From an uncultured Saprospiraceae bacterium (lineage in GTDB: Bacteria; Bacteroidota; Bacteroidia; Chitinophagales; Saprospiraceae), in contig CALIAU010000007.1 of the NCBI GenBank assembly GCA_938045585.1, positions 124,001 to 188,000 on the forward strand: a stretch of DNA of 64,000 nucleotides, given 5' to 3'. Both the position numbers and the translations under genes were made by a program. Below are positions 1 through 64,000 of this stretch, one piece after another; within the stretch, counting starts at the first letter, position 1; every line of letters begins with the position of its first letter. The notes under the pieces were generated by a model. That model worked only from the letters and a program-made list of their open reading frames with translations. It did no database searches and had not been told where the DNA came from.

Positions 1-1936
1 AATATGGTGGAGTAAATTGTACTGTCAGTGATATCCTTGATCCACGTTGAGGGAAGGTAGGACTGGCAACGGAACTTCTGGTAAACACCTGTCTAATAGA
101 AAAATTCTTAAAGCTTCCTCTTGTAACCGGTTGTCCATCTACAAAGAAGTCACCTCTAGTATAATCGTTCAACCTAATATTTTCAATATTTAGAGTTGTA
201 TTACTAGAGAAGAAATCATCAGGCCATTGCAGTTGAGTTCCTAAGCCTACAAAGCCCCTGTTAATGGATAAACTACCTGCTCCTAATAACTCATAATCCA
301 AATCTGTCTTCACTCCACCAACCGTAAAAGAGGTTGGTCGTTTTCCTCCTAGCCAAGGTTCTGTAAATGAAAAGTTATAGGACCTAAAAAATCTACTGTT
401 ACTCTGAGCACGCAAAGACAGTTTTTGTCCATCTCCCTGTGGAAGAGGTGCCCACGTTGAGCGGTTCTTAATATTTGCAGCAGAGAAATTATTAAAGGTA
501 ACACCTAGGGTTCCTATTAAACCAGAGTTTCCTCCATAACCCGCAGATAACTCTAACTGATCTGAGGGTCTTTCTTCTACCTCATATATAATATCTACTG
601 TCCCATTTTGTGGATTTACCGGTGTATCCATTATCAATGACTCCGGATTAAAATATCCTAAGTTGATAATTTCTCTTTGAGATCTTATTATCTCAGCTCG
701 GCTAAACTTGTGTCCCGGCTTAGTTCTTACTGCTCTACGCACTACATGTTCATGCGTTCTGTCATTTCCTTTAATGATCACATCATTAATGGTGGCCTGC
801 GCTCCTTCATAAATGCGCATTTCAACATCGATAGAATCATTTACAACCGCTACCTCGGTAGGGTCCACTCGGAAAAATAAATATCCATCATCTAAATAAA
901 GAGAAGAGATATCTCTACCATCAAAAGAAAAACGGAGTCTTTGCTCCAATAATTCCGGATTATAAATATCGCCAGGACTTATTCCTAATATTAAATCCAA
1001 TTGTTCGGAAGTGAATTTCGTATTTCCTTTCCAATTTATATTTCTAAAATAGTACTGCTCTCCCTCATCTACGGTAATGTCAATCCGAACATCTCCATCA
1101 AACTCTCTCCAAATACTATCTTTTACAATTCTAGCATCTCTATAACCATGCTTATTGTAGAATGCAATTACCGATTTCTTATCTTCTTCATAATCTTCTT
1201 CCACATATTTAGTACGTTTAAAAAGGGTTCCTTTTTGTTTTGTGTTCCCCATCGCTTTTCTCAAGGTCCCATCATCAAATTTTCTATTTTTTAGAAAATT
1301 AATAAACTGGACTTTGACACGTTCTTTCTCATCTATGTGAAATACGAGACGAACACTATTTTCTTTTAATTCATTATCTGCTAACTCTTCTATTCTTACG
1401 TCGACATCTAACTTCCCTTTTTCTATATAGTGTTCTTTGATTTTTCGAATACTTAAATCTTTAACATCATCAGTTACTATCCCTCCCTTAGTTAATATTC
1501 TTGTAAGTATATCATTGAGTTTTTCGTGATGCGATTTTTTTACACCCTTATAAGAATACCTAGTCAGGGCTGGTCTTTCCTTGAGAAAGATTTCTAAAAA
1601 TATGATTTGGTCTTCTAGTTTATCCTGACGTATTTCTACAGTTTCAAATAAACGCAATTTGAGCAAGGCGCGCATTGCTTTTGGAATCTGATCTCCAGGT
1701 ACAGTAATTTGATCTCCAATCTTAAACCCAGCTAGAGAAATGATTGCATTCCTATCTCTATTTTCCGCTCCTGTTACCTTGATACCTCCAATCTCATATG
1801 TACTTTTTGTATTAAAGTCATAAAGTGGAATTGTGTCTAATAAAGCACTTTCTCCTAACAAAGAAATACTAAATAGGGACACTAATAAAAGTGAGAAAAT
1901 ATTTGATAGCACCATCGAAGGGGAATACTTGTGCAT
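1..1936 (-). CDS. bamA: Outer-membrane protein assembly factor BamA (partial, C-terminus beyond window)
   Basis: Core of the machine that folds beta-barrel proteins into the outer membrane. I translated the minus strand from the ATG at 1936: it begins MHKYSPSMVLSNIF with a hydrophobic signal peptide and runs open to the window edge, about 645 codons. Tandem POTRA domains follow (for example YEIGGIKVTGAENRDRNAI near the N-terminus and RYSYKGVKKSHHEKLNDIL next). The 16-strand barrel begins near VDIIYEVEERPSDQLELSAG, and EPWLGGKRPTSF is the motif usual in Bacteroidota BamA. It lies downstream of uppS, separated by about 100 bp, the order common in the phylum. An internal ATG eight codons in (about 1915) is a possible alternative start. 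The barrel end is outside the window. Confidence 0.95.
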   Translation of the reverse strand, partial: MHKYSPSMVLSNIFSLLLVSLFSISLLGESALLDTIPLYDFNTKSTYEIGGIKVTGAENRDRNAIISLAGFKIGDQITVPGDQIPKAMRALLKLRLFETVEIRQDKLEDQIIFLEIFLKERPALTRYSYKGVKKSHHEKLNDILTRILTKGGIVTDDVKDLSIRKIKEHYIEKGKLDVDVRIEELADNELKENSVRLVFHIDEKERVKVQFINFLKNRKFDDGTLRKAMGNTKQKGTLFKRTKYVEEDYEEDKKSVIAFYNKHGYRDARIVKDSIWREFDGDVRIDITVDEGEQYYFRNINWKGNTKFTSEQLDLILGISPGDIYNPELLEQRLRFSFDGRDISSLYLDDGYLFFRVDPTEVAVVNDSIDVEMRIYEGAQATINDVIIKGNDRTHEHVVRRAVRTKPGHKFSRAEIIRSQREIINLGYFNPESLIMDTPVNPQNGTVDIIYEVEERPSDQLELSAGYGGNSGLIGTLGVTFNNFSAANIKNRSTWAPLPQGDGQKLSLRAQSNSRFFRSYNFSFTEPWLGGKRPTSFTVGGVKTDLDYELLGAGSLSINRGFVGLGTQLQWPDDFFSSNTTLNIENIRLNDYTRGDFFVDGQPVTRGSFKNFSIRQVFTRSSVASPTFPQRGSRISLTVQFTPPY

Positions 1937-2038
1937 AATGTTGTTGTTTTTGTCTTAAACGCCTTAGAAAAACGTTAAGGAAGCGCAAACGTACGCTTAT
2001 AAATATTTGTAACACAGCTTTTTAACGAAAATTTAAGA

Positions 2039-2785
2039 CTATTTGCGGACTTGTTCGCCTGTCTTACCAAATCGCCTCTCTCTTTGCTGAAAATCGAGAA
2101 TTGCTTGATACAAATGCTCTTTTGAGAAATCTGGCCAAAAGACGTCTGTAAAATACAGTTCAGCATAGGCAATTTGCCATAAAAGGTAGTTACTTATGCG
2201 TTTTTCGCCACTTGTGCGAATCAATAGCTCTGGATCTGGTATGCCCCGAGTTGTGAGGTGATTGTCTACTAAATCTCCTGTAATTTCTTGCTCTGAGATG
2301 ATTCCTTCTTTTACATCCTTTGCAATGGTTTTTATCGCTTGTACAATTTCCCATCTACTACTGTAGTTGAGGGCTAAAACAAGATCCATTCTGCTATTGT
2401 TCTTAGTTGCCTCTATGCCAGAAAGCAGTGCCTTATAGCTGCGCTCAGGAAGATTGGAAATATCTCCAATTGTTTTTAAGCGAATGTTGTTTTCATTCAG
2501 AGTACGCATTTCCTTCCCAATTGTTTCTACAAGTAAGGCCATAAGTGCATTTACTTCCAGACTAGGTCTACCCCAGTTTTCTGTAGAAAAAGCATACAGT
2601 GTAAGATGTTCCACTCCCAGTTCTGCACAACCTTCAGAAATCTCACGTACAGAGCGTACTCCGTTTTTATGTCCAAAGACACGCGGCTTCCCGTGTTGTT
2701 TTGCCCACCTACCATTACCATCCATGATTACAGCGATGTGCTTGGGGAGTTTTTTAAGATCAATTTTTGATTTAAGTTCTGACAT
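2039..2785 (-). CDS. uppS: Isoprenyl transferase (undecaprenyl diphosphate synthase)
   Basis: Cis-prenyltransferase that condenses isopentenyl diphosphate onto farnesyl diphosphate to make undecaprenyl diphosphate, the lipid carrier for peptidoglycan and surface polysaccharides. The 248-residue length is normal. Visible motifs: IAVIMDGNGRWAK with catalytic Asp22, the FSTENWGRP loop near residues 66-73, ALNYSSRWEI, and the C-terminal RTSGEKRISNYLLWQ signature that binds the homoallylic substrate and Mg2+. The ATG at 2785 is the first in frame and gives the family start. It probably heads a transcript that continues into bamA. Its product feeds the WecA-like transferase encoded divergently at 3630. 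Confidence 0.97.
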   Translation of the reverse strand: MSELKSKIDLKKLPKHIAVIMDGNGRWAKQHGKPRVFGHKNGVRSVREISEGCAELGVEHLTLYAFSTENWGRPSLEVNALMALLVETIGKEMRTLNENNIRLKTIGDISNLPERSYKALLSGIEATKNNSRMDLVLALNYSSRWEIVQAIKTIAKDVKEGIISEQEITGDLVDNHLTTRGIPDPELLIRTSGEKRISNYLLWQIAYAELYFTDVFWPDFSKEHLYQAILDFQQRERRFGKTGEQVRK

Positions 2786-2930
2786 AATTCTTTACACAAA
2801 TACGAATACTAAAATACAAAACTAATTTGCCTTACACATACATTCTATTTAAGCGCATTCTTAGTTCTTGCGAAAGCACTAGAATGCATGTAGATGTTTG
2901 TCTAGTTTCTACACTTTGAAAAGCAGTTTT

Positions 2931-3036
2931 TCGATTTATACCCGCTTTTTGTCTACCAACTCAATACGAATCAGGCACTTATCCTTATCCAAATAGGTTA
3001 GTTAGGTATAAGAATGTATTTTTAATTATAAATCGA
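2931..3036. repeat. Spaced 10-bp inverted repeat in the uppS/lipoprotein divergent region
   Basis: TCGATTTATA at 2931-2940 recurs as its exact reverse complement TATAAATCGA at 3027-3036, the second arm ending five bases before the lipoprotein ATG at 3041. The 86-bp spacing is too long for a simple transcript hairpin; a paired regulator site or chance in AT-rich DNA are both possible. The rest of the 255-bp divergent region shows nothing else I can name. Confidence 0.3.
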
Positions 3037-3040
3037 ATCT

Positions 3041-3544
3041 ATGAAAATTACTATACGCAGTTGTATGTTTTTTGGAGTACTGACTCTATTGTTATCGTCT
3101 TGCCAATTAGATCCTTGTGCAAACAAAGAGAAATTTTTAACTACGTTTGATCAGTTTGTTGAAGACATTTCAGAAGTGGAAGAAGATATTACCTTGGAAG
3201 AATGGAAAGACTATGATGAAACATTCAAAAAATATCTTGAGGAATGTTATGTAAACCACAAAGAAGATTTGTTGACTTCAGAGAAAAAAACATTTTGGGC
3301 AAATTCTATTCGATACTATTATCAGCGACATGGTAAAAGTTTTTTCACTGAACTTGAAGATGAAACGGACCCCTTGGCCAAACTTATGGAGCAAGAACTC
3401 GAGGAAGTTTTTAATAATCCAGAAAGTGCAATCATCGCCCTAGTAAAAGAAGAATTCGGAGAAGACATCTCAGAAGGAATTGATAAGGTAGTGGATGAAA
3501 TAAAAAAGCTAGGAGAAGAATTAAAAGAGATTTTTAATAAGTAG
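3041..3544 (+). CDS. Small acidic lipoprotein, function unknown
   Basis: 167 residues. The N-terminus MKITIRSCMFFGVLTLLLSS ends in a lipobox (LSS-Cys21), so it should be lipidated and exported. The mature part is strongly acidic and helical (many EE/ED runs, for example SEVEEDITLEEWKDYDE) and ends in a Lys/Glu-rich helix (IDKVVDEIKKLGEELKEIFNK) that could form a coiled coil. I do not recognise a family. The gene stands alone between the uppS divergent region and the promoter of the next gene, so context gives no function. Confidence 0.75.
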   Translation: MKITIRSCMFFGVLTLLLSSCQLDPCANKEKFLTTFDQFVEDISEVEEDITLEEWKDYDETFKKYLEECYVNHKEDLLTSEKKTFWANSIRYYYQRHGKSFFTELEDETDPLAKLMEQELEEVFNNPESAIIALVKEEFGEDISEGIDKVVDEIKKLGEELKEIFNK

Positions 3545-3576
3545 CAAATTTTGTTCTTGCTAATATGCTAAGTTAA

Positions 3577-3606
3577 TTGTTAAGAGCTGGAATTTAGATA
3601 TATTTG
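3577..3606 (+). promoter_or_regulatory. Bacteroidota-type promoter for the WecA-like gene
   Basis: TTG at 3577-3579, a 19-bp spacer, then TATATTTG at 3599-3606, matching the TTG / TAnnTTTG pattern used by the Bacteroidota primary sigma factor. It lies 24-53 bp before the ATG at 3630. Confidence 0.6.
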
Positions 3607-3629
3607 AGCAACAAGAGCTCGTTGCGACA

Positions 3630-4685
3630 ATGTATGATATTGTATTAGCCTTTATTACTGCTTTTTCTCTTACTTACTTGGCCATTCCGTCCATCATAAG
3701 TGTTTCTAATAAAAAGCGATTATTTGATGAACCAGGAGAAAGGACTTCACATACTGTAAGTACACCCTCATTAGGGGGTATAGGTATTTTTGCTGGAACT
3801 ATATTTTCCATCATAATGTGGACTCCCTTTAAGTACTTTGCGGATCTACAATACATTCTGTGTTCATTTATCATAATATTTCTCATAGGGGCCAAAGATG
3901 ATATCGATCCTTTGAGTCCTGGAAAGAAATTTTTAGGGCAAATTTTTGCTGCTGCTATCATTGTACTCAAGGCTAAAATTTACATTTCTAGTTTCTATGG
4001 TGTATTTGGAATTACAACACTTCCTTATTGGTTTGCCGTCTTGTTTAGCATATTCATTATTGTGTTGATTATTAATGCATTTAACCTTATTGATGGGATA
4101 AATGGTTTGTCAGGTTGTATTGGTGTACTTATAGCAACAACGTTTGGTTTCTGGTTTTATAAAAACGACTATATAGAATTTGCAATGGTAGCCTTCGCTC
4201 TTACTGGTAGTGTTGTAGCATTTCTAAAGTATAATTTTTCGCCCGCAGAAATTTTCATGGGAGACACCGGGTCTCTTCTTTTGGGTTTGGTTGCCTCCAT
4301 ACTTGCAATCCAGTTTATGGAATTAAATAATGCTCCTGAAAAACCTGAGTGGTATTTTAAATCTGCTCCAGCTGCAGCAGTGGGTGTTCTCATACTTCCT
4401 CTGTTTGATACTTTAAGTGTATTTACTAGGCGGATTCTAAATGGTCGGTCACCCTTTCATCCTGACAGGACACATATTCATCACCAATTATTAGACCTAG
4501 GTCTTAGCCATATGCAGGCAACCTATGTTTTAGTTGCTATTAATATCGCGATTATACTTCCCTTAGTGTATTTAGATCGCTTTGGTTCTATTACACTGCT
4601 TATCATCATTTCCATTGTTAGTATTATTCTAGCAAGTCTATTATATCAATTGAGTCGAAGAGCCAAATTAAAAAAACTCCCATAA
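3630..4685 (+). CDS. Undecaprenyl-phosphate sugar-1-phosphate transferase, WecA/MraY family
   Basis: Polytopic membrane enzyme that transfers a sugar-1-phosphate, usually GlcNAc-1-P, from the UDP-sugar to undecaprenyl phosphate, starting a cell-surface glycan. Family motifs are all present: KDDIDPLSPGKK (Asp90-Asp91), NAFNLIDGINGLSG (149-162), FMGDTGS (209-215) and the cytoplasmic HPDRTHIHH (277-285), the last being the WecA/TagO/RgpG type rather than true MraY. Length 351 fits. About ten hydrophobic segments are visible. It overlaps crcB by one base (TAATG), suggesting translational coupling. The donor sugar cannot be told from sequence. Confidence 0.9.
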   Translation: MYDIVLAFITAFSLTYLAIPSIISVSNKKRLFDEPGERTSHTVSTPSLGGIGIFAGTIFSIIMWTPFKYFADLQYILCSFIIIFLIGAKDDIDPLSPGKKFLGQIFAAAIIVLKAKIYISSFYGVFGITTLPYWFAVLFSIFIIVLIINAFNLIDGINGLSGCIGVLIATTFGFWFYKNDYIEFAMVAFALTGSVVAFLKYNFSPAEIFMGDTGSLLLGLVASILAIQFMELNNAPEKPEWYFKSAPAAAVGVLILPLFDTLSVFTRRILNGRSPFHPDRTHIHHQLLDLGLSHMQATYVLVAINIAIILPLVYLDRFGSITLLIIISIVSIILASLLYQLSRRAKLKKLP

Positions 4686-5053
4686 TGCAATCACTCCTCT
4701 ACATTTTTGTTGGTGGCGGTCTCGGTAGCATATGTAGATATTTAATTGGAAGGCTCTTTACAGAAGAAGCAAATGGTTTTCCTTACAAAACATTCTTAGC
4801 TAATTTTCTTAGTTGTATTCTACTTGGCTTTTTGTTAGGCTATGTGGCAAAACACAGTCTAGATACAAAGTATAAGTTATTCCTTCTTACAGGCTTTTGT
4901 GGTGGTTTTAGCACCTTCTCGACCTTTTCTGGAGAAGTGTTTTCTCTCATTCAAAACCAGCATGTTTTACTTGCCTTTACGTATATAATTACCAGTGTTG
5001 TACTTTGTACAATAGTTTTGTTTGGCTCTTATTTAATAGGACAACAAGTATAG
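4685..5053 (+). CDS. crcB: Fluoride efflux channel CrcB/Fluc
   Basis: Small four-helix membrane protein that works as an antiparallel dimer and lets fluoride leave the cell. 122 residues, the normal size. Diagnostic segments: GGGLGSICRYLIGRLF near residue 10, NFLSCILLGFLLGY near 40 (pore Asn), and GFCGGFSTFSTFSGE near 75 with the phenylalanines that line the pore. Its ATG shares the A of the preceding stop codon. No fluoride riboswitch is evident upstream, since the gene begins inside the preceding coding region. Confidence 0.95.
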   Translation: MQSLLYIFVGGGLGSICRYLIGRLFTEEANGFPYKTFLANFLSCILLGFLLGYVAKHSLDTKYKLFLLTGFCGGFSTFSTFSGEVFSLIQNQHVLLAFTYIITSVVLCTIVLFGSYLIGQQV

Positions 5054-5071
5054 CATAGCTCTCAAAAATCC

Positions 5072-5079
5072 TATTTTTG
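5072..5079 (+). promoter_or_regulatory. Possible -7 element upstream of rlmD
   Basis: TATTTTTG matches TAnnTTTG and lies only seven bases before the rlmD ATG, which would give an almost leaderless mRNA. No clear -33 TTG is seen at the right distance, so this is tentative. Confidence 0.3.
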
Positions 5080-5086
5080 TCACACA

Positions 5087-6490
5087 ATGGCAAGAAAGAA
5101 AAAATTGATTTCAGGCTTAAAAATTACGGGTATAGCGGATAGAGGAAAGGCCGTAGGTAGAAGCGAAGAAGGACAGGTCGTTTTTGTAGACTCTGCCGTG
5201 CCTGGGGATGAAGTGACTGCTCTTATCTTACGAAAGAAGAAGTCATTCCTACAGGGTAAAACCATGTCTGTAGAAAAGAAATCCATCCATCGTAGTATCC
5301 CTTTCTGTAATCACTTCAATTCCTGTGGTGGGTGTAAATGGCAAAACCTAGACTATTCCATTCAACTACAGGAGAAAGAGGCAGTAGTAAAAAGTAGTAT
5401 TAAAAAAATAGCTAAGGAGGATCCTGCTAAGGTGTTACCCATTATGGGGGCCGGGCAGACTAGATACTACAGAAATAAAATGGAGTATTCGTTTTCCAGT
5501 ATGCGCTGGTTAACCGAAACCGAAATTAAAACTGGTGAAGAGATTAAGGCAGGTTCTGCTCTTGGCTTTCATGCACCAGGTTCATTTGCAAAGGTTGTAG
5601 AAATTACAGCTTGTCATTTACAAGATGATTACGCAAATACAATTCGGAATAGTGTGCGCTCTTATGCACATCAAAATAATTTGTCCTTCTATAACCCCTT
5701 AGAACATACTGGTCTGTTAAGAAACATGATCATTAGAAACACAAGTATTGGAGAGTGGATGCTCGTTATGATTTTTGGTGAAGACCAGCCAGAAGACATA
5801 CAGGCTATGATGCATTTTATGGCTGCCCAGTTCAAAAAAATATCCAGTTTGTACTACGTTGTTAACCTAAAAAAGAACGACACAATTTATGACCAAGACA
5901 CAATTTTATTCCACGGCAAAGATCATATTGTTGAACAATTAGGAAGCTTAAAATATAAAATAGGACCTAAATCATTTTTCCAAACAAACACTTTTCAAGC
6001 GAAAAAGCTCTATGATAAAACTCTTGAGTTTGCAAATCTATCTGGTAGCGAAATAGTATATGACCTCTATACTGGCCTTGGAAGTATTGCGCTCTACGCA
6101 GCATCAAAATGCAAAGAAATTGTTGGTATAGAAGAAGTGAAAGAAGCCATTGATGATGCGCATAAGAACTTAGCCTTTAATGAAATCAGCAATGCACAGT
6201 TTTATGCTGGAGATGTGAAGGATGTTCTAAATGAAAAATTTCAAGCAAAGCATGGTAAACCAGACCTTGTTATTACCGATCCTCCTAGGGCGGGAATGCA
6301 TAAACAGGTAGTCCATACACTCTTGGCACTTGCCGCACCCAAAATCGTATATGTAAGTTGTAACCCATCTACCCAGGCTAGAGATATCGAACTTTTATCA
6401 GAGAAATATAGTTTAACTAAGGTGCAGCCTGTCGATATGTTTCCATACACACATCATGTGGAAAGTATTGCATTATTAGAATTAAAATAA
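5087..6490 (+). CDS. rlmD: 23S rRNA (uracil-C5)-methyltransferase RlmD/RumA type
   Basis: SAM-dependent enzyme of the RumA/TrmA family that makes 5-methyluridine in 23S rRNA, U1939 in E. coli. The N-terminal TRAM domain (residues about 5-62) is followed by an iron-sulphur cluster motif with Cys74, Cys80 and Cys83 (CNHFNSCGGC) and a later Cys near 178 (EITACH). The Rossmann SAM site is YDLYTGLGSIALYAA. TDPPRAG, the nucleophilic Cys in VYVSCNPSTQARD and the base HHVESIALLE close the domain. 467 residues is normal. Some Bacteroidota relatives are annotated RlmCD-like, so the exact uridine is inferred. Confidence 0.93.
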   Translation: MARKKKLISGLKITGIADRGKAVGRSEEGQVVFVDSAVPGDEVTALILRKKKSFLQGKTMSVEKKSIHRSIPFCNHFNSCGGCKWQNLDYSIQLQEKEAVVKSSIKKIAKEDPAKVLPIMGAGQTRYYRNKMEYSFSSMRWLTETEIKTGEEIKAGSALGFHAPGSFAKVVEITACHLQDDYANTIRNSVRSYAHQNNLSFYNPLEHTGLLRNMIIRNTSIGEWMLVMIFGEDQPEDIQAMMHFMAAQFKKISSLYYVVNLKKNDTIYDQDTILFHGKDHIVEQLGSLKYKIGPKSFFQTNTFQAKKLYDKTLEFANLSGSEIVYDLYTGLGSIALYAASKCKEIVGIEEVKEAIDDAHKNLAFNEISNAQFYAGDVKDVLNEKFQAKHGKPDLVITDPPRAGMHKQVVHTLLALAAPKIVYVSCNPSTQARDIELLSEKYSLTKVQPVDMFPYTHHVESIALLELK

Positions 6491-6493
6491 AGA

Positions 6494-6889
6494 ATGAAAA
6501 TGGCAAAAGAAGAAGAAGACCTTACGCGCGCAGAAAAGACGCAACTTTTAGAACAGGAGTTGTTTATTTATAATAATATGATGTCTGAGGCTGTCGAAAT
6601 CTTACTTGCTAACGAGATTTCTAAATATCCAATCTTTGTCGCACATCAACAAGAAATGGAAATTGGTATTCTTTTATCCGATAGAGAAAAGGTAAGTGGT
6701 AATTGGACAATTCATTTATCTACATTAGAAGAGTTTTCTTCGAAGCAAATTATTAGTTCAGAAAAAATCAATGACTTTAAAGCCACATACAAAAGCCCTG
6801 AAACATATCTCTGTGTTTTTGTGTTGTCCGAACTTGGTGCTCAATTTTACTTTTTTCCAAAAGTGCCTAGGATAAAAAAACCTACGTAG
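6494..6889 (+). CDS. Small conserved-looking protein next to rlmD, function unknown
   Basis: 131 residues, starting three bases after the rlmD stop, so very likely co-transcribed with it. A charged helical N-terminus (KEEEDLTRAEKTQLLEQELF) is followed by a mixed domain with a predicted beta pattern (IFVAHQQEMEIGILLSDREK, then GNWTIHLSTLEEF) and a C-terminal hydrophobic strand (ETYLCVFVLSELGAQFYFFP). No signal peptide or membrane segment. The second Met (6500) is an alternative start. I do not recognise the family. Its stop codon abuts the stop of the convergent gene with no space between. Confidence 0.75.
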   Translation: MKMAKEEEDLTRAEKTQLLEQELFIYNNMMSEAVEILLANEISKYPIFVAHQQEMEIGILLSDREKVSGNWTIHLSTLEEFSSKQIISSEKINDFKATYKSPETYLCVFVLSELGAQFYFFPKVPRIKKPT

Positions 6890-8836
6890 TTATTTTATAA
6901 TTACAAACTCAGTTCTCCTATTTTGTTGTCTGCCTGATTCTTCTTCATTGTTTGCGATCGGTTGTTCCTCTCCCATACCTATAGTTGACAAGCGTGTATG
7001 CGAGACACCTAATTCTATCAATTTATTTTTGACAGCATCTGCCCTTTGCTGAGACAAGCCCTTATTATATTCTGAATTACCCACATTATCTGTATGCCCA
7101 ACAATTCTGATTTTGATCTCTGTATTTTCATTTAACAGTGTTTGTAATCTTTCTATTTCAGGCTGCGATTCTGCTAGGAGTTCAGCAGAAGCTGTTTTGA
7201 AAAATATATTTCTCAACACTATAGGTGTATCATAAATAATGGGGTCTATCTCTTGTGCTGGTTCTGGAATAGGAACTAATTCTATTGTTCTTTCTAGAGG
7301 TGCAAAGTAAGCAGCCTCCTCTTCCATGTTTAGGTTCTCTGAATGGAAAAGATATCCTTCCTTTTCTACATACACAGAGTAATTTTCTCCTCTGGTAAGC
7401 ACCGTTAAAAATCCATCCTTTGCATTCCCACTCTTTTGATATAGCGTTTCACCATTACTTAAGCTAGTTATCGTTAATTCGCTTTCAATTGCTGTCTTTT
7501 TAATAGCATCAACAACCTTAAAACGTATATAGGTGCTTGGAATAGGCTTTGCATGATCTGGTAGCGTAAACTTGTAAATATCATAGTTTCGCTTTCCTTT
7601 TCTTTTTAGTCCCCAAAAGTTTCTCGTAGGTTCGTCTGATGAGTAGTAAGCCGTGAGACCATCTGTACTGATACTTAAAGCACCATCATCCCCTTTTGTG
7701 TTTATAGGATAACCAAGGTTCTCTGGGTCTGACCATTTATCACCACGTTTTCTACTTACAAAAATATCATAGCTTCCCATTCCAGGATGCTTGTCCGATT
7801 TAAAATATAGGGTCCGTCCATCAGCATGTATAAAAGGTGACATCTCATTTCCTTCTGTATTTACATTATCAGGAAGCGGAATAGGTACGGACCAACGTCT
7901 ATTTTCTAGGGTAGAATAATAAATATCTGCAGCACCTGGGCCACCCTTTCGTTTACTACTAAAGTAAAGTGTTTTTCCATCTGCAGAAATGCTCGGTTGC
8001 GAATCCCAGGCCTCGCTATTTATACTATTGCCTAGGTTTTTTGCAACTGACCAACCATCCCCTTGCTTAGTGGAAAAATACAAATCACAAGATCCCTTCC
8101 CATTCATTCTATCACAGGCTGTAAATATTATGACTTGACCATCTGCCGATAAGCTATGTGCTGCTTCATTTTGGGGAGTATTAAGGTCTTGGAGTGGTAT
8201 TGCTTCATTATACCCACTCTCACTTAAGGCGGAGAGATAAAAATCTTCTTGTCCTCTCACAATACGTGCAAAAATCAAAACCGTTCCATCTGCGTTTAAA
8301 GCCGGTAAATATTCTGCTGCCTCTGTATTAATCGTGGAATCAAGACGGACTCTTTCAAAATCTACTTCGTTTTTTACTAAAGAATCACGTACTTGGTTTA
8401 GACGTATCTTTTCTTCGAGTTGAGTTATTTTTTTCTCGTCACTTAACTCCTTTTTATACAATGAATAATACTTCTGTGCCGAGGAATAGTCATCCTTTGA
8501 TTCATACAGTGCAGCTAGTGTAGAAAGCACCTTGGGTTCATAGCTGTTACTTAGCTTCGCTGCAGAACTAAAATACGCAATCGCCTTTTCTTGCTCTTTT
8601 CCCTCTAATTCAATTGTGCCCATACGAATTAAGCCGTGAATTAGGTTTGGGTATTTCTTCAGTGCTTTTAAGTATTCTTTACGCGCTTTTTTGTAGTCTT
8701 TCTTTTTGAATGCTTTTTCAGCTTTCTCTAGCGTCTTGTTTGTTGATTTATCTAATTCTGATCTACTTGTATAGTTTTCTTGGCAGAAAACTGTAATTGC
8801 AACGAATAGCAATATGGATGTAAATAAAATTTTCAT
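6890..8836 (-). CDS. PorE-like OmpA-family protein with TPR, PD40 propeller and CRD domains
   Basis: 648 residues with a signal peptide (MKILFTSILLFVAITVFCQ). Domain order: TPR repeats (about 35-140), a run of WD40-like PD40 blades (ADGTVLIFAR, ADGQVIIFTACDR, ADGKTLYFSSKRKGG, ADGRTLYFKSDK, TDGLTAYYSSD; about 170-410), a carboxypeptidase-regulatory-like beta domain (about 425-520), and a C-terminal OmpA peptidoglycan-binding domain (FFKTASAEL, then VGHTDNVGNSEYNKGLSQQRA and RRTEFVI). This is the architecture of PorE, the type IX secretion component that ties the outer membrane to peptidoglycan, but many Bacteroidota have several such proteins, so a secretion role is only suggested. No other por genes are nearby. 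Confidence 0.88.
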   Translation of the reverse strand: MKILFTSILLFVAITVFCQENYTSRSELDKSTNKTLEKAEKAFKKKDYKKARKEYLKALKKYPNLIHGLIRMGTIELEGKEQEKAIAYFSSAAKLSNSYEPKVLSTLAALYESKDDYSSAQKYYSLYKKELSDEKKITQLEEKIRLNQVRDSLVKNEVDFERVRLDSTINTEAAEYLPALNADGTVLIFARIVRGQEDFYLSALSESGYNEAIPLQDLNTPQNEAAHSLSADGQVIIFTACDRMNGKGSCDLYFSTKQGDGWSVAKNLGNSINSEAWDSQPSISADGKTLYFSSKRKGGPGAADIYYSTLENRRWSVPIPLPDNVNTEGNEMSPFIHADGRTLYFKSDKHPGMGSYDIFVSRKRGDKWSDPENLGYPINTKGDDGALSISTDGLTAYYSSDEPTRNFWGLKRKGKRNYDIYKFTLPDHAKPIPSTYIRFKVVDAIKKTAIESELTITSLSNGETLYQKSGNAKDGFLTVLTRGENYSVYVEKEGYLFHSENLNMEEEAAYFAPLERTIELVPIPEPAQEIDPIIYDTPIVLRNIFFKTASAELLAESQPEIERLQTLLNENTEIKIRIVGHTDNVGNSEYNKGLSQQRADAVKNKLIELGVSHTRLSTIGMGEEQPIANNEEESGRQQNRRTEFVIIK

Positions 8837-8879
8837 GACTGTTTCTCTTTTTCAATCCCTGGTGCTCATGATAGGGCAT

Positions 8880-8911
8880 AAAAAAAGGGTCAAAGCAGCT
8901 AACAATGACCC
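8880..8911 (-). terminator. Rho-independent terminator after the TPR protein gene
   Basis: On the minus strand GGGTCA (8911-8906) pairs with TGACCC (8892-8887) across a 13-base loop and runs into seven T residues (8886-8880). It lies just after the stop of the 8933-9952 gene and separates it from the PorE-like gene. Confidence 0.8.
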
Positions 8912-8932
8912 TATCCTGAAATCCATAGCCTT

Positions 8933-9952
8933 CTAGGCAATATTTTTTAAAAGTGTCGCTGCTTCCTTGTCGCCAAGCTCTGCAGCATCTTTTATGTCCT
9001 TAATATAGCCATTTTTGCCAGCTTTTTGCTTGGCAAGGCCTCTATTTTTTAATTTTTCTGCCTCAGAGATATCATCATACCCTTCATGCAAACTTAACGC
9101 TGATTCAAAGGCATTTAGTGCCTCCTCATAGTTTTCTAATTCCATGAGGACGATTCCATACTTAAAAAAGGACCATCTCTTCCAATGCACCATAGTCATC
9201 TCTGGTTTAAATGACCTATTTGTAATAAGTTTTAAGTCAAAAGCCGCTTTTTCAAATTCGCCTAATTCCATATGGCAAATCGATTTAAGTCTGCGCGCTT
9301 TCCAGTAGATTTCTTGAAGAGCAACAGAATATTTTAACGTAAGGTCAAAATCTTTAATCGCCTCCTTATATTTTTTCTCGTGCAGTTTAATTTTAGCTCT
9401 TCCGTAATAGGCGTGCGGGTTAGTGTCATCATGTTTAAGGCTTTTATCGTAGTCCCTTTGGGCATCATGATATTTTTTCATGATATAATTCACCTTTGCC
9501 CTTCTTTCGTAGGCCTGAGCGTGCCTATCAAATTTCTCGATAGCTTTCGTTAAGGCCTCGATCGCTTCTACCTCTTTACCCTTCGTTTTTACCAAGGATT
9601 TCCCTTTTAAATACTGTTGTACTGCTACCTTGTCGCTCTCTGGCTCCATTTTAGCGTAGTGCATAATTTTCCCCTCATCAATTAGCCAGGTATTTAAGCT
9701 GCCAGATACTGCAAATTGGCTACAATAGTCTAGTAATTTTGCAGTGTTTTTATAGGTCTTTTCGTAGACCTGCTTTACCATTCTTGGGATAATAAGTTGG
9801 TAGTTATCGGGGAAAAAGATTTCATCCATTTCAAAAAGGATGTCGTTTTTATGATATGCCTCCGCTCTATATTCGAACATTTTTAAAACCTTGTTGTAGG
9901 TTTTTTCTGTTGCGAACTCTAATCTGCCTTGTATGATTGTTTTGTACAGCAT
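8933..9952 (-). CDS. Cytoplasmic TPR-repeat protein
   Basis: 339 residues without a signal peptide or membrane segment. Residues 1-110 are a helical domain I do not recognise (MLYKTIIQGRLEFATEKTYN). From about 110 to 320 there are tetratricopeptide repeats of the 34-residue type, for example HAQAYERRAKVNYIMKKYHD, PHAYYGRAKIKLHEKKYKEA and YGIVLMELENYEEALNAFES. The C-terminus has a Sel1-like AAELGDKEAATLLKN. TPR arrays bind partner proteins; the partner is unknown. The gene ends in a strong terminator and is separated from the radical SAM gene by about 175 bp in which I see no gene. Confidence 0.8.
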   Translation of the reverse strand: MLYKTIIQGRLEFATEKTYNKVLKMFEYRAEAYHKNDILFEMDEIFFPDNYQLIIPRMVKQVYEKTYKNTAKLLDYCSQFAVSGSLNTWLIDEGKIMHYAKMEPESDKVAVQQYLKGKSLVKTKGKEVEAIEALTKAIEKFDRHAQAYERRAKVNYIMKKYHDAQRDYDKSLKHDDTNPHAYYGRAKIKLHEKKYKEAIKDFDLTLKYSVALQEIYWKARRLKSICHMELGEFEKAAFDLKLITNRSFKPEMTMVHWKRWSFFKYGIVLMELENYEEALNAFESALSLHEGYDDISEAEKLKNRGLAKQKAGKNGYIKDIKDAAELGDKEAATLLKNIA

Positions 9953-10127
9953 GTAGTAATAAAAAACTTTATATATATGATGCTGTAATAGAGCTAGTTC
10001 AATGATCGGAGGAACAATTCTCTAGGAATTTGGAAATACACCCTTCTTTTTAAAGTAAAACACCTTTATTACAGACAGGGTAAAACTACTCAGAAATGCT
10101 TGAATATCAAAGAGTTTTGTACACAAC

Positions 10128-11153
10128 TTATGCCCAGACCTTACATCCTTCTGTACAATTCTTACAAATATCTATCTTATCTCTTCCTTTCGTAATTGCT
10201 TTTCGGAAGCCTGTGTATTTACCATTATTCCAGATTTCATGAAATGTTTTTTGTTTTAGATCGCCTAATTTATGGCTTGCATCCTTATCGAAACAACAGG
10301 GAACAACTAGGCCATCCCAGGTAATAACACAGGCCTGCCACAATTTCCAACAGCTGTTTTTAAGCTCGTTTTTGATGACATAGGTCCCGTCTATTTGTTT
10401 GCGGTATCTAGAATATTTATCGATCGTTGGAATAAGTGGATTGCCTTCTTCGTAGTCGTAAATCTGTGCTGTTTTCAATTTGACTTCATCAATACCTATC
10501 TCCTCAGCAAGTTTATAGATTTCTGGAATCTGGTGTTCATTTGGTTTTACAACTAAGAATTGAAAAATTAAATGAGGCGTCGCCGAATTCAATTTCTTTT
10601 TCCACTTTACCATGTTCCGCGCACCCTGAAGAACGGAATCTAATTTACCTGCCTTTCTATAATTCTCATATACTTCTTGCGTTGTACCGTCAACAGAAAT
10701 AATCATCCTATCAAGGCCTGACTCTACAGTCTTACGTGCATTTTCATCATTGAGAAAATGGCCATTTGTCGATGTAATCGTATAGATTTTCTTTTCATGT
10801 GCATACTTCACCATATCCAAAAATTTTGGATTGATATAGGGTTCACCTTGAAAATAAAAGATGAGATACATCAAATCTTTATGAATCTCGTCTATAGTTT
10901 TTTTAAAAAAGTCTTGCTTTAAATTTCCAGTGTCCCTGGAAAATGAACGCAAGCCACTGGGACATTCTGGACACCTTAGATTACAAGCTGTAGTTGGTTC
11001 AAAGGAAACGGTAAAAGGTTTTCCCCATTGTATAGGCTTCTGTAGAAGTTTTGTGAACTGGTAGGAAGAATAAACCTTGGACATATTCCAAAGACGTCTA
11101 AGGTTAAGCTTAGAAGCAAAATTTAAACTATCCTTTAGGTATACAGACTTCAT
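10128..11153 (-). CDS. Radical SAM/SPASM domain protein
   Basis: 341 residues. The radical SAM cluster motif is at Cys57, Cys61 and Cys64 (TTACNLRCPECPSG), so it binds a 4Fe-4S cluster and cleaves S-adenosylmethionine. The C-terminal SPASM region holds further cysteines for auxiliary clusters (CWKLWQACVITWDGLVVPCC, then CKNCTEGCKVWA). YLIFYFQGEPYINP matches the GGEP-type strand with FQGEP. Enzymes of this shape modify peptides or small molecules; no precursor peptide or partner is visible nearby, so the substrate is unknown. It lies 30 bp downstream of the DinB gene on the same strand. Confidence 0.88.
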   Translation of the reverse strand: MKSVYLKDSLNFASKLNLRRLWNMSKVYSSYQFTKLLQKPIQWGKPFTVSFEPTTACNLRCPECPSGLRSFSRDTGNLKQDFFKKTIDEIHKDLMYLIFYFQGEPYINPKFLDMVKYAHEKKIYTITSTNGHFLNDENARKTVESGLDRMIISVDGTTQEVYENYRKAGKLDSVLQGARNMVKWKKKLNSATPHLIFQFLVVKPNEHQIPEIYKLAEEIGIDEVKLKTAQIYDYEEGNPLIPTIDKYSRYRKQIDGTYVIKNELKNSCWKLWQACVITWDGLVVPCCFDKDASHKLGDLKQKTFHEIWNNGKYTGFRKAITKGRDKIDICKNCTEGCKVWA

Positions 11154-11182
11154 TCTTTTTTTAATAGGTTTTACTTTTATTT

Positions 11183-11701
11183 CTACAAACCATAACGCTC
11201 TGAAAAAATCTCTGCATGGTGGTTTAAATGACCTGCAATCATGTATGCTAATGCGCGCACGCTTGCTGGATTTTCACTTGCTGTACCAACACGCAACCAT
11301 TGTTCGTCCACAAAACCCTTAAACATAATTATAGAGGCACTTCGTGTTATTGAAAAGTCCTGCCAAAAATGTTCTGTATCTAAATGGCTTACTGTATTAT
11401 TATCTACATATTGGTTTTGGTCAAAACCTGGAATAGCAGTTTTATCATTCCTACTAAATGCTAATGCCCTGTATGCAAAAATGCGTTCTGTCTCTATGAT
11501 ATGCATTAATGCCTGTCGCACAGTCCATTTTCCAGATTCGTAGGCAGAATCTAATTGTTCAGGGCTTAGGTTTTTTATAAAGCCTAAAAAGTCATTCTTT
11601 TGCTCAAGCAAGATGTGTAAAATGTCCTTATCCTTGGGAACTTTACTAATGTAAGTCTCGTAGTAAGGGGCATATTCCTCCGCATTCGGTATTCTTATCA
11701 T
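11183..11701 (-). CDS. DinB family protein (DinB/YfiT-like putative metal-dependent enzyme)
   Basis: 172 residues forming the four-helix DinB fold. The putative metal-binding histidines are seen in RQALMHIIETERIF and in the C-terminal IAGHLNHHAEIFSERYG. Family members act as thiol-dependent transferases or hydrolases in some Gram-positives, but most Bacteroidota copies have no tested role. It starts at the ATG at 11701 and precedes the radical SAM gene with 29 bp between them, so they are probably one transcript. Confidence 0.88.
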   Translation of the reverse strand: MIRIPNAEEYAPYYETYISKVPKDKDILHILLEQKNDFLGFIKNLSPEQLDSAYESGKWTVRQALMHIIETERIFAYRALAFSRNDKTAIPGFDQNQYVDNNTVSHLDTEHFWQDFSITRSASIIMFKGFVDEQWLRVGTASENPASVRALAYMIAGHLNHHAEIFSERYGL

Positions 11702-11800
11702 AGAGTTTATATTGTCGAATGCAAAGATGGAAATAAATTGAATAATTGACTTGCTAAAGAGCTATTCTTGCTTATTCTCTGCGTAGAAATTATTGGGAAT

Positions 11801-11832
11801 AAAAAAAAGGCTGCAATTTTGAGATCGCAGCC
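11801..11832 (-). terminator. Orphan terminator-like hairpin, minus orientation
   Basis: GGCTGC (11809-11814) pairs with GCAGCC (11827-11832); read on the minus strand the hairpin is followed by eight T residues (11808-11801), the form of an intrinsic terminator. However, no minus-strand gene lies just upstream of it: the stretch 11833-12602 is occupied by pth on the other strand. It may stop antisense transcription or insulate the DinB promoter. Confidence 0.6.
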
Positions 11833-11952
11833 CGATTTTACTAACCAATAAAATGCATTCAACTGTCTTTAAGACGTAGATTTACCAAAAGGTATCGTCC
11901 AAAGACAATGATATTTGAATTTAACAGTTTTTTTAACAATCTAGGCAAGAAA

Positions 11953-12573
11953 ATGCTCTTAAAATTTATAAAAGGCCTATTTAGAGGTCCAAAAGTAATA
12001 GAAAGTGATATGAAGTATTTGATTGTGGGCCTAGGGAACATGGGGCGCGATTATGAAGGAACCCGTCATAACGTCGGTTTTGAGGTGGTAAATGCACTTG
12101 CAAAAGAGTTTGAGACAGATTTTACTCAAGAAAAACTCGGTGATTTAGCCGATTTCAAGACCCGCGGAAAGGCCATTTATCTACTCAAGCCTTCCACTTT
12201 TATGAATTTGAGTGGAAAGTCGGTACACCATTGGGTCCAAAAGCTAAAAATCAAGAGAGAAAATCTATTAATCATTGTAGATGATCTTCATTTAGACTTT
12301 GGAACAGTAAGACTCAAGCCTAAGGGGAGTCATGCTGGTCACAATGGTTTGAAAGATATAGAGAAGTATGTAGGTAATAATCAATACAACAGATTGCGAG
12401 TTGGAATTGGTGATAACTTTCGTCCTGGTGGTCAGTCCGACTTTGTACTAGGTGAATGGAGCAATAAAGAGGCTGCTGAAATTCCTGAAATACTCGGAAA
12501 GTCAAAAGAAATGGTAAAGAGTTTTATTGCACATGGACTCAAAAACACCATGAATAATTTTAATAATAAATAG
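11953..12573 (+). CDS. pth: Peptidyl-tRNA hydrolase
   Basis: Releases the peptide from prematurely dissociated peptidyl-tRNA. From the ATG at 12010 the protein has the usual start MKYLIVGLGNMGRDYEGTRHN, with catalytic His in TRHNVGFE, FMNLSGKSV, DDLHLDFGTVRLKPKGSHAGHNGLKDI and RLRVGIG. GLGNMG replaces the common GLGNPG, as often in this phylum. An in-frame extension upstream (MLLKFIKGLFRGPKVIES, from 11953) resembles the basic N-terminal tails of other Bacteroidota Pth proteins, so I chose 11953; 11908 and 12010 are alternatives. It is followed by a strong bidirectional terminator. Confidence 0.93.
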   Translation: MLLKFIKGLFRGPKVIESDMKYLIVGLGNMGRDYEGTRHNVGFEVVNALAKEFETDFTQEKLGDLADFKTRGKAIYLLKPSTFMNLSGKSVHHWVQKLKIKRENLLIIVDDLHLDFGTVRLKPKGSHAGHNGLKDIEKYVGNNQYNRLRVGIGDNFRPGGQSDFVLGEWSNKEAAEIPEILGKSKEMVKSFIAHGLKNTMNNFNNK

Positions 12574-12602
12574 TTGGAAGCGTAGCTCGCGACGGTTCCA
12601 AT

Positions 12603-12640
12603 AAAAAAAGGGCAGTCTGAAATTCAAACTGCCCTTTTTT
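12603..12640. terminator. Bidirectional intrinsic terminator between pth and the secreted paralogue
   Basis: GGGCAGT (12610-12616) pairs with ACTGCCC (12628-12634), flanked by seven A residues on the left and six T residues on the right, so it can terminate transcription from both converging genes. Confidence 0.88.
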
Positions 12641-12656
12641 ATATAATTTCTTGCAC

Positions 12657-13415
12657 CTACTCTTTTACTTCTGCATCACTATAGACTCCAGTAAATAGAG
12701 TTATAAAATCTTTTTCCTTTTTCAACTTGATTCCATTCTTCTTGGCATAGCTTTTTAGCGTATTCGCTTCTCTCTTTTTAAATTTCGATAAAACATCCTT
12801 TTCCTTTAGTTTTACTTTTTCTACTTTTTGCTTACCCTGTTTAATGAAGTAAGTAGTTCTCTTATCAAATCTTGGTTTAACCTTTGCCAAACCACTATTA
12901 CTACCCTCTCTTAGTGTAACCGTCCTTTGTTTAAAGAATGCCATGTCTTCATCTTGGTAGAGCACTTCATATAAAATATCTGGTTTCTCTGGATCCAATC
13001 TTCTGAGTACTGCATCCTTTCCATCTGTAGGGATAATTATCTCTTTATAATATATTTTATCAATAAATACTTCTTCCCCGTCTTCTAGTGTAGCTATGAT
13101 GTCATTGGTATATAGGTCAAATTGTAGCAAGACATCTTTAAGCATATTGCCATCATGCAAAACTAAGGTCCCTTTAACCGCTTCTTTATTTAGAAATGGA
13201 CTGCCTTTCACTGTGCCATACGAAAGCCGATCACCTCCTCTAGCTTTGAATACAGATTCAGCATGCATGGTTTGAAAGGCGTTGGTAGCTGTCCCTCCTA
13301 CTAAACCATTAATACCGCCAGCACCTGCTGCTTCTAAGGCTGCACCCCCTGTATTTTGGGCATGTAAGGAGAAAACCAAAAAGAACACAGATGTAAGAGA
13401 AAGTAAAATCTTCAT
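12657..13415 (-). CDS. Secreted protein of unknown function, tandem paralogue B
   Basis: 252 residues with a signal peptide (MKILLSLTSVFFLVFSLHAQ). A Gly/Ala-rich linker follows (about 21-50), then a domain shared with the neighbouring gene: YGTVKGSPFLNKEAVKGTLV, DVLLQFDLYTNDIIATLEDG, EVLYQDEDMAFFKQRTVTLR and NSGLAKVKPRFDKRTTYFIK, ending in a Lys-rich region with VYSDAEV. No catalytic motif is recognisable. Clearly a duplication of the gene at 13504-14286; each copy has its own terminator, so they can be expressed separately. Probably periplasmic or surface-associated. Confidence 0.8.
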   Translation of the reverse strand: MKILLSLTSVFFLVFSLHAQNTGGAALEAAGAGGINGLVGGTATNAFQTMHAESVFKARGGDRLSYGTVKGSPFLNKEAVKGTLVLHDGNMLKDVLLQFDLYTNDIIATLEDGEEVFIDKIYYKEIIIPTDGKDAVLRRLDPEKPDILYEVLYQDEDMAFFKQRTVTLREGSNSGLAKVKPRFDKRTTYFIKQGKQKVEKVKLKEKDVLSKFKKREANTLKSYAKKNGIKLKKEKDFITLFTGVYSDAEVKE

Positions 13416-13449
13416 AGTATGATTTTTTATAAATGAGGTATTTAAACAT

Positions 13450-13482
13450 AAAAAAGCTCAATCTAAATAATAGACTGAGCTT
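13450..13482 (-). terminator. Intrinsic terminator between the two secreted paralogues
   Basis: On the minus strand AAGCTCA (13482-13476) ... TGAGCTT (13460-13454) forms a seven-pair stem followed by T residues. It ends the transcript of the 13504-14286 gene. Confidence 0.75.
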
Positions 13483-13503
13483 CTATATTGTTCATTTATC
13501 TTT

Positions 13504-14286
13504 TTAGTTTGCTGCTGAATCACTGTAAATACCTTCAAAAACAGCAACATAATCAGTTTCGTCTTTAAATTTAATGCCCTTCTCTCTCGCGTATTCTTTC
13601 ATTGCATAAATTTCTCCGTCAACGAATTCAGAAAAAATGTCTTTTTTCTTAAGCTTTACCTTTGCCACCTCACCTTGACCATGTCTTATAAAGTATTTCG
13701 TTCTCTTATCAAATCTAGGTTTTACTTTTGCTAAACCATTATTTTGCCCCTCTCTAAGCGTTACATATCTCTGCTTAAAGAAAGCCATATCCTCGTCTTG
13801 ATAAAGTACTTCATAAAAGTCATTAGGCTTTTCTGGGTTTATTTTCCTGTACACTACATCTTTTTCTTTTGTAGGAATAATTACCTCTCTGAAATATTTT
13901 GAGTCAAGAACAATCTCTTCTCCACTTTCAAGAGTTGCAATAACATCATTTGTATATAGGTCAAATTGCAGTAAAATATCTTTTATCATATTCCCATCAT
14001 TCATAACTAGAGTACCCGCTGTAGCGCTCTTGTTTAAATATGGATTTCCTTTTACATTACTGTAGGAAAGTCTGTCTCCCTGTCTTGCTTTAAATACCGT
14101 TTGTGTATGCATGCTATGGAATGCAGAATTAGCAAATGAGCCTGAGGTAGTACCTCCTACTGCTGACTGGACTCCCACACTTATACTACCACCGCCGCCG
14201 CCGGTACCACCGCCGCCTGGGTCACACTGTGCATTTAATGAAAAAGCCCAAAAGACTGTAGCCACAAAAGAAAGTATAATTTTCAT
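13504..14286 (-). CDS. Secreted protein of unknown function, tandem paralogue A
   Basis: 260 residues, signal peptide MKIILSFVATVFWAFSLNAQ, then a glycine-rich stretch (PGGGGTGGGGGSISVG) that acts as a flexible linker, and the same C-terminal domain as its neighbour (DILLQFDLYTNDVIATLESG, EVLYQDEDMAFFKQRYVTLR, NNGLAKVKPRFDKRTKYFIR). The two are about half identical by eye, with conserved YSDA near the end. Function unknown. The GC-rich Gly codon run (about 14190-14222) stands out from the AT-rich surroundings and creates a false proline-rich reading frame on the other strand. Confidence 0.8.
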   Translation of the reverse strand: MKIILSFVATVFWAFSLNAQCDPGGGGTGGGGGSISVGVQSAVGGTTSGSFANSAFHSMHTQTVFKARQGDRLSYSNVKGNPYLNKSATAGTLVMNDGNMIKDILLQFDLYTNDVIATLESGEEIVLDSKYFREVIIPTKEKDVVYRKINPEKPNDFYEVLYQDEDMAFFKQRYVTLREGQNNGLAKVKPRFDKRTKYFIRHGQGEVAKVKLKKKDIFSEFVDGEIYAMKEYAREKGIKFKDETDYVAVFEGIYSDSAAN

Positions 14287-14399
14287 AGTAATATGTTTTA
14301 CGTTTATTGATTAATCTCTAGTAAATTAAGAAGAAAATCATAATCCTACCACATTTAGGGCGACAAATATTAGTAAAACTCATTTAGACTAAAACTCTC

Positions 14400-15410
14400 T
14401 TATCCTAAATGAGCTAGTAAATTTTCGTTTAGCTCTTTTTGCGATAGACAGATATGCGTGCCTTGTTGAGATGCACGTTTAGCAAGATATTCTTGTTCTG
14501 TTTGGCCAGGTGTCGGGATCAAGATTGCCTTGCGGTTCATTGCATACAGATCCATAATACTGCTATATCCTGATCGACAAATAATCGTTTTACTCTGTGC
14601 AATTATCTCTTCTAGTTCTGTGGAAAGTGCGTAGTTAATTATCTCAAGGTTTCCTATGCGCTCTGTTTTCTTATCCTCTTTTACTAAGCCTCTTATTAAA
14701 AGTGATTTTTGGTTTTGCTTTGATAACATTCCGACTAAAATTTCTTCCAGTTTTGTTCTTTGTGGTTCTGGGCCAGATAGAATTGCGAGATTATCGTAGT
14801 TAAACTGTTCTTTAGGTTTTATGGACTTAAAGCGGGAAAGACATCCTACATACAGCTTCGGAATTCCCAAACTACTTTCTGACATCTTTCCTGAGAGTAT
14901 AGAACCTTCTAGATCTGGAATCCAGCAGGTATCAAATTTTTCTATGTACGAGCTGTGAATCTTAGATCCTAAGCGTGAAAAAACATGTGAATCCGATAGA
15001 AGCTTAAGTTGGTGGGTCATATAAATCGAGGGCACTTCATTTGCTCTAAAGCCTAAGCGATTATCAGAGATGATTAAATCAGGTTTTTCCTCATCTCTTA
15101 TTCTTTTTGCAAACTCTTTTTCTGCAAGTATAGCTTTTGCAATTTTCGGTGTTTGCAAGAGTACACTGTGTTCAATTTTTTTTTGCTTGTATGTAATGTT
15201 ATAAGCTGGAAGCTCGTAGCTTTTTAAGCTGGGGTATTCCTTTTCTAAGAATGCTTTGGCATTCCCATCTGAAGCTATAACAACTTCGCTCCCTTGGTTC
15301 AGTAGATAGTCAATGATAGGTATACAACGCGTAGCATGACCTAGACCCCAGTTTAATGGAGCTATGATGGTCTTTTGGGGAATCGTTTGAAAGGCTTTTT
15401 GAATAGCCAC
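14400..15410 (-). CDS. Glycosyltransferase family 28-like (MurG-fold) protein
   Basis: 336 residues in the GT-B fold. The N-terminal motif APLNWGLGHATRCIPIIDYL is the glycine-rich loop seen in MurG and MGDG-synthase relatives, followed by DLIISDNRLGFRANEVPSIY. The C-terminal nucleotide-sugar site has ICRSGYSSIMDLYAMNRKAI and LIPTPGQTEQEYLAKR. Related Bacteroidota proteins are annotated only as glycosyltransferases, and neither donor nor acceptor is known. It starts 22 bp after the RNase G stop, so the two are likely co-transcribed. Confidence 0.85.
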   Translation of the reverse strand: MAIQKAFQTIPQKTIIAPLNWGLGHATRCIPIIDYLLNQGSEVVIASDGNAKAFLEKEYPSLKSYELPAYNITYKQKKIEHSVLLQTPKIAKAILAEKEFAKRIRDEEKPDLIISDNRLGFRANEVPSIYMTHQLKLLSDSHVFSRLGSKIHSSYIEKFDTCWIPDLEGSILSGKMSESSLGIPKLYVGCLSRFKSIKPKEQFNYDNLAILSGPEPQRTKLEEILVGMLSKQNQKSLLIRGLVKEDKKTERIGNLEIINYALSTELEEIIAQSKTIICRSGYSSIMDLYAMNRKAILIPTPGQTEQEYLAKRASQQGTHICLSQKELNENLLAHLG

Positions 15411-15432
15411 AGTGCGCGCGTTCTTGTGGAGA

Positions 15433-16986
15433 CTAATTTAGTCTTATTTCATCATTATACACATCAATAAACTTGAACTCGTTCAGATGAAAGTCTTCCA
15501 TTGGGATTAATTTAATCCACTTTTTGTATTTCATGAACCAACTCCATTGCTTACTGAATACTCCTTTAGTAAAGTATGCATGGATATAGGGATGTAATTG
15601 TAAGGCAATTTTTGCTTTCGGGTGTGAACTGATAATATAGTCTACACTTCTTTCCATCTCATCTCCTAAAACTATAGAAGGGGTAACCTTTCCTGTGCCT
15701 AAACAACTCGAACATTGTTCGAGGTTATTAATCTCTAATTCTGGACGCACTCTTTGTCTGGTAATCTGCATAAGACCAAACTTACTTAGAGGCAATATCG
15801 TATGCTGGGCTCTATCGTTTTTCATAAAGTCCTTCATCGCCTTCACCAAGGTTTGTTTGTTGTTGAAGTTTCGCATATCGATAAAGTCGATGATGATAAG
15901 CCCACCTATATCTCTAAGTCGTAATTGTCTTGCTATTTCTTCCGCAGATTCCAAGTTTACAGCAAGAGCTGCTTCTTCTTGATTTCTTTTTTGCGCTTTG
16001 GGTCCGCTATTCACGTCAATGACATGCATTGCCTCTGTGTGTTCTATAATAAGATAGGCACCACTAGGCATGGTATAGGCCTTCCCAAAAGAAGACTTAA
16101 TCTGCCGGTTGACTCTATATTTTTCAAAGATCGGGACCTTTGAATTATGATAGTTTACAATTTTTTCCTGTGATGGTGATACACCCTTTATATAGTCGCG
16201 TAGGCTATTGTGCAGTTCTTTGTTATCCGTGACAATTCTATTAAAAGAATCATTCATCAGGTCTCTAACTAAACTAGAAGTTTTGTCCAGTTCGCTCAGA
16301 AGCTTACCTGGCTTTCCGTTGGATTCTAATTCTTTATGAATTTTTCTCCATTTAGCCATGAGGTTTCTAATCTCCTCATGTAGATCAGCGACTTTTTTTC
16401 CTACGGCAGCCGTTCTCACTATGACACCAAAGTTCTTAGGTTTGATGCTTTCAACTAGGTATTTAAGTCGTTTGCGTTCTTCTTGGTCAGTAATCTTTTT
16501 AGATACAGCAACCACATTATTAAAGGGGGTCATTACCATATATCTTCCTGGTAGTGTTATCTCACAGGTAAGTCTAGGGCCTTTTGTTGAAATAGGCTCT
16601 TTTAAGATCTGAACTAGAACAAGATTTCCACGTTTGAATACATTTTCAATGCGTCCATTTTTTGGATTATCCGGTTCTAAAGGAAAATTTTCAAGAATAT
16701 GTGTGTTGTACTGCTTATTGCAGGCCATTGCTGTGTACTTACACAGCGACTTAATTTGCGGACCAATGTCCGTATAGTGCAGGAATGCATCCTTTTTTCC
16801 AATTCCGATATCTAAGAAAGTTGCATTCAGTCCCGGCCTCAACATTTTGATTGATCCTAGGAATATGTCTCCTACAGAAAAATTTACATCTTTACTTTCA
16901 GTATGTAGCTCTACGAGTTTTCTGTTCTCTAATAGGGCAATGTCCACTTCTGCAGGAGTTGATCGGATAATTAACTCCTTGTCCAC
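15433..16986 (-). CDS. rng: Ribonuclease G
   Basis: Single-strand endoribonuclease of the RNase E/G family, acting in 16S rRNA 5' processing and mRNA decay. 517 residues. An S1 RNA-binding domain lies near residues 36-115 (VGDIFLGSIKMLRPGLNATF). The catalytic Mg2+ aspartates are seen in MHVIDVNSG and GGLIIIDFIDMRN. The zinc-link cysteines are in QCSSCLGTGKV. It has no long C-terminal scaffold, so it is the RNase G rather than the RNase E form. Its upstream neighbours on the same strand are the COX24-type mini-gene, a TPR lipoprotein and HU, a gene order I associate with this phylum. Confidence 0.95.
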   Translation of the reverse strand: MDKELIIRSTPAEVDIALLENRKLVELHTESKDVNFSVGDIFLGSIKMLRPGLNATFLDIGIGKKDAFLHYTDIGPQIKSLCKYTAMACNKQYNTHILENFPLEPDNPKNGRIENVFKRGNLVLVQILKEPISTKGPRLTCEITLPGRYMVMTPFNNVVAVSKKITDQEERKRLKYLVESIKPKNFGVIVRTAAVGKKVADLHEEIRNLMAKWRKIHKELESNGKPGKLLSELDKTSSLVRDLMNDSFNRIVTDNKELHNSLRDYIKGVSPSQEKIVNYHNSKVPIFEKYRVNRQIKSSFGKAYTMPSGAYLIIEHTEAMHVIDVNSGPKAQKRNQEEAALAVNLESAEEIARQLRLRDIGGLIIIDFIDMRNFNNKQTLVKAMKDFMKNDRAQHTILPLSKFGLMQITRQRVRPELEINNLEQCSSCLGTGKVTPSIVLGDEMERSVDYIISSHPKAKIALQLHPYIHAYFTKGVFSKQWSWFMKYKKWIKLIPMEDFHLNEFKFIDVYNDEIRLN

Positions 16987-17147
16987 GTATATATATTATA
17001 TGCAGATAAGCCTATATAGAAACTATAGCCAGTTAATGATAGATATAACTTTAGAAAGTGATTATCGCTGTACCTTGTTGGTTTCTGGGTGGATAATCTG
17101 AATAATAGACACTATAACTTAATTCACTATATAATAGCTTATCAAAT

Positions 17148-17240
17148 TTATTTCTTCTTCTTGTGTCTATTCTTTCTGAGTCTTTTCTTACGCTTGTGCG
17201 TAGATATTTTATGTCTTTTTCTTTTTTTACCGCAAGGCAT
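17148..17240 (-). CDS. 30-residue AURKAIP1/COX24-domain basic protein, probable ribosomal protein
   Basis: I found this by translating the minus strand upstream of rng. ATG at 17240, TAA at 17148; the product starts MPCGKKRKRHKISTHKRKKR and ends in NRHKKKK, with about two thirds Lys/Arg/His. It matches my memory of the small Bacteroidota proteins annotated AURKAIP1/COX24 (DUF1713), whose mitochondrial relative mS38 and mycobacterial counterpart bS22 are small-subunit ribosomal proteins. A role in the ribosome is inference from that family. It lies between the TPR lipoprotein (stop at 17272) and rng (start at 16986). Its length makes it easy to miss in annotation. Confidence 0.85.
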   Translation of the reverse strand: MPCGKKRKRHKISTHKRKKRLRKNRHKKKK

Positions 17241-17271
17241 AATCTGTTATTTATATATTTTCTTAAATCTT

Positions 17272-18060
17272 CTATTCTCTGTTACATAAAGCATAATGCT
17301 TTTCAGCTAAGCTTTTGTTCCCCTGTTTATCATAAATTCCTCCTAAAAAACAATTCGCATCTCTATTTCCAGGTTCAAGTTCCAAAATTGAGTTAAATCG
17401 AGCAATTGCCCTATCAATTTGGTTCGTTTTTATAGATAAGCGTCCTAATTGGGATAAAACGCTAATATTCTCAGGATGTTCTCTATTTAAGCCCAAAAGT
17501 AGTTGAATTCCCTTCATCGGGTTATCTTCTAAGGGTTTTTCTACATAACAAAGTGCCAAATTCACCTGATGATCGAGATTTTCTGGCTCTAAACTGATTG
17601 CTTGTTCAAAGGCATTTATGGCCTTGTTAAAGCAAAAATCGCGAATATCTGGCTCAGTTTCTCTTTGCAGGCAAATTGTATAGGTTGTTCCAGCAATGGA
17701 CCAACTCTTACTATCTCCCCTTCCTTCTGCTATTTGTTGGGCTATTGCTCCTGATATAGCTTCTTCTTCCTTAGTAAACCAAAATGATGCCTCCTTTTCT
17801 TTGAGTACATATTTCTCTTCTACTGTCTCCGTCTGCTCTAATTGAATTTTTAAGGCATCTAGATACATCGTTTCATCAGCTACTAGGTTCGTTTTAGCGT
17901 CTTTTAGTAGCATATTTAGGCTTATCTTTTCAAAATTTAACTCGCGTGACTTTTCAGCGAGTTTTTGAGAGTTGTCTTTTGTATCGCAGGCAAAATAGAG
18001 TAAGAAAAATAGGCCTAAAAAAAAGGCTATACTTATTGATTTGCTTACTCCTGCTTGCAT
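17272..18060 (-). CDS. TPR-repeat lipoprotein or membrane-anchored protein
   Basis: 262 residues. The N-terminus MQAGVSKSISIAFFLGLFFL continues to a Cys (LYFACDTKDN), a loose lipobox, so it is probably a lipoprotein; a plain membrane anchor is the alternative. After a helical stretch there are TPR repeats in the second half (INAFEQAISLEPENLDHQVN, ISVLSQLGRLSIKTNQIDRA, IARFNSILELEPGNRDANCF). It starts three bases after the HU stop, so the two genes are coupled. The partner bound by the TPRs is unknown. Confidence 0.82.
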   Translation of the reverse strand: MQAGVSKSISIAFFLGLFFLLYFACDTKDNSQKLAEKSRELNFEKISLNMLLKDAKTNLVADETMYLDALKIQLEQTETVEEKYVLKEKEASFWFTKEEEAISGAIAQQIAEGRGDSKSWSIAGTTYTICLQRETEPDIRDFCFNKAINAFEQAISLEPENLDHQVNLALCYVEKPLEDNPMKGIQLLLGLNREHPENISVLSQLGRLSIKTNQIDRAIARFNSILELEPGNRDANCFLGGIYDKQGNKSLAEKHYALCNRE

Positions 18061-18063
18061 AAT

Positions 18064-18378
18064 TTACTCTACATTACTCTTATCGTCCGGTAATTCCTTT
18101 ACATTTTCTTTAACCTGCATCAAGAACGCTTTAGCTGGTTTAAAAGAAGGAATAAAATGTTCTGGTATTTCGATAGCTACATTCTTTTTAATGTGTCGAC
18201 CTACTTTTTTAGCTCTTTTTTTAATAACGAAGGATCCAAATCCTCTTACATAAACATTCTCTCCTCCGGAAAGCGAGCTTTTTACTTCTTTGAAAAACAT
18301 TTCCAATGTCACAAGAACATCTACCTTAGGTACACCAGTTTTCTCAGATATTGTTGCGACTAAATCAGCTTTCCTCAT
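18064..18378 (-). CDS. HU/IHF-family DNA-binding protein
   Basis: 104 residues, the histone-like fold that bends DNA as a dimer. MRKADLVATISEKTGVPKVD is the helical half, and GENVYVRGFGSFVIKKRAKK is the family signature leading into the DNA-binding beta arms (RHIKKNVAIEIPEHFIPSFK; the arm tip has Ile-Pro). The C-terminal tail after position 90 is longer than in HU. It is the first gene of the run HU - TPR lipoprotein - COX24 protein - rng - glycosyltransferase. The 258 bp upstream up to yicC hold divergent promoters but no motif I can fix. Confidence 0.95.
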   Translation of the reverse strand: MRKADLVATISEKTGVPKVDVLVTLEMFFKEVKSSLSGGENVYVRGFGSFVIKKRAKKVGRHIKKNVAIEIPEHFIPSFKPAKAFLMQVKENVKELPDDKSNVE

Positions 18379-18636
18379 TGTGTAATTGCTTTATAATTGT
18401 GTGTTTTCAATATTGCTATAGTTTTTCGGGACTGCAAATTTCGCATTTTTATTGATTTATAATAATTTTCATCAATTTTTTAATTGTAAATCATTCACTT
18501 TCAGCAATATATGTACCTTCCTTGTATAATTTCCCCGATTCTCAAAGCATAGAACTAGTCAAAGTAACGATAAGCACTGTTCCTAAGGGTCTATGAGAAT
18601 TTTTGTAACTATGACATTCATTAAAAACTATAGTCG

Positions 18637-19512
18637 ATGTTGTACTCCATGACAGGGTTTGGAAGGGCTTTTTCAGCTTATAAAGACAAAAAGATAATTT
18701 TTGAGATACGTAGCTTAAATGGTAAAACTACCGACTTGCGCTTGCGCTACCCTTTAAACTACAAGGACAGGGAAATTGAAATCCGTAAGACTGTACTTAA
18801 GGCAATGGAACGTGGTAAGATTGACGGTACGCTCACAATTGAGAGTGAATTAGGGGAAGAGAGTTATACCCTGAACAAAACTCTTTTTAAAAAATATTAT
18901 GGCGAACTAAAGGAGCTTATGGGGGAAACTGACATACAGGGGGGAGACATCTTGCAAAGTATTATGCGGATCCCTAATGTTGTCATGCCTCAAGAGAACA
19001 TTCCTGATGAAGAAGAATGGGAAGTAGTACAAAAACTAATCCTAGAGGCTGTAGAAAACATCAATGCCTTCAGAGAAAAAGAAGGTCATGCTATGTATAA
19101 GGATCTACAAGAAAACATTGAAGGGATTATAAACAACTTAGAAAGTTTGGGTCAGTATGAAGAGCAGCGCATAGAAACTATTAAGACAAAAATGCGTAAG
19201 AATCTTTCTCAGTTTTTGACAGATGAAAAGATAGATCAAAATAGATTTGAGCAGGAACTTTTGTTCTATCTAGAACGTCTAGATATTAATGAAGAGAAAA
19301 TACGATTGAAGCAGCATTGTAAATATTTTTTAGAAGTAATGGATGAAAAGTCTCGATCAAAAGGGAAAAAACTCTCTTTTATTTCTCAAGAAATAGGGCG
19401 AGAAATAAATACCTTAGGGGCAAAAGCACAAGAGCACAATATCCAACAACATGTTGTTTCTATGAAAGACAACCTAGAACGGATCAAAGAAATGAACGCA
19501 AACATATTATAA
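18637..19512 (+). CDS. yicC: YicC/YloC family endoribonuclease
   Basis: 291 residues. The N-terminal signature is SMTGFGRAFSAYKDK and the C-terminal domain (DUF1732) ends GREINTLGAKAQEHNIQQHV. YicC from E. coli has endoribonuclease activity and promotes decay of the sRNA RyhB. I use the TTG at 18637 so that the protein begins (M)LYSMTGFG, close to the common MI-SMTGFG; the ATG at 18646 is the alternative. It precedes gmk by one base, the classic yicC-gmk pairing. Confidence 0.93.
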   Translation: MLYSMTGFGRAFSAYKDKKIIFEIRSLNGKTTDLRLRYPLNYKDREIEIRKTVLKAMERGKIDGTLTIESELGEESYTLNKTLFKKYYGELKELMGETDIQGGDILQSIMRIPNVVMPQENIPDEEEWEVVQKLILEAVENINAFREKEGHAMYKDLQENIEGIINNLESLGQYEEQRIETIKTKMRKNLSQFLTDEKIDQNRFEQELLFYLERLDINEEKIRLKQHCKYFLEVMDEKSRSKGKKLSFISQEIGREINTLGAKAQEHNIQQHVVSMKDNLERIKEMNANIL

Positions 19513-19513
19513 A

Positions 19514-20107
19514 TTGCCAAAGAGTAAATTTCAACAAAAACTAATAGTCTTTACAGCACCTTCTGGAGCTGGTAAAACTACTATTGTACGTTACTTACTG
19601 AATACATATGATTTCTTAGGTTTTTCTATCTCTGCAACGAATAGGAAAATGCGCGATGGTGAGACAGATGGAAAAGACTACTACTTCCTATCTACGGAAG
19701 ATTTTAAAGAAAAAATACATGCGCAAGAATTTATTGAGTGGGAGGAGGTATATAAGGACCAATATTATGGTACACTCAAATCAGAAATAGAAAGACTATG
19801 GGACTTAGAAAAAACTATTGTTTTTGATATGGAAGTCAATGGTGCCTCAGTTATAAAAGAAAAGTATGGGGATCAGGTGCATGTTGTTTTTGTAAAACCG
19901 CCATCCCTAGAAGTTTTAGTAGAACGTCTTAAAAATCGTAAAACAGAATCAGAGGCAAGTCTTAGAAAAAGAATCAAGCGTGTAAAAAGAGAGCTTAGTT
20001 TTGAAAACTCTTTTGACTATGTACTTGTTAATGATGTACTAGATACGACACTAAAGGAAGCGGAAATCATAACTGAATCGTTTATATTTGGTAAACTAAT
20101 TGAATGA
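19514..20107 (+). CDS. gmk: Guanylate kinase
   Basis: Phosphorylates GMP to GDP with ATP. 197 residues. The P-loop is FTAPSGAGKTTIVRYLL, followed by the GMP-binding region (SISATNRKMRDGETDGKDYY) and EEFIEWEEVY-type loop (AQEFIEWEEVYKDQYYGTLK). The start must be the TTG at 19514, one base after the yicC stop: there is no ATG before the P-loop. Its end overlaps apaG by four bases (ATGA), so the three genes form one coupled operon. Confidence 0.96.
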   Translation: MPKSKFQQKLIVFTAPSGAGKTTIVRYLLNTYDFLGFSISATNRKMRDGETDGKDYYFLSTEDFKEKIHAQEFIEWEEVYKDQYYGTLKSEIERLWDLEKTIVFDMEVNGASVIKEKYGDQVHVVFVKPPSLEVLVERLKNRKTESEASLRKRIKRVKRELSFENSFDYVLVNDVLDTTLKEAEIITESFIFGKLIE

Positions 20108-20493
20108 ATTATAAAAGCATCACAGCAGGCATAAAAGTTTCGGTCAAGCCGCGGTTTGAACGTATTGCCTTTGTGGAAAAAGCTCTTCAATTTGTTTTCT
20201 CCTACCAGGTAAATATTGAAAATCATAGCGATAAATCCGTCCAACTTATGAGTAGGCGCTGGATTATTGTAGATGGCTTTGGGTCTAAGCGGATCGTTGA
20301 AGGAGATGGCGTTATAGGCAAGCAACCTGTCTTGAGACCTGGCGATACGCATTCGTATAGTTCTTGGTGTCCACTACCAACTTCTGTAGGCAAGATGTTA
20401 GGCCATTATAACATGTCCGTCGTACATTCTGATGATGTGATAGAGGTAGAGGTTCCGGAGTTTTTATTCCACACTCCATTTAAATTGAACTAA
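20104..20493 (+). CDS. apaG: ApaG protein
   Basis: 129 residues of the ApaG/DUF525 fibronectin-III-like fold. Motifs: AGIKVSVKPRFE, FSYQVNIENHSDKSVQLMSR-type strand, RRWIIVDGFGSKRIVEGDGV and PVLRPGDTHSYSSWCPLPTS. The bacterial protein has been linked to Co2+/Mg2+ efflux and, in eukaryotic relatives, to F-box adaptors; the biochemical role is not settled. It overlaps gmk by four bases. A heptad-word repeat begins eight bases after its stop codon. Confidence 0.95.
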   Translation: MNYKSITAGIKVSVKPRFERIAFVEKALQFVFSYQVNIENHSDKSVQLMSRRWIIVDGFGSKRIVEGDGVIGKQPVLRPGDTHSYSSWCPLPTSVGKMLGHYNMSVVHSDDVIEVEVPEFLFHTPFKLN

Positions 20494-20501
20494 GTTCTAA
20501 G

Positions 20502-20529
20502 TTCTAGACGCTAGACGCTAGATTATTAG
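20502..20529 (+). repeat. Heptad-word repeat, copy A (after apaG)
   Basis: Units GACGCTA-GACGCTA-GATTATTA in tandem, a degenerate 7-bp period, just after the apaG stop. The same word family occurs at 25182-25220 and, inverted, at 25479-25514. Confidence 0.7.
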
Positions 20530-20542
20530 TCTTCGGGAAAAA

Positions 20543-20576
20543 TAAAAAAAGACCCGATAAAACTATCGAGTCTTTT
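20543..20576 (-). terminator. Intrinsic terminator of the tRNA-Phe gene
   Basis: On the minus strand AGACTCGATA pairs with TATCGGGTCT (one G-T pair) and runs into seven T residues (20550-20544). It lies immediately after the tRNA 3' end. Confidence 0.82.
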
Positions 20577-20577
20577 G

Positions 20578-20650
20578 TGGTACCTCCAGGAATCGAACCA
20601 GGGACACATGGATTTTCAGTCCATTGCTCTACCAACTGAGCTAAGGTACC
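20578..20650 (-). tRNA. tRNA-Phe (anticodon GAA)
   Basis: Minus-strand sequence folds as a 73-nt tRNA: acceptor GGTACCT pairs with AGGTACC, D-arm GCTC-AGTTGGTAGA-GAGC, anticodon stem around ACTGAAAAT giving GAA, and T-arm CCTGG-TTCGATT-CCTGG with the invariant GTTCGA. The discriminator base is A and CCA is not encoded. It has its own promoter and terminator. Confidence 0.97.
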
Positions 20651-20663
20651 TCCTTAAGTGACG

Positions 20664-20693
20664 CAAATTTATATCTTTTTTTCTATCGCCCAA
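20664..20693 (-). promoter_or_regulatory. Promoter of tRNA-Phe
   Basis: Read on the minus strand: TTG (20693-20691), a 19-bp spacer, and TAAATTTG (20671-20664), 13 bp before the mature 5' end. The -7 octamer is identical to that of the tRNA-Asn gene. Confidence 0.7.
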
Positions 20694-20774
20694 TCCTTTT
20701 TGAAAAAACTTACAAAGTATAATTTGACCAATTGGCTAGTTTATTCCGTACATATCATATTTTTATATACATAA

Positions 20775-21260
20775 ATGCTTCATAAAGAGAATTCATATGT
20801 CGGTTTTTTAATGAGTCCGCTGGGTATCCTAAAGCTTAGCGCCTCAGAGGACGGGCTGACCTCTGTTAGGGTCGTTGATCATATAGCTGAAGCAAAAGAG
20901 AATGAGCACATTCGTTTTCATAAACGACAACTTAAGGACTACTTCAGTAAACGGACTGCATTGCAAGCCAAGCATTTGGACCTGTCTGCTCATTCTGAAT
21001 TTGATCGTAGGGTTTGGGGTGCCTTGATAGATATTCCCTTGGGTACTACAAAGTCATATAAAGAGCTTTCTCTTGCGATCGAAAACCCTAAGGCTGTTCG
21101 GGCTGTTGGAACGGCAAATGGTCGTAATCCGATTCTTATTATCATCCCTTGCCATAGAGTGATTGGAAGTAATGGGAAGCTAACTGGATTTTCTGCTGGC
21201 ATCGAGAAAAAAAGAGCACTGCTTCTTCATGAGCGGATTTTGCCGCAAGAATTGTTTTAG
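20775..21260 (+). CDS. ogt: Methylated-DNA--protein-cysteine methyltransferase (Ogt type)
   Basis: Suicide repair protein that takes the methyl group from O6-methylguanine onto its own cysteine. 161 residues. The active site is IIPCHRVIGS with acceptor Cys126. The helix-turn-helix that enters the minor groove is seen in TTKSYKELSLAIENPKAVRA-VG with the arginine finger, and NGRNPI binds the flipped base. It is a stand-alone gene, so it is Ogt rather than Ada. Its stop is followed directly by the octad repeat tract. Confidence 0.95.
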   Translation: MLHKENSYVGFLMSPLGILKLSASEDGLTSVRVVDHIAEAKENEHIRFHKRQLKDYFSKRTALQAKHLDLSAHSEFDRRVWGALIDIPLGTTKSYKELSLAIENPKAVRAVGTANGRNPILIIIPCHRVIGSNGKLTGFSAGIEKKRALLLHERILPQELF

Positions 21261-21273
21261 GGTAGGGTGGCAC

Positions 21274-21321
21274 GGTTTCCCGGTTTCATGGTTTCATGGT
21301 ATCACGGTTTCGTGGTTGTTC
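21274..21321 (+). repeat. Octad-word tandem tract (GGTTTCAT type)
   Basis: Six 8-bp units in register: GGTTTCCC, GGTTTCAT, GGTTTCAT, GGTATCAC, GGTTTCGT, GGTTGTTC, ending at the first hairpin of the structured element. It starts 13 bases after the ogt stop. Scattered words of the same type occur at about 25253-25304 in reverse orientation. Confidence 0.75.
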
Positions 21322-21450
21322 GCCTTTGGTGAAGGGTATCAGGGCTTGCGTGAGTGGTGGTAGCAGGCCGATAGGCGTCCGAAGGACCAAGCTGCGGACG
21401 ACACGACCCTAATTCTGGGTGCGTACGCAGACGGAATTAGGGGCACGCCC
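21319..21450 (+). repeat. Structured intergenic element, copy 1
   Basis: About 132 bp. A 5' hairpin TTCGCC-TTT-GGTGAA (21319-21333) is followed by GCGTG (21348-21352), which can pair with CACGC (21444-21448) to close a larger domain. Inside lies a 50-nt core nearly identical to copy 2 at 49746-49795 (from TGGTAGCAGGCCGA to GGACGACACGACC), with mini-hairpins GCC-GATA-GGC and GTCC-GAA-GGAC or the alternative CGTCCG/CGGACG. A variable hairpin CCTAATTC/GAATTAGG (around 21408-21441) carries the palindrome TGCGTACGCA (21420-21429) in its loop. Whether it is transcribed is unknown. I do not recognise a named RNA family. Confidence 0.75.
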
Positions 21451-21547
21451 AAATAATGAGAATAAGAAATCAATGTGTTATTATTGAAATCGGAGTTGGT
21501 GTACGAGGATTATATTCCCTGCGCTTAAGAGTAGCTGAAACGTGCGA

Positions 21548-21676
21548 CTAGGAAAGTCCTTGCATGTTCTTGTTATAAATCCAGATGAGCATGATGATAA
21601 AAAGTATAAGCATAAAGAAAAACTTCCCTAAGCATCCACCCTTTCTACCCCAGTTCGTATTTGTTCCTCCTTCCAT
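21548..21676 (-). CDS. 42-residue single-pass membrane protein, function unknown
   Basis: Minus-strand ORF from ATG at 21676 to TAG at 21548. The product begins MEGGTNTNWGRKGGCLGKFF, followed by a hydrophobic span (FFMLILFIIMLIWIY) and a short polar tail. A Gly/Lys-rich head plus one membrane helix is typical of small bacterial membrane proteins. It lies 65 bp after the stop of the aminopeptidase gene on the same strand and may share its transcript. No homologue is recalled; the coherent membrane segment and proper ends are the only support. Confidence 0.5.
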   Translation of the reverse strand: MEGGTNTNWGRKGGCLGKFFFMLILFIIMLIWIYNKNMQGLS

Positions 21677-21741
21677 TTGATGTAATTATACCGCAAAGAA
21701 AAGATTTAAAACAGAAATAACTTGCCATTTAGTAGCAAAAA

Positions 21742-23511
21742 TCACCCAAGTGGCTTACATTTTTCTTTTAGCCAAGCATCTTCTTTTTCGTTGAGTTGTG
21801 GGCTAAGCCTCTTATACACCTCTTGATGGTAGCGATTTAACCATGATTTTTCGTGGTGATTCATTTTTGTTTCATCTATCATCTTCGTTTCTATAGGAAA
21901 CAGGGTCAGCGTCTCATGTTCGTAAAAGCCTTCCTTAGCGTGCTTCTTAGTCAGTATTAAATTTTCTATGCGAATTCCAAATGCATTGTCTTTATAGAAA
22001 CCTGGTTCGTTGGAGGTAATCATTCCTTCTCTTAAAACCGTGTTTGATCTTGGTGAATTCCCTGCTGTAAAACCTTGGGGGTCTTCGTGTACATTTAGGA
22101 AGAAGCCTACACCATGGCCTGTACCGTGTAGATAATTAAGCCCTTCTTCCCAAAGTGCTTTTCTAGCGAGAATATCTAGTTGTCCGCCTATGGTTCCAAT
22201 GGGATATACTGCATCATCTAAGGCTATATGTCCTTTTAAAACCGCCGTATATGCCGTCTTTACTTCTTGTTGCGGCTCATCAAAACAAAAGGTTCTGGTG
22301 ATATCTGTTGTACCATCAAAATACTGGCCTCCACTATCTACGAGTAAGACACCTTCATTTTGGATTTCTTTACTTTTCTCAAGCTCTGGTCTGTAATGGA
22401 TAACTGCACCATTTGATTTATATCCAACGATGGCTCCAAAGCTTTCTCCAAAGTAGCCTTCTTGTTGTGATCTGAAATGCGCTAATTTCTCTGATAGGTC
22501 AAACTCTGTTATACGCTCTTTGCCTACATGTTCCTCTAACCACATAAAGGTACGTAAGAGGGCAAGGCCATCCTTTTCCATTGCCTTCCTGAAATTAGCA
22601 ATCTCTGTCTCATTTTTTATGGCCTTGAATTGTGTCGTAAAGCTTCTAGCCGCTTTTTTCTTTGAGGAAATATTATCAAAGAGAACTTGGTTTAGTTTAT
22701 TTGGGTCAAAGCCTATTGTCTTCTGTGAATCTTGGTCGGTCAGGTATTGCTCTATTGCATTGTAGGGTTTTATTACAACGCCATAACTCTCTAATGTAGT
22801 TCTAAGGTCTGCTGTCAACTTTACTGCATCTATAAATAAGATGGCTTGTTCTTTTTCTACTACTGTATAGGCAATTGCCACTGGGTTATATGTTACATCG
22901 TTACATCTTATATTATAAAGCCATGCAATATCATCTAGGGTGCTTACAATAAAACTATCCATTCCTTCTGTCTCCATCTTCTTTCTAAGTTGTGCTAATT
23001 TATCTGCACAGCTTTGGCCACAGTATTTTTCATCATGAAGAAAAACGGGATTTGTAGGTACGGCTGGTCTGTCTTCCCAGATTGCATCTATCAGGTCTTG
23101 ATTATATTTAAGCGTAATGTTTGGTAATATCTCTCTGCATTTTTTTACATCGTTTACTGAAAGTGTTTTACCATCAAAACCTAGGACATCGCCTTCTTTT
23201 AAGTTCTCTTTTAGCCAGGTGTAGTGCTGAGGTACAAATTGATTATAGACCTTGTGTAAATCAAAACCACTATCTTCTAGCTCATCGATTGCTTGTAAAA
23301 AATAGCGACTATCTGTAAACACGCCAGCGTGGTCCAAGCTGACTAGAGCCAGTCCCGCAGAGCCCGTAAAACCCGAAATCCATTCTCTAGATTTCCACCT
23401 ATCGGCGACATATTCACTCTTATGCGGGTCACTACTTGGAATAAGGTAGGCACTGATTCCTTCCTCTCGCATTTTATTTCTTAACTTTTCTAGCCTGATT
23501 TTTGTGGTCAA
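21742..23511 (-). CDS. Xaa-Pro aminopeptidase (M24 aminopeptidase P family)
   Basis: Removes an N-terminal residue followed by proline; uses two metal ions. 589 residues, the three-domain long form also found in eukaryotic cytosolic aminopeptidase P: an N-terminal creatinase-like domain (TKIRLEKLRNKMREEGISAY), a second similar domain, and the pita-bread catalytic domain. Metal ligands are in LLVDSGGQYFDGTTDITRTF (two Asp), YLHGTGHGVGFFLNVHEDPQ (His), ITSNEPGFYKD (Glu) and GIRIENLIL (Glu). The start is the ATG at 23511. No signal peptide, so it is cytoplasmic. Confidence 0.95.
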   Translation of the reverse strand: MTTKIRLEKLRNKMREEGISAYLIPSSDPHKSEYVADRWKSREWISGFTGSAGLALVSLDHAGVFTDSRYFLQAIDELEDSGFDLHKVYNQFVPQHYTWLKENLKEGDVLGFDGKTLSVNDVKKCREILPNITLKYNQDLIDAIWEDRPAVPTNPVFLHDEKYCGQSCADKLAQLRKKMETEGMDSFIVSTLDDIAWLYNIRCNDVTYNPVAIAYTVVEKEQAILFIDAVKLTADLRTTLESYGVVIKPYNAIEQYLTDQDSQKTIGFDPNKLNQVLFDNISSKKKAARSFTTQFKAIKNETEIANFRKAMEKDGLALLRTFMWLEEHVGKERITEFDLSEKLAHFRSQQEGYFGESFGAIVGYKSNGAVIHYRPELEKSKEIQNEGVLLVDSGGQYFDGTTDITRTFCFDEPQQEVKTAYTAVLKGHIALDDAVYPIGTIGGQLDILARKALWEEGLNYLHGTGHGVGFFLNVHEDPQGFTAGNSPRSNTVLREGMITSNEPGFYKDNAFGIRIENLILTKKHAKEGFYEHETLTLFPIETKMIDETKMNHHEKSWLNRYHQEVYKRLSPQLNEKEDAWLKEKCKPLG

Positions 23512-23566
23512 TTTGCTCTTTTTTATGTTATTTATTGGAAATCAATCATTTTTATATGATAAAAAC

Positions 23567-23598
23567 TTGTAATATGTCTTTCTTATGGTATATATTTG
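23567..23598 (+). promoter_or_regulatory. Putative promoter of rpoN
   Basis: TTG at 23567-23569, a 21-bp spacer and TATATTTG at 23591-23598, followed by a leader of about 80 bases before the ATG at 23685. The leader holds a short dyad (GGATTCATTTTTTCGAATCC) near 23607-23626. Confidence 0.5.
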
Positions 23599-23684
23599 CG
23601 ACGAAGGATTCATTTTTTCGAATCCTTTTTGTTTGTTTTATGTTAGACAAACAATGATAAGGTAAAATACGAAAATACGAAGAG

Positions 23685-25175
23685 ATGTTAAAGCAGAGTT
23701 TAAATCAGAAGATGTTGCAAAAGTTGTCTCCTCAGCAAATCCAGCTGATGAAATTACTTCAGATACCTACTGCAACATTAGATAACAGGATCAAGGAAGA
23801 GCTAGAGGCGAATCCTGCCCTTGATGAGGGTGAGGAAGAACAAGATGTTTTTGATATTGAGAAAAGAACGGAAGCAGAGGAAGAAAACGGACCAGAGGCG
23901 GAAAGCTTTGAGCTAGATGACTATCTGAATGAATATATAGATGAAGACCCTATAAGTTATAAGCTGATGGCAGATAACTTTAGCTCGACAGAAGAAGACA
24001 AAACGATTCCAATTTCTGTACAACAAAGTTTTCATGAGTATTTAGACAACCAACTAAACATGTTGGGATTAGAGGAAGAAAAGGAAATACTTATAGGTAA
24101 ACAAATCATAGGAAGTATAGATCATGATGGGTATTTAAGAAGAATACCTAAGGCAATTATAGATGATCTTATGTTTACCCAAAACATGGATGCTTCTGAA
24201 GATGAAATACAGTCTGTGCTTAAAATGGTTCAGAACTTTGATCCACCTGGGGTGGGTGCGAGCGATTTACAAGAGTGTCTTATTATCCAGATAGCGCGCA
24301 AGATGGAAATAGAAGATGATACGGATAAGAAGGTTAAGAGGTTGGCGTATAAAATATTAAAGAATCATTTTAATGAGTTTACAAAAAAGCACTACGAGAA
24401 ATTAAAGAAACATATGTTTGTTTCTGAGTCTGAGCTTAAAGATGCTATTGGGGAAATATTAAAACTCAATCCAAAACCAGCAAGTGGTTTTAAGTCGAGC
24501 TCCCGTGGTGCTGTCCAATATATTGTTCCTGATTTTTTCATCTCCAATAGAGATGGTGAATTAGAAATTACACTCAATAGTAAAAATGCTCCTGATCTGC
24601 GCGTCAATGAAAACTATAGAGAGATGCTTATTTCTTATAAGCATTCTGGTCAGGGCAAAAAGAAAACGAAACAAGAAAAAGAGGCGGTCATGTTTATTAA
24701 ACAAAAAATAGACTCCGCTAAATGGTTTATTGATGCAATTAAGCAACGTCAAGAAACCTTATACAAAACAATGTATTCTATCATGCAATACCAGTATGAA
24801 TATTTTGTTTCTGGAGACGAACGTAGACTCAAGCCAATGATTCTAAAAGACATTGCTGAAATTACTGCCCTTGATATTTCTACTGTTTCAAGAGTGGCAA
24901 ATAGTAAGTTTGTTCAAACGGAGTTTGGAACAAAACGCCTTAAGGATTTCTTCTCGGAGTCTTTACAAACGAAAGACGGTACGGAGGTTTCTACTCTGGA
25001 GGTAAAAAATATTTTGTCTGATATAATTGCTGCAGAAAGTAAGCGTAAGCCCTTATCGGATGAAAAGTTGAAAGACTACCTACAAAAGAAAGGATACAAT
25101 ATTGCTCGAAGAACAGTTGCTAAATATAGGGAGCAGTTGAATATTCCTGTGGCTAGGTTGCGGAAGGAGTTGTAG
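23685..25175 (+). CDS. rpoN: RNA polymerase sigma-54 factor
   Basis: Alternative sigma factor that needs AAA+ activators. 496 residues. Region I is the Gln/Leu-rich MLKQSLNQKMLQKLSPQQIQ start, followed by an acidic region II (EEGEEEQDVFDIEKRTEAEE-like stretch, 45-90), the core-binding domain, a helix-turn-helix (LKDIAEITALDISTVSRVAN) and the C-terminal RpoN box ARRTVAKYRE. No sigma-54 activator gene is found in this window. A heptad-word repeat begins seven bases after the stop. Confidence 0.97.
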   Translation: MLKQSLNQKMLQKLSPQQIQLMKLLQIPTATLDNRIKEELEANPALDEGEEEQDVFDIEKRTEAEEENGPEAESFELDDYLNEYIDEDPISYKLMADNFSSTEEDKTIPISVQQSFHEYLDNQLNMLGLEEEKEILIGKQIIGSIDHDGYLRRIPKAIIDDLMFTQNMDASEDEIQSVLKMVQNFDPPGVGASDLQECLIIQIARKMEIEDDTDKKVKRLAYKILKNHFNEFTKKHYEKLKKHMFVSESELKDAIGEILKLNPKPASGFKSSSRGAVQYIVPDFFISNRDGELEITLNSKNAPDLRVNENYREMLISYKHSGQGKKKTKQEKEAVMFIKQKIDSAKWFIDAIKQRQETLYKTMYSIMQYQYEYFVSGDERRLKPMILKDIAEITALDISTVSRVANSKFVQTEFGTKRLKDFFSESLQTKDGTEVSTLEVKNILSDIIAAESKRKPLSDEKLKDYLQKKGYNIARRTVAKYREQLNIPVARLRKEL

Positions 25176-25181
25176 GAAGTA

Positions 25182-25220
25182 AGACGTTAGATATTAGACG
25201 TTAGACGCTAGATTAGACGG
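25182..25220 (+). repeat. Heptad-word repeat, copy B (after rpoN)
   Basis: Tandem 7-bp words: GACGTTA, GATATTA, GACGTTA, GACGCTA, then GATTA-GACGG. It begins seven bases after the rpoN stop and is mirrored in inverted orientation by copy C at 25479-25514. Confidence 0.75.
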
Positions 25221-25316
25221 AGAAAATATTCGTTTACATATAGAGAAGCTCTAGGTTTAAACCGTTAACCCAGCGAAACGGAAACCGCGACACAATGAAA
25301 CCTGTGTTGCATTTTG

Positions 25317-25454
25317 TCAATCAAGCTCTTCATAGTCAGTATATTCTTCTTCAACTTCTTGGTCTGTTTCAGACGTTCCAATTTTCTTCGCAGGAAAAAC
25401 CATTTTGTAAAAGATAAAGCCCAGTGCTGCTATAAAAGCGTATTTAAATAACAT
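25317..25454 (-). CDS. 45-residue membrane-anchored protein with acidic tail
   Basis: Minus-strand ORF, ATG at 25454, TGA at 25317. One N-terminal membrane helix (MLFKYAFIAALGFIFYKMVF) is followed by a short basic stretch (PAKKIG) and an acidic tail (ETDQEVEEEYTDYEELD). The charge order suggests the tail is cytoplasmic. It is preceded by nothing but repeat C and followed by repeat B. Small single-helix proteins with acidic tails are common in Bacteroidota, but I do not name a family. Confidence 0.6.
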   Translation of the reverse strand: MLFKYAFIAALGFIFYKMVFPAKKIGTSETDQEVEEEYTDYEELD

Positions 25455-25478
25455 AGGATAAATATAAGGATTGCAAAA

Positions 25479-25514
25479 TAATCTAGCGTCTCGAATCTAA
25501 TATCTAGTGTCTCG
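25479..25514 (-). repeat. Heptad-word repeat, copy C (inverted)
   Basis: Read on the minus strand: GAGACACTA, GATATTA, GATTC, GAGACGCTA, GATTA, aligning with copy B in the same word order. It overlaps or abuts the end of prfA (stop at 25518). Confidence 0.7.
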
Positions 25515-25517
25515 AAA

Positions 25518-26588
25518 TTAAATGGAATCTGTAGACTGCATCTTCTCCGCATTCTCAGCAACCTGCAAAGCCTCAATGATTCCTCCAATGTCTCCTTCAA
25601 TTACCTTGTCAAGATTATAGAGTGTAAGTCCAATGCGGTGATCTGTTAATCTGTTTTGCGGAAAGTTGTACGTTCTAATTTTATCTGAACGATCTCCCGT
25701 TCCAACAAGCGATTTTCTACGTTCTTTTTGTTCTGCGTATTGTTTTTCTTTTTGTACTTCGCGCACTTTTACATACAGACGTTGCATGGCGATGTCTCTA
25801 TTTTTGTGCTGGGATCTACTATCTGTACTTTCTGCAGAAATTCCTGTAGGAAGGTGGGTAAAACGAACGCCTGATTCTGTTTTATTGACATGCTGTCCAC
25901 CTGCGCCACTTGCTCTAAAGGTATCCGTACGCAATTCATCCTTACGAATGTTTATGTCTTCCACATCAAAAATGGGAATTGCTGCAACGGTGGCTGCAGA
26001 GGTATGCACTCTACCCTGTGACTCTGTCTTTGGCACACGCTGGACTCTGTGCGCTCCCGATTCAAATTTTAATTTACCATAGACATCGTTGCCATACACC
26101 TCCAATACAATCTTATTATATCCACCTACAGAGCCTTCGTTAATGTCTACTGCTTCTGTTTTCCAGTTTTGTGATTCAAAATACTTCGTATACATTCTGT
26201 ATAGATCTCCTGCAAAAATACTTGCCTCGTCTCCCCCTGCTCCTGAACGAATTTCAAAGATGACATCCTTACTATCAATAGGGTCCTTTGGAATGATTAA
26301 TATTTTCACTTTTGCTTCCAGTTCTTCCAATGCGGGTTCTAGTGTTTCTAGTTCGGCTTTTGCCATCGCCTTCATTTCAGGATCCTCGTCTTTTTGCATT
26401 TCCTTTGCATCTGCAATATTTCCTATGATCGTTTTGTACTCATGATACGCTTCGACGACAGGTTGTAAGCCTTTATATTCCTTATTAATCTTGGTAAAGT
26501 TTTTCATATCAGAAATAATACTGGGGTCTGCCAGCCTTTCTTCTAATTGAATAAACTTATTATATATAGCTTCTAATTTATCTAACAT
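25518..26588 (-). CDS. prfA: Peptide chain release factor 1
   Basis: Recognises UAA and UAG and triggers peptide release. 356 residues. The GGQ catalytic loop lies in FRASGAGGQHVNKTESGVRF, and the codon-recognition domain and PCRF domain are intact (LFEIRSGAGGDEASIFAGDL-type stretch FEIRSGAGGDEASIFAGDLY). The anticodon-like tripeptide region follows the expected order (RVQRVPKTESQGRVHTSAAT). RF1 rather than RF2 because there is no internal frameshift and the PxT-type region fits RF1. The start is the ATG at 26588. Confidence 0.96.
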   Translation of the reverse strand: MLDKLEAIYNKFIQLEERLADPSIISDMKNFTKINKEYKGLQPVVEAYHEYKTIIGNIADAKEMQKDEDPEMKAMAKAELETLEPALEELEAKVKILIIPKDPIDSKDVIFEIRSGAGGDEASIFAGDLYRMYTKYFESQNWKTEAVDINEGSVGGYNKIVLEVYGNDVYGKLKFESGAHRVQRVPKTESQGRVHTSAATVAAIPIFDVEDINIRKDELRTDTFRASGAGGQHVNKTESGVRFTHLPTGISAESTDSRSQHKNRDIAMQRLYVKVREVQKEKQYAEQKERRKSLVGTGDRSDKIRTYNFPQNRLTDHRIGLTLYNLDKVIEGDIGGIIEALQVAENAEKMQSTDSI

Positions 26589-26714
26589 ATCTATTTACTT
26601 GCTGCAAAAATAATAGTTATAGCTGGTTATGGGCTATTTCGAAGTAAGAATGTTGGAATGTAAGCTTTAGTGGGTGCGTAAGGCCCTTTTCTATGTCTTT
26701 ATTATCTTCACTCT

Positions 26715-27626
26715 ATGCTGAATGATAAAATTAAATTTAGTAAAACCAGTCCTGAATTTTCACGTATAGTTACTGGTGTATGGAAATGGGGAACTTGGGG
26801 AGCTAAATTAGATATAGGAGATATTACGAAATTAATCGAAAGCTCGGTTCACTGTGGTGTCAGTAGCTTTGACCATGCTGATATATATGGTGACTATCTC
26901 GAAGAAGAGCGATTTGGTAGGGCACTCAAACAAAGCTCCGTTTCAAGGGATAAGATTGAAATTATAAGCAAGTGTGGTATTAAATTACTTACTCCCAATA
27001 GGCCTAGTCATAGCATGCACTCCTATAATACGACAAAGAAGCATATCCTACTCTCTGTTGATAATTCACTAAGGTCTTTAGGCATAGATTATTTGGATCT
27101 GCTCTTAATTCACAGGCCTAGTCCTTTGATGTCCCCAGAAATTATAGCGGAAGCCTTTGATACATTAAAACAGGCGGGTAAGGTGCGTTCCTTTGGCGTT
27201 TCTAACTTTACTCCAGAGCAATTTGAAACACAGCTGCATTTTACTGATCTCGTCACAAATCAAGTTGAAGTATCCTTAGCCAAATTGGGTGCGTTTAGAG
27301 ATGGTACTATTTTACAAAGCCAAAAACATGGCTTACGCCCAATGGCCTGGTCTCCTCTTGGTGGTGGAAGTTTGATGCGTGCGGCGCAAACAGAGCAGGA
27401 ACAGAGAATTGCTACGGTAGCTGAGGAGCTTTGTGCAAAATATGAATGCGAAAAATCCCAACTCTATATTGCTTTTTTATTAAATCACCCTGCAGGGATA
27501 GTGCCCATACTAGGTACCTCCAAAGCTCTTCGTATTGTATCCGCAACTAGGGCTGCAGAAATCATTCTGGAAAATGATGATTGGTTTCGCCTCTGGGTAG
27601 CTTCTACTGGCGAAGATTTGCCCTAG
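26715..27626 (+). CDS. Aldo/keto reductase (YdhF-like)
   Basis: 303-residue TIM-barrel NADPH-dependent oxidoreductase. Catalytic tetrad residues are visible in SSFDHADIYGDYLEEERFGR (Asp, Tyr), IISKCGIKL (Lys) and LDLLLIHRPSPLM (His). The cofactor region holds SNFTPEQFE, NQVEVSL, PMAWSPLGGGSLMRA and PILGTSKALRI. It most resembles the E. coli YdhF group by the HRPSPLM segment. Substrate unknown. It is divergent from prfA, with 126 bp between them. Confidence 0.93.
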   Translation: MLNDKIKFSKTSPEFSRIVTGVWKWGTWGAKLDIGDITKLIESSVHCGVSSFDHADIYGDYLEEERFGRALKQSSVSRDKIEIISKCGIKLLTPNRPSHSMHSYNTTKKHILLSVDNSLRSLGIDYLDLLLIHRPSPLMSPEIIAEAFDTLKQAGKVRSFGVSNFTPEQFETQLHFTDLVTNQVEVSLAKLGAFRDGTILQSQKHGLRPMAWSPLGGGSLMRAAQTEQEQRIATVAEELCAKYECEKSQLYIAFLLNHPAGIVPILGTSKALRIVSATRAAEIILENDDWFRLWVASTGEDLP

Positions 27627-27793
27627 TCTGTTTTGCTATAGCAAGAATAATAGAGAGATATTCTTTCTTTAATGCCTATTTCATATGTATTTAAGGCATA
27701 ATATGGCCTACAATTGCCTTTCTAGCTGAATTCATCAAATTCGACATTGATTTGGCATAGGTTTTGGATTAGAAGGAGTGAACTGAAATCGTT

Positions 27794-28375
27794 ATGAGTA
27801 GAAAGTTAACCCAAATCGCGTGTAGCTTAGGTGCTATACTTTGTTTCATATTTACTAGTTCATTTTCTGTGGAAACAGATTTTGACGCTATGCAATATAT
27901 AAACACATATAAAGATATCGCCATTGCAGAGATGCACAGAACAGGAATTCCAGCAAGTATTAAGCTTGCGCAAGGAATGCATGAGTCTCAGTATGGCAAG
28001 AGCAGATTAGCCACTAACGCAAACAATCACTTTGGTATAAAGTGTAAAAAGTATTGGACGGGAGGAAAGTTTTATCATAAAGATGACGACTATAAAAATG
28101 GAGAGTTAATAAATTCTTGCTTTCGGTCATATTCAAATGAAATTGATTCTTACATTGACCATAGTAATTTCTTAGTGCACAGTGAACGCTATGCTTCACT
28201 TTTTACACATGACAAAACGGACTACGAAAAGTGGGCCTATGGTTTAAAGGAGTGCGGATATGCGACAGATCTTCGCTATACCAAAAAACTAATACATAAG
28301 ATTGAAAAGTACAATTTAAGTCAATTTGATTGGAGCCCTAGTCCCTTTGGTTCTCTCGCTCCGGCAAGGTATTGA
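27794..28375 (+). CDS. Secreted glucosaminidase (FlgJ/LytD-like peptidoglycan hydrolase)
   Basis: 193 residues with a signal peptide (MSRKLTQIACSLGAILCFIF). The mannosyl-glycoprotein endo-beta-N-acetylglucosaminidase domain follows: YKDIAIAEMHRTGIPASIKL, AQGMHESQYGKSRLATNANN with the catalytic Glu, then HFGIKCKKYWTGGKFYHKDD and YASLFTHDKTDYEKWAYGLK. It cuts the glycan strand of peptidoglycan. No LysM or other anchor domain is present. It ends in a good terminator. Confidence 0.93.
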   Translation: MSRKLTQIACSLGAILCFIFTSSFSVETDFDAMQYINTYKDIAIAEMHRTGIPASIKLAQGMHESQYGKSRLATNANNHFGIKCKKYWTGGKFYHKDDDYKNGELINSCFRSYSNEIDSYIDHSNFLVHSERYASLFTHDKTDYEKWAYGLKECGYATDLRYTKKLIHKIEKYNLSQFDWSPSPFGSLAPARY

Positions 28376-28406
28376 TTTAATCAAAAATATTTATCCATAG
28401 CTTTAT

Positions 28407-28443
28407 AGGCAGTGGCAATAATGATTGCTCTGCCTGTTTTTTT
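28407..28443 (+). terminator. Intrinsic terminator after the glucosaminidase gene
   Basis: AGGCAG-TG-GCAAT pairs with ATTGC-T-CTGCCT across an AATG loop, followed by a run of T residues (28437-28443). Confidence 0.85.
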
Positions 28444-28592
28444 AAGATATGGTAAGAAAAATACATATATTGCAATATAAACCGACCTGGGCTGTCCATT
28501 GTTTTGAAGGCAATAAACCAATCTGAGGAATATGATGGAATCTTATTCTGAACCTAATTCTTCAAGACACGATGGCTTAGGTCCTTTTTTAT

Positions 28593-29651
28593 TTACTGAG
28601 GACCAGACAGAGTTTTCTCTTTTCTTCTCTTTAACGGATTCGCGTGTATCTCGTTGTGCACCTTTTTATTCCTAACAAGATCTACTGCCAAATTAATAGC
28701 AGAACGCATAGAACCTGGGTCTGCACTATTTCTCCCTGCTAAATCATATGCTGTTCCGTGATCAGGACTCGTCCGCACTACTGGTAGACCAGCTGTATAG
28801 TTAACTCCAGAGCCAAAGGATAGGGCTTTGAAAGGAACCAAGCCTTGGTCATGATACATAGCAAGAATTCCATCTACTTTTTTGAAATTGGAAGAGCCAA
28901 AAAAGCCATCTGCGGGATAGGGTCCCATGGCAAGAATTCCATTCTTTTTTGCTTCTATGATAACCGGCCTGATAAGTTTTTCTTCTTCGTCTCCAATAGC
29001 ACCGTCATCCCCTGCGTGTGGGTTTAGACCCAGCACTGCCATTGTCGGTTTTTCAATTCCAAAATCTTGTCGTAAGGTTCTATTTAAAAGCTTAAGCTTT
29101 GTTTTTATTCGATCTAGTGTGATTTTTTCTTTTAAAGAAAACAAGGGTTCGTGGTTAGTAACCAGTGCGACGCGTAGGGTGTCAGACACCATCATCATCA
29201 AGGAATTTTTTGTATCAAATTTTTCAGTTAAAAATTCAGTATGCCCTGGATGTTGAAAGCCGGCAAGTTGCATCGCCTTCTTGTGAATAGGTGCTGTCAC
29301 AATAGCATCGATTAAACCATTTTTTGCGTCTTCTGCTACACGGTCCAAAGCAATATGTGCAAATTTCCCGCCCTGCTCTGTAATAGCTCCTAATTCGATA
29401 TTTACCTCTTCATTCCAACAGTTAAGTACATTGGGTTTGTTTCTATATGCATTGTTAGCATCGCTTATTGTAGAAAATCCAAAGTCTACATTTTTTACAA
29501 TGTTTTTATGATACGCCATCACTTTGGAAGATCCATAAATGATAGGAATAATGTGTTGGGTAATTGGGTTTCCTGCTAGCGCTTTTATAATCACCTCGGG
29601 TCCAATTCCGTTCATGTCCCCTATTGTAATGCCTATTTTAACCTTATCCAT
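28593..29651 (-). CDS. pdxA: 4-hydroxythreonine-4-phosphate dehydrogenase
   Basis: NAD-dependent step of pyridoxal phosphate synthesis. 352 residues. Motifs: KVKIGITIGDMNGIGPEVII at the start, TAPIHKKAMQLAGFQHPGHT with metal-binding His, LGLNPHAGDDGAIGDEE with His and Asp, and AMYHDQGLVPFKALSFGSGV with the third metal His. LPVVRTSPDHGTAYDLAG closes the active site. The stop lies inside a GGTCC/GGACC stem. The divergent rsmA and pdxA genes are separated by only 79 bp; the pdxA-rsmA association is widespread in bacteria. Confidence 0.96.
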   Translation of the reverse strand: MDKVKIGITIGDMNGIGPEVIIKALAGNPITQHIIPIIYGSSKVMAYHKNIVKNVDFGFSTISDANNAYRNKPNVLNCWNEEVNIELGAITEQGGKFAHIALDRVAEDAKNGLIDAIVTAPIHKKAMQLAGFQHPGHTEFLTEKFDTKNSLMMMVSDTLRVALVTNHEPLFSLKEKITLDRIKTKLKLLNRTLRQDFGIEKPTMAVLGLNPHAGDDGAIGDEEEKLIRPVIIEAKKNGILAMGPYPADGFFGSSNFKKVDGILAMYHDQGLVPFKALSFGSGVNYTAGLPVVRTSPDHGTAYDLAGRNSADPGSMRSAINLAVDLVRNKKVHNEIHANPLKRRKEKTLSGPQ

Positions 29652-29730
29652 GATAATTCCTATACTTTTGCACGAAGATACGCTATCCCAAGGTGTTTTT
29701 TACTTTCTTAGCGATAATCATATATATACA

Positions 29731-30495
29731 TTGAAAGCAAAAAAGAAATATGGTCAACATTTCCTAAAAGACGATAGGATAACCGAGGAAATTGCGACAC
29801 AGATTGCCGAAGCAAACATCAACAGTCTACCCCTATTAGAAATTGGTCCAGGCAAGGGAGCACTTACGATGCGGCTAATTGGTAAAAAACAGAAGGTAAA
29901 CTGTGTTGAACTTGACCAGGATATGGTGGATCACCTAGAAAAGCAAAACCTAAACATTCAAATCATTCAGTCAGATGTCTTAGATATAAACCCCCATGAA
30001 ATCTTAGAGGGTAAGCCTTTTTTTCTTTGCGGCAATTATCCTTATAACATCTCCTCACAAATCTTATTTTGGATGCTTAGTGCTAGGGATATTATTCCAC
30101 TTATGGTGGGCATGTATCAGTATGAAGTAGCAGAAAGAATTCTTTCAAAACCAGGGAGTAGAAAATATGGTATCTTAAGCGTGCTCTGTCAAGCATATTA
30201 TGATTGCAGTTTTCTATTAGAGGTGCCGCCAGAATCATTTAATCCAGAACCTAGGGTAAATTCAGCTGTGATTAAATTGACACGCAATTCGACCAAAACT
30301 TTAGACTGTGATGAAAAGCAATTTAAACGTATTGTAAAAATGAGTTTTGGTCAGAGACGTAAAAAATTAAGTAATTCTTTAAAATCTTTATCCGAGGATA
30401 GAACTATTTTTGAAGATTCGATATTTAGTAAAAGACCTGAGCACTTATCCGTTCAGGATTTTGTAACAATAACACAGATCTTAAATCAAAACTAA
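29731..30495 (+). CDS. rsmA: 16S rRNA (adenine1518/1519-N6) dimethyltransferase
   Basis: KsgA-type enzyme that dimethylates two adenines in the 3' hairpin of 16S rRNA. I set the start at the TTG at 29731, giving (M)KAKKKYGQHFLKDD, 254 residues and the family start; the reading frame is open further upstream, but that part lies inside pdxA and looks unrelated. Motifs: LLEIGPGKGALTMRL (SAM), CVELDQDMVDHLE, FFLCGNYPYNISSQILF (NYPY active site), and the C-terminal MSFGQRRKKLSNSLKSL. It is followed one base later by a YqeY protein. Confidence 0.95.
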   Translation: MKAKKKYGQHFLKDDRITEEIATQIAEANINSLPLLEIGPGKGALTMRLIGKKQKVNCVELDQDMVDHLEKQNLNIQIIQSDVLDINPHEILEGKPFFLCGNYPYNISSQILFWMLSARDIIPLMVGMYQYEVAERILSKPGSRKYGILSVLCQAYYDCSFLLEVPPESFNPEPRVNSAVIKLTRNSTKTLDCDEKQFKRIVKMSFGQRRKKLSNSLKSLSEDRTIFEDSIFSKRPEHLSVQDFVTITQILNQN

Positions 30496-30496
30496 G

Positions 30497-30949
30497 ATGA
30501 CATTAGAAGAAAAAATTAACACAGACTTAAAGGCGGCGATGAAGTCAAAGGACAAGGTTGCTTTACGTGGAATTCGCGCGATCAAATCTGCAATCTTGCT
30601 CGCTAATACAGATGGCAGTGGTAAGGAACTCGATGAAGCAACAGGAATAAAGATTGTACAGAAATTAATTAAACAGAGGCAAGACTCTCTTGATATTTAC
30701 GAGAAGCAAGGACGAGAGGATTTAGCTGTTGTGGAACGTGAGGAAATAGAGATATTACAAGGGTATTTGCCTGAGCAAATGGACACAGAAGAGCTAGAAG
30801 CTGTTCTCAAAGAAATTATCACCCAAACTGGAGCAAGCTCTATGAAAGATATGGGCAAGGTTATGGGTATGGCTTCTGCGAAACTAGCTGGTAAGGCAGA
30901 TGGCAAAACGATTTCCACTACTGTCAAAAAATTACTTTCAGGGGCCTAA
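30497..30949 (+). CDS. GatB/YqeY domain protein
   Basis: 150 residues. The fold matches the tail domain of GatB, the amidotransferase subunit that binds tRNA: MTLEEKINTDLKAAMKSKDK, RGIRAIKSAILLANTDGSGK, RQDSLDIYEKQGREDLAVVE, EEIEILQGYLPEQMDTEELE and GKVMGMASAKLAGKADGKTI. A free-standing YqeY has no proven role; tRNA binding is suggested by the fold. It begins one base after the rsmA stop. Confidence 0.93.
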   Translation: MTLEEKINTDLKAAMKSKDKVALRGIRAIKSAILLANTDGSGKELDEATGIKIVQKLIKQRQDSLDIYEKQGREDLAVVEREEIEILQGYLPEQMDTEELEAVLKEIITQTGASSMKDMGKVMGMASAKLAGKADGKTISTTVKKLLSGA

Positions 30950-31008
30950 AAACCTTTACTTTATGGCTGTTTTTTATCATATATTAAAAAAGCCTTAACA
31001 GCTAAGAT

Positions 31009-31031
31009 GGAATGGATATGTCATTCCTTTT
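31009..31031 (+). terminator. Weak terminator-like hairpin between yqeY and the CFFCG pair
   Basis: GGAATG (31009-31014) pairs with CATTCC (31022-31027) across seven bases and is followed by TTTTG. Its place argues that the next gene starts at the ATG at 31048, not at 31012. Confidence 0.4.
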
Positions 31032-31047
31032 GTTATACCTTTATACT

Positions 31048-31494
31048 ATGAGGAAATTTATTTTGAAATTGAGTGTATTTTTTGTCCTTGGGTGTCTCAC
31101 ATTTTCTGTGCAGGCACAGGACAGTTGGCATATTCTAGCTCAGGTGGAAATGGATAAAAGTTTTGATCCTGAATTTGGCATTGAAACAATGATTCCTAAG
31201 ATAAGTGCTTCCACGAACGCCATGAATGGCCAACAGGTGGTCTTAAAGGGATACATTATTCCTCTCACAGGCAAGGTAGAGCAGAGTCATTTTATGTTTT
31301 CAAAATTTCCTCAAAATATGTGCTTCTTTTGCGGAAAGGCGGGACCAGAATCTGCAATTCAGGTCTTTATGAAAGATGGTAAAAAACTAGCTTTCACATC
31401 AGAAAAAATAGTTTTGGAAGGAAAACTAATTATTCATAATGACAACTCCAGTGGCCTTTTATACACTATGGAGGATGGAGAAATAATAAATTAA
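31048..31494 (+). CDS. Secreted CFFCG protein, tandem paralogue 1 (DUF3299-like)
   Basis: From the ATG at 31048, 148 residues with a signal peptide (MRKFILKLSVFFVLGCLTFS, then VQAQ). The mature domain has VVLKGYIIPLTGKVEQSHFM and the strong motif QNMCFFCGKAGPESAIQV (Cys92 and Cys95), then VLEGKLIIHNDNSSGLLYTM. The GYIIP core resembles DUF3299, an OB-fold-like periplasmic family; the CFFCG pair suggests a metal or disulphide. Function unknown. The ORF is open to 31012, but that extension spoils the signal peptide. Confidence 0.82.
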   Translation: MRKFILKLSVFFVLGCLTFSVQAQDSWHILAQVEMDKSFDPEFGIETMIPKISASTNAMNGQQVVLKGYIIPLTGKVEQSHFMFSKFPQNMCFFCGKAGPESAIQVFMKDGKKLAFTSEKIVLEGKLIIHNDNSSGLLYTMEDGEIIN

Positions 31495-31495
31495 T

Positions 31496-31948
31496 ATGAC
31501 TGTCTTACGCTACATACACGTTGCTCTTTTTTGTCTTTCTGTTGTTGCAGTATCTGCACAAGAGGCAAAAGAGCCGAGTCTATGGAAAACCTTGTCAAAG
31601 ATTACGTACAAGAAAGAGTATGACGAATTAATGGGTTTTAAAATCGACAAACCTGTTTTTAGTGATGCTATTAAGGACCTTTCTGAAAAAGAAGTTACTG
31701 TAAAGGGATATATAATTCCCGTTGAAGGGTATAAGTCTCACAACGAATTTATCTTATCTGCCTTCCCTTATAATATGTGTTTTTTCTGTGGCGGTGCTGG
31801 GCCAGAGACAGTAATGGAGGTAGAAGCCATTGAGGGTGTTGAGTACACGGCAGAACCTGTTATTCTTAAGGGAAAACTTATTTTGAACGCTGAAGACATA
31901 AACAGACTCATGTTTTTATTAAAGGATGCGGTGATCGTGGAAAAGTAA
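31496..31948 (+). CDS. Secreted CFFCG protein, tandem paralogue 2 (DUF3299-like)
   Basis: 150 residues, starting one base after its paralogue. Signal peptide MTVLRYIHVALFCLSVVAVS-AQ. The same core is present: VTVKGYIIPVEGYKSHNEFI, YNMCFFCGGAGPETVMEVEA (Cys95 and Cys98), and VILKGKLILNAEDINRLMFL. The two proteins share the CFFCG-AGPE block and the GYIIP strand but differ elsewhere, so the duplication is old. They probably work together, perhaps as a heterodimer; that is inference from the pairing only. Confidence 0.82.
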   Translation: MTVLRYIHVALFCLSVVAVSAQEAKEPSLWKTLSKITYKKEYDELMGFKIDKPVFSDAIKDLSEKEVTVKGYIIPVEGYKSHNEFILSAFPYNMCFFCGGAGPETVMEVEAIEGVEYTAEPVILKGKLILNAEDINRLMFLLKDAVIVEK

Positions 31949-32096
31949 TTCTCGCATTACGTACTTCTTCTTAGATTTCTAGACCCTCTTAGCCTGCCTC
32001 TTATCAAATACTTTGTCTATTTTCGCGGCATAAATTTCTACCATCAAACCAGACAACAATCATAACGATTCCGAAAAGGTTCTTGACTCCATCAAG

Positions 32097-33137
32097 ATGT
32101 CCAGGATTGTGGCGCCTGTACTAATAGGATTATTAGTCGTGGCCTATATGATGTGGAAGCAATTGGATGTGGATCAGTTTAAAGAAATTCCATGGACTAC
32201 GCTTACAATTTTTTGGATTGGGATGTCTATTTTTTTATATGTGCTTAGACATATGTTCTATGCATGGCGTCTTAAAATATTAACTGGAGATGCATTTACT
32301 TGGTCAAAGTGTGTTGAGCTAATTTTTATTTGGGAATTTTCGTCTGCGGTTTCTCCCAGCAGTATAGGTGGTTCTGCTGTTGCCTTATTTTTGCTGGCAC
32401 AGGAAAAAATAGGTGCTGCAAAAACAGTCTCTGTTATTTTATACACCATGGTATTGGATACGCTCTTCTTTTTGATATCTATACCTATACTAGTCTTCAC
32501 GATAGGACCTCACGTTATCAGGCCAGATCTGCTGGCTTTTGATCTATCCGAAAAATTTACCTTCTCACTTCTTATAATTTATATTTTTATTTTTTCCTAC
32601 GGCACCTTATTTTTTTATGGCTTGTTTTTTAGCCCAAATAAAATTCGTGATTTGCTCGTTTGGTTTTCTAAACGAAAGTTTCTTGTTCGTTGGAAAGACA
32701 ATCTAACTCAGATTGGTGATGATGTTGTTAAGACTGCTAAAGAAGTAAGCGAGGAAAACCTGATGTTCCATATAAAAAGTTTTGTTGCTACCATTGGTGC
32801 TTGGATTACACGTTTTCTAGCAATCAATTGTTTGATTATCGCATTAATTCCGGATACACCCTTAGATAGTTTTACTCAGTATTTATTGTACGGCCGTGCT
32901 GAGATAATGCATTCTATTACACAATTTAGTCCTACACCTGGTGGAGCCGGTGTGATGGAATATTTATTTGGTGGTTTTTTTACAGATTATATCCCTAAAG
33001 GAATTGCCTTTCTTGTTGCGCTTCTATGGAGAATAATCACCTATTATCCTTACTTGATTATTGGTGTAATTATAATACCAAATTGGATCAGAAAGGTGAT
33101 GAATAGACGAAGAATAGAAAAACTAGAAATGTCCTAG
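32097..33137 (+). CDS. Flippase-like UPF0104 (lysylphosphatidylglycerol synthetase-type) membrane protein
   Basis: 346 residues with about eight membrane helices. The family core is visible: WTTLTIFWIGMSIFLYVLRH, WEFSSAVSPSSIGGSAVALF, and the C-terminal FSPTPGGAGVMEYLFGG, which is the PGG-G-E signature. It matches the membrane domain of MprF and the AglD/UPF0104 proteins, linked to lipid flipping or glycolipid movement. No catalytic (aminoacyl-transfer) domain is attached. Substrate unknown. Confidence 0.88.
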   Translation: MSRIVAPVLIGLLVVAYMMWKQLDVDQFKEIPWTTLTIFWIGMSIFLYVLRHMFYAWRLKILTGDAFTWSKCVELIFIWEFSSAVSPSSIGGSAVALFLLAQEKIGAAKTVSVILYTMVLDTLFFLISIPILVFTIGPHVIRPDLLAFDLSEKFTFSLLIIYIFIFSYGTLFFYGLFFSPNKIRDLLVWFSKRKFLVRWKDNLTQIGDDVVKTAKEVSEENLMFHIKSFVATIGAWITRFLAINCLIIALIPDTPLDSFTQYLLYGRAEIMHSITQFSPTPGGAGVMEYLFGGFFTDYIPKGIAFLVALLWRIITYYPYLIIGVIIIPNWIRKVMNRRRIEKLEMS

Positions 33138-33189
33138 TACCCACAGCAGCAATAAATAAATCCTTACTTTTAGTTTCTAATAAACCTCT

Positions 33190-33930
33190 ATGAAATATTT
33201 AAAATGGCTTTTGGGTCTTATACTTGTCCTTATTGTTATTGCATTTTTGTTTTTACAAATAACAAATGAAGAAGAACCTGTTGGGTCAACGGGTTCAGAG
33301 GCTGATAACTTGGCTATGGAAATGCAAAAAGCATTAAACAAAGATGCCTTTGACAAACTCAACTTTCTTCAATGGACGTTCTTCAGGGGACAACATCATT
33401 ATCGTTGGGATAAGAAAAACAACATAGCAGAAATTTTATGGGATGACAATAAAGTTATTATGCAACTTGATTCACATCAGGGAGTCGCATTTCAAAACCA
33501 AGCTCCAGTCTTAGATACGATTCAACGTAACGCTCTTATCAATACTGCATGGAAATATTGGTGTAATGATTCCTTTTGGTTAATCGCTCCGTTTAAGGCT
33601 TTTGACCCTGGAACAAGCAGGAGCCTGGTCGAAGAAAACGGAAAAACAAAACTCAAGGTTACTTACACATCTGGTGGAGTAACTCCGGGCGATGTTTACT
33701 TATGGGAATTAGATGAAAGCAAAAAACCAATGGCTTGGAAAATGTGGACAAGCATTATTCCCAAAAAAGGATTTGAAACAACCTGGGAGAGATATATTAG
33801 CCTTCCAGGTGGTGCTTTGATTTCTACTCTACACAGCAATGCTCTAATAGACATGGAAATGAAAAACATAAAAGGTGCACATAGTTTAGCTGAACTGGGC
33901 TGGTTAGAAAATACATTTAAATACAAATAG
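33190..33930 (+). CDS. Membrane-anchored protein of unknown function
   Basis: 246 residues. One N-terminal membrane helix (MKYLKWLLGLILVLIVIAFLFL), then a mixed domain that should lie outside the cytoplasm: FLQWTFFRGQHHYRWDKKNN, KVIMQLDSHQGVAFQNQ, NTAWKYWCNDSFWLIAPFKA, TYTSGGVTPGDVYLWELDES and FETTWERYISLPGGALISTL. The aromatic-rich beta pattern resembles outer-membrane lipid-carrier-type folds, but I cannot name the family. Its stop is adjacent to the xth ATG with no gap. Confidence 0.78.
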   Translation: MKYLKWLLGLILVLIVIAFLFLQITNEEEPVGSTGSEADNLAMEMQKALNKDAFDKLNFLQWTFFRGQHHYRWDKKNNIAEILWDDNKVIMQLDSHQGVAFQNQAPVLDTIQRNALINTAWKYWCNDSFWLIAPFKAFDPGTSRSLVEENGKTKLKVTYTSGGVTPGDVYLWELDESKKPMAWKMWTSIIPKKGFETTWERYISLPGGALISTLHSNALIDMEMKNIKGAHSLAELGWLENTFKYK

Positions 33931-34692
33931 ATGCGCATAGTTTCATACAATGTAAACGGCCTACGCGCCGCCATTAAAAAGGGTCTTATAGATTGGCTTA
34001 AGGAAGGCAAGATAGATGTGTTTTGTGTCCAAGAAACCAAGTCGCATCTAGATCAAATTCCTGTGGAACTCTTTGAAGACTTGGGGTATCATATCTACTG
34101 GGAACAGGCTGTTAAAAAAGGATATAGTGGCGTTGCTACCTTTTCTAAGATGAAGGCAAGCAAGGTTGTAAATGGTATTGGTATTGAAAAATATGATGTA
34201 GAGGGTCGTGTACTTAGAACGGACTTTAAAGATCTTAGTATAGTAAACATATATTTTCCTTCTGGCTCTAGTGGTGAGGAACGTCACAAATTTAAAGTGC
34301 AGTTCTTGGACGACCTGTATCCCGAAATGATTGCCTTAAAAAAGAAAAAGAAAAAACTTGTTGTTCTTGGTGACTATAATGTGGTCCATGGAGATCTAGA
34401 CATCCATAACCCAACGAGAAAAGATAAGCCTTCTGGGTTTCGACCGGAAGAACGGGCTTGGATGTCTCATTGGTTTGACACAGGCTTTCATGATGCCTTT
34501 CGATTAAAGCATCCTAAGAAACAAGAATTTAGTTGGTGGAGTTATCGTACTGGAGCAAGACCTAGAAATAAAGGATGGAGAATAGATTATATCTCTGTGT
34601 CAGATGCTCTTGTTGACCAAGTGAAGAAGTCTGGTCACTTTCAAGATGCTGTTCATTCAGACCACTGTCCTGTGTGGGTAGACCTTAAGTAA
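33931..34692 (+). CDS. xth: Exodeoxyribonuclease III
   Basis: AP endonuclease and 3'-5' exonuclease of base-excision repair. 253 residues. Motifs in order: RIVSYNVNGLRAAIKKGLID, FCVQETKSHLDQIP (Glu ligand), LVVLGDYNVVHGDLDIHNP (Asp, Asn), PSGFRPEERAW, RIDYISVSDAL and HSDHCPVWVDL (catalytic Asp-His). It begins right after the stop of the preceding gene. RGARPRNKGWRIDYI-type loop is intact (RTGARPRNKGWRIDYISVS). Confidence 0.96.
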   Translation: MRIVSYNVNGLRAAIKKGLIDWLKEGKIDVFCVQETKSHLDQIPVELFEDLGYHIYWEQAVKKGYSGVATFSKMKASKVVNGIGIEKYDVEGRVLRTDFKDLSIVNIYFPSGSSGEERHKFKVQFLDDLYPEMIALKKKKKKLVVLGDYNVVHGDLDIHNPTRKDKPSGFRPEERAWMSHWFDTGFHDAFRLKHPKKQEFSWWSYRTGARPRNKGWRIDYISVSDALVDQVKKSGHFQDAVHSDHCPVWVDLK

Positions 34693-34694
34693 TA

Positions 34695-36020
34695 TTAATT
34701 GAGAAGTTTATCTAATATCCTTTGCAAATACACCTTGTCTTTCTCTTGTTGTTCTGCTAGAGAGATCGCTCTTTTGATTGTAGATATTGCCGCAGAATTG
34801 TCTCCCTTCAAAGCTAGAATATTAGCGTGCTGTTCTAAATAGTTAATATCCTTGCCCTGCAAGTCTATTGCTTTTTTAATCCACTTTTCACTGTGCTCTA
34901 CGTTTTCACCATTCGGTTCGTTTTCTATGAGCGCCTGAGATAATCTGAACATTTCATTGTGTTCAGAGGAATTATTCTCGTTTAAATATCTGATGGCGAA
35001 TTCTATATACTTCGTTTTATCCTCTTCTTCAAATAGGCGCGTAAGGAAATATTTTTGGGCATTCTTGATATTATTATGCGGATCTATATAGGCAAAGAGT
35101 TCGGTTGCTTTCTCCAAGGTAGGCCGTGGATAGCCGGTATAAAGTGTATTGTATACCAGCAATTCAATTGTATTTACCACCCTATCTTCTCCAACAAAGT
35201 GGTTAAACAGTTCTCTGTTCTCGATGAGGTAATTAAATTCTTTAGAACGGGTGGTATAAACAAAATCATGTATAAACTTCACGTTTTCTTCGGTGCTCCA
35301 ATCGGATTGCGTAGCAAGATATTTGTCTGCTGCCTCTCTGTGTGTTCCATCCATAAGTTGCATACGGAAGTATGCTTCTTTTAGAAGAATCTCAGGTGGT
35401 AGTTCTACATCTCCGTCTAAGACAAATAATATTTTTTCTTCTGTTGCTTCCTCTACTGGTTTTATTAATGGCTTATCTAAAACAGGTGGTGCAGGTTTTA
35501 TTTGAGCTTCTTTGTTTTCATTGGAGTGTGTGACAACAGGCTCTGTTTTGGTAACGTCGTTGCTCTTAGTCGGCGGTGGCGTTGATGCAATAGGTGCGCT
35601 GGTATAGGGTTCGGTAACGGCTTTTGCTATATTTAAAAGTTCATTGGCACCCACGATTCCATTATCCATTTTAATTCGCACGTTTCCATGTTTATCTAGG
35701 ATTAGGAGTGTAGGTAAAAACACCACCTCATATTTTAAATCAATTTCCTTACCAATGGGGGTGTCCATGTCATACTTGACATTAATAAAATTATCGTTGA
35801 AGTAATTAGCAACTTTGGCGTCGCTAAAAACTCTAGATTGTTTTTTACATGGTTTACACCATCTAGCATAGGTATCAATGAATATGTTTTTATCCTGTTC
35901 CTGTGCAATCTTTATAAGATTAGTCAGTTCTGAGTTAGAGTAAAAACTGATACTGCTTTGTGCATGTGCAAAGTGCACTAAGAAAAAAAGCAGGCCTATA
36001 ATGATTCCTTGGACTCGCAT
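34695..36020 (-). CDS. Secreted thioredoxin-fold protein with TPR-like C-terminus, paralogue 1
   Basis: 441 residues, signal peptide MRVQGIIIGLLFFLVHFAHA. A thioredoxin domain carries the active site WCKPCKK with Cys55 and Cys58, followed by a Pro-rich linker (about 145-195) with an acidic end, then a helical repeat region with TPR character (ENVKFIHDFVYTTRSKEFNY, LIENEPNGENVEHSEKWIKK, HANILALKGDNSAAISTIKR). Likely acts as a periplasmic thiol-disulphide oxidoreductase tied to a protein-binding repeat. It starts six bases after the stop of its paralogue. Confidence 0.85.
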   Translation of the reverse strand: MRVQGIIIGLLFFLVHFAHAQSSISFYSNSELTNLIKIAQEQDKNIFIDTYARWCKPCKKQSRVFSDAKVANYFNDNFINVKYDMDTPIGKEIDLKYEVVFLPTLLILDKHGNVRIKMDNGIVGANELLNIAKAVTEPYTSAPIASTPPPTKSNDVTKTEPVVTHSNENKEAQIKPAPPVLDKPLIKPVEEATEEKILFVLDGDVELPPEILLKEAYFRMQLMDGTHREAADKYLATQSDWSTEENVKFIHDFVYTTRSKEFNYLIENRELFNHFVGEDRVVNTIELLVYNTLYTGYPRPTLEKATELFAYIDPHNNIKNAQKYFLTRLFEEEDKTKYIEFAIRYLNENNSSEHNEMFRLSQALIENEPNGENVEHSEKWIKKAIDLQGKDINYLEQHANILALKGDNSAAISTIKRAISLAEQQEKDKVYLQRILDKLLN

Positions 36021-36026
36021 TCAGTA

Positions 36027-37199
36027 TTATCGGGATTGTTTGATTCTTCTTAGAATGCTTTCATATGGCCCTGTTTCCTCTCCTTTCTTTTCCATCTCTT
36101 TCATATCCTTTTCAATGTGTTCTATAGCCTTATCCTTTTTACCGTTTTGAAGAAGTATCTTAGTATAGAGTGCAGTATTTTCCACGGTCTTTTCAAGCTT
36201 TAATAAATTCTTGGCAACGTCTTCCGCTAGTGCGATATGTTCTTGCTCACCCTGGAAACTTGACATCATGTGTTTAATTGCCCACTTGGATGCTTGGATG
36301 TCTTTTTTGCAAATTTTCTTACTGTACTCTTTCATTGCATCTAGATAATTGTCAAAATTTCCAGACTCTCTGCAATAGCTCGCATTGCTTTTATATTTAA
36401 ATGCATTCGCCTTATCCTTATCTACGTTTTTCTTTACTTTTTCTATTGCTTCATCTACCAACTCATAATAGTCATACTCGATAGCTTTGTAGACAGTATT
36501 CATCCCTGCTTCGAGTACCTTGTCTTCATACACTTCCTTTCCCTTCATTTCGATTATTTGTTCTTTTCTTTCTTCTAGCTGGTCGAATATCCCTGAATCA
36601 ATCTCATTTGCTGCAGCAAATAAAAATCTTGTTTTTTGTTCCTCTGTTATATCCGGCTTGGATCGCAGATAATCATTTGCAATTTTTAGACTTTCCTTTC
36701 TTGACTTATTTAGCTCTGTTACATAGTTAAGCATAAAGTCAAAATCTCTTAATCCACTTTCATAATCTTCCACGTACTCCTCAGATCGATCAAACTTCCC
36801 TACTGCTTTTTCTGCTTCCTTTATAAGGTCCTCAACTTTTCTAAAACCTTTAATTTTATGGACCACTTTACCATCTCCCTTTATAAAAAACATCGTTGGA
36901 TAGGCACTCACCGGATATTTAGAACCAAAGCTTCTTCCATCCTTTTTTTCCATATCTAGCTTAATGCTGATAAAATTAGCATTGAAATATTCACCTACTT
37001 TTTCATTAGGAAAGACATGTTTAGATAGTTTTTTACATGGTCCACACCAGGTAGTGTAGGAATCTACGAACATAATTTTTCCTTCGTTTTTCGCCTTTGA
37101 TAGTGCTGTTTGCCAGTCACTTTCTTCAAACTTAATTCCTTGGGCTAATACTGTTGCAGTACTAATGCAGAGGACGAATAAGAGCTGTAATGTTTTCAT
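36027..37199 (-). CDS. Secreted thioredoxin-fold protein with helical C-terminus, paralogue 2
   Basis: 390 residues, signal peptide MKTLQLLFVLCISTATVLAQ. Thioredoxin domain with WCGPCKK (Cys52, Cys55) and the cis-Pro region SAYPTMFFIKGDGKVVHKIK. The C-terminal half is helical and charged (YESGLRDFDFMLNYVTELNK, NASYCRESGNFDNYLDAMKE). It is the first gene of the pair and probably drives both. Its redox partner is unknown. The plus-strand region upstream (37200-37383) is shared with the divergent aminotransferase. Confidence 0.87.
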   Translation of the reverse strand: MKTLQLLFVLCISTATVLAQGIKFEESDWQTALSKAKNEGKIMFVDSYTTWCGPCKKLSKHVFPNEKVGEYFNANFISIKLDMEKKDGRSFGSKYPVSAYPTMFFIKGDGKVVHKIKGFRKVEDLIKEAEKAVGKFDRSEEYVEDYESGLRDFDFMLNYVTELNKSRKESLKIANDYLRSKPDITEEQKTRFLFAAANEIDSGIFDQLEERKEQIIEMKGKEVYEDKVLEAGMNTVYKAIEYDYYELVDEAIEKVKKNVDKDKANAFKYKSNASYCRESGNFDNYLDAMKEYSKKICKKDIQASKWAIKHMMSSFQGEQEHIALAEDVAKNLLKLEKTVENTALYTKILLQNGKKDKAIEHIEKDMKEMEKKGEETGPYESILRRIKQSR

Positions 37200-37383
37200 A
37201 ATTTGAAATACTAATTTGGAAACGGTATATACTATAAAGGAATTGCCCTCAAAATTAGTTCTAAATACGCTTCTAAAGCGTTTCTTAAGGTTTTTTTAAC
37301 GTAGAAAGTCCCCAAAATTGGGTGTTTTTGTGAAGAACTAAGATGTTTACGATCTTGTAGAGAGAATTTTTGAAAATTTACGG

Positions 37384-38586
37384 ATGTTATCTAAAAGAGA
37401 ATTGTTTTTGGCCAATGTGGGACAAACGAGCACTATGCCTCTGTCCTTGGAGATTGAACGCGCTGAAGGCATGTACATTTACAGCACTGAAGGAAAGCAA
37501 TATTTAGATTTAAATTCTGGAATTTCTGTTAGTTCATTGGGACATCGTCACCCAAAAGTAGTGGCTGCTATTCAGGCTCAATTAGACAGGTATATGCATA
37601 CTATGGTCTATGGTGAACATGTGCAGACACCTCAGGTTGCATTTGCCCATTTACTTCTTTCCCAGCTAGACCCTTCACTACAAAGTGTATACTTTGTAAT
37701 GACAGGAACAGAAACAGTCGAACTTGCCATAAAGTTAGCGCGGCGTTATACTGGCCGTACAAAAATTTTTTCTTGTCGGAATGCTTACCACGGGAGTACT
37801 ATCGGTGCAGAAAGTCTCCGCAGTGATACAGAGTTTACTATGCATTTTCAACCTAGCCTTGCAGGTATCGATCATATTGAATTCAATTCCTTTGCTGACT
37901 TAGAAAAGATTGATAAACATACAGCTGCTGTTATCATGGAACCCGTACAAGCGGAAGCAGGAGTGCAGCCTCCGGATTCTGATTACTTACCTGCGGTTAG
38001 AAAAAAGTGCTTAGAAGAGGGCGTCTTGTTTGTTCTTGACGAAATTCAAACGGGCTTTGGAAGAACAGGCGCTTTATTTGCACATAAAAAATATGAGGTA
38101 GTACCAGATATTTTACTTATTGGAAAATCGATGGGAGGTGGGATGCCTATAGGCGCCTGTGTGAGTTCCAAAGAGATCTTAGGCTCAATTATAAAGAACC
38201 CTGCACTTGGACACATAACAACCTTTGGTGGCCACCCTATAAGTGCTAGTGCTGCCTTAGCTAACTTAGAAGTACTCTTAGAAGAAGATATTGTAGAACA
38301 AGTATTGCATAAAGAACAATTGATTCGCCAACTGCTACAACACGAAATACTTGCTGAATTAAGAAGCTCTGGCCTTATGATGGCGGTCGAATTAACTAAG
38401 AAAAAATATTTGAAACATGTGGTGCAACATACTATAGAGCAGGGTGCTCTTATCGATTATTTTTTATTCAACAGGAAGAGTTTTAGACTTGCCCCTCCAC
38501 TGATTATCTCTGAGGATCAAATTCAAAAAGGCTGTGATATTTTATTGCGCTCTATGGATTATGCGCTTAAGAAGTACCAACGCTAA
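37384..38586 (+). CDS. Class III aminotransferase (acetylornithine/4-aminobutyrate type)
   Basis: 400-residue PLP enzyme. Motifs: YLDLNSGISVSSLGHRHPKV, FVMTGTETVELAIKLARRYT, FSCRNAYHGSTIGAESL, IMEPVQAEAGVQPP, FVLDEIQTGFGRTGALFAHK (Asp219) and PDILLIGKSMGGGMPIGACV with the PLP lysine Lys248. The family includes acetylornithine, ornithine and 4-aminobutyrate aminotransferases; the substrate cannot be settled here, as no arginine genes are near. It ends overlapping trmB on the other strand by four bases. Confidence 0.9.
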   Translation: MLSKRELFLANVGQTSTMPLSLEIERAEGMYIYSTEGKQYLDLNSGISVSSLGHRHPKVVAAIQAQLDRYMHTMVYGEHVQTPQVAFAHLLLSQLDPSLQSVYFVMTGTETVELAIKLARRYTGRTKIFSCRNAYHGSTIGAESLRSDTEFTMHFQPSLAGIDHIEFNSFADLEKIDKHTAAVIMEPVQAEAGVQPPDSDYLPAVRKKCLEEGVLFVLDEIQTGFGRTGALFAHKKYEVVPDILLIGKSMGGGMPIGACVSSKEILGSIIKNPALGHITTFGGHPISASAALANLEVLLEEDIVEQVLHKEQLIRQLLQHEILAELRSSGLMMAVELTKKKYLKHVVQHTIEQGALIDYFLFNRKSFRLAPPLIISEDQIQKGCDILLRSMDYALKKYQR

Positions 38587-39272
38587 GTAAGCATAAATTG
38601 AATGTACTTAATCTTCAATTGTTTTTCCAAATGCATTTTTTCATAGTAGGTTTTGAACTCCAATTCAGGAATATATAAGGGACCACTGTAAATGTCTGCG
38701 TTCTTGTAATTGACTATTACCCTCTCCTCTTCAAATACTTCTAGGCTGTATTCATACAACATGGTGTTGTCTGTTTTTAAATGGCAGACTGCATGCTCTT
38801 TTAATACGTTTTTATAACTATCTAAAAAATACTTGGAGGTAAGGCGCCTATTTGCTTTGGATTTTTTAAGAAAGGGATCTGGAAAGGTTATCCAAATTTC
38901 AGAAACTTCACCTAGGCCAAAGAACAAAGCAAGTTGTTCTATGCGTGTGCGGACAAAAGCCACGTTTTCCAATTTCTTTTCTTTTGCAATTATGGCTCCC
39001 TTCCAAATTCTAGCCCCTTTCACATCTACTCCAATAAAATTCTTATCTGGGTATTTTTCTGCCAATGCAAGACTATATTCTCCCCTACCACAGGCAAGCT
39101 CTAAAACAAGGGGCTTATCATTGCCAAAATGCTCTTTTACCCAATTTCCCTTCAATTCTATTGTTTCACCATGGGCTCCCACAAGAGCAGGTTTCTCAAA
39201 ATTAAAATTTTGAAAGACGTTGTTAAAGCTGTTTAATTGCTCGAATTTCTGAAGTTTGTTTCGTTTTGCCAT
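38583..39272 (-). CDS. trmB: tRNA (guanine-N7)-methyltransferase
   Basis: Makes 7-methylguanosine at position 46 of tRNA. 229 residues. SAM motif PLVLELACGRGEYSLALAEK, then FIGVDVKGARIWKGA, ENVAFVRTRIEQLALFF, and the signature EIWITFPDPFLKKSKANRRL with PDPFLKK. The C-terminus TYYEKMHLEKQLKIKYIQF is family-like. Its 3' end overlaps the convergent aminotransferase by four bases. Confidence 0.95.
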   Translation of the reverse strand: MAKRNKLQKFEQLNSFNNVFQNFNFEKPALVGAHGETIELKGNWVKEHFGNDKPLVLELACGRGEYSLALAEKYPDKNFIGVDVKGARIWKGAIIAKEKKLENVAFVRTRIEQLALFFGLGEVSEIWITFPDPFLKKSKANRRLTSKYFLDSYKNVLKEHAVCHLKTDNTMLYEYSLEVFEEERVIVNYKNADIYSGPLYIPELEFKTYYEKMHLEKQLKIKYIQFMLT

Positions 39273-39348
39273 TATTATTCTGCAAAAATAATCATATCAG
39301 GAAGCATTCAAAGAATTAGATTCGTTTATGAAACGCAAGATATTTCCC

Positions 39349-39356
39349 TATTTTCG
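39349..39356 (+). promoter_or_regulatory. Possible -7 element of the outer-membrane barrel gene
   Basis: TATTTTCG resembles TAnnTTTG and lies 20 bp before the TTG at 39376. It supports a start downstream of the ATG at 39328. No firm -33 box. Confidence 0.3.
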
Positions 39357-39375
39357 CCACGCAAAAGAAATACAT

Positions 39376-40227
39376 TTGAAAAAACTAATCATTATTCTGC
39401 TCGTTTTCAGTGCTTTTAACCTAGGCGCTCAGTCACAAAAGATAGGTGTACGTGCTGGATTAAACCAGTCTTGGTTTAGCGGCCCATTGGAAACGAACGA
39501 GTCGATGACTCGTAATGGTGGTTTTCACTTTGGTCTCAACTATTCCTATTATTTCAATGATTTCTTTGGATTGCGTTTTGAACTATTGTATAACCAAAGA
39601 GGTACAACTCATAAATACGATGGAGAAACCTACTATATTTTAAGAAGAGGTAATGAGCGTCTCGTAGATTATGGAGATACAGATTACATATTGGCTATTT
39701 CCAATGGGTACCTTTCTTTGCCAGTCTCAGCATCTCTTTATGTATTACCAAAACTTGAGATTTTTGGTGGTCTAGGCTTAGACTTTCTTTTAAGTCCTAC
39801 AGGGCGTGGAAGAAATACCTATACGAGTACAGATTTTCCAGATGGTATTCGTTTTACTCAATCCATGGATTATAATTTCTTTAGCGATGAAGCAGGGGCA
39901 GCCAATCTTTTTAATAACTCAACCATTGCATTGTTAGTAGAGGGAGAAGCTCTTCCAATTCCTCGTGTTATAGGTGCGTATTACTTTTTCGAAGACAAGG
40001 ATGGAAATAGATTTAAACCTGTAGACTTGAGCTTACATGCAGGTGTAAACTACTTTCTAAATACTGGATTCTTTGTTGGTGCTACTTTAAATTATGGGCT
40101 TAGTGATATCACTAGAAATCAAATGGATGTCTCCATTGGAGAATTAAATCCGGATGGGTCTTTTATCTTACGAGAAGATAGCGATCATCAACTTTCTTTA
40201 CAGGTCTCCCTCGGCTTTAGATTCTAG
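39376..40227 (+). CDS. Outer-membrane beta-barrel protein (porin-family, PorT/OmpW-like fold)
   Basis: I start it at the TTG at 39376, giving (M)KKLIIILLVFSAFNLGAQSQ, a clean signal peptide; the ATG at 39328 adds 16 basic residues and lies upstream of a promoter-like box. About 283 residues. Alternating hydrophobic beta strands with aromatic girdles are obvious (GGFHFGLNYSYYFNDFFGLR, RFELLYNQRG, FFVGATLNYGLSDITRNQMD) and the chain ends in a strand closing on Phe (LQVSLGFRF), a BamA sorting signal. Cargo unknown. Confidence 0.85.
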   Translation: MKKLIIILLVFSAFNLGAQSQKIGVRAGLNQSWFSGPLETNESMTRNGGFHFGLNYSYYFNDFFGLRFELLYNQRGTTHKYDGETYYILRRGNERLVDYGDTDYILAISNGYLSLPVSASLYVLPKLEIFGGLGLDFLLSPTGRGRNTYTSTDFPDGIRFTQSMDYNFFSDEAGAANLFNNSTIALLVEGEALPIPRVIGAYYFFEDKDGNRFKPVDLSLHAGVNYFLNTGFFVGATLNYGLSDITRNQMDVSIGELNPDGSFILREDSDHQLSLQVSLGFRF

Positions 40228-40230
40228 TAC

Positions 40231-40267
40231 AAAAAAAAGAGCATCTACAATGTTATCATAGATGCTC
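40231..40267 (-). terminator. Intrinsic terminator of pckA
   Basis: On the minus strand GAGCATCTA (40267-40259) pairs with TAGATGCTC (40247-40239) across an 11-base loop and runs into eight T residues (40238-40231). The plus direction has no T run. Confidence 0.88.
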
Positions 40268-40289
40268 AAGGGTGTTAGACTAAGCTTTA

Positions 40290-41897
40290 TTAATAAACTA
40301 TTTCTTCTTCTAGTAAGATAGGTCCAGCATTTAAAAATTCTTCATCTTCGCTGTCTATAAGCTGATTTATGTTTGTTCTAAACAAGGACACAAGATCTTG
40401 TTCTTTCTGGTCATACGTCTCCTTGTTTTTCCAGGTAGATCGAGGGTCCAAAATTTTCTTAGGAACTCCTTCAATTGCAATCGGCACTGCTAATCTAAAT
40501 GCTCCATAATTCAGAAAAGCCGTATCTGCTAATTTGTTTTCTAAAATAGCAGAAATCATAGCTCTTGTATATTTAAGAGGAATCCTACTACCCTGACCGT
40601 AAGCACCGCCTGTCCAACCTGTGTTAATTAACCAAACGTTGACGTTATGCTTTTCTATTTTGTTTCCTAACATACTTGCATACACCTGAGGCTTTAGAGG
40701 TAAAAAAGGAGCACCAAAACAAGATGAGAAGGTTGCTATTGGTTCGTTTATTCCTTCTTCGGTTCCGGCAACCTTTGATGTATATCCAGAAATAAAGTGA
40801 TACATCGCCTGCTCCTTGTTTAACTTAGAAATAGGAGGCAGTATACCAAAGGCATCACAGGTTAGAAAAAATATATTACTTGGAATTCCTCCCTTTGAGT
40901 CCGTCTTTAAATTCTCGATATGCTCAAGCGGATAAGAAACTCTTGTGTTTTTTGTAATACTACAATCTTCAAAATCTGGACTGATTCCATCCGATTGCAT
41001 TATAATATTTTCTAAGAGTGCTCCTTGTTTGATTGCACTATAAATTTGTGGTTCTTTTGATGGGCTGAGAGAAATACATTTTGCATAACAGCCTCCTTCA
41101 AAATTAAAAATACCATTATCACTCCAGCCGTGTTCGTCGTCTCCTATCAGTTTTCTATTATCATCTGCAGAAAGGGTCGTTTTTCCTGTTCCTGAAAGTC
41201 CAAAGAACAAAGCCGTATCTCCTTCTTTCCCAATATTGGCAGAGCAGTGCATTGGTAAAACCCTGTCTTGAATAGGAAGATTAAAGTTGAGTACGGAAAA
41301 TATAGATTTCTTTATCTCCCCTGTATACCCTGTTCCTCCAATAATAACACGCTTCTTTCCAAAATGTATAATGGCAAAGTTTTCTTGCCGTGTTCCATCT
41401 TGTTTTGGATCCGCTAAAAAACTTGGCGCACATAAGATCGTCCAAGATTCTGGGTCTTCTGTGTCCGGTGGCGTCTGAATAAACATATTGTGGAAAAACA
41501 AAGCACTATACGGGTTTTCTGCAAATAACTTTACATGCACCTTATACGCATCATCCGATCCTGCATACGCATTCATTTCATACAACTCCTGTGTATTCAT
41601 GTGTGCTATAAGCTTTGCTTCTAAGCTGTTATAGTTTTGCTCAGAAAATGGCTGATTTACCTCTCCCCAGTCTACCAAGACTCTTGTGTTCTTTTCTTTA
41701 ACAATATATCTGTCCAAAGGAGATCTACCTGTAAACTTACCAGTACAAATGTTAATTGCACCTGTTGTGGTTCTAATTCCAATCTTCTTGTCTAAGATGT
41801 GCTGTTCGAGCGTGGCGGGGTCTAAATTCTTGTATTGTAGTTTTCGAAATGATACGTTGTTTGAAATAGCTGATTTTGCTCTCAAAATTTTATCCAT
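40290..41897 (-). CDS. pckA: Phosphoenolpyruvate carboxykinase (ATP)
   Basis: Converts oxaloacetate and ATP to phosphoenolpyruvate, CO2 and ADP, opening gluconeogenesis. 535 residues. Signatures: CTGKFTGRSPLDRYIVKEKN near the start, LPMHCSANIGKEGDTALFFG, the P-loop FGLSGTGKTTLSADDNRKLI, GDDEHGWSDNGIFNFEGGCY and INTGWTGGAYGQGSRIPLKY. It is the ATP-type enzyme by the P-loop. The gene is alone, with its own terminator. Confidence 0.97.
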   Translation of the reverse strand: MDKILRAKSAISNNVSFRKLQYKNLDPATLEQHILDKKIGIRTTTGAINICTGKFTGRSPLDRYIVKEKNTRVLVDWGEVNQPFSEQNYNSLEAKLIAHMNTQELYEMNAYAGSDDAYKVHVKLFAENPYSALFFHNMFIQTPPDTEDPESWTILCAPSFLADPKQDGTRQENFAIIHFGKKRVIIGGTGYTGEIKKSIFSVLNFNLPIQDRVLPMHCSANIGKEGDTALFFGLSGTGKTTLSADDNRKLIGDDEHGWSDNGIFNFEGGCYAKCISLSPSKEPQIYSAIKQGALLENIIMQSDGISPDFEDCSITKNTRVSYPLEHIENLKTDSKGGIPSNIFFLTCDAFGILPPISKLNKEQAMYHFISGYTSKVAGTEEGINEPIATFSSCFGAPFLPLKPQVYASMLGNKIEKHNVNVWLINTGWTGGAYGQGSRIPLKYTRAMISAILENKLADTAFLNYGAFRLAVPIAIEGVPKKILDPRSTWKNKETYDQKEQDLVSLFRTNINQLIDSEDEEFLNAGPILLEEEIVY

Positions 41898-42095
41898 TTA
41901 GCGATTAATGTAATAGAATATCAATTCAACCTTACAAAGCTAGGAAAGTCAAATCTATTTTATGCTTGATAATTAGAAAGGAGCCCGTATTTATTGGTGT
42001 TTAATTAGTGTAAGCGAGACATAAAGTGCATATCAAATGACAAAATATACCTATATCGAAAGTCTTAAGGAAATGTTAAAATCTGTTCTCTTGAT

Positions 42096-44546
42096 TTATA
42101 GAGTTCCTCGCACCGAAAGAATAAAATTTCTTCCTGCAGCACTAACACCCGAAGAAAAAGTTCTGTAATGTACATCCAGTACATTTTCAATAGCTAAAGA
42201 GAGAAAATACCTATCAGAAAATTTGTAGGAGCCATACAGGTTCCAGGTTTGCCAAGCTAAAGATCCTTCTGGTGTAGCAAGCTCAGGATTGTCCACAGAA
42301 CCCCCAAATTCTTCCAAGGGTTTTGGACCATTATATCGGTAGGCTAGCTTCGTTTTTATTCTATCTTTTTCGTAGGCAAGTTCTGCTTTGCCATATAAGG
42401 GAGGTATGTGTCCGAGGGGTGTTTGCAGATCTTCAGCGTCAAAGGATTCCCCTTTTACCAGGGTTCCGTTGGCATTAAAAAGAAGATCTTGAGACAACTC
42501 TACGCTTCCATTCAAAGAAAGACCGTATACGCGTGCACGTTCTGCATTAACATTTGCTACTACCTGTAATATATCTCCATTGTTGTTATAGCTTGTGCTT
42601 CCATCTATAAGCATAAAATCTTCACGCACTATTGCATCTCTGAGAGCTGTGTAAAAACTATTTGCGCGTACACTAAACCGTTCTTCTTGATAAGAAATAG
42701 CAAATTCCGCGTTCCAGGATTTTTCTGGTTTAAGTTCTGGATTTGGTACAGATATTTCATCTGCATTTACTCGGGTCTTGGCTAGGTCATCAATATTTGG
42801 AGCCCTGAAGGCTGAGCCTGCATTTACATATAGATTTAATTTTCCAATATTATGCGTTAGACTGGTCAAAAAGTTTAGGCTGTTGTTTGCGTTTTCTATG
42901 CCATCATAAAAATATTCAGGCCATTCAAATATTCCATCTCTGATATAACGCAAACTGCTAATTGAATAAGAATATCGTAGTCCTAACTGCCAATCTGTTT
43001 CTGGTCTTATCGCATAGCCCGTTTTTAAATACACACCGGACAATAACATGCTATTATCTCCACTCGGGTATCGTGTAAATTGATTAGGCCCTGCAGTGGA
43101 AGTCAGGTCATTATATTGTAATTCTGCTCCTCCTCTGAGATTTAATTTACTTGTTAGGTTTTTTGAAATATCTAAAGAACTACTCCAGACATGTAAATCC
43201 TCAAGATTTGATTCTAGTACGGGCGAATTAAAGTCCCTGCTAAATCTATCCTCATCAATTTTCTGATAGGCATTAATGAGATAGAGTTCATCAAAGAGTC
43301 CCTCTTCTCGTGTAATCTTTGTACTTAAAGAAGCAAGAAAACGGTCTTGGGGTCCATAATACCACTCTGCAAATCGTAATCCACTTCCTTCTCGTTCTAT
43401 CAATTGATCGTATCTGGGTACATCGCTACTCGTTGAATATTGCAGGTTAATATTAAAGTCAAGATTCTCCTTAGGTACAAATCGTAGTTTGCTAAAAAAA
43501 TCTTGTTGGCTATAACCGGTTCCTATTTGCAGGTTCTCATCTTCGTTTATACGCAAAACGTCCATACCGTTTTCTACGGCAACATAGTCAGGTCTGGTTC
43601 CAAACTCAGGATATCTATCGTCCCTCCTATTCCCTGTTCGTAGGTCCCCATAATTACTACTAGTATACCCAAATATTCCTGAGTAATTTGTATTCCCTAC
43701 TTCCAGATTTGCGTGCAATGTTCTTTCTGAGTTTGCCGAGGACGTTCTTGCACTAAAAGAGGGTTTAAATGACAAACCATCTGTAAGTTTTCCGGTTTTA
43801 GATCTAAAGTGCAATACGCCTCCTATCGCATCACTGCCATAAATTATTGATCCGGGGCCAAAGAGTACTTCCGCCTGTTCCAGGACCATCTCGTCTATTG
43901 TAATTGCATTTTGCAAATGTCCACTTCTATAGATTGCATTATTTAGTCGGACACCATCTAATACTAAAAGAATCTTGTTTGCCTCAAAGCCTCTAATCAC
44001 TGGACTGCCTCCGCCCATCTGACTTTTCTGAATGTACACAGATCCTGTTTTTTCTAAAAGGTCTGCGGGTGTTTGTGCTTCTAGTTCTGCTATCTCTGCT
44101 GCCGTTAAAATTTCTGCCTGTAATAGCACGCCCGATTTAACTTTCTCATTTCTCCCTATTATTATTACCTCATCTAAATCAGTATTGTTAGGTGATAAGC
44201 TTACGCGCCACCCATTCGCCTCAATTTCCTTGTAGTTTGTTTCAAGTGTTTCATAGGATAGATATGTAAAACTAATTTTGTCTTCTCCTGTCACTCTGTT
44301 GTTAAGGTCTATCTCGCCATGAATATCCGTTGCGTCAATGGCTTTATCGTTTACTAATACCTGCACGCCTATGAGTGGTGTGTTTTCGGTATCTGTAACA
44401 CGAATTGTTTGTTGTCCTATCGCAAGTTTACAAATAAGAATGAGTACGAGGAGGCTAGTCGCTTTGCGGCAGCTTAATGGTAAAGGTAGTCCCTTCTCCT
44501 TCCACAGATTTTTTAACGAATATTTTGCCTTTATGGTAATTTTCAA
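42096..44546 (-). CDS. TonB-dependent outer-membrane receptor
   Basis: 816 residues. A long N-terminal leader (hydrophobic segment ATSLLVLILICKLAIG) ends in QQ; next come a carboxypeptidase-like beta domain (TIRVTDTENTPLIGVQVLVN), a plug (ADLLEKTGSVYIQKSQMGGG, SPVIRGFEANKILLVLDGVR, SIIYGSDAIGGVLHFRSK) and a 22-strand barrel ending LSVRGTL. The barrel resembles ferric-siderophore or cobalamin receptors. There is no SusD gene, so it is not a glycan pair. Its ATG lies inside the kinase gene upstream, with a 92-bp overlap. Confidence 0.93.
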   Translation of the reverse strand: MKITIKAKYSLKNLWKEKGLPLPLSCRKATSLLVLILICKLAIGQQTIRVTDTENTPLIGVQVLVNDKAIDATDIHGEIDLNNRVTGEDKISFTYLSYETLETNYKEIEANGWRVSLSPNNTDLDEVIIIGRNEKVKSGVLLQAEILTAAEIAELEAQTPADLLEKTGSVYIQKSQMGGGSPVIRGFEANKILLVLDGVRLNNAIYRSGHLQNAITIDEMVLEQAEVLFGPGSIIYGSDAIGGVLHFRSKTGKLTDGLSFKPSFSARTSSANSERTLHANLEVGNTNYSGIFGYTSSNYGDLRTGNRRDDRYPEFGTRPDYVAVENGMDVLRINEDENLQIGTGYSQQDFFSKLRFVPKENLDFNINLQYSTSSDVPRYDQLIEREGSGLRFAEWYYGPQDRFLASLSTKITREEGLFDELYLINAYQKIDEDRFSRDFNSPVLESNLEDLHVWSSSLDISKNLTSKLNLRGGAELQYNDLTSTAGPNQFTRYPSGDNSMLLSGVYLKTGYAIRPETDWQLGLRYSYSISSLRYIRDGIFEWPEYFYDGIENANNSLNFLTSLTHNIGKLNLYVNAGSAFRAPNIDDLAKTRVNADEISVPNPELKPEKSWNAEFAISYQEERFSVRANSFYTALRDAIVREDFMLIDGSTSYNNNGDILQVVANVNAERARVYGLSLNGSVELSQDLLFNANGTLVKGESFDAEDLQTPLGHIPPLYGKAELAYEKDRIKTKLAYRYNGPKPLEEFGGSVDNPELATPEGSLAWQTWNLYGSYKFSDRYFLSLAIENVLDVHYRTFSSGVSAAGRNFILSVRGTL

Positions 44547-45618
44547 TTATTCTCTTTGCTAATGATAAACCCAATCCCCAGCCTCTTTGTTTCGTAGAGT
44601 ACCCTGGTTTAAAAACAGTTTTTTGTTTGTTTGCTGGTATTCCCTTACCTGTGTCCGAAAGATCGATGCAAACATAATTATCTTCTTGATATATTGTCGC
44701 AGATATTTTACCTTTTCCATCCATTGCGTCAAGAGAATTACGTATTAGGTTTTCCACGACCCAATCAAAGAGGTGTTGGTTCATTAAAACATGATGAGCC
44801 TGGTCTTTTTTAGGAAAATCAAATTCTACTTTTTTAGGTGATCGACGCATCATATATTGCTGGCAAGCCTCTAGTTTTTCGAACACATTTGTTCTTTCTA
44901 GTTTAGGCGCTGAACCTATTTTAGAAAATCTATCTGCAACTAGATCCAGTCTATTAACATCATTCGACAATTCATTTAAGATTTCTTGTTCTTCTTCTTT
45001 ACCCTCTAGGCGTTCGCGTAAAATTTCTATCCAGGCAATGATAGCTGAAATGGGTGTTCCTAATTGATGTGCTGTTTCTTTTGCCATTCCCGCCCATACT
45101 CTATTTTGTTCTGACCGTCTGGTAACATTAAAGCCTATATAGCCCAGGGCAATAAAAGAAGCGAGGAGCAAAAGTTGGACCAGAGGAAAATACTTAATGT
45201 ATTCATACAGCTTTGAGTTCTTAAAATAAAACTTACTTGAATATCCCTGAGAACCTTTCTGAGGGACAAAGCCTCCTTCCAAAAGTTTTTCAATTTCCTT
45301 TTGTAAAAATTCTTGGTCGTCTATAAATTGTTCTTCTCCAAAATTAAATCCTTCCAGTTGTCCGTTTTCTCCTTCTATAATTATGGGAATATTATCAAAG
45401 CTTTCCAATATACTAAGAGGCAGGTCTATTTCTTCTTGGAGCTTTTCAATATCATTGACCTCCTTAAGAGCTTTAGAATAGAGTTGGACATAGTTTTTTT
45501 CTAGTTCTGCTAGTTTACGCGCGAGATAGTTAGCATACACCATGGTTATCACTGCAAACACGACACCCATGATTGCCAGGTATATTTTCCACCTTGATTT
45601 TCGCCTATAAATGTCCAT
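44455..45618 (-). CDS. Membrane sensor histidine kinase (orphan)
   Basis: 387 residues. Two membrane helices (about 12-29 and 145-163) flank an extracytoplasmic domain of about 115 residues with no recognised family. The dimerisation box holds His184 in GMAKETAHQLGTPISAIIAW, and the ATPase has DWVVENLIRNSLDAMDGKGK, DLSDTGKGIPANKQKTVFKP and YSTKQRGWGLGLSLAKRIIE. No response regulator gene is adjacent. Its end overlaps the TonB receptor start by 92 bp, so the two genes are translationally coupled, suggesting it senses a state of the envelope linked to that receptor. Confidence 0.93.
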   Translation of the reverse strand: MDIYRRKSRWKIYLAIMGVVFAVITMVYANYLARKLAELEKNYVQLYSKALKEVNDIEKLQEEIDLPLSILESFDNIPIIIEGENGQLEGFNFGEEQFIDDQEFLQKEIEKLLEGGFVPQKGSQGYSSKFYFKNSKLYEYIKYFPLVQLLLLASFIALGYIGFNVTRRSEQNRVWAGMAKETAHQLGTPISAIIAWIEILRERLEGKEEEQEILNELSNDVNRLDLVADRFSKIGSAPKLERTNVFEKLEACQQYMMRRSPKKVEFDFPKKDQAHHVLMNQHLFDWVVENLIRNSLDAMDGKGKISATIYQEDNYVCIDLSDTGKGIPANKQKTVFKPGYSTKQRGWGLGLSLAKRIIENYHKGKIFVKKSVEGEGTTFTIKLPQSD

Positions 45619-45698
45619 TTAAGAGTAAATGTGTTTCTCTCAGGTAAAATTAGCATTAATAAATAGCACCTCTAAGTTTATCTAACTGTTTTCTATCC

Positions 45699-45706
45699 TA
45701 TCTTCG
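45699..45706 (+). promoter_or_regulatory. Possible -7 element upstream of rlmN
   Basis: TATCTTCG, one base from TAnnTTTG, eight bases before the rlmN ATG at 45715. No clear -33 box, so this is tentative. Confidence 0.25.
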
Positions 45707-45714
45707 TATACACA

Positions 45715-46761
45715 ATGCTTGAAGTAAAAAGGAATATAAGGGACCTAAGCCTAACAGAACTGGAGGAAACCTTTACCGCTATGGACGAACCCAAGTTTAG
45801 GGCTAAGCAAATCTATCAATGGTTATGGCACAAGGGCTGTAATTCATTTGATGAAATGACAAACTTATCTAAAGCGCTCCGTGCGAAATTAGAAGAGCAA
45901 TTTGAATTTAGAAGAATCGAAAAAGATGTAGAGCAAAAGAGTGTGGATGGCACAATAAAGTTTCGCTTTAAATTACATGACGGGTCTTTAATAGAATCTG
46001 TACTCATTCCAGTAGATAAGGATAAGCGTTATACCGTTTGTGTTTCTTCACAGGTTGGTTGTAGTCTTGCTTGTAGTTTTTGTGCCACTGGTAAAATGAA
46101 ACGTATGCGCAATCTGAGTGCGGCAGAAATTTACGACCAGGTGTATTTAGTCAATCAGCGATGCTTAGAAGAGTATGATAATCCACTGACAAATATTGTC
46201 TATATGGGTATGGGTGAACCCCTCCTGACCTATAAAAACGTCATGCAAAGTATCCGTCTTATTAGTTCTCCTGATGGTATGGGTATGTCTTCGCGTAGAA
46301 TTACTATTAGTACGGCTGGCATTTCTAAGATGATAAAAAAATTAGCGGATGATGATAGCAAGGTAAATCTCGCCCTGTCCTTACATGCTGCAGATGATGA
46401 AAAGCGGGATAAGATCATGGCGATAAATGAACAAAATAATCTTGCCTCCTTAGTTGAGGCTTTACAATACTATTACCAAAAGACAAAGAACCGAATTAGT
46501 TTTGAATACATTGCCTTCAAAAACTTTAACCTAACAAATCAAGATGCCGATAATCTCATTGATCTGTGCAAACATTTTCCTGTCCGTATAAATATCATTG
46601 AATATAATCCTATTGATGGTGTAGATTTTGAACGTGCTGCACAAAACACCGTGGATAATTTCGCCGCGCGCATCCGAAGGGCAGGTATTATGATTACGAT
46701 TAGACGTAGTCGGGGTAGAGATATAGATGCTGCCTGCGGTCAACTAGCAAATAAGGGTTAG
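45715..46761 (+). CDS. rlmN: Dual-specificity rRNA/tRNA adenine-C2 methyltransferase
   Basis: Radical SAM enzyme that makes 2-methyladenosine at A2503 of 23S rRNA and A37 of some tRNAs. 348 residues. The cluster cysteines are Cys116, Cys120 and Cys123 (VGCSLACSFCATGKMKRMRN). Other motifs: IVYMGMGEPLLTYKNVMQSI, RITISTAGISKMIKKLADD, VNLALSLHAADDEKRDKIM, and the catalytic Cys near the C-terminus in GRDIDAACGQLANKG. It is a stand-alone gene. Confidence 0.96.
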   Translation: MLEVKRNIRDLSLTELEETFTAMDEPKFRAKQIYQWLWHKGCNSFDEMTNLSKALRAKLEEQFEFRRIEKDVEQKSVDGTIKFRFKLHDGSLIESVLIPVDKDKRYTVCVSSQVGCSLACSFCATGKMKRMRNLSAAEIYDQVYLVNQRCLEEYDNPLTNIVYMGMGEPLLTYKNVMQSIRLISSPDGMGMSSRRITISTAGISKMIKKLADDDSKVNLALSLHAADDEKRDKIMAINEQNNLASLVEALQYYYQKTKNRISFEYIAFKNFNLTNQDADNLIDLCKHFPVRINIIEYNPIDGVDFERAAQNTVDNFAARIRRAGIMITIRRSRGRDIDAACGQLANKG

Positions 46762-46895
46762 GGCATATCCTAGATTCTGCATCATATATACTTATAATTA
46801 CTTCTTTTTCTAAGTAGAGAAAATATACCTTCCTTTCCCAATTTTTTGTTCCTTCGTGCGTTCAATATTTACTTACGAAAAACAACAACGCAGAT

Positions 46896-48149
46896 TTGTC
46901 GACTCATAGTGTAGTATCCCTTCTAAGAAAAAAGAATAATGAAATTATTCTGAGCCTCTGCGTCCTCAGTTTTATTGGTTTGTTTTTTTCTCGTTTTCTT
47001 CTTAGTGTAAGTATGATTTCATTTTTTGTCTTTGCACTTCTTCAAGAAGACTTAGCAGCAAGATGCAAGGCCTTTTTAAAAACACCCGCTTTTGTATTGT
47101 TGACAGCTTTGTTTTTTCTAAGTCTATTTTCTTACCTAAATACAGAAAACACAGATTACTTTTTAAACCGAATCCGTCTTAAACTTCCCTTCCTCATTTT
47201 ACCCTTCGCCTTTTTTTCACTAAAGGGGTTTTCAAAAGATCTGTTTTTTAAAGTCTTATATTTTTTCTTTGTTCTTGTGGGACTTATCTGTATTGTCCTG
47301 CTTGGAATATACCTTCTTGATGTAGAGCATTACAATAAGATATATGGTGCAGGTCGTATTATTCCTACACCCATCCAGCATATTCGTTTTAGTTTGTTAA
47401 TCTGTGTCGCCATCTGTTCTGCTTTATATATACTATTTCATAATTATCGAATTAAATATGCTTGGGAAAAACAGCTCTTAGTAGGAGGTAGTGTTTTCCT
47501 ATTTGTCTTCTTACATATCCTAGCAGTACGCAGTGGTCTTTTTGCTATTTATGCTGTATTAATATATACTGCTGTATACTATGTTTTTAGTAAGAAAGAT
47601 CTGACCAAGGGTCTACTCTTATTGTTTGGACTACCAGCTATTGCACTTGCTGCCATCATGTTTGTACCCACAATAAAAAGTAAAATTGGATATACCAGAT
47701 ATAGCTTAGAAAAATTGACAAAGATGGAAGACATTCGAGATTTATCGGATTCTAGACGTATAGGTTCTATTTATGCAGGCTTAGACTTGGGAAAGAAAAA
47801 CCCGCTCTTTGGCGTGGGTTTGGGGGATATAAAAGATGATACAAACAGCTACCTAAGCCAACATTATCCAGGTATTAAAGACCTAGACCTACTGCCGCAT
47901 AATCAGTTTGTCTTTTATTTCGCAGTCAGTGGATTTCTAGGTTTGATCGCCTTTATCATTTGTGCCTTTGTTCCCGGTTTCTATTTCTCTGCATATAAAG
48001 ATTATTTCTTTATGGCAATCACAATTATCTTCTTCAGCTCCTTTTTAGTAGAACACACGATTGAAACACAATTAGGGACGGCAAGCTATTTACTTTTTCT
48101 TCTACTCAGTCTTACGTACCTTAGAACCAAATCTTTAAAAGATGCATAG
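46896..48149 (+). CDS. O-antigen ligase/polymerase-like membrane protein
   Basis: 417 residues, about eleven hydrophobic segments. I use the TTG at 46896, since the next in-frame ATG (near codon 39) would remove the first helix. The Wzy/WaaL core is recognised by the large loop and LDLGKKNPLFGVGLGDIKDD, followed by YPGIKDLDLLPHNQFVFYFA and the flanking helices. It attaches or polymerises lipid-linked sugars at the outer face of the inner membrane. The glycosyltransferase 48142-48891 overlaps it by eight bases, so they are one operon. Confidence 0.85.
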   Translation: MSTHSVVSLLRKKNNEIILSLCVLSFIGLFFSRFLLSVSMISFFVFALLQEDLAARCKAFLKTPAFVLLTALFFLSLFSYLNTENTDYFLNRIRLKLPFLILPFAFFSLKGFSKDLFFKVLYFFFVLVGLICIVLLGIYLLDVEHYNKIYGAGRIIPTPIQHIRFSLLICVAICSALYILFHNYRIKYAWEKQLLVGGSVFLFVFLHILAVRSGLFAIYAVLIYTAVYYVFSKKDLTKGLLLLFGLPAIALAAIMFVPTIKSKIGYTRYSLEKLTKMEDIRDLSDSRRIGSIYAGLDLGKKNPLFGVGLGDIKDDTNSYLSQHYPGIKDLDLLPHNQFVFYFAVSGFLGLIAFIICAFVPGFYFSAYKDYFFMAITIIFFSSFLVEHTIETQLGTASYLLFLLLSLTYLRTKSLKDA

Positions 48150-48891
48150 CTTATCCGTCGTTGTAATGACCTACAACGAAGGCAAACATATCCGTCAATG
48201 TCTTGAATCTGTATCCTCTATTTCTGATGATACCCTTGTTGTGGATTCTTTCTCAACAGATGATACGACTACTATTGCAAAAGAGATGGGTGCACGCATT
48301 CTAGAAAAAGAATTTGAAGGCTATATTAAACAACGTGCATACTGTGTAGCGCAGGCTAAACACGAGTTCGTATTAGCCTTGGATGCAGATGAGTGGTTGT
48401 CTGATGCTTTGATAGAAGAAATTAAAGCTATCAAGTCCAGTTCTAGTCATGATTGTTATTCTCTAAATCGTCTAAGTCGGATAGGTAGTTCTTGGATAAA
48501 ACATGGTACCTGGCATCCACAATATATTCTCCGTCTTTTTCATAAAGGAAAGGCTGTTTGTGCTGGGAGAATACCGCACGATAAGATCCTTCCTGTAGAG
48601 GGTGCACGACTAAAAAATCTAAATGGAAAACTATTTCATCAAGTGAATGAGGACTTAGCAGATAGGGTCGTTACTATAAATAGGCACAGCTCTATGGCTG
48701 CACAAACCCTTTTAGAAGAAGGTGTTTCTCCCAATCTTTTTAGAATGATATTCAAGCCCCTTTATAGGTTTATAAATGAATACATTTTTCATTTAGGTTT
48801 GTTAGATGGTAGAGCAGGATTCTTTGTTGCGATAACAGCTGCCTACTATGTTTTCTTACGGGAGAATAAACTCTACGAACTAAAGAAATAG
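48142..48891 (+). CDS. Glycosyltransferase family 2 (WaaE/KdtX-like)
   Basis: 249 residues, GT-A fold. Motifs: SVVVMTYNEGKHIRQCLESV, TLVVDSFSTDDTTTIAKEMG, IKQRAYCVAQAKHEFVLALD-ADEWLS with the DxD-type metal site, and WHPQYILRLFHKGKAVCAGR. The KdtX/WaaE group transfers glucose to lipopolysaccharide core heptose or Kdo. The link with the ligase gene supports a role in outer-membrane glycan assembly. The acceptor is inferred from family only. Confidence 0.88.
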   Translation: MHSLSVVVMTYNEGKHIRQCLESVSSISDDTLVVDSFSTDDTTTIAKEMGARILEKEFEGYIKQRAYCVAQAKHEFVLALDADEWLSDALIEEIKAIKSSSSHDCYSLNRLSRIGSSWIKHGTWHPQYILRLFHKGKAVCAGRIPHDKILPVEGARLKNLNGKLFHQVNEDLADRVVTINRHSSMAAQTLLEEGVSPNLFRMIFKPLYRFINEYIFHLGLLDGRAGFFVAITAAYYVFLRENKLYELKK

Positions 48892-48894
48892 GCC

Positions 48895-49503
48895 TTGCTT
48901 CCATTTCAAGATTATATAGCAGATCCTGAAAACCTACTACCCTATAATGGTATTGCTCACTATCACGGAAAACTTTTTCCCCATGAGGAATCTATACATT
49001 TATGCCAGACACTCTTTGAAAGTATTCCTTGGGAAAATGATGTGGTCCACATGTTTGGTAAACGCATAGTCACAAAAAGAAAGGTCGCTTGGTATGGGGA
49101 CGAAGCTTATGCATATAAATATTCCAACAGCACGAAACACGCACTCTCTTGGACCAAAGAGCTCTTGCTTATTAAACAACAGATCGAAACCGTCAGTAAG
49201 GAAACATATAATTCATGCCTGCTTAATCTCTATCATGAAGGTGAGGAAGGCATGGGCTGGCACAGCGACGACGAAAAAGAACTAAAACCCAATGGAGCTA
49301 TTGCTTCTATTAGCCTAGGCGCTGAGCGTAAATTTTCCTTTAAGCATCGAGAAACGAAAGAGACAAAATCTGTTTTATTAGAACATGGCAGTTTGCTCGT
49401 TATGAAAGGAGAAATACAAACGCATTGGTTACATGCATTGCCTAAGACTAAGAAGGTGAAGGAAGGGAGGATTAATTTGACGTTTAGGACGATTCTGAAA
49501 TGA
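48895..49503 (+). CDS. AlkB-like Fe(II)/2-oxoglutarate dioxygenase
   Basis: 202 residues, starting at the TTG at 48895, three bases after the previous stop. Family motifs: MGWHSDDEKELKPNGAIASI with the HxD iron ligands, LGAERKFSFKHRETKETKSV, GSLLVMKGEIQTHWLHALPK with the distal His, and the 2-oxoglutarate-binding RINLTFRTI. AlkB members remove alkyl groups from bases. It carries the small alkylation-repair type fold but is not linked to ada here. The octad word GACGAACT starts at the stop codon. Confidence 0.92.
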   Translation: MLPFQDYIADPENLLPYNGIAHYHGKLFPHEESIHLCQTLFESIPWENDVVHMFGKRIVTKRKVAWYGDEAYAYKYSNSTKHALSWTKELLLIKQQIETVSKETYNSCLLNLYHEGEEGMGWHSDDEKELKPNGAIASISLGAERKFSFKHRETKETKSVLLEHGSLLVMKGEIQTHWLHALPKTKKVKEGRINLTFRTILK

Positions 49504-49540
49504 CGAACTGATGAACGGACAAACAGACAAACGGATTAGG
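49502..49540 (+). repeat. Octad-word tandem tract (GACAAACG type)
   Basis: Four 8-bp units in register: GACGAACT, GATGAACG, GACAAACA, GACAAACG, then GATTAGGG. The first unit begins inside the stop codon of the AlkB-like gene (TGA, 49501-49503). Confidence 0.72.
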
Positions 49541-49689
49541 GCGGAGCAAAAAGCCTTTTAAAAATTTTCAGTTTTAGGTGGCTTTCTACCTAAGATCTAA
49601 GGTTTTGAGTTGGGGAATCACGATGCCACGAAACCAGACCGAAGGGTGGAAACCAGTTTGCGTACGCAAGTAGTCATGTTATGAAACCG

Positions 49690-49822
49690 TTCGCCAATGG
49701 CGAATCCTCGCGTGAGTGGCCTGCCTGCGTGCGCACGCAGGCAGGTGGTAGCAGGCCGAAGGCGTCCGAAGGACCTAGCTGCGGACGACACGACCTGCCT
49801 GTGCAACAGGTAGGGCACGCCC
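49690..49822 (+). repeat. Structured intergenic element, copy 2
   Basis: About 133 bp. The 5' hairpin is TTCGCC-AAT-GGCGAA (49690-49704), with GCGTG at 49710-49714 able to pair with CACGC at 49816-49820. A perfect 26-bp palindrome, half-site CCTGCCTGCGTGC (49720-49745), is inserted relative to copy 1. The shared 50-nt core runs from TGGTAGCAGG (49746) to GACACGACC. The variable hairpin is CCTGCCTG-TGCAA-CAGGTAGG, different in sequence from copy 1 but base-paired in the same place. It lies 74 bp from tRNA-Asn. Confidence 0.78.
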
Positions 49823-49857
49823 AAATCTATATCAAAACAATAAAGAGACTGGGGAAT

Positions 49858-49891
49858 AAAAAAAGAGACAGCTGAAAAATCAACTATCTCT
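49858..49891 (-). terminator. Intrinsic terminator of the tRNA-Asn gene
   Basis: On the minus strand AGAGATAGTTGA pairs with TCAGCTGTCTCT (12 pairs, two G-T) across a TTTT loop, followed by seven T residues. Confidence 0.85.
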
Positions 49892-49895
49892 TATG

Positions 49896-49969
49896 CGCCT
49901 CCTCAAGGACTTGAACCTTGGACCTACGGATTAACAGTCCGCCGCTCTAACCAGCTGAGCTAAGGAGGC
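49896..49969 (-). tRNA. tRNA-Asn (anticodon GTT)
   Basis: Minus-strand 74-nt cloverleaf: acceptor GCCTCCT pairs with AGGAGGC, anticodon loop CTGTTAA gives GTT, T-arm holds GTTCAAG, and the discriminator is G. CCA is not encoded. Its own promoter and terminator flank it. Confidence 0.97.
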
Positions 49970-49983
49970 ATGTAAAGCGGTTG

Positions 49984-50014
49984 CAAATTTATAATTTCCC
50001 ACGTGTTATTTCAA
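49984..50014 (-). promoter_or_regulatory. Promoter of tRNA-Asn
   Basis: On the minus strand TTG (50014-50012), a 20-bp spacer and TAAATTTG (49991-49984), 14 bp before the mature 5' end. The -7 octamer is the same as at tRNA-Phe. Confidence 0.7.
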
Positions 50015-50152
50015 GGTTTTTATTAGAATATTCTGTTTAGGAGAACATTTGTTCATTAGATGGCGGGTTCTGTTAGACTCAATATCTAAATGTATAGTAT
50101 TATTAAAATGTGTTGTAAGCTGGTTTTGAATGGAATATACTGCTTAAATAGA

Positions 50153-50182
50153 CAAGCCCACTCAAAAATCTAAGTGGGCTTG
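50153..50182 (-). terminator. Strong hairpin downstream of the caspase-like gene
   Basis: CAAGCCCACT (50153-50162) pairs with AGTGGGCTTG (50173-50182), a 10-bp stem with a 10-base loop, 54 bp after the stop of the minus-strand gene at 50237. There is no T run, so it may not be a classical terminator. Confidence 0.45.
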
Positions 50183-50236
50183 GAGGGCACTAAGCTGCGC
50201 TAGACCCTAGTGTTTATGGCTGGCAAATACGAGCTC

Positions 50237-51262
50237 TTAATAATCTCTTGCTTCTAGAACACAAAGAATGGTCGCCATTCCAATCGCCTTAATAGCAGGT
50301 TCTACTGTTCCATCGCTATGTGTATATCTAATTTTATGGATGGTCCAGGTAAATTTATCTTGAGAGATGCCTACCGCAGAAATCTTTTCTAATAGTGCGT
50401 CTTGTTCCGCAATCCACGCCTGTTTTTCTTCCTCTGTATCCACATCTGGTCTAGCGTTTGCGTCATCGTACAAAACTGTGTGTACGACAGGTATGTGAAA
50501 GCTCTGATTAAAACTTCTTTCTTCTTCTGTCATCTCTTCTCTTTCTAATGCCTCTTTCCAATTTACCTCCTTAGTAGGATAGGTTTTTTTAAGCTCCTGC
50601 GCAATGCTTCCCAAGGAAGGTTGATAGCCACGTTTAAAAATATAGGGCCAATAATTAGCACGCAACATCATAGGAGAAGAAGTGTGGTTTGTTGAACTAA
50701 ATACTACATAATCTGGGCTTATAAATAGTTCCGGTCTTACACCCTGGTCGTTTGTGAAAATTTTATTTAGACTCTGGACCACCATGGGGTTTTTGCCAAT
50801 ACCACAACCATAGAAATTAAGCTGTGTGCAACTATCCATCGATTGGGAAAACACGTCTGGATAAGACTTTAATAAAACCGATTGCACAAGTCGTTTGGGT
50901 GTTGCTCTGTGGCCTCCCTGCGTAATATCCATAGATAGGCCTGTCCAGACATTCCCGTGCAAGACAACATTTACGGTTCCCCAAGAAATCTTATCACGAT
51001 TTGCCGTGTCGTTTAAATGGGTGATAATATCTCCAAGGCTTCTGCATGTTTTTACAATCTTATCCGTCTTATCTCTTTCGTTCCAAGTAAAATACTCTTC
51101 GGCCTGCGTAAAATAATTATTGCCTGGCTTGTCCTCCCCAACAATAAAGGTAATGGATGGTCTGGGTTGCGGTTCTGCATTACAGCTATCCAACCTAGGT
51201 TTCATGCTCAAAATAAAGACCAAAATTACGATGGCAAGTACGACTGAAAAAAGCTTTTTCAT
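50237..51262 (-). CDS. Exported protein with caspase-like (clan CD) His/Cys pattern
   Basis: I start it at the ATG at 51262, two bases after the stop of the VIT/VWA gene, giving MKKLFSVVLAIVILVFILSM; the ATG at 51292 adds ten residues inside the previous gene. 341 residues. A hydrophobic N-terminal segment acts as a signal or anchor. In the domain, VNVVLHGNVWTGLSMDI (His102-Gly) and QLNFYGCGIGKNP (Cys153-Gly) have the order and strand-end placement of the catalytic dyad in clan CD peptidases and DUF4347-like proteins. That is pattern recognition, not proof. The coupling with a VIT/VWA protein suggests the two act together. Confidence 0.72.
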   Translation of the reverse strand: MKKLFSVVLAIVILVFILSMKPRLDSCNAEPQPRPSITFIVGEDKPGNNYFTQAEEYFTWNERDKTDKIVKTCRSLGDIITHLNDTANRDKISWGTVNVVLHGNVWTGLSMDITQGGHRATPKRLVQSVLLKSYPDVFSQSMDSCTQLNFYGCGIGKNPMVVQSLNKIFTNDQGVRPELFISPDYVVFSSTNHTSSPMMLRANYWPYIFKRGYQPSLGSIAQELKKTYPTKEVNWKEALEREEMTEEERSFNQSFHIPVVHTVLYDDANARPDVDTEEEKQAWIAEQDALLEKISAVGISQDKFTWTIHKIRYTHSDGTVEPAIKAIGMATILCVLEARDY

Positions 51263-51264
51263 AA

Positions 51265-53466
51265 CTATACGTTTAAGTTTATCTCTAGACAAATGAAGTA
51301 TGCTTCTGTTTTCTTCACAGTAAGAATCTGTCCTTTTAGGATGCGCTCTAGGCTTTCGTTGAGTTCCTTGTTCTTAGATTCTACCCTTGTAATTTCTCCG
51401 TACTTGTTTATATCAATTCGCAGGTTCAATGCATCAAAACTGTTTGAAAGAATACCTCTTGCTGATAAGATATCAGAAACTTCTTTCTGTATATGTTCTC
51501 TATCTGCAGATGTCAATATCATTGAACAGTCCAGGGTCTCTTTTTTCTTTGGTGTTGCACGCACAACTTCCTCTCCAAGATCTATTTCGAAGCCTATTGC
51601 TGTATTAGGAACACCTACTGGCATAGGTAGGGGCTGTTTTACCTTCTTCCCTGTTTTCTTAGTGACTACTTCGTCGTCTACTGCAACAAATGAGGTGTAC
51701 TCTGTCATCAGATTATATTTTAAGCCTAGGTCTGTTATTTCCTGAATGCGTTCCTTGGTTTTAGAGACATAGTTTAATGTGTTCAGTCCGCGTATCTTTT
51801 CTCTTGCCCAGAGGTACTTAAGGGAAGATTTATGTCTGTTGTCTCTATCAGAAATCTGAATCGTCTGTGAAAAATCTTCTGTACCCGTAAAACCATTTAC
51901 TACTAACTGCCCCTTTGCGTCTCCTTTATACTTGCCAAAAACATAGAGTGGTTTTTCTGCAAAAAGGTCTGGTATACTTTTCGGTATAACATCATACGCA
52001 TCTATTCCCCTAAGCTGAATGTCTATTCCTGTGAGAATAGGATACTCGATATATTTTCTAAATCGTTCTGCTGTGTCGTCCGCAAATTTCTTATCCGTTA
52101 TGATAAACGATTCACCTCTTCCCACATGCGCAAGGCCTTCTATAAGATGTCTGTTAACAGAACTCCCGATGCCAAAAGAAAACACATTTGCCTCGTTTAA
52201 ATTATTGCCAATCAAATTAAAGGCCTCCTCTTCCACGTGTACATAGCCATCCGTAACGATGACAAAGGATCTCGAAATATCTCTACCACAGTTAGGAATA
52301 TTTAAAGCTGTTTCCAAAGCGGGTAATAACATAGTGCCTCCACCGCCTCGCTGGTTGTCTAATAGATCTATTGCCTTCTTAAGATTTTGTGGCGTCGCTT
52401 CTAAGGATTCTTCTGATAAAACATGAGATGAAGAAGCAAAGAGCAGAATATTAAACATATCTGTTGGTCGCAGGTTGCTAATAAGATTCGTTAATAATTT
52501 TTTCGATACGTTTAATGGAAATCCACGCATAGATCCAGAAACGTCTACTATAAACATATACTCACGTCCTGGTATATTTTCTCGGTCTAGGCGTCTAGGA
52601 GGTTCTATTACAGAAAGAAAAAAGTTTTCTTCTTCACCTTTAAATGTAATTGTCCCTGATTCTATTTTCTCTCCAGACAATTCGTATTCTAAGATAAAAT
52701 CTCTGTCTCCTTCAAACTTTGTCTTTTCGTTTTGTAAATAAACTGTCGAATAATTGTCCGTGTTTTTGTTTACTACAATACGGTGTGATTTACTTACCAC
52801 TTTCTGAATGGGAACCGCAGAAATAAGATTTATATACATGCTGAATTTTCCTGGATAAGCAGATCCCTTGCTGAGGTAGGGGGTATTTAAAAATCCGTCT
52901 GTCTTTTTCTTAGGAATGCTTCCGTCTACAAACCTTGGGCCTACGACTGTTGGGTAGACAAAGCCATACTTCTTGTCTCTTGGGTTTATGAATTCCGTAT
53001 AATCAAGTACAACTTTCACCTCCTCTCCGGGGAGAATGTTGGCTACATTCATTCTAAACACATTGGGTCGATCTTGTTCTAGAAGACTGGTGCGTTTTCC
53101 TTCTTCCTTTGCTTGCTCAAATATCTTCCTTGCCTTGTCGCGTTCGTTTATTTGAGCGACGAGCTTTTTGTCTCCATAATATACTGTCATGCCATAGACT
53201 GCTGCTTTGGTAGACATAGGAAATACATATTCTGCATGAATTACCTCTTTGCCATCATTTGCATAAGTCTGTTCGATCGTCACAGAAGCAATGGGTCCTG
53301 CAATATTAACCTGTACGTCCGTTGTTTTGAGAGGAAAGTCTTCTGACTCTGTACCTTCTGAAAGCACTGTAAAATAAGGTGATTCTGTCTTGTCCTCCGT
53401 GCTGTTTTGTGCCGTGGCAAGATTTCCGATAAAAAATAAGCTGATAAGAAATACAATCTTTTTCAT
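51265..53466 (-). CDS. VIT and von Willebrand factor A domain protein
   Basis: 733 residues, signal peptide MKKIVFLISLFFIGNLATAQ. A VIT domain lies about 35-165 (VQVNIAGPIASVTIEQTYAN, EEGKRTSLLEQDRPNVFRMN), followed by a VWA domain with an intact MIDAS metal site: Asp308, Ser310 and Ser312 in FIVDVSGSMRG, and FVIVTDGYVHVEEE. This is the architecture of inter-alpha-trypsin inhibitor heavy chains and of bacterial surface VIT proteins that bind other proteins. The C-terminal 80 residues hold a region (INKYGEITRVESKNKELNES) I do not recognise. It is coupled to the caspase-like gene downstream. Confidence 0.92.
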   Translation of the reverse strand: MKKIVFLISLFFIGNLATAQNSTEDKTESPYFTVLSEGTESEDFPLKTTDVQVNIAGPIASVTIEQTYANDGKEVIHAEYVFPMSTKAAVYGMTVYYGDKKLVAQINERDKARKIFEQAKEEGKRTSLLEQDRPNVFRMNVANILPGEEVKVVLDYTEFINPRDKKYGFVYPTVVGPRFVDGSIPKKKTDGFLNTPYLSKGSAYPGKFSMYINLISAVPIQKVVSKSHRIVVNKNTDNYSTVYLQNEKTKFEGDRDFILEYELSGEKIESGTITFKGEEENFFLSVIEPPRRLDRENIPGREYMFIVDVSGSMRGFPLNVSKKLLTNLISNLRPTDMFNILLFASSSHVLSEESLEATPQNLKKAIDLLDNQRGGGGTMLLPALETALNIPNCGRDISRSFVIVTDGYVHVEEEAFNLIGNNLNEANVFSFGIGSSVNRHLIEGLAHVGRGESFIITDKKFADDTAERFRKYIEYPILTGIDIQLRGIDAYDVIPKSIPDLFAEKPLYVFGKYKGDAKGQLVVNGFTGTEDFSQTIQISDRDNRHKSSLKYLWAREKIRGLNTLNYVSKTKERIQEITDLGLKYNLMTEYTSFVAVDDEVVTKKTGKKVKQPLPMPVGVPNTAIGFEIDLGEEVVRATPKKKETLDCSMILTSADREHIQKEVSDILSARGILSNSFDALNLRIDINKYGEITRVESKNKELNESLERILKGQILTVKKTEAYFICLEINLNV

Positions 53467-53577
53467 GTTCTATTGTTTTAATTGCAATCTAGGGGCTTTG
53501 GTCATGCAGATTCTCTCCCTTAGAGAATTCGTAATTGTATTTCTATTATCTGTTGTTTAAGCTTTATATCTTCCACT

Positions 53578-54429
53578 ATGAAAATTCATAATTTCTCAAG
53601 AGTCCTAGGTTTTCCGTTTGCAATATGCTTTGCGATTATCCTGTATCTATCGATTCAAAATCATGATTATGATCTCTCTTACTGGATGATTCCCCCTTTT
53701 GTAATGGTTGCTATTATCTTTATTATGGCACCTCAAATTGATTTTTGGTGGAACAAACGTAACCCTCCTGGTGTCGAGCAGCCAGTGCGGGATTGGTTAC
53801 TAACCCATTCTCCCTTTTATCAAAAGCTAGACTCTGCTGGTAAGAAAAAGTTTGAGGACCGACTCAGTATCTATTTATTGGGTAAAGAGTTTATTACGAT
53901 GGCAAAACAAAAACAGGATGGTATGCCTGAGGATATAAAGGCGGTTATAGCACACAATGCCATTGTAATTACTTTTTATCACGAAGATTTTATGATGGGT
54001 GATTTTGATCGTATTGTTGTCTATCAGCATCCGTTTCCTACTCCACATAATCAGTTTTTACATACAGTAGAAACAGAGCGTGAGGATGGTGTTATGTTGT
54101 TTGCTCTTGACTATCTATTACATGGCACAATTAATACCAAGCAATATTATAATATTGGGATGCATGGTCATGTAGAGGCCTTTATGAAAAATAACCCTAC
54201 TCTTCCCTGGGATAATCTAACAGAAACTACCTGGGAACATCTACTTGCAATCTGTGGTTTTACACGCGAGCAGATTGTCTCCGTGATTGGTTTTAAAAAC
54301 CAAGATATTATACCTGTTATTCTTACCTGCTACTTTACCTATCCGGATAGATTTAGAAAAGTGTCTCCGCATGATGCTGGACGCTTAGATGGGATATTTA
54401 AATCGTTCTCTGCAGTGAGTTTTGCTTAG
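53578..54429 (+). CDS. MtfA-like protein without the zinc-peptidase motif
   Basis: 283 residues. Two N-terminal membrane helices (about 10-26 and 37-51) precede a domain that aligns by eye with E. coli MtfA, the M90 zinc peptidase: KKKFEDRLSIYLLGKEFI, IAHNAIVITFYHEDF, FDRIVVYQHPFPTPHN, ALDYLLHGTINTKQYYNIGM, TLPWDNL, ILTCYFTYPDRF. But the HEFAHKLD motif is replaced by HGHVEAF (His196-Gly-His-Val-Glu200), so the first His stays, the Glu is lost and the second His is Glu. It is probably non-catalytic. It converges on, and overlaps by four bases, the exporter gene. Confidence 0.75.
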   Translation: MKIHNFSRVLGFPFAICFAIILYLSIQNHDYDLSYWMIPPFVMVAIIFIMAPQIDFWWNKRNPPGVEQPVRDWLLTHSPFYQKLDSAGKKKFEDRLSIYLLGKEFITMAKQKQDGMPEDIKAVIAHNAIVITFYHEDFMMGDFDRIVVYQHPFPTPHNQFLHTVETEREDGVMLFALDYLLHGTINTKQYYNIGMHGHVEAFMKNNPTLPWDNLTETTWEHLLAICGFTREQIVSVIGFKNQDIIPVILTCYFTYPDRFRKVSPHDAGRLDGIFKSFSAVSFA

Positions 54430-56657
54430 AGCCATTTTCGTATTAATACCGGTATTATAAAGAGATCTGCTACCAGTGCGCTTAATAGTGTAATGGAGAT
54501 AAGGAGGCCTAGTATATTACTTGGAGGGTGTATAGAGAAAAGCATGATTAAAAAGCCAAAAAATAAAAGAATGCTTGTAAAAATAATAGCCTTTCCTGTT
54601 TCTGTAAAACTAAGCTCCAGACTCTTTTCTTTATCAAAACCCTTGTTTCTACATATCTTATACTTGCTTAAAAAGTGAATGGTGTCATCCACAGCAATTC
54701 CAAATATTATTGAGAATACGATCGTCGTTCCGGCCTCTAATTCTATCCCTGTCCATCCTAAGATGGCCGCTGCAAAAATGAGCGGTATGACATTGGGAAC
54801 AAAGGAAATAAGTAGCATTTTAAAATTCTTGAACAGCAGTCCCATTAAAATACTCACTATCAATAAGGCAAAGCCAAGACCCAATAATAAGTTATCTCTT
54901 ATATAGTCTGAATTCTTATCTAAGAGAAGACCCGTTCCTGTTCTACGCACATCGACCACCGTCTTATCTATGTTTTTGTCTAGCCAATTATCCAGTCTTG
55001 CGCCGTAGCGTTGAATGCTGTCCGCCCCCAGATCATTAATACGTGCAGATATTCTTGTCTTCGAGTTATCCTTACTAAATAGAATTGCCTGTCCAGGAAT
55101 ATTGCGTGTTAAGGCTTTAAACTTATCGTGCTGTTCTTTCGTTTCAGGTAGCGCATATGATTTGTCGAAACTAAGTATTTGGCTTAGAGTTTTAAACATT
55201 GTTGTAGGTGCAATGATTGCCTTCGCATTCCCATCCGATTTTAATTTACTTTCGATTTTTTGCACTTCTTGCATGACTTCAAAATCATCCGCTTTATAAT
55301 CACCCTGTGTTTGAATAGCAAACTCATAGGGTCTAAAGCCTCCATAATTTTGTTCGAAGAACTTAAAGTCTGCGGTAATTTTTTGACGTTTTGGAAGGTT
55401 GCTTTCTATTCTATAGTTTGTAGTAATCTGGAGTATCCCAACAACACAAAAGATTAAAAATAAAAAAGTTGCAACAGAAATGCGCATTGGATATTTCTTC
55501 GTTAATTCATACCAGCCCAGTGTCAGCCTATCCCAAAAACCACTTGATTTACTTTCTTTTATAAGTTCGTCTTTTTCAAAAAACGATAACACTGCGGTTG
55601 TAAAAAAGATTACCGTAATGTAGGCTACCATTACTCCAAGTGCCGAGTTTATTCCAAAGTCACGAATAGGAATAACTGAAGAGGTAACTAGAGATAAGAA
55701 ACCTGCGGCGGTTGTAAGTGAGGTAAGCAGGGTTGCCTTTCCTGTTTCTTGTATGGTTATCTTGACGGCTTCTCTCTTATTCTTGCCCCGCTTTAGTTCG
55801 TCTATATATTTTGTAAAAATATGCACAACATCACTTGTTCCAACAATAAGCATGAGAACTGGATAAAAGGCAGACATGACATTTAATTCTCTACCGAAAA
55901 CGCTCAAAAGTCCAAGAAACAACAATAGGCCTATTCCAATTGATATCATAGCAAGCAGGATTCCCTTGAGTCGTCTGAAGAGTAAAAAGAAAACAAGACT
56001 TACAAGAGTTATAGAAACAATGGAGGAAAGGATGATTTCCGTTTTTTGCATTTCGCTCAGTTCCATCTGAAAGTAAGCCCTTCCTAAATAGTGTACCTCT
56101 TCAAAATCATGCGACTCTACCGTGGAATAAATATCCTGCATGAGGATTTTAGAATCCTCAAGGTTAATCGTGTCTTTTATTTTTGCATTGATGACAAGAC
56201 TCTTCCCGTCTTCTCCAATGAGGTTATACAGAAAGCGTTCATCAGATAAGATGGATTCTTTTTGTTTGTGTAGACTTGCTTGGTCTTTAAGATTGAGTAG
56301 GGATGTATTGCCTGCCAGGAGTGGGTTAAAATTTGGATACTCAATCTGTGGTAAAGAAAGTGTTGAAATTACAAATGGATGTTGTTCTAGCTCTTGCGCA
56401 AGTGTTTTTATTTTTTCTAGAAACTCTAGCTCAAAAACATCCGGCGTATTTTCTATTCCAATGAGTAAAAAATTATCGTCTGTTTCAAACTCACTAATAA
56501 ATTCATTGAAAAATTCTAGGTCCTCATCACCCTGCGGGAAAAACTGTTCGAAACCAAAGGTGAATTTGAGATTTAGCAGAGATAGGCCTGCTAATATGCA
56601 GAGCAAAAATGTAACTCCTATTGTGGTCTTTCTATGCGTGTATAGCGCGTCTAACAT
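54426..56657 (-). CDS. RND/MMPL-superfamily exporter
   Basis: 743 residues with about 12 membrane helices and two extracytoplasmic loops. MMPL/RND patterns are clear: FYPVLMLIVGTSDVVHIFTK, KRGKNKREAVKITIQETGKA, TLLTSLTTAAGFLSLVTS, and the matching second half IIFGIAVDDTIHFLSKYK, FTETGKAIIFTSILLFFGFL. It resembles the lipid- or hopanoid-transporting HpnN/MMPL type more than drug pumps. No membrane-fusion protein or TolC gene is adjacent. Substrate unknown. Confidence 0.9.
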   Translation of the reverse strand: MLDALYTHRKTTIGVTFLLCILAGLSLLNLKFTFGFEQFFPQGDEDLEFFNEFISEFETDDNFLLIGIENTPDVFELEFLEKIKTLAQELEQHPFVISTLSLPQIEYPNFNPLLAGNTSLLNLKDQASLHKQKESILSDERFLYNLIGEDGKSLVINAKIKDTINLEDSKILMQDIYSTVESHDFEEVHYLGRAYFQMELSEMQKTEIILSSIVSITLVSLVFFLLFRRLKGILLAMISIGIGLLLFLGLLSVFGRELNVMSAFYPVLMLIVGTSDVVHIFTKYIDELKRGKNKREAVKITIQETGKATLLTSLTTAAGFLSLVTSSVIPIRDFGINSALGVMVAYITVIFFTTAVLSFFEKDELIKESKSSGFWDRLTLGWYELTKKYPMRISVATFLFLIFCVVGILQITTNYRIESNLPKRQKITADFKFFEQNYGGFRPYEFAIQTQGDYKADDFEVMQEVQKIESKLKSDGNAKAIIAPTTMFKTLSQILSFDKSYALPETKEQHDKFKALTRNIPGQAILFSKDNSKTRISARINDLGADSIQRYGARLDNWLDKNIDKTVVDVRRTGTGLLLDKNSDYIRDNLLLGLGFALLIVSILMGLLFKNFKMLLISFVPNVIPLIFAAAILGWTGIELEAGTTIVFSIIFGIAVDDTIHFLSKYKICRNKGFDKEKSLELSFTETGKAIIFTSILLFFGFLIMLFSIHPPSNILGLLISITLLSALVADLFIIPVLIRKWL

Positions 56658-56725
56658 CTTCAGCTAATTAACAAGATAGTTTAGTAAAAGTTGTGTTCTA
56701 CAGTCTCATCTTTTACTTTTATGTT

Positions 56726-57334
56726 GTGGGCTTAAAGCACTTTAAACATACGGGATTAGTTGCAGGTTGTGATGAGGCAGGGCGGGGCTGTCTGGCAGGA
56801 CCTGTTTTTGCTGCAAGTGTTGTACTTTCCAAAAGCTTTTATCATCCAGACTTGGATGATTCGAAGAAACTTAGCGCAGAAAAAAGACAGGAATTGCGCT
56901 CCTATATTGAAGAGCACGCTGCTTATTGGGCCGTCGCTAAGGTAAATCCAAAAGAAATTGACAAAATCAATATTTTAAATGCTTCTTTTAAGGCAATGCA
57001 TAAGTCTCTTCGAAAATTACCCATAGTTCCTGACCATATACTGGTGGATGGCAATCGTTTCAATCCCTACAAATCCATTCAACATAGCTGTATTATTAAG
57101 GGAGATGGCAAATATTTAAGTATTGCTGCCGCTTCTATCTTAGCAAAAGAATACAGGGATGACTATATGAAAAAACAGGCCAAAAAATTTCCTATGTATC
57201 TGTGGGAAAGCAATAAGGGCTATCCCACGCAAGCACACAGATCTGCGATTATGCAGCATGGAATTACCGAATATCATCGGAAAAGTTTTCAATTATATCC
57301 TAATAATGGGCAAATTCCCCTATTTGGTCGCTAA
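56726..57334 (+). CDS. rnhB: Ribonuclease HII
   Basis: Removes ribonucleotides from DNA. I set the start at the GTG at 56726, (M)GLKHFKHTGLVAGCDEAGRG, 202 residues, because the longer reading frame from 56693 has a hydrophobic stretch not seen in RNase HII. The DEAGRG motif carries the first two catalytic acids, and DDSKKLSAEKRQ, VDGNRFNPYKSI and SIAAASILAKEYRDDYMKK complete the site, followed by YPTQAHRSAIMQHGITEYHR. Confidence 0.95.
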   Translation: MGLKHFKHTGLVAGCDEAGRGCLAGPVFAASVVLSKSFYHPDLDDSKKLSAEKRQELRSYIEEHAAYWAVAKVNPKEIDKINILNASFKAMHKSLRKLPIVPDHILVDGNRFNPYKSIQHSCIIKGDGKYLSIAAASILAKEYRDDYMKKQAKKFPMYLWESNKGYPTQAHRSAIMQHGITEYHRKSFQLYPNNGQIPLFGR

Positions 57335-57451
57335 TTAGAGTCTTTTTCATTACAAATTGAGGCCCTTTTAACCATTAAAATGATCCCATTTAATTGACCT
57401 TTAGGAATTTTGGTCATAACTTGAACTTTAATTCAGCCTTGACATTTATTA

Positions 57452-57466
57452 TACTACTGAGTAGTA
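57452..57466. promoter_or_regulatory. Palindromic operator-like site upstream of the DUF4175 gene
   Basis: TACTAC-TGA-GTAGTA, a perfect 6-bp dyad with a 3-bp spacer, 30 bp before the ATG at 57497. A TTGACA at 57438-57443 lies just upstream, so a regulator could overlap the promoter. No known regulator is assigned. Confidence 0.4.
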
Positions 57467-57496
57467 CTTAAAAAAAGCATAATACCGATTATTTAG

Positions 57497-60400
57497 ATGG
57501 CGAATAACTATGATCTGTTAATACAGAAACTCGATACTTTCACTAGGAAGTATTACTTGAACAAACTTGTGCGAGGTCTTTTGTTTTCCGCCGCACTCGT
57601 CTTTGGACTATTCTTACTATTCACCGTTCTTGAAGATCAATTCTACTTTGGTCAAAATGTTCGCAAAGTCTTTTTCTTTGGTTTCTTGTTATCATCCATT
57701 GTTGGTATTGGCTATTGGGTTATCAATCCTCTAATCCGATACTTCAAAATAGGAAAGGTAATCTCACACGAACAGGCTGCAGAAATTATCGGCGAGCATT
57801 TCACTGATGTAAAAGACAAACTAATTAATGTCTTGCAACTTAAATCACAAAGTGCAAATGCTAGTAACTCAGCATTGATCGAAGCGAGTATAAATCAAAA
57901 AACAGAAAAAATAAAATTGGTTCCTTTTAAGGCTGCCATAGATTTATCTAAAAACAAGAAGTATCTAAAATATGCGATGCCTCCTTTCCTAATCTTTCTA
58001 GCTATTCTTTTAGGGGCACCAAGTATGATTAAAGACAGTACGTACAGAATCATAAATAACAACAAAGACTTTGAGCGAGAGGCACCATTTTCATTTGAAC
58101 TCGGTCAAGATGAATTAAAGGTTATTCAGTTTGAAGATTATGTGCTGAATGTAAGTACAGCAGGTAGTCTAATTCCTGAGGATGTTTTTATTGAGCTTGA
58201 TAACTTTCAATACCGTTTAAATAAAATAGATAATAATACCTTTCAGTACATATTTAAAAACGTACAAAAGGATACAGAGTTTAAATTGTTTTCTGGTTTT
58301 GTAAAATCTATTCCTTCAACACTTAAGGTCTTAAAAAAACCAAACCTAGTTAATTTTGATATTGCATTAGATTATCCGGGGTATACGGGCATTCCTGATG
58401 AGGTCTTAGAGAATGTAGGTGACCTTTCTGTTCCGCAGGGTACAAAACTAGTTTGGAATTTCGATGCAGAAAATACAGATGATCTTCAATTGCATTTCTC
58501 TGGAGCTAAAGAGAAGGTTGACGCAAAGCGTAAAGGAACGAACGTCTTTGATTATAACAAGCGCATAATGCGTAATCTTTCTTATAAGGTCTTTATTTCT
58601 AATAACGAAATTCCGAACCCAGATTCTATAGCATATAACATAAATGTAAATCCAGATAAGCGTCCTGAAATAAATGTAGAGTTGTTTGAAGACAGCACGC
58701 AAATGGATATGAAATATTTCGCAGGTTCTGCATCTGATGATTATGGTATCTCATCTCTTAACTTCAACTATACGCGCACAGATGCATCAGGAAAATCTAT
58801 GGGTCTGCAGACTATTCCAATGTCTGTGACAAAAGCGCGTGAGGTAAATTATGATCATGCCTTTGATATTGGTGCTTTAAATTTAGAGCCAGGTGAGAAG
58901 CTGAGCTACTACTTTGAAGTCTTTGACAATGATGCTGTAAACGGTATTAAGTCTGCAAAGACCTCTATTATGACCTTAGAAAAGCCAACCGTTGAAGAGT
59001 TTGAAGAAAAAGAGGATGCGAATGAAGAAGAGATTAAGGACAATATAGAGGAAGTAATGAAAGAGGCTAAAGAGATTCGCGAAGAACTTAAAGAAATGCG
59101 AGAGAAACTTTTGCAGAAACCTGAATTGGATTGGCAAGACAAAAACGATCTTGAAAAACTACTTGAGCGTCAAAAAGAGTTAGAAGAGAAAATTCAAGAT
59201 GCAGAAAATAAGTTTAACGAAAACTTAGAAAACCAAGAAGAGTTCACCGAGCAAAAAGAAGAGATTTTAAAGAAGCAGGAGAAGTTGCAAGAAATGTTTC
59301 AAGAGGTTCTTGACCCAGAGACGCAGGAACTCATGCGTAAGATTGAAGAGATGTTAGAAGAATTGAACAAAGAAGAGATGATGGAAATGATGGAAGATGT
59401 AGAGATGGATGATGAAACAATGGAAAAGGAGTTAGATAGACTACTTGAGTTGTTTAAACAACTAGAGCTTGAAAAAGAATTAGAAGAACAGATAGAAAAA
59501 CTAGAAGAGCTTGCAGAAGACCAAGAAGAATTAGCAAAAGAAACGGAAGAACAAAGCAAGCCAGAAAGTGAGTTAGAAAAAGAGCAGGAGAAAATAAACG
59601 AAGAGTTTGAGGAAATCAAAGAAGAAATTGAAGAATTAGAAAAAAAGAATGAAGAGTTAGAGTTTCCTAAAGAATTAGGAGAGGATAATGAGGAGAAGAT
59701 GGAAGAGATCCAAGAGGAGTTGGATGATAGTAAGGAACAGTTAGAGAAAAAAGATAGCAAGGGTGCTTCCGATTCTCAGAAAAAGGCTGCAGGAAAGATG
59801 AAAGAAATGGCAGGGAATTTGCAATCTTCTATGGAGGGTGGCGAGATGGAACAGATGGAAGAAGATATGCAGGCACTCCGACAGCTTTTGGATAATTTAA
59901 TTGCCTTGTCATTTGATCAAGAAGAGCTCATTGATGATATCAGAATTACAGATATCACGGCTCCACGTTATATTAAACTCACAGAAACTCAATTCAAGTT
60001 AAGAGATGACTTCACTCTAATAGAGGATTCATTACAGGCTTTAAGTAAACGTGTGGACCAACTTGAATCCTATGTAACTGAAAAGGTGGGAGAAATTAAC
60101 TTTAGCTTTAAAAAGAGTGTGGAAGAACTTACAAAGATTGACACACTTGTACGAAGAGACATTACACGTTACGAGGAGCGTTTAAAAGATGATGCAGAAG
60201 TGCATCAAAGATCAACAATGAAAAATGTCAATGATTTGGCGCTCATGTTAGACGATGCCATGCAGCAAATGCAAGAACAGATGTCTTCCATGATGCCAGG
60301 ATCTCAGATGTGTAATAAGCCTGGAGGAAGTGGGAAAGGAAAAGGAGGAAAAGAACCTTCTGATAAAATCTCAGAGGGGCAACAGGGGCTCAAAGAGCAG

Positions 60401-60871
60401 CTTGGTAAAATGAAGGAGCAAATGAAGGCTGGTGGCAAGGGCGGAATGGCTAAACAGTTTGCAGAAGCTGCTGCTAAACAAGCACAAATGCGAAAGGCTC
60501 TAGAAAAAATGCAACAGGAGAAGGGAGAGCAAGGACAGGGGTCTAAAGAGTTGCAAGAAATTATTGATGCAATGGATAAGTCTGAGGAGGACTTAGTAAA
60601 TAAGCGATTGGACGCAGAGTTAATGAACAGACAGCAAGAAATTGTTACTCGTTTGTTAGAAGCAGAACAAGCGCAACGACAAAGAGAAAAAGATAATAAG
60701 AGAAAGGCTGAACGTGGAGAAGAAAAGAAACGAGAATTACCGCCTGCTCTAAAAGAATATTTAAAGAAGAAAGAAGCTGAAGTGGAAATGTATAAAAACG
60801 TCTCCCCTTCTCTCAAACAATATTATAGAAACTTAGTGAACGACTACTATAAAGCACTTAAATCAGATTAA
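57497..60871 (+). CDS. DUF4175 family large membrane protein
   Basis: 1124 residues. Two membrane helices at the N-terminus (LVRGLLFSAALVFGLFLLFT, VFFFGFLLSSIVGIGYW) and a third near residue 155 (MPPFLIFLAILLGAPSMI); then an extracytoplasmic beta domain (about 190-500), and a very long coiled coil rich in Glu/Lys (about 505-800, with an almost unbroken EE/EK series). The last third has Met/Gln-rich helices and a Gly/Lys-rich linker (GGSGKGKGGKEPSDK). The family is known only as DUF4175. It heads an operon with the HATPase, ybeY and DUF4153. Confidence 0.88.
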   Translation: MANNYDLLIQKLDTFTRKYYLNKLVRGLLFSAALVFGLFLLFTVLEDQFYFGQNVRKVFFFGFLLSSIVGIGYWVINPLIRYFKIGKVISHEQAAEIIGEHFTDVKDKLINVLQLKSQSANASNSALIEASINQKTEKIKLVPFKAAIDLSKNKKYLKYAMPPFLIFLAILLGAPSMIKDSTYRIINNNKDFEREAPFSFELGQDELKVIQFEDYVLNVSTAGSLIPEDVFIELDNFQYRLNKIDNNTFQYIFKNVQKDTEFKLFSGFVKSIPSTLKVLKKPNLVNFDIALDYPGYTGIPDEVLENVGDLSVPQGTKLVWNFDAENTDDLQLHFSGAKEKVDAKRKGTNVFDYNKRIMRNLSYKVFISNNEIPNPDSIAYNINVNPDKRPEINVELFEDSTQMDMKYFAGSASDDYGISSLNFNYTRTDASGKSMGLQTIPMSVTKAREVNYDHAFDIGALNLEPGEKLSYYFEVFDNDAVNGIKSAKTSIMTLEKPTVEEFEEKEDANEEEIKDNIEEVMKEAKEIREELKEMREKLLQKPELDWQDKNDLEKLLERQKELEEKIQDAENKFNENLENQEEFTEQKEEILKKQEKLQEMFQEVLDPETQELMRKIEEMLEELNKEEMMEMMEDVEMDDETMEKELDRLLELFKQLELEKELEEQIEKLEELAEDQEELAKETEEQSKPESELEKEQEKINEEFEEIKEEIEELEKKNEELEFPKELGEDNEEKMEEIQEELDDSKEQLEKKDSKGASDSQKKAAGKMKEMAGNLQSSMEGGEMEQMEEDMQALRQLLDNLIALSFDQEELIDDIRITDITAPRYIKLTETQFKLRDDFTLIEDSLQALSKRVDQLESYVTEKVGEINFSFKKSVEELTKIDTLVRRDITRYEERLKDDAEVHQRSTMKNVNDLALMLDDAMQQMQEQMSSMMPGSQMCNKPGGSGKGKGGKEPSDKISEGQQGLKEQLGKMKEQMKAGGKGGMAKQFAEAAAKQAQMRKALEKMQQEKGEQGQGSKELQEIIDAMDKSEEDLVNKRLDAELMNRQQEIVTRLLEAEQAQRQREKDNKRKAERGEEKKRELPPALKEYLKKKEAEVEMYKNVSPSLKQYYRNLVNDYYKALKSD

Positions 60872-60882
60872 TTGGGATTAAT

Positions 60883-61302
60883 ATGACGATACAAAAAACA
60901 TCTAAGTTAAAAATTTGCTCTAGTCCTTCTGAGATAACTCAGGTAGAAAGCTATGTAAAAACTATCGCTAAAAAGTTTAATATATCTCCTGACGTCTATC
61001 CAAATATTCTCATCAGTCTTACGGAGGCTGTGAATAACGCTATAATTCACGGTAACAATAAAGACAAAAATAAATTTGTAAAAATAAGCCTTGAAGAAAA
61101 CTGTGACCTTTTAGTCTTTGAAATTTCGGACGAAGGAAATGGTTTTAATCCTGAAGAAATCGCTGACCCTACTGCAGAAGAAAATATAGATTGTTGCGGT
61201 GGACGTGGTGTGCATATCATGAAAGAACTTTCTGATGAAATTGATTTTCTTGATAATGGCCGTCGAGTGAAAATAGGTTTCAAGCATCGTTGCGTTGGCT
61301 AA
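60883..61302 (+). CDS. Anti-sigma-type histidine-kinase-like ATPase
   Basis: 139 residues with a GHKL ATPase fold, RsbW/SpoIIAB type. ISLTEAVNNAIIHGNNKDKN is the N box, FEISDEGNGFNPEEI is the G1 box (DEGNGF), and CCGGRGVHIMKELSDEIDFL is the G2 region. No sigma factor or anti-anti-sigma gene is nearby; in this phylum such a gene often sits just before ybeY, so its role may be unrelated to sigma factors. It ends eight bases into ybeY. Confidence 0.9.
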   Translation: MTIQKTSKLKICSSPSEITQVESYVKTIAKKFNISPDVYPNILISLTEAVNNAIIHGNNKDKNKFVKISLEENCDLLVFEISDEGNGFNPEEIADPTAEENIDCCGGRGVHIMKELSDEIDFLDNGRRVKIGFKHRCVG

Positions 61303-61729
61303 GGAGAATATCTCATTTACTTCCCACCTTATTGATTTTTCTTTAGAACAAGAAGAAAGGTATACACAGGTTGTAAAACAGGTCTTTGCAGACTATGGTA
61401 AAAGCTATTCCAATATTCAATATATTTTCTGTAGTGACGCGTATCTATTGGAATTAAATAAGACGCACCTAAATCACGATTACTACACAGACATCCTTAC
61501 CTTTCCATACGGAACAGAGTTAATAGAATCAGACATCTTTATAAGCATAGATCGCGTTAAAGAAAATGCAAAAACATTTAAGGTAAGTTTTGAAAACGAA
61601 CTTGCTCGCGTTATTCTTCATGGAGTCTTACATCTAGTGGGTCTTGATGATCATAGCAAAGCAGATACTGCTAAAATGCGTAATCAAGAAAATCACTATA
61701 TTGATATGATTCTAAACCAGAAGTCGTGA
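61295..61729 (+). CDS. ybeY: rRNA maturation endoribonuclease YbeY
   Basis: Single-strand endoribonuclease for 16S rRNA 3' end maturation and ribosome quality control. 144 residues. The zinc site is VILHGVLHLVGLDDHSKAD (HGxxHxxGxDH form). LELNKTHLNHDYYTDILTFP is the preceding signature. It begins at the TTG at 61295, eight bases before the preceding stop, and overlaps the next gene by four bases (GTGA), so expression is coupled on both sides. Confidence 0.96.
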   Translation: MAKENISFTSHLIDFSLEQEERYTQVVKQVFADYGKSYSNIQYIFCSDAYLLELNKTHLNHDYYTDILTFPYGTELIESDIFISIDRVKENAKTFKVSFENELARVILHGVLHLVGLDDHSKADTAKMRNQENHYIDMILNQKS

Positions 61730-63543
61730 AACTAGCATTTCTAGAAAACATTAATTTTTCATCTGTCTTAAAGCGCTTCCCTCTTCCTATTTTATTTTCA
61801 ACGATCATTGGCGTTTTGTCCATAATGCTAGTTGAAGATCTCATAGAAAAAGATTCAGAAGCTTTTCGCATTACTGTCAAGCTGTTACATGTACTTCTCT
61901 TATTGTTTGTTTCGTCTGCTCTTTTATCTATTCTTCGATTAAGTAACTCTTTGGTCAAAAACAACTTTTGGTTTCTTGCTGGAGGTCTTTTCGTGGCAGT
62001 TCTTATTTACTACTTCTTACTCCCTAAATATCCCTTACAAAAACATGCCATACAAACTGTTGGATTAGTCGTCATGCTCCACTTATTTATTACAGTACTC
62101 CCCTATTGGAAAAATGAAGATCTGAAGCAATACTGGGCATATAATAAGATCTTACTATTACGGTTTATAGAAGCCAGCCTGTATACCGTTTTTATTTTTC
62201 TTTCTCTTAGTGTTGCCTTAGTCGCACTTGATAAACTGTTTGGAATTTCATTTCGTCCTCTAGAAATCTATGGTGACCTTTGGGTGATACTGCTTTCATT
62301 TTTTCATCCTCTTTATTTCTTCTCAAGATTTCCAAAAGACTTAGTTTTTGATAATCATGAGCTAGAGAATTCTCTTCCCTTCCGTGTATTTACTAGAAGG
62401 ATTCTTATTCCCATCGTATTCTTATATGGTCTTATTCTATTGGCCTACGTGCTAAAAATAATTACATTGTGGTCATGGCCTAGAGGCTGGGTTTCAAACA
62501 TGGTCCTATGGTTTTCTGTATTTGGCACACTTGCCTATTTGCTGAACTATATCCAGCTTGAAGAGAAAGAAAACCGTTTTGTTAGAGCGTTTAAAAAATA
62601 CTATTTCCACTTCCAAGCTTTGATGAGTATTGTCTTAATGCTTGCCGTGTACGAACGCATTAAAACATATGGTGTAACGGAAGCTAGGTATATCGTCGCT
62701 TCCGTTGGTCTATGGCTTTTTCTAATTTCCAGCTACTTTGTTGTTTCAAAACGAGATAATATAAAATGGATTCCAGCCAGTCTCGCCTTATTCATTTTTA
62801 TAGGCACCGTTGGACCTTTGAATATGCACAATGCTACAATTCGTTCACAATTCTCTCGCTTTATGGTCGAATTAAGTGAGGCCGGTATGCTTAAAGATGG
62901 CGTTTTACAAAAGGCTGGAGAACTTACGAGTAATCTCCAAATTAAACTTGCCCAACGCATGCGTGTTTTAGGAGAACGAAACGCCTTAAGTAAACTCAAG
63001 ACTTTAACACCTAATGATTTAGAATTACCCTTAGATACTATGCAATCTGATAGGGTTGTTTCTCCCCTTCACTATAATAATTATAATCATTCTGGTTCCG
63101 AGGTGCGTGCTTATGCGCTTGCATTAAATATTCCCTATAACGATAAATTCAATTCGCGTACGCGCTTAGATAATTTTAGTCTATACTCTCCTAAAATGTT
63201 TTCTACGTCTGTTGGTGGCTATGACAGGATCGTACAATTGAGGTCATATAAAAACAATTACAATGAACAAAAGGAAACAATATCTCTGCTTGATGATGGA
63301 ACAGCTTTGATGTATATTGATATTGATAGTTCTCAACACCAAGTCTCTTTAGATAATTTTCTTCATAAATATGATGATCAATTAATCGGTAATGCGGAAA
63401 CAGATTCCCTAGTATTTGAGACTGATACTGAAAAGCATCACTTTAAGTTTATTCTTCAAAATATTGCAGGCTCCATAAAAGATGGTCAGTATACATTCAA
63501 TGCAATAGACGGTATCGTACTGATAAAACAGCTAGAAAAATAA
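61726..63543 (+). CDS. DUF4153 family membrane protein
   Basis: 605 residues, GTG start at 61726 sharing bases with the ybeY stop. About 11-12 hydrophobic helices occupy the first 370 residues (LPILFSTIIGVLSIMLVEDL, LLFVSSALLSILRLSNSLV, VLIYYFLLPKY); the C-terminal 230 residues are soluble and contain a TQ-rich and beta-like region (LQKAGELTSNLQIKLAQRMR, RSYKNNYNEQKETISLLDDG). The family is known only as DUF4153. It is the last gene of the operon before the promoter of the aspartokinase. Confidence 0.85.
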   Translation: MKLAFLENINFSSVLKRFPLPILFSTIIGVLSIMLVEDLIEKDSEAFRITVKLLHVLLLLFVSSALLSILRLSNSLVKNNFWFLAGGLFVAVLIYYFLLPKYPLQKHAIQTVGLVVMLHLFITVLPYWKNEDLKQYWAYNKILLLRFIEASLYTVFIFLSLSVALVALDKLFGISFRPLEIYGDLWVILLSFFHPLYFFSRFPKDLVFDNHELENSLPFRVFTRRILIPIVFLYGLILLAYVLKIITLWSWPRGWVSNMVLWFSVFGTLAYLLNYIQLEEKENRFVRAFKKYYFHFQALMSIVLMLAVYERIKTYGVTEARYIVASVGLWLFLISSYFVVSKRDNIKWIPASLALFIFIGTVGPLNMHNATIRSQFSRFMVELSEAGMLKDGVLQKAGELTSNLQIKLAQRMRVLGERNALSKLKTLTPNDLELPLDTMQSDRVVSPLHYNNYNHSGSEVRAYALALNIPYNDKFNSRTRLDNFSLYSPKMFSTSVGGYDRIVQLRSYKNNYNEQKETISLLDDGTALMYIDIDSSQHQVSLDNFLHKYDDQLIGNAETDSLVFETDTEKHHFKFILQNIAGSIKDGQYTFNAIDGIVLIKQLEK

Positions 63544-63659
63544 TTCTACGCAAGTTTTCTCTCTTTTCTTTGAAATCCGAATAATTCTATCTTCTTAAAT
63601 TTCTATTTGGTTTAGAAATAATATTCCTTTGCATTTCCTTTTTAACATAAACATCTTCA

Positions 63660-64000
63660 ATGAAGGTCTTGAAATTTGGTGGTTCTTCAGTAAAGAACAA
63701 AGAGAATATACTTAAGGTCTATGATATCCTGTCTTCCTCCTATCAAGGAAAGGGAGATTACACCCTTGTCGTATCCGCTTTTGGTGGTATTACTGATTTG
63801 CTTATTGAGATGAGTAGCTTGGCAGCAAAAGGCGATGTAGCTTATTTAGATATATTTAAAACATTTAGTGACCGTCATCATGCCACTGCAAAAGAATTAC
63901 TTTCTGAGTCGAGCTATAAAGAATTAAGCACCGATTTAGACAGCAACCATACTACTTTAAAAAATTTATTGCACGGTATCTTTTTAGTTAGGGAAAGCTC
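63660..64000 (+). CDS. Aspartokinase, probably the ThrA bifunctional form (partial)
   Basis: N-terminal 113 codons only, ATG at 63660. MKVLKFGGSSVKNKENILKV carries the KFGGSSV nucleotide-binding motif, and TLVVSAFGGITDLLIEMSSL follows. GIFLVRESS near the cut matches the ThrA-type LEG-VFLLGELS segment, which is why I favour the bifunctional aspartokinase/homoserine dehydrogenase; monofunctional LysC is possible. The product is aspartyl phosphate, the entry to lysine, threonine and methionine. Confidence 0.9.
   Translation, partial: MKVLKFGGSSVKNKENILKVYDILSSSYQGKGDYTLVVSAFGGITDLLIEMSSLAAKGDVAYLDIFKTFSDRHHATAKELLSESSYKELSTDLDSNHTTLKNLLHGIFLVRES

Follow-up and report, generated by a model that had tools for sequence, protein, structure and literature searches.

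A dispersed three-way-junction element of Bacteroidota with Flavo-1 as its central arm

Introduction

Two intergenic segments of the same build lie in a 64,000-nucleotide stretch of contig CALIAU010000007.1 from an uncultured Saprospiraceae bacterium, a stretch that we call the window. An earlier note, made from the letters alone, described them as a two-copy element of no recognised family whose stems have changed in sequence while the pairing was kept, and proposed selection for structure, either in RNA or in single-stranded DNA as at a transposition end. The question raised by this locus is therefore what such an element is: a functional RNA, a mobile element, or a repeat that belongs to a family already named.

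Results

The two copies in the window

When the sequence was re-read, both copies were found where they had been reported, with the order of parts and the base changes correctly described: each has a closing helix GCGTG/CACGC, a nearly identical core of about 50 nt and a variable hairpin ahead of GGGCACGCCC. At E ≤ 0.01 the 64-kb window holds exactly two copies, 21348-21450 and 49710-49822, both on the + strand. With its ends set at the closing helix, P1, copy 1 is a structured element of subtype A that scores 91.2 bits with model R1 and 73.8 bits with the broader model R2. The 5' side of P1 (GCGTG, 21348-21352) pairs with CACGC at 21444-21448, as read from the sequence and from the covariation of P1, and the 3' side is followed by CC and AAAT, as also reflected in the 3' flank counts. 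Next comes the P2/P3 arm (21354-21404, + strand), which alignments, covariation and the Flavo-1 matches of relatives identify as the part equivalent to Flavo-1 (RF01705). It consists of P2 (GTG/CAC), a 1x1 G.A mismatch, two base pairs, a GTA/GGA internal loop, and P3 with the hairpins P3a and P3b. The variable hairpin P4, CCTAATTC...GAATTAGG, occupies 21407-21442 of the + strand according to sequence, alignment and covariation.

Copy 2 is also of subtype A (92.6 bits with R1, 48.2 bits with R2) and carries an extra 26-nt palindrome, CCTGCCTGCGTGCGCACGCAGGCAGG, seen in both sequence and alignment, nested in its P2 arm at 49720-49745 (+ strand). This extra palindrome is common to several copies in the window's own genome (G000). 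Sequence and folding place the P4 of copy 2 at approximately 49794-49813 on the + strand. Palindromes of the CCTGCCTGC...GCAGGCAGG type are dispersed in G000, nested at various positions within element copies (49720-49745 in the window; locus L217) and also free-standing, at two places in locus L026. An imperfect short tandem repeat (GGTTTCATGGTTTCATGGTATCACGG...) occupies about 21275-21316 of the window, immediately 5' of copy 1.

The 5' hairpin that had been listed as the first part of the element is present at both window copies, as TTCGCC-TTT-GGTGAA in the flank of copy 1 (21319-21333, + strand) and as TTCGCC-AAT-GGCGAA in the flank of copy 2 (49690-49704, + strand), but it is not a feature of the family, in which upstream stems are about as frequent as in control windows. 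Specifically, perfect stems of at least 5 bp occur in the 32 nt upstream of 12/43 copies and in 85/465 control windows (p = 0.15), and stems of at least 6 bp in 6/43 copies and 35/465 control windows (p = 0.14).

A conserved fold with covariation in every helix

Against dinucleotide shuffles, the RNA folding z of the + strand is -2.90 for copy 1 and -3.11 for copy 2; the signal of the - strand is weaker (-0.86 and -1.75). The fold is a three-way junction, in which P1, with five pairs, closes a P2/P3 arm with a 3x3 GNA/GRA loop and the variable hairpin P4.

Alignment A2 contains 20 of the 24 copies found by blastn in G000, four long or truncated copies being omitted. In the structure derived from it 96.1% of cells are paired and 14 of 31 pairs show two-sided changes, figures that are not independent evidence by themselves given that the structure comes from the same 20 sequences. 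Alignment A4 is broader, with 49 diverse matches, and was fitted to R1, which biases it toward the R1 structure. For a reduced structure of 22 pairs it shows two-sided changes in 21, with every helix covarying, and 95.2% of its cells are paired, compared with a mean of 72.5% after shuffling and 30-51% after sliding. P1 itself is seen as GCGTG/CACGC, GCATG/CATGC, GCGTA/TACGC, GCGAT/ATCGC and other versions. It is fully complementary in 70/70 rows from other genomes, in six types, where the rows were found with models that reward P1 pairing, one of 71 (L063) failed a filter that asks for GC...CCC ends, and L365 and four loci of the class whose flanks were short were omitted.

The unpaired parts are also constrained. 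The 1x1 mismatch in A4 is G.A in 32/49 copies and A.G in 9/49, and the fixed positions of the 3x3 loop, G-N-A facing G-R-A, are G in 46, A in 47, G in 49 and A in 49 of the 49 copies. The base 5' of P1 is a pyrimidine in 43/43 copies of G000, 12/13 of its genus mate G001 and 64/70 others, and is never G, while the 3' flank is A-rich both in G000 and in the copies of other genomes. Pair cells of the type G.T outnumber A.C by 43 to 5, or by 16 to 5 without the conserved U.G, and this excess indicates the + strand as the one that folds. The selection for structure that had been proposed from two copies is now strongly supported, by the two-sided changes in all helices among the 49 copies, by the pairing of P1 in the 70 rows, and by stem changes at two orthologous sites, to which we return below.

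A large family confined to Bacteroidota in our searches

The count of two copies was much too small. In G000, blastn with copy 1 gives 24 matches, R1 gives 40 (E ≤ 0.01) and R2 at least 88 (E ≤ 0.01; 150 of 287 candidates scored). The covariance-model search of relatives that the earlier note had suggested thus found further copies, in the same genome and in other Bacteroidota genomes. Several core subtypes coexist in G000 (L077, L079, L081 and L083; L075 and L215); cores of subtype A are 81-96% identical to copy 1, with widely different P4 hairpins.

Under stricter filters and E ≤ 0.001, R1 matched 4/60 genomes (G000, G001, G006 and G010). A pattern scan of named genomes, with phyla taken from the record titles, yielded 77 loci, and R1 matched 25/29 of those from Bacteroidota and 0/48 of the others at E ≤ 0.01, the best match outside Bacteroidota being L162 at E = 0.8. 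Matches come from records of Flavobacterium, Fulvivirgaceae, Chitinophaga and Saprospiraceae, among others. Across the class of the window, which we take to be Bacteroidia, R2 at E ≤ 1e-4 found the element in at least 120/395 genomes (G000 counted) and at least 58/197 genera, both lower bounds with nine candidates scored per genome, and in 0/30 non-Bacteroidota genomes at E ≤ 0.01 with 130 candidates scored in each. Six single-contig genomes of the class hold 1 to 12 copies each (E ≤ 0.003), so high copy number is not universal. Plasmids gave no blastn match to copy 1, and viral contigs gave a single pattern hit (L214) with no R1 match up to E = 5. The window copies are thus members of a dispersed, gene-less Bacteroidota family, mostly of about 75-190 nt.

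Flavo-1 is the middle arm of the element

The statement that no named family accounts for the element holds for the window copies taken alone. Rfam at the gathering threshold finds only two tRNAs in the window and no Flavo-1, and over 21250-21520, which contains copy 1 only, it finds no match up to E = 10. However, the family as a whole is joined to Flavo-1 through intermediates. The Rfam model of Flavo-1 has 76 positions and a gathering cut-off of 42 bits; locus L100 exceeds this with 46.2 bits, L109, L119 and L137 match below it, and 18 further loci, most with family elements, give no Flavo-1 match in the gathering search. Among 20 element loci from five other genomes, 16 pass the cut-off at the element itself (these come from G272, G152, G194 and G115), three score 30-35 bits, and one, from G251, has no match.

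At E ≤ 0.01 the Flavo-1 model finds nothing in G000 or G001, 87 matches in G037 and 7 in G010. In the reverse direction, R2 matches several loci of G010, G014, G047 and G048 and 0/7 Flavo-1 loci from G037, so some copies of Flavo-1 seem to be without the full junction. Flavo-1 is, then, the middle P2/P3 arm of a larger element, and the window copies lie at one extreme of the range, below its cut-off.

Flavo-1 was described in 2010 as a probable RNA that is not cis-regulatory and occurs in Bacteroidetes, with no function given (PMC2864571, as far as the available text goes). The available portions of a 2021 transcriptome study (PMC9723704) likewise assign it no function, and none is given in those of PMC9029176. 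A literature text search with motif strings gave no paper on the present element among the matches listed, judged by their titles.

Genomic context

Most elements are intergenic by rough ORF calls. Overlap with an ORF occurs for 10/40 copies in G000 and 3/15 in G001, and these ORFs are probably spurious for the most part. Copy 1 lies 3' of a 6-O-methylguanine DNA methyltransferase gene (20775-21260) and copy 2 lies 3' of a gene for a 2OG-Fe(II) oxygenase (48895-49503) of PF13532, which we take to be the family that holds AlkB. Both window copies are thus downstream of genes of the alkylation-repair type, and other copies adjoin ruvA and a polymerase gene of the impB/mucB/samB family; these are post hoc observations and perhaps due to chance. 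At L241, L064 and L165, from two Saprospiraceae genomes and one of Fulvivirgaceae, the element precedes the gene of an S1-domain protein on its upstream side.

The copies tend to have the G-rich strand of their surroundings (26/36, p = 0.011, with 7/43 copies of skew up to 0.01 omitted), a tendency confounded by gene strand. We surveyed 63 distinct ORFs around 41 copies in G000, of which 60 were scanned and three omitted. They are mixed housekeeping genes, several of them for translation, and it is our post hoc impression that translation and DNA-repair genes are more frequent than expected. A conserved gene neighbour was considered and rejected: an all-against-all comparison of the flanking ORFs gave only small clusters, of four members at most, which we judged to be near chance by rough estimate rather than calculation.

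These surroundings bear on one alternative, that of a repeated functional RNA. Here the copies would be transcribed, alone or within the transcript of a neighbour, and their fold would bind a host protein that affects mRNA stability, termination or translation; they would move occasionally and be kept for their usefulness. The G.U-rich pairing on one strand is in line with this, as are the translation genes just mentioned, post hoc as they are. At L119, L137 and L160 (two Flavobacterium records and one Bacteroidetes record) a near-identical element lies 41-42 nt upstream of a gene that we read as lepA-like, with a promoter-like site, TATATTTGC, just ahead of the element. In a count that excludes the window copies there are more convergent than divergent sites (25 vs 14), and an earlier, cruder count leans toward sites downstream of a co-oriented gene (24 vs 13 in G000, 11 vs 3 in G001). 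However, where both neighbouring genes point the same way, the former count shows hardly any orientation bias, with 30 copies along the genes and 24 against them, and many copies would therefore be antisense. The promoter motif TAnnTTTG is not enriched upstream of the element in G000 (1/43 copies vs 6/212 controls), which argues against the functional-RNA alternative and led us to reject an independent small-RNA gene with its own promoter in that genome. Few gene neighbours are common to different genera, and the Flavo-1 copies of F. psychrophilum are reported, in the available part of PMC9723704, to be sense or antisense to transcribed regions, with many outside them.

Sites kept between two genomes of one genus

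For nine of 15 elements in G001 we could locate the corresponding place in G000, and at seven of the nine an element is present there, three times of another subtype. The subtype is the same at L064/L046, L073/L037 and L072/L048, and also at L074/L050, where the element is inverted relative to the one common flank. Another subtype in the same orientation is found at L066/L215 and L069/L216, both matched by R2, and at L057/L217, identified by a weak R1 match (E 0.015) and by eye. The G000 places that correspond to L068 and L087 of G001 are empty, though located less precisely than to the base, so that loss in G000 is as possible as gain in G001.

At two of the kept sites the core is conserved while the stems have changed on both sides: one pair (L037/L073) lies upstream of ruvA, the other (L046/L064) upstream of the gene for a ribosomal protein S1-like protein that has six S1 domains. 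These changes, together with the seven occupied places, argue against simple decay after insertion and resemble upkeep in place, and they keep the functional-RNA alternative alive, although exchange between copies could also produce the pattern. We consider a functional RNA rather unlikely as the explanation.

Evidence for mobility

The clearest sign of movement comes from genome G441. A query with one unit of about 232 bp, which has the element core inside it, gives 55 matches there, many of them partial. Among the 23 copies with both ends readable, the units end in near-inverted sequences of the GGRTCAANCGGAA type (GGATCAATCGGAA... and ...TTCCGCTTGACCC), and the flanking 8-mers are identical at a mean of 6.87 of 8 positions, whereas the highest mean among 500 permutations was 3.78. 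These near-inverted ends and 8-bp target duplications, seen in G441 only, are a transposon-type signature. The idea of a transposition end thus survives in a changed form, with the whole fold inside a mobile unit.

In other genomes the size of the shared unit varies. Copies at different places in G272, G194 and G334 (one pair in the last) are 78-98% alike, and the likeness covers the element and at most about 17 bases per side, so the fold is near the unit of dispersal there. The common stretch in G152 extends beyond the element by another 18-67 nt on the 5' side, and the common unit is clearly larger than the fold in G178, G231 and G441; the fold is therefore not the unit everywhere. Two loci of G178 (L291 and L276) have tandem copies, repeated about every 130 bp.

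One could suppose from G441 that the core always travels in an inverted-repeat transposon with 8-bp duplications, as a MITE moved by a DDE transposase, and that G000 holds old copies with decayed ends. The larger units in G231 and G178, the latter with possible inverted ends as judged by eye, fit this account. It is nevertheless improbable: an offset scan of 43 copies in G000 found no target duplications above permutation, the copies in G272, G194 and G334 share so little beyond the element, and the compared genomes have the core in common but not its surroundings. With duplications in G441 and no signal of them in G000, the G441 transposon may merely have captured the core. The analysis brought up no enzyme that moves the element, which also counts against mobility as its general mode of spread.

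Repeats moved by RAYT enzymes

A REP-type repeat mobilised by a RAYT/TnpA-REP (HUH/Y1) enzyme is a further candidate, suggested by the dispersed, intergenic and structured character of the copies. A search for Y1_Tnp (PF01797) in 11 genomes found matches in 10, namely G000 and nine of ten others with the element or Flavo-1, and the available part of PMC6006769 describes a Bacteroidetes subclass of RAYTs, 2.6, that is flanked by atypical structures. It was because of this subclass that we searched the RAYT flanks. Nine RAYT loci whose flanks were read, two of them in G000, carry other palindromes and not the element; the two Y1_Tnp (RAYT-like) genes in G000, at L025 and L026, each have their own repeat type at the flanks.

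The element (E ≤ 0.01) occurs within about 1.5 kb of only 2/30 Y1_Tnp loci and is adjacent at neither, the Flavo-1 model finds nothing at 10 such loci up to E = 0.1, and G014 has the element with no Y1_Tnp match. The REP/RAYT mark described in the accessible text of PMC6006769 is a 5' GT[AG]G immediately at the base of the hairpin; the element shows a partial likeness, with GTAG/GTGG inside the P2 arm beside an internal loop rather than at the base of the full structure. The RAYT/REP version of a transposition end is not supported, either as the origin of the element or, as the earlier note had allowed, as its full explanation, and we regard it as very improbable.

Discussion

The reading that best fits these observations, to which we give a probability of roughly 0.55, is that of a non-autonomous mobile element that is preserved through its fold. 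It would spread among sites within genomes, since closely similar copies occur at unrelated places, some orthologous places are empty, and the units of G441 have transposon-type ends and target duplications. The conservation of the fold would be accounted for if the folded strand, RNA or single-stranded DNA, is recognised by a trans-acting factor that copies, inserts or maintains the element; that this factor recognises the fold itself we infer from the conservation. The folded RNA may in addition act at some host genes, a second role that would be compatible with this reading.

A more specific form of the mobile-element reading takes Flavo-1 to be one arm of an element that is defined by nothing but its fold. 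What is copied would be the three-way junction with P1 as its boundary, which a putative enzyme acting on the folded RNA or on a single DNA strand would insert between a pyrimidine and A-rich DNA, leaving no target duplication; the element would have spread through Bacteroidota and could be picked up by other transposons. We put this form forward tentatively and as rather less than probable, and it is made slightly less likely by the G152 copies, which share more than the fold.

For Flavo-1, the result is a fuller architecture, more genomes, defined ends and, in one lineage, direct evidence of mobility. Two things become testable: an enzyme that recognises the fold, and an effect on the host of the copies kept near housekeeping genes.

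Several known systems resemble the element in part. The bacterial repeats bcr1 and BOX are likewise structured, dispersed and intergenic, with a conserved secondary structure; they belong to another phylum, and we compare them by description only. REP/BIME sequences with their RAYTs are also short, structured, dispersed and intergenic, but a REP is a simple hairpin while the element is a three-way junction. MITEs share the near-inverted ends and 8-bp target duplications of G441; the element differs in that G000 gives no sign of duplications, that the copies of G272, G194 and G334 show no more extended ends in common, and that one strand carries an internal fold which is conserved and covaries. 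The closest likeness is to Flavo-1, which is also dispersed and multi-copy in Bacteroidota. Judged by eye from the column counts of A4 and the consensus line of Rfam, the arm of the element has the same succession of 3 bp, a 1x1 mismatch, 2 bp, a 3x3 GNA/GRA loop, G-C pairs and a variable hairpin. In contrast to the Rfam model, however, the element has both P1 and P4, and in the subtype of the window its arm ends in two hairpins.
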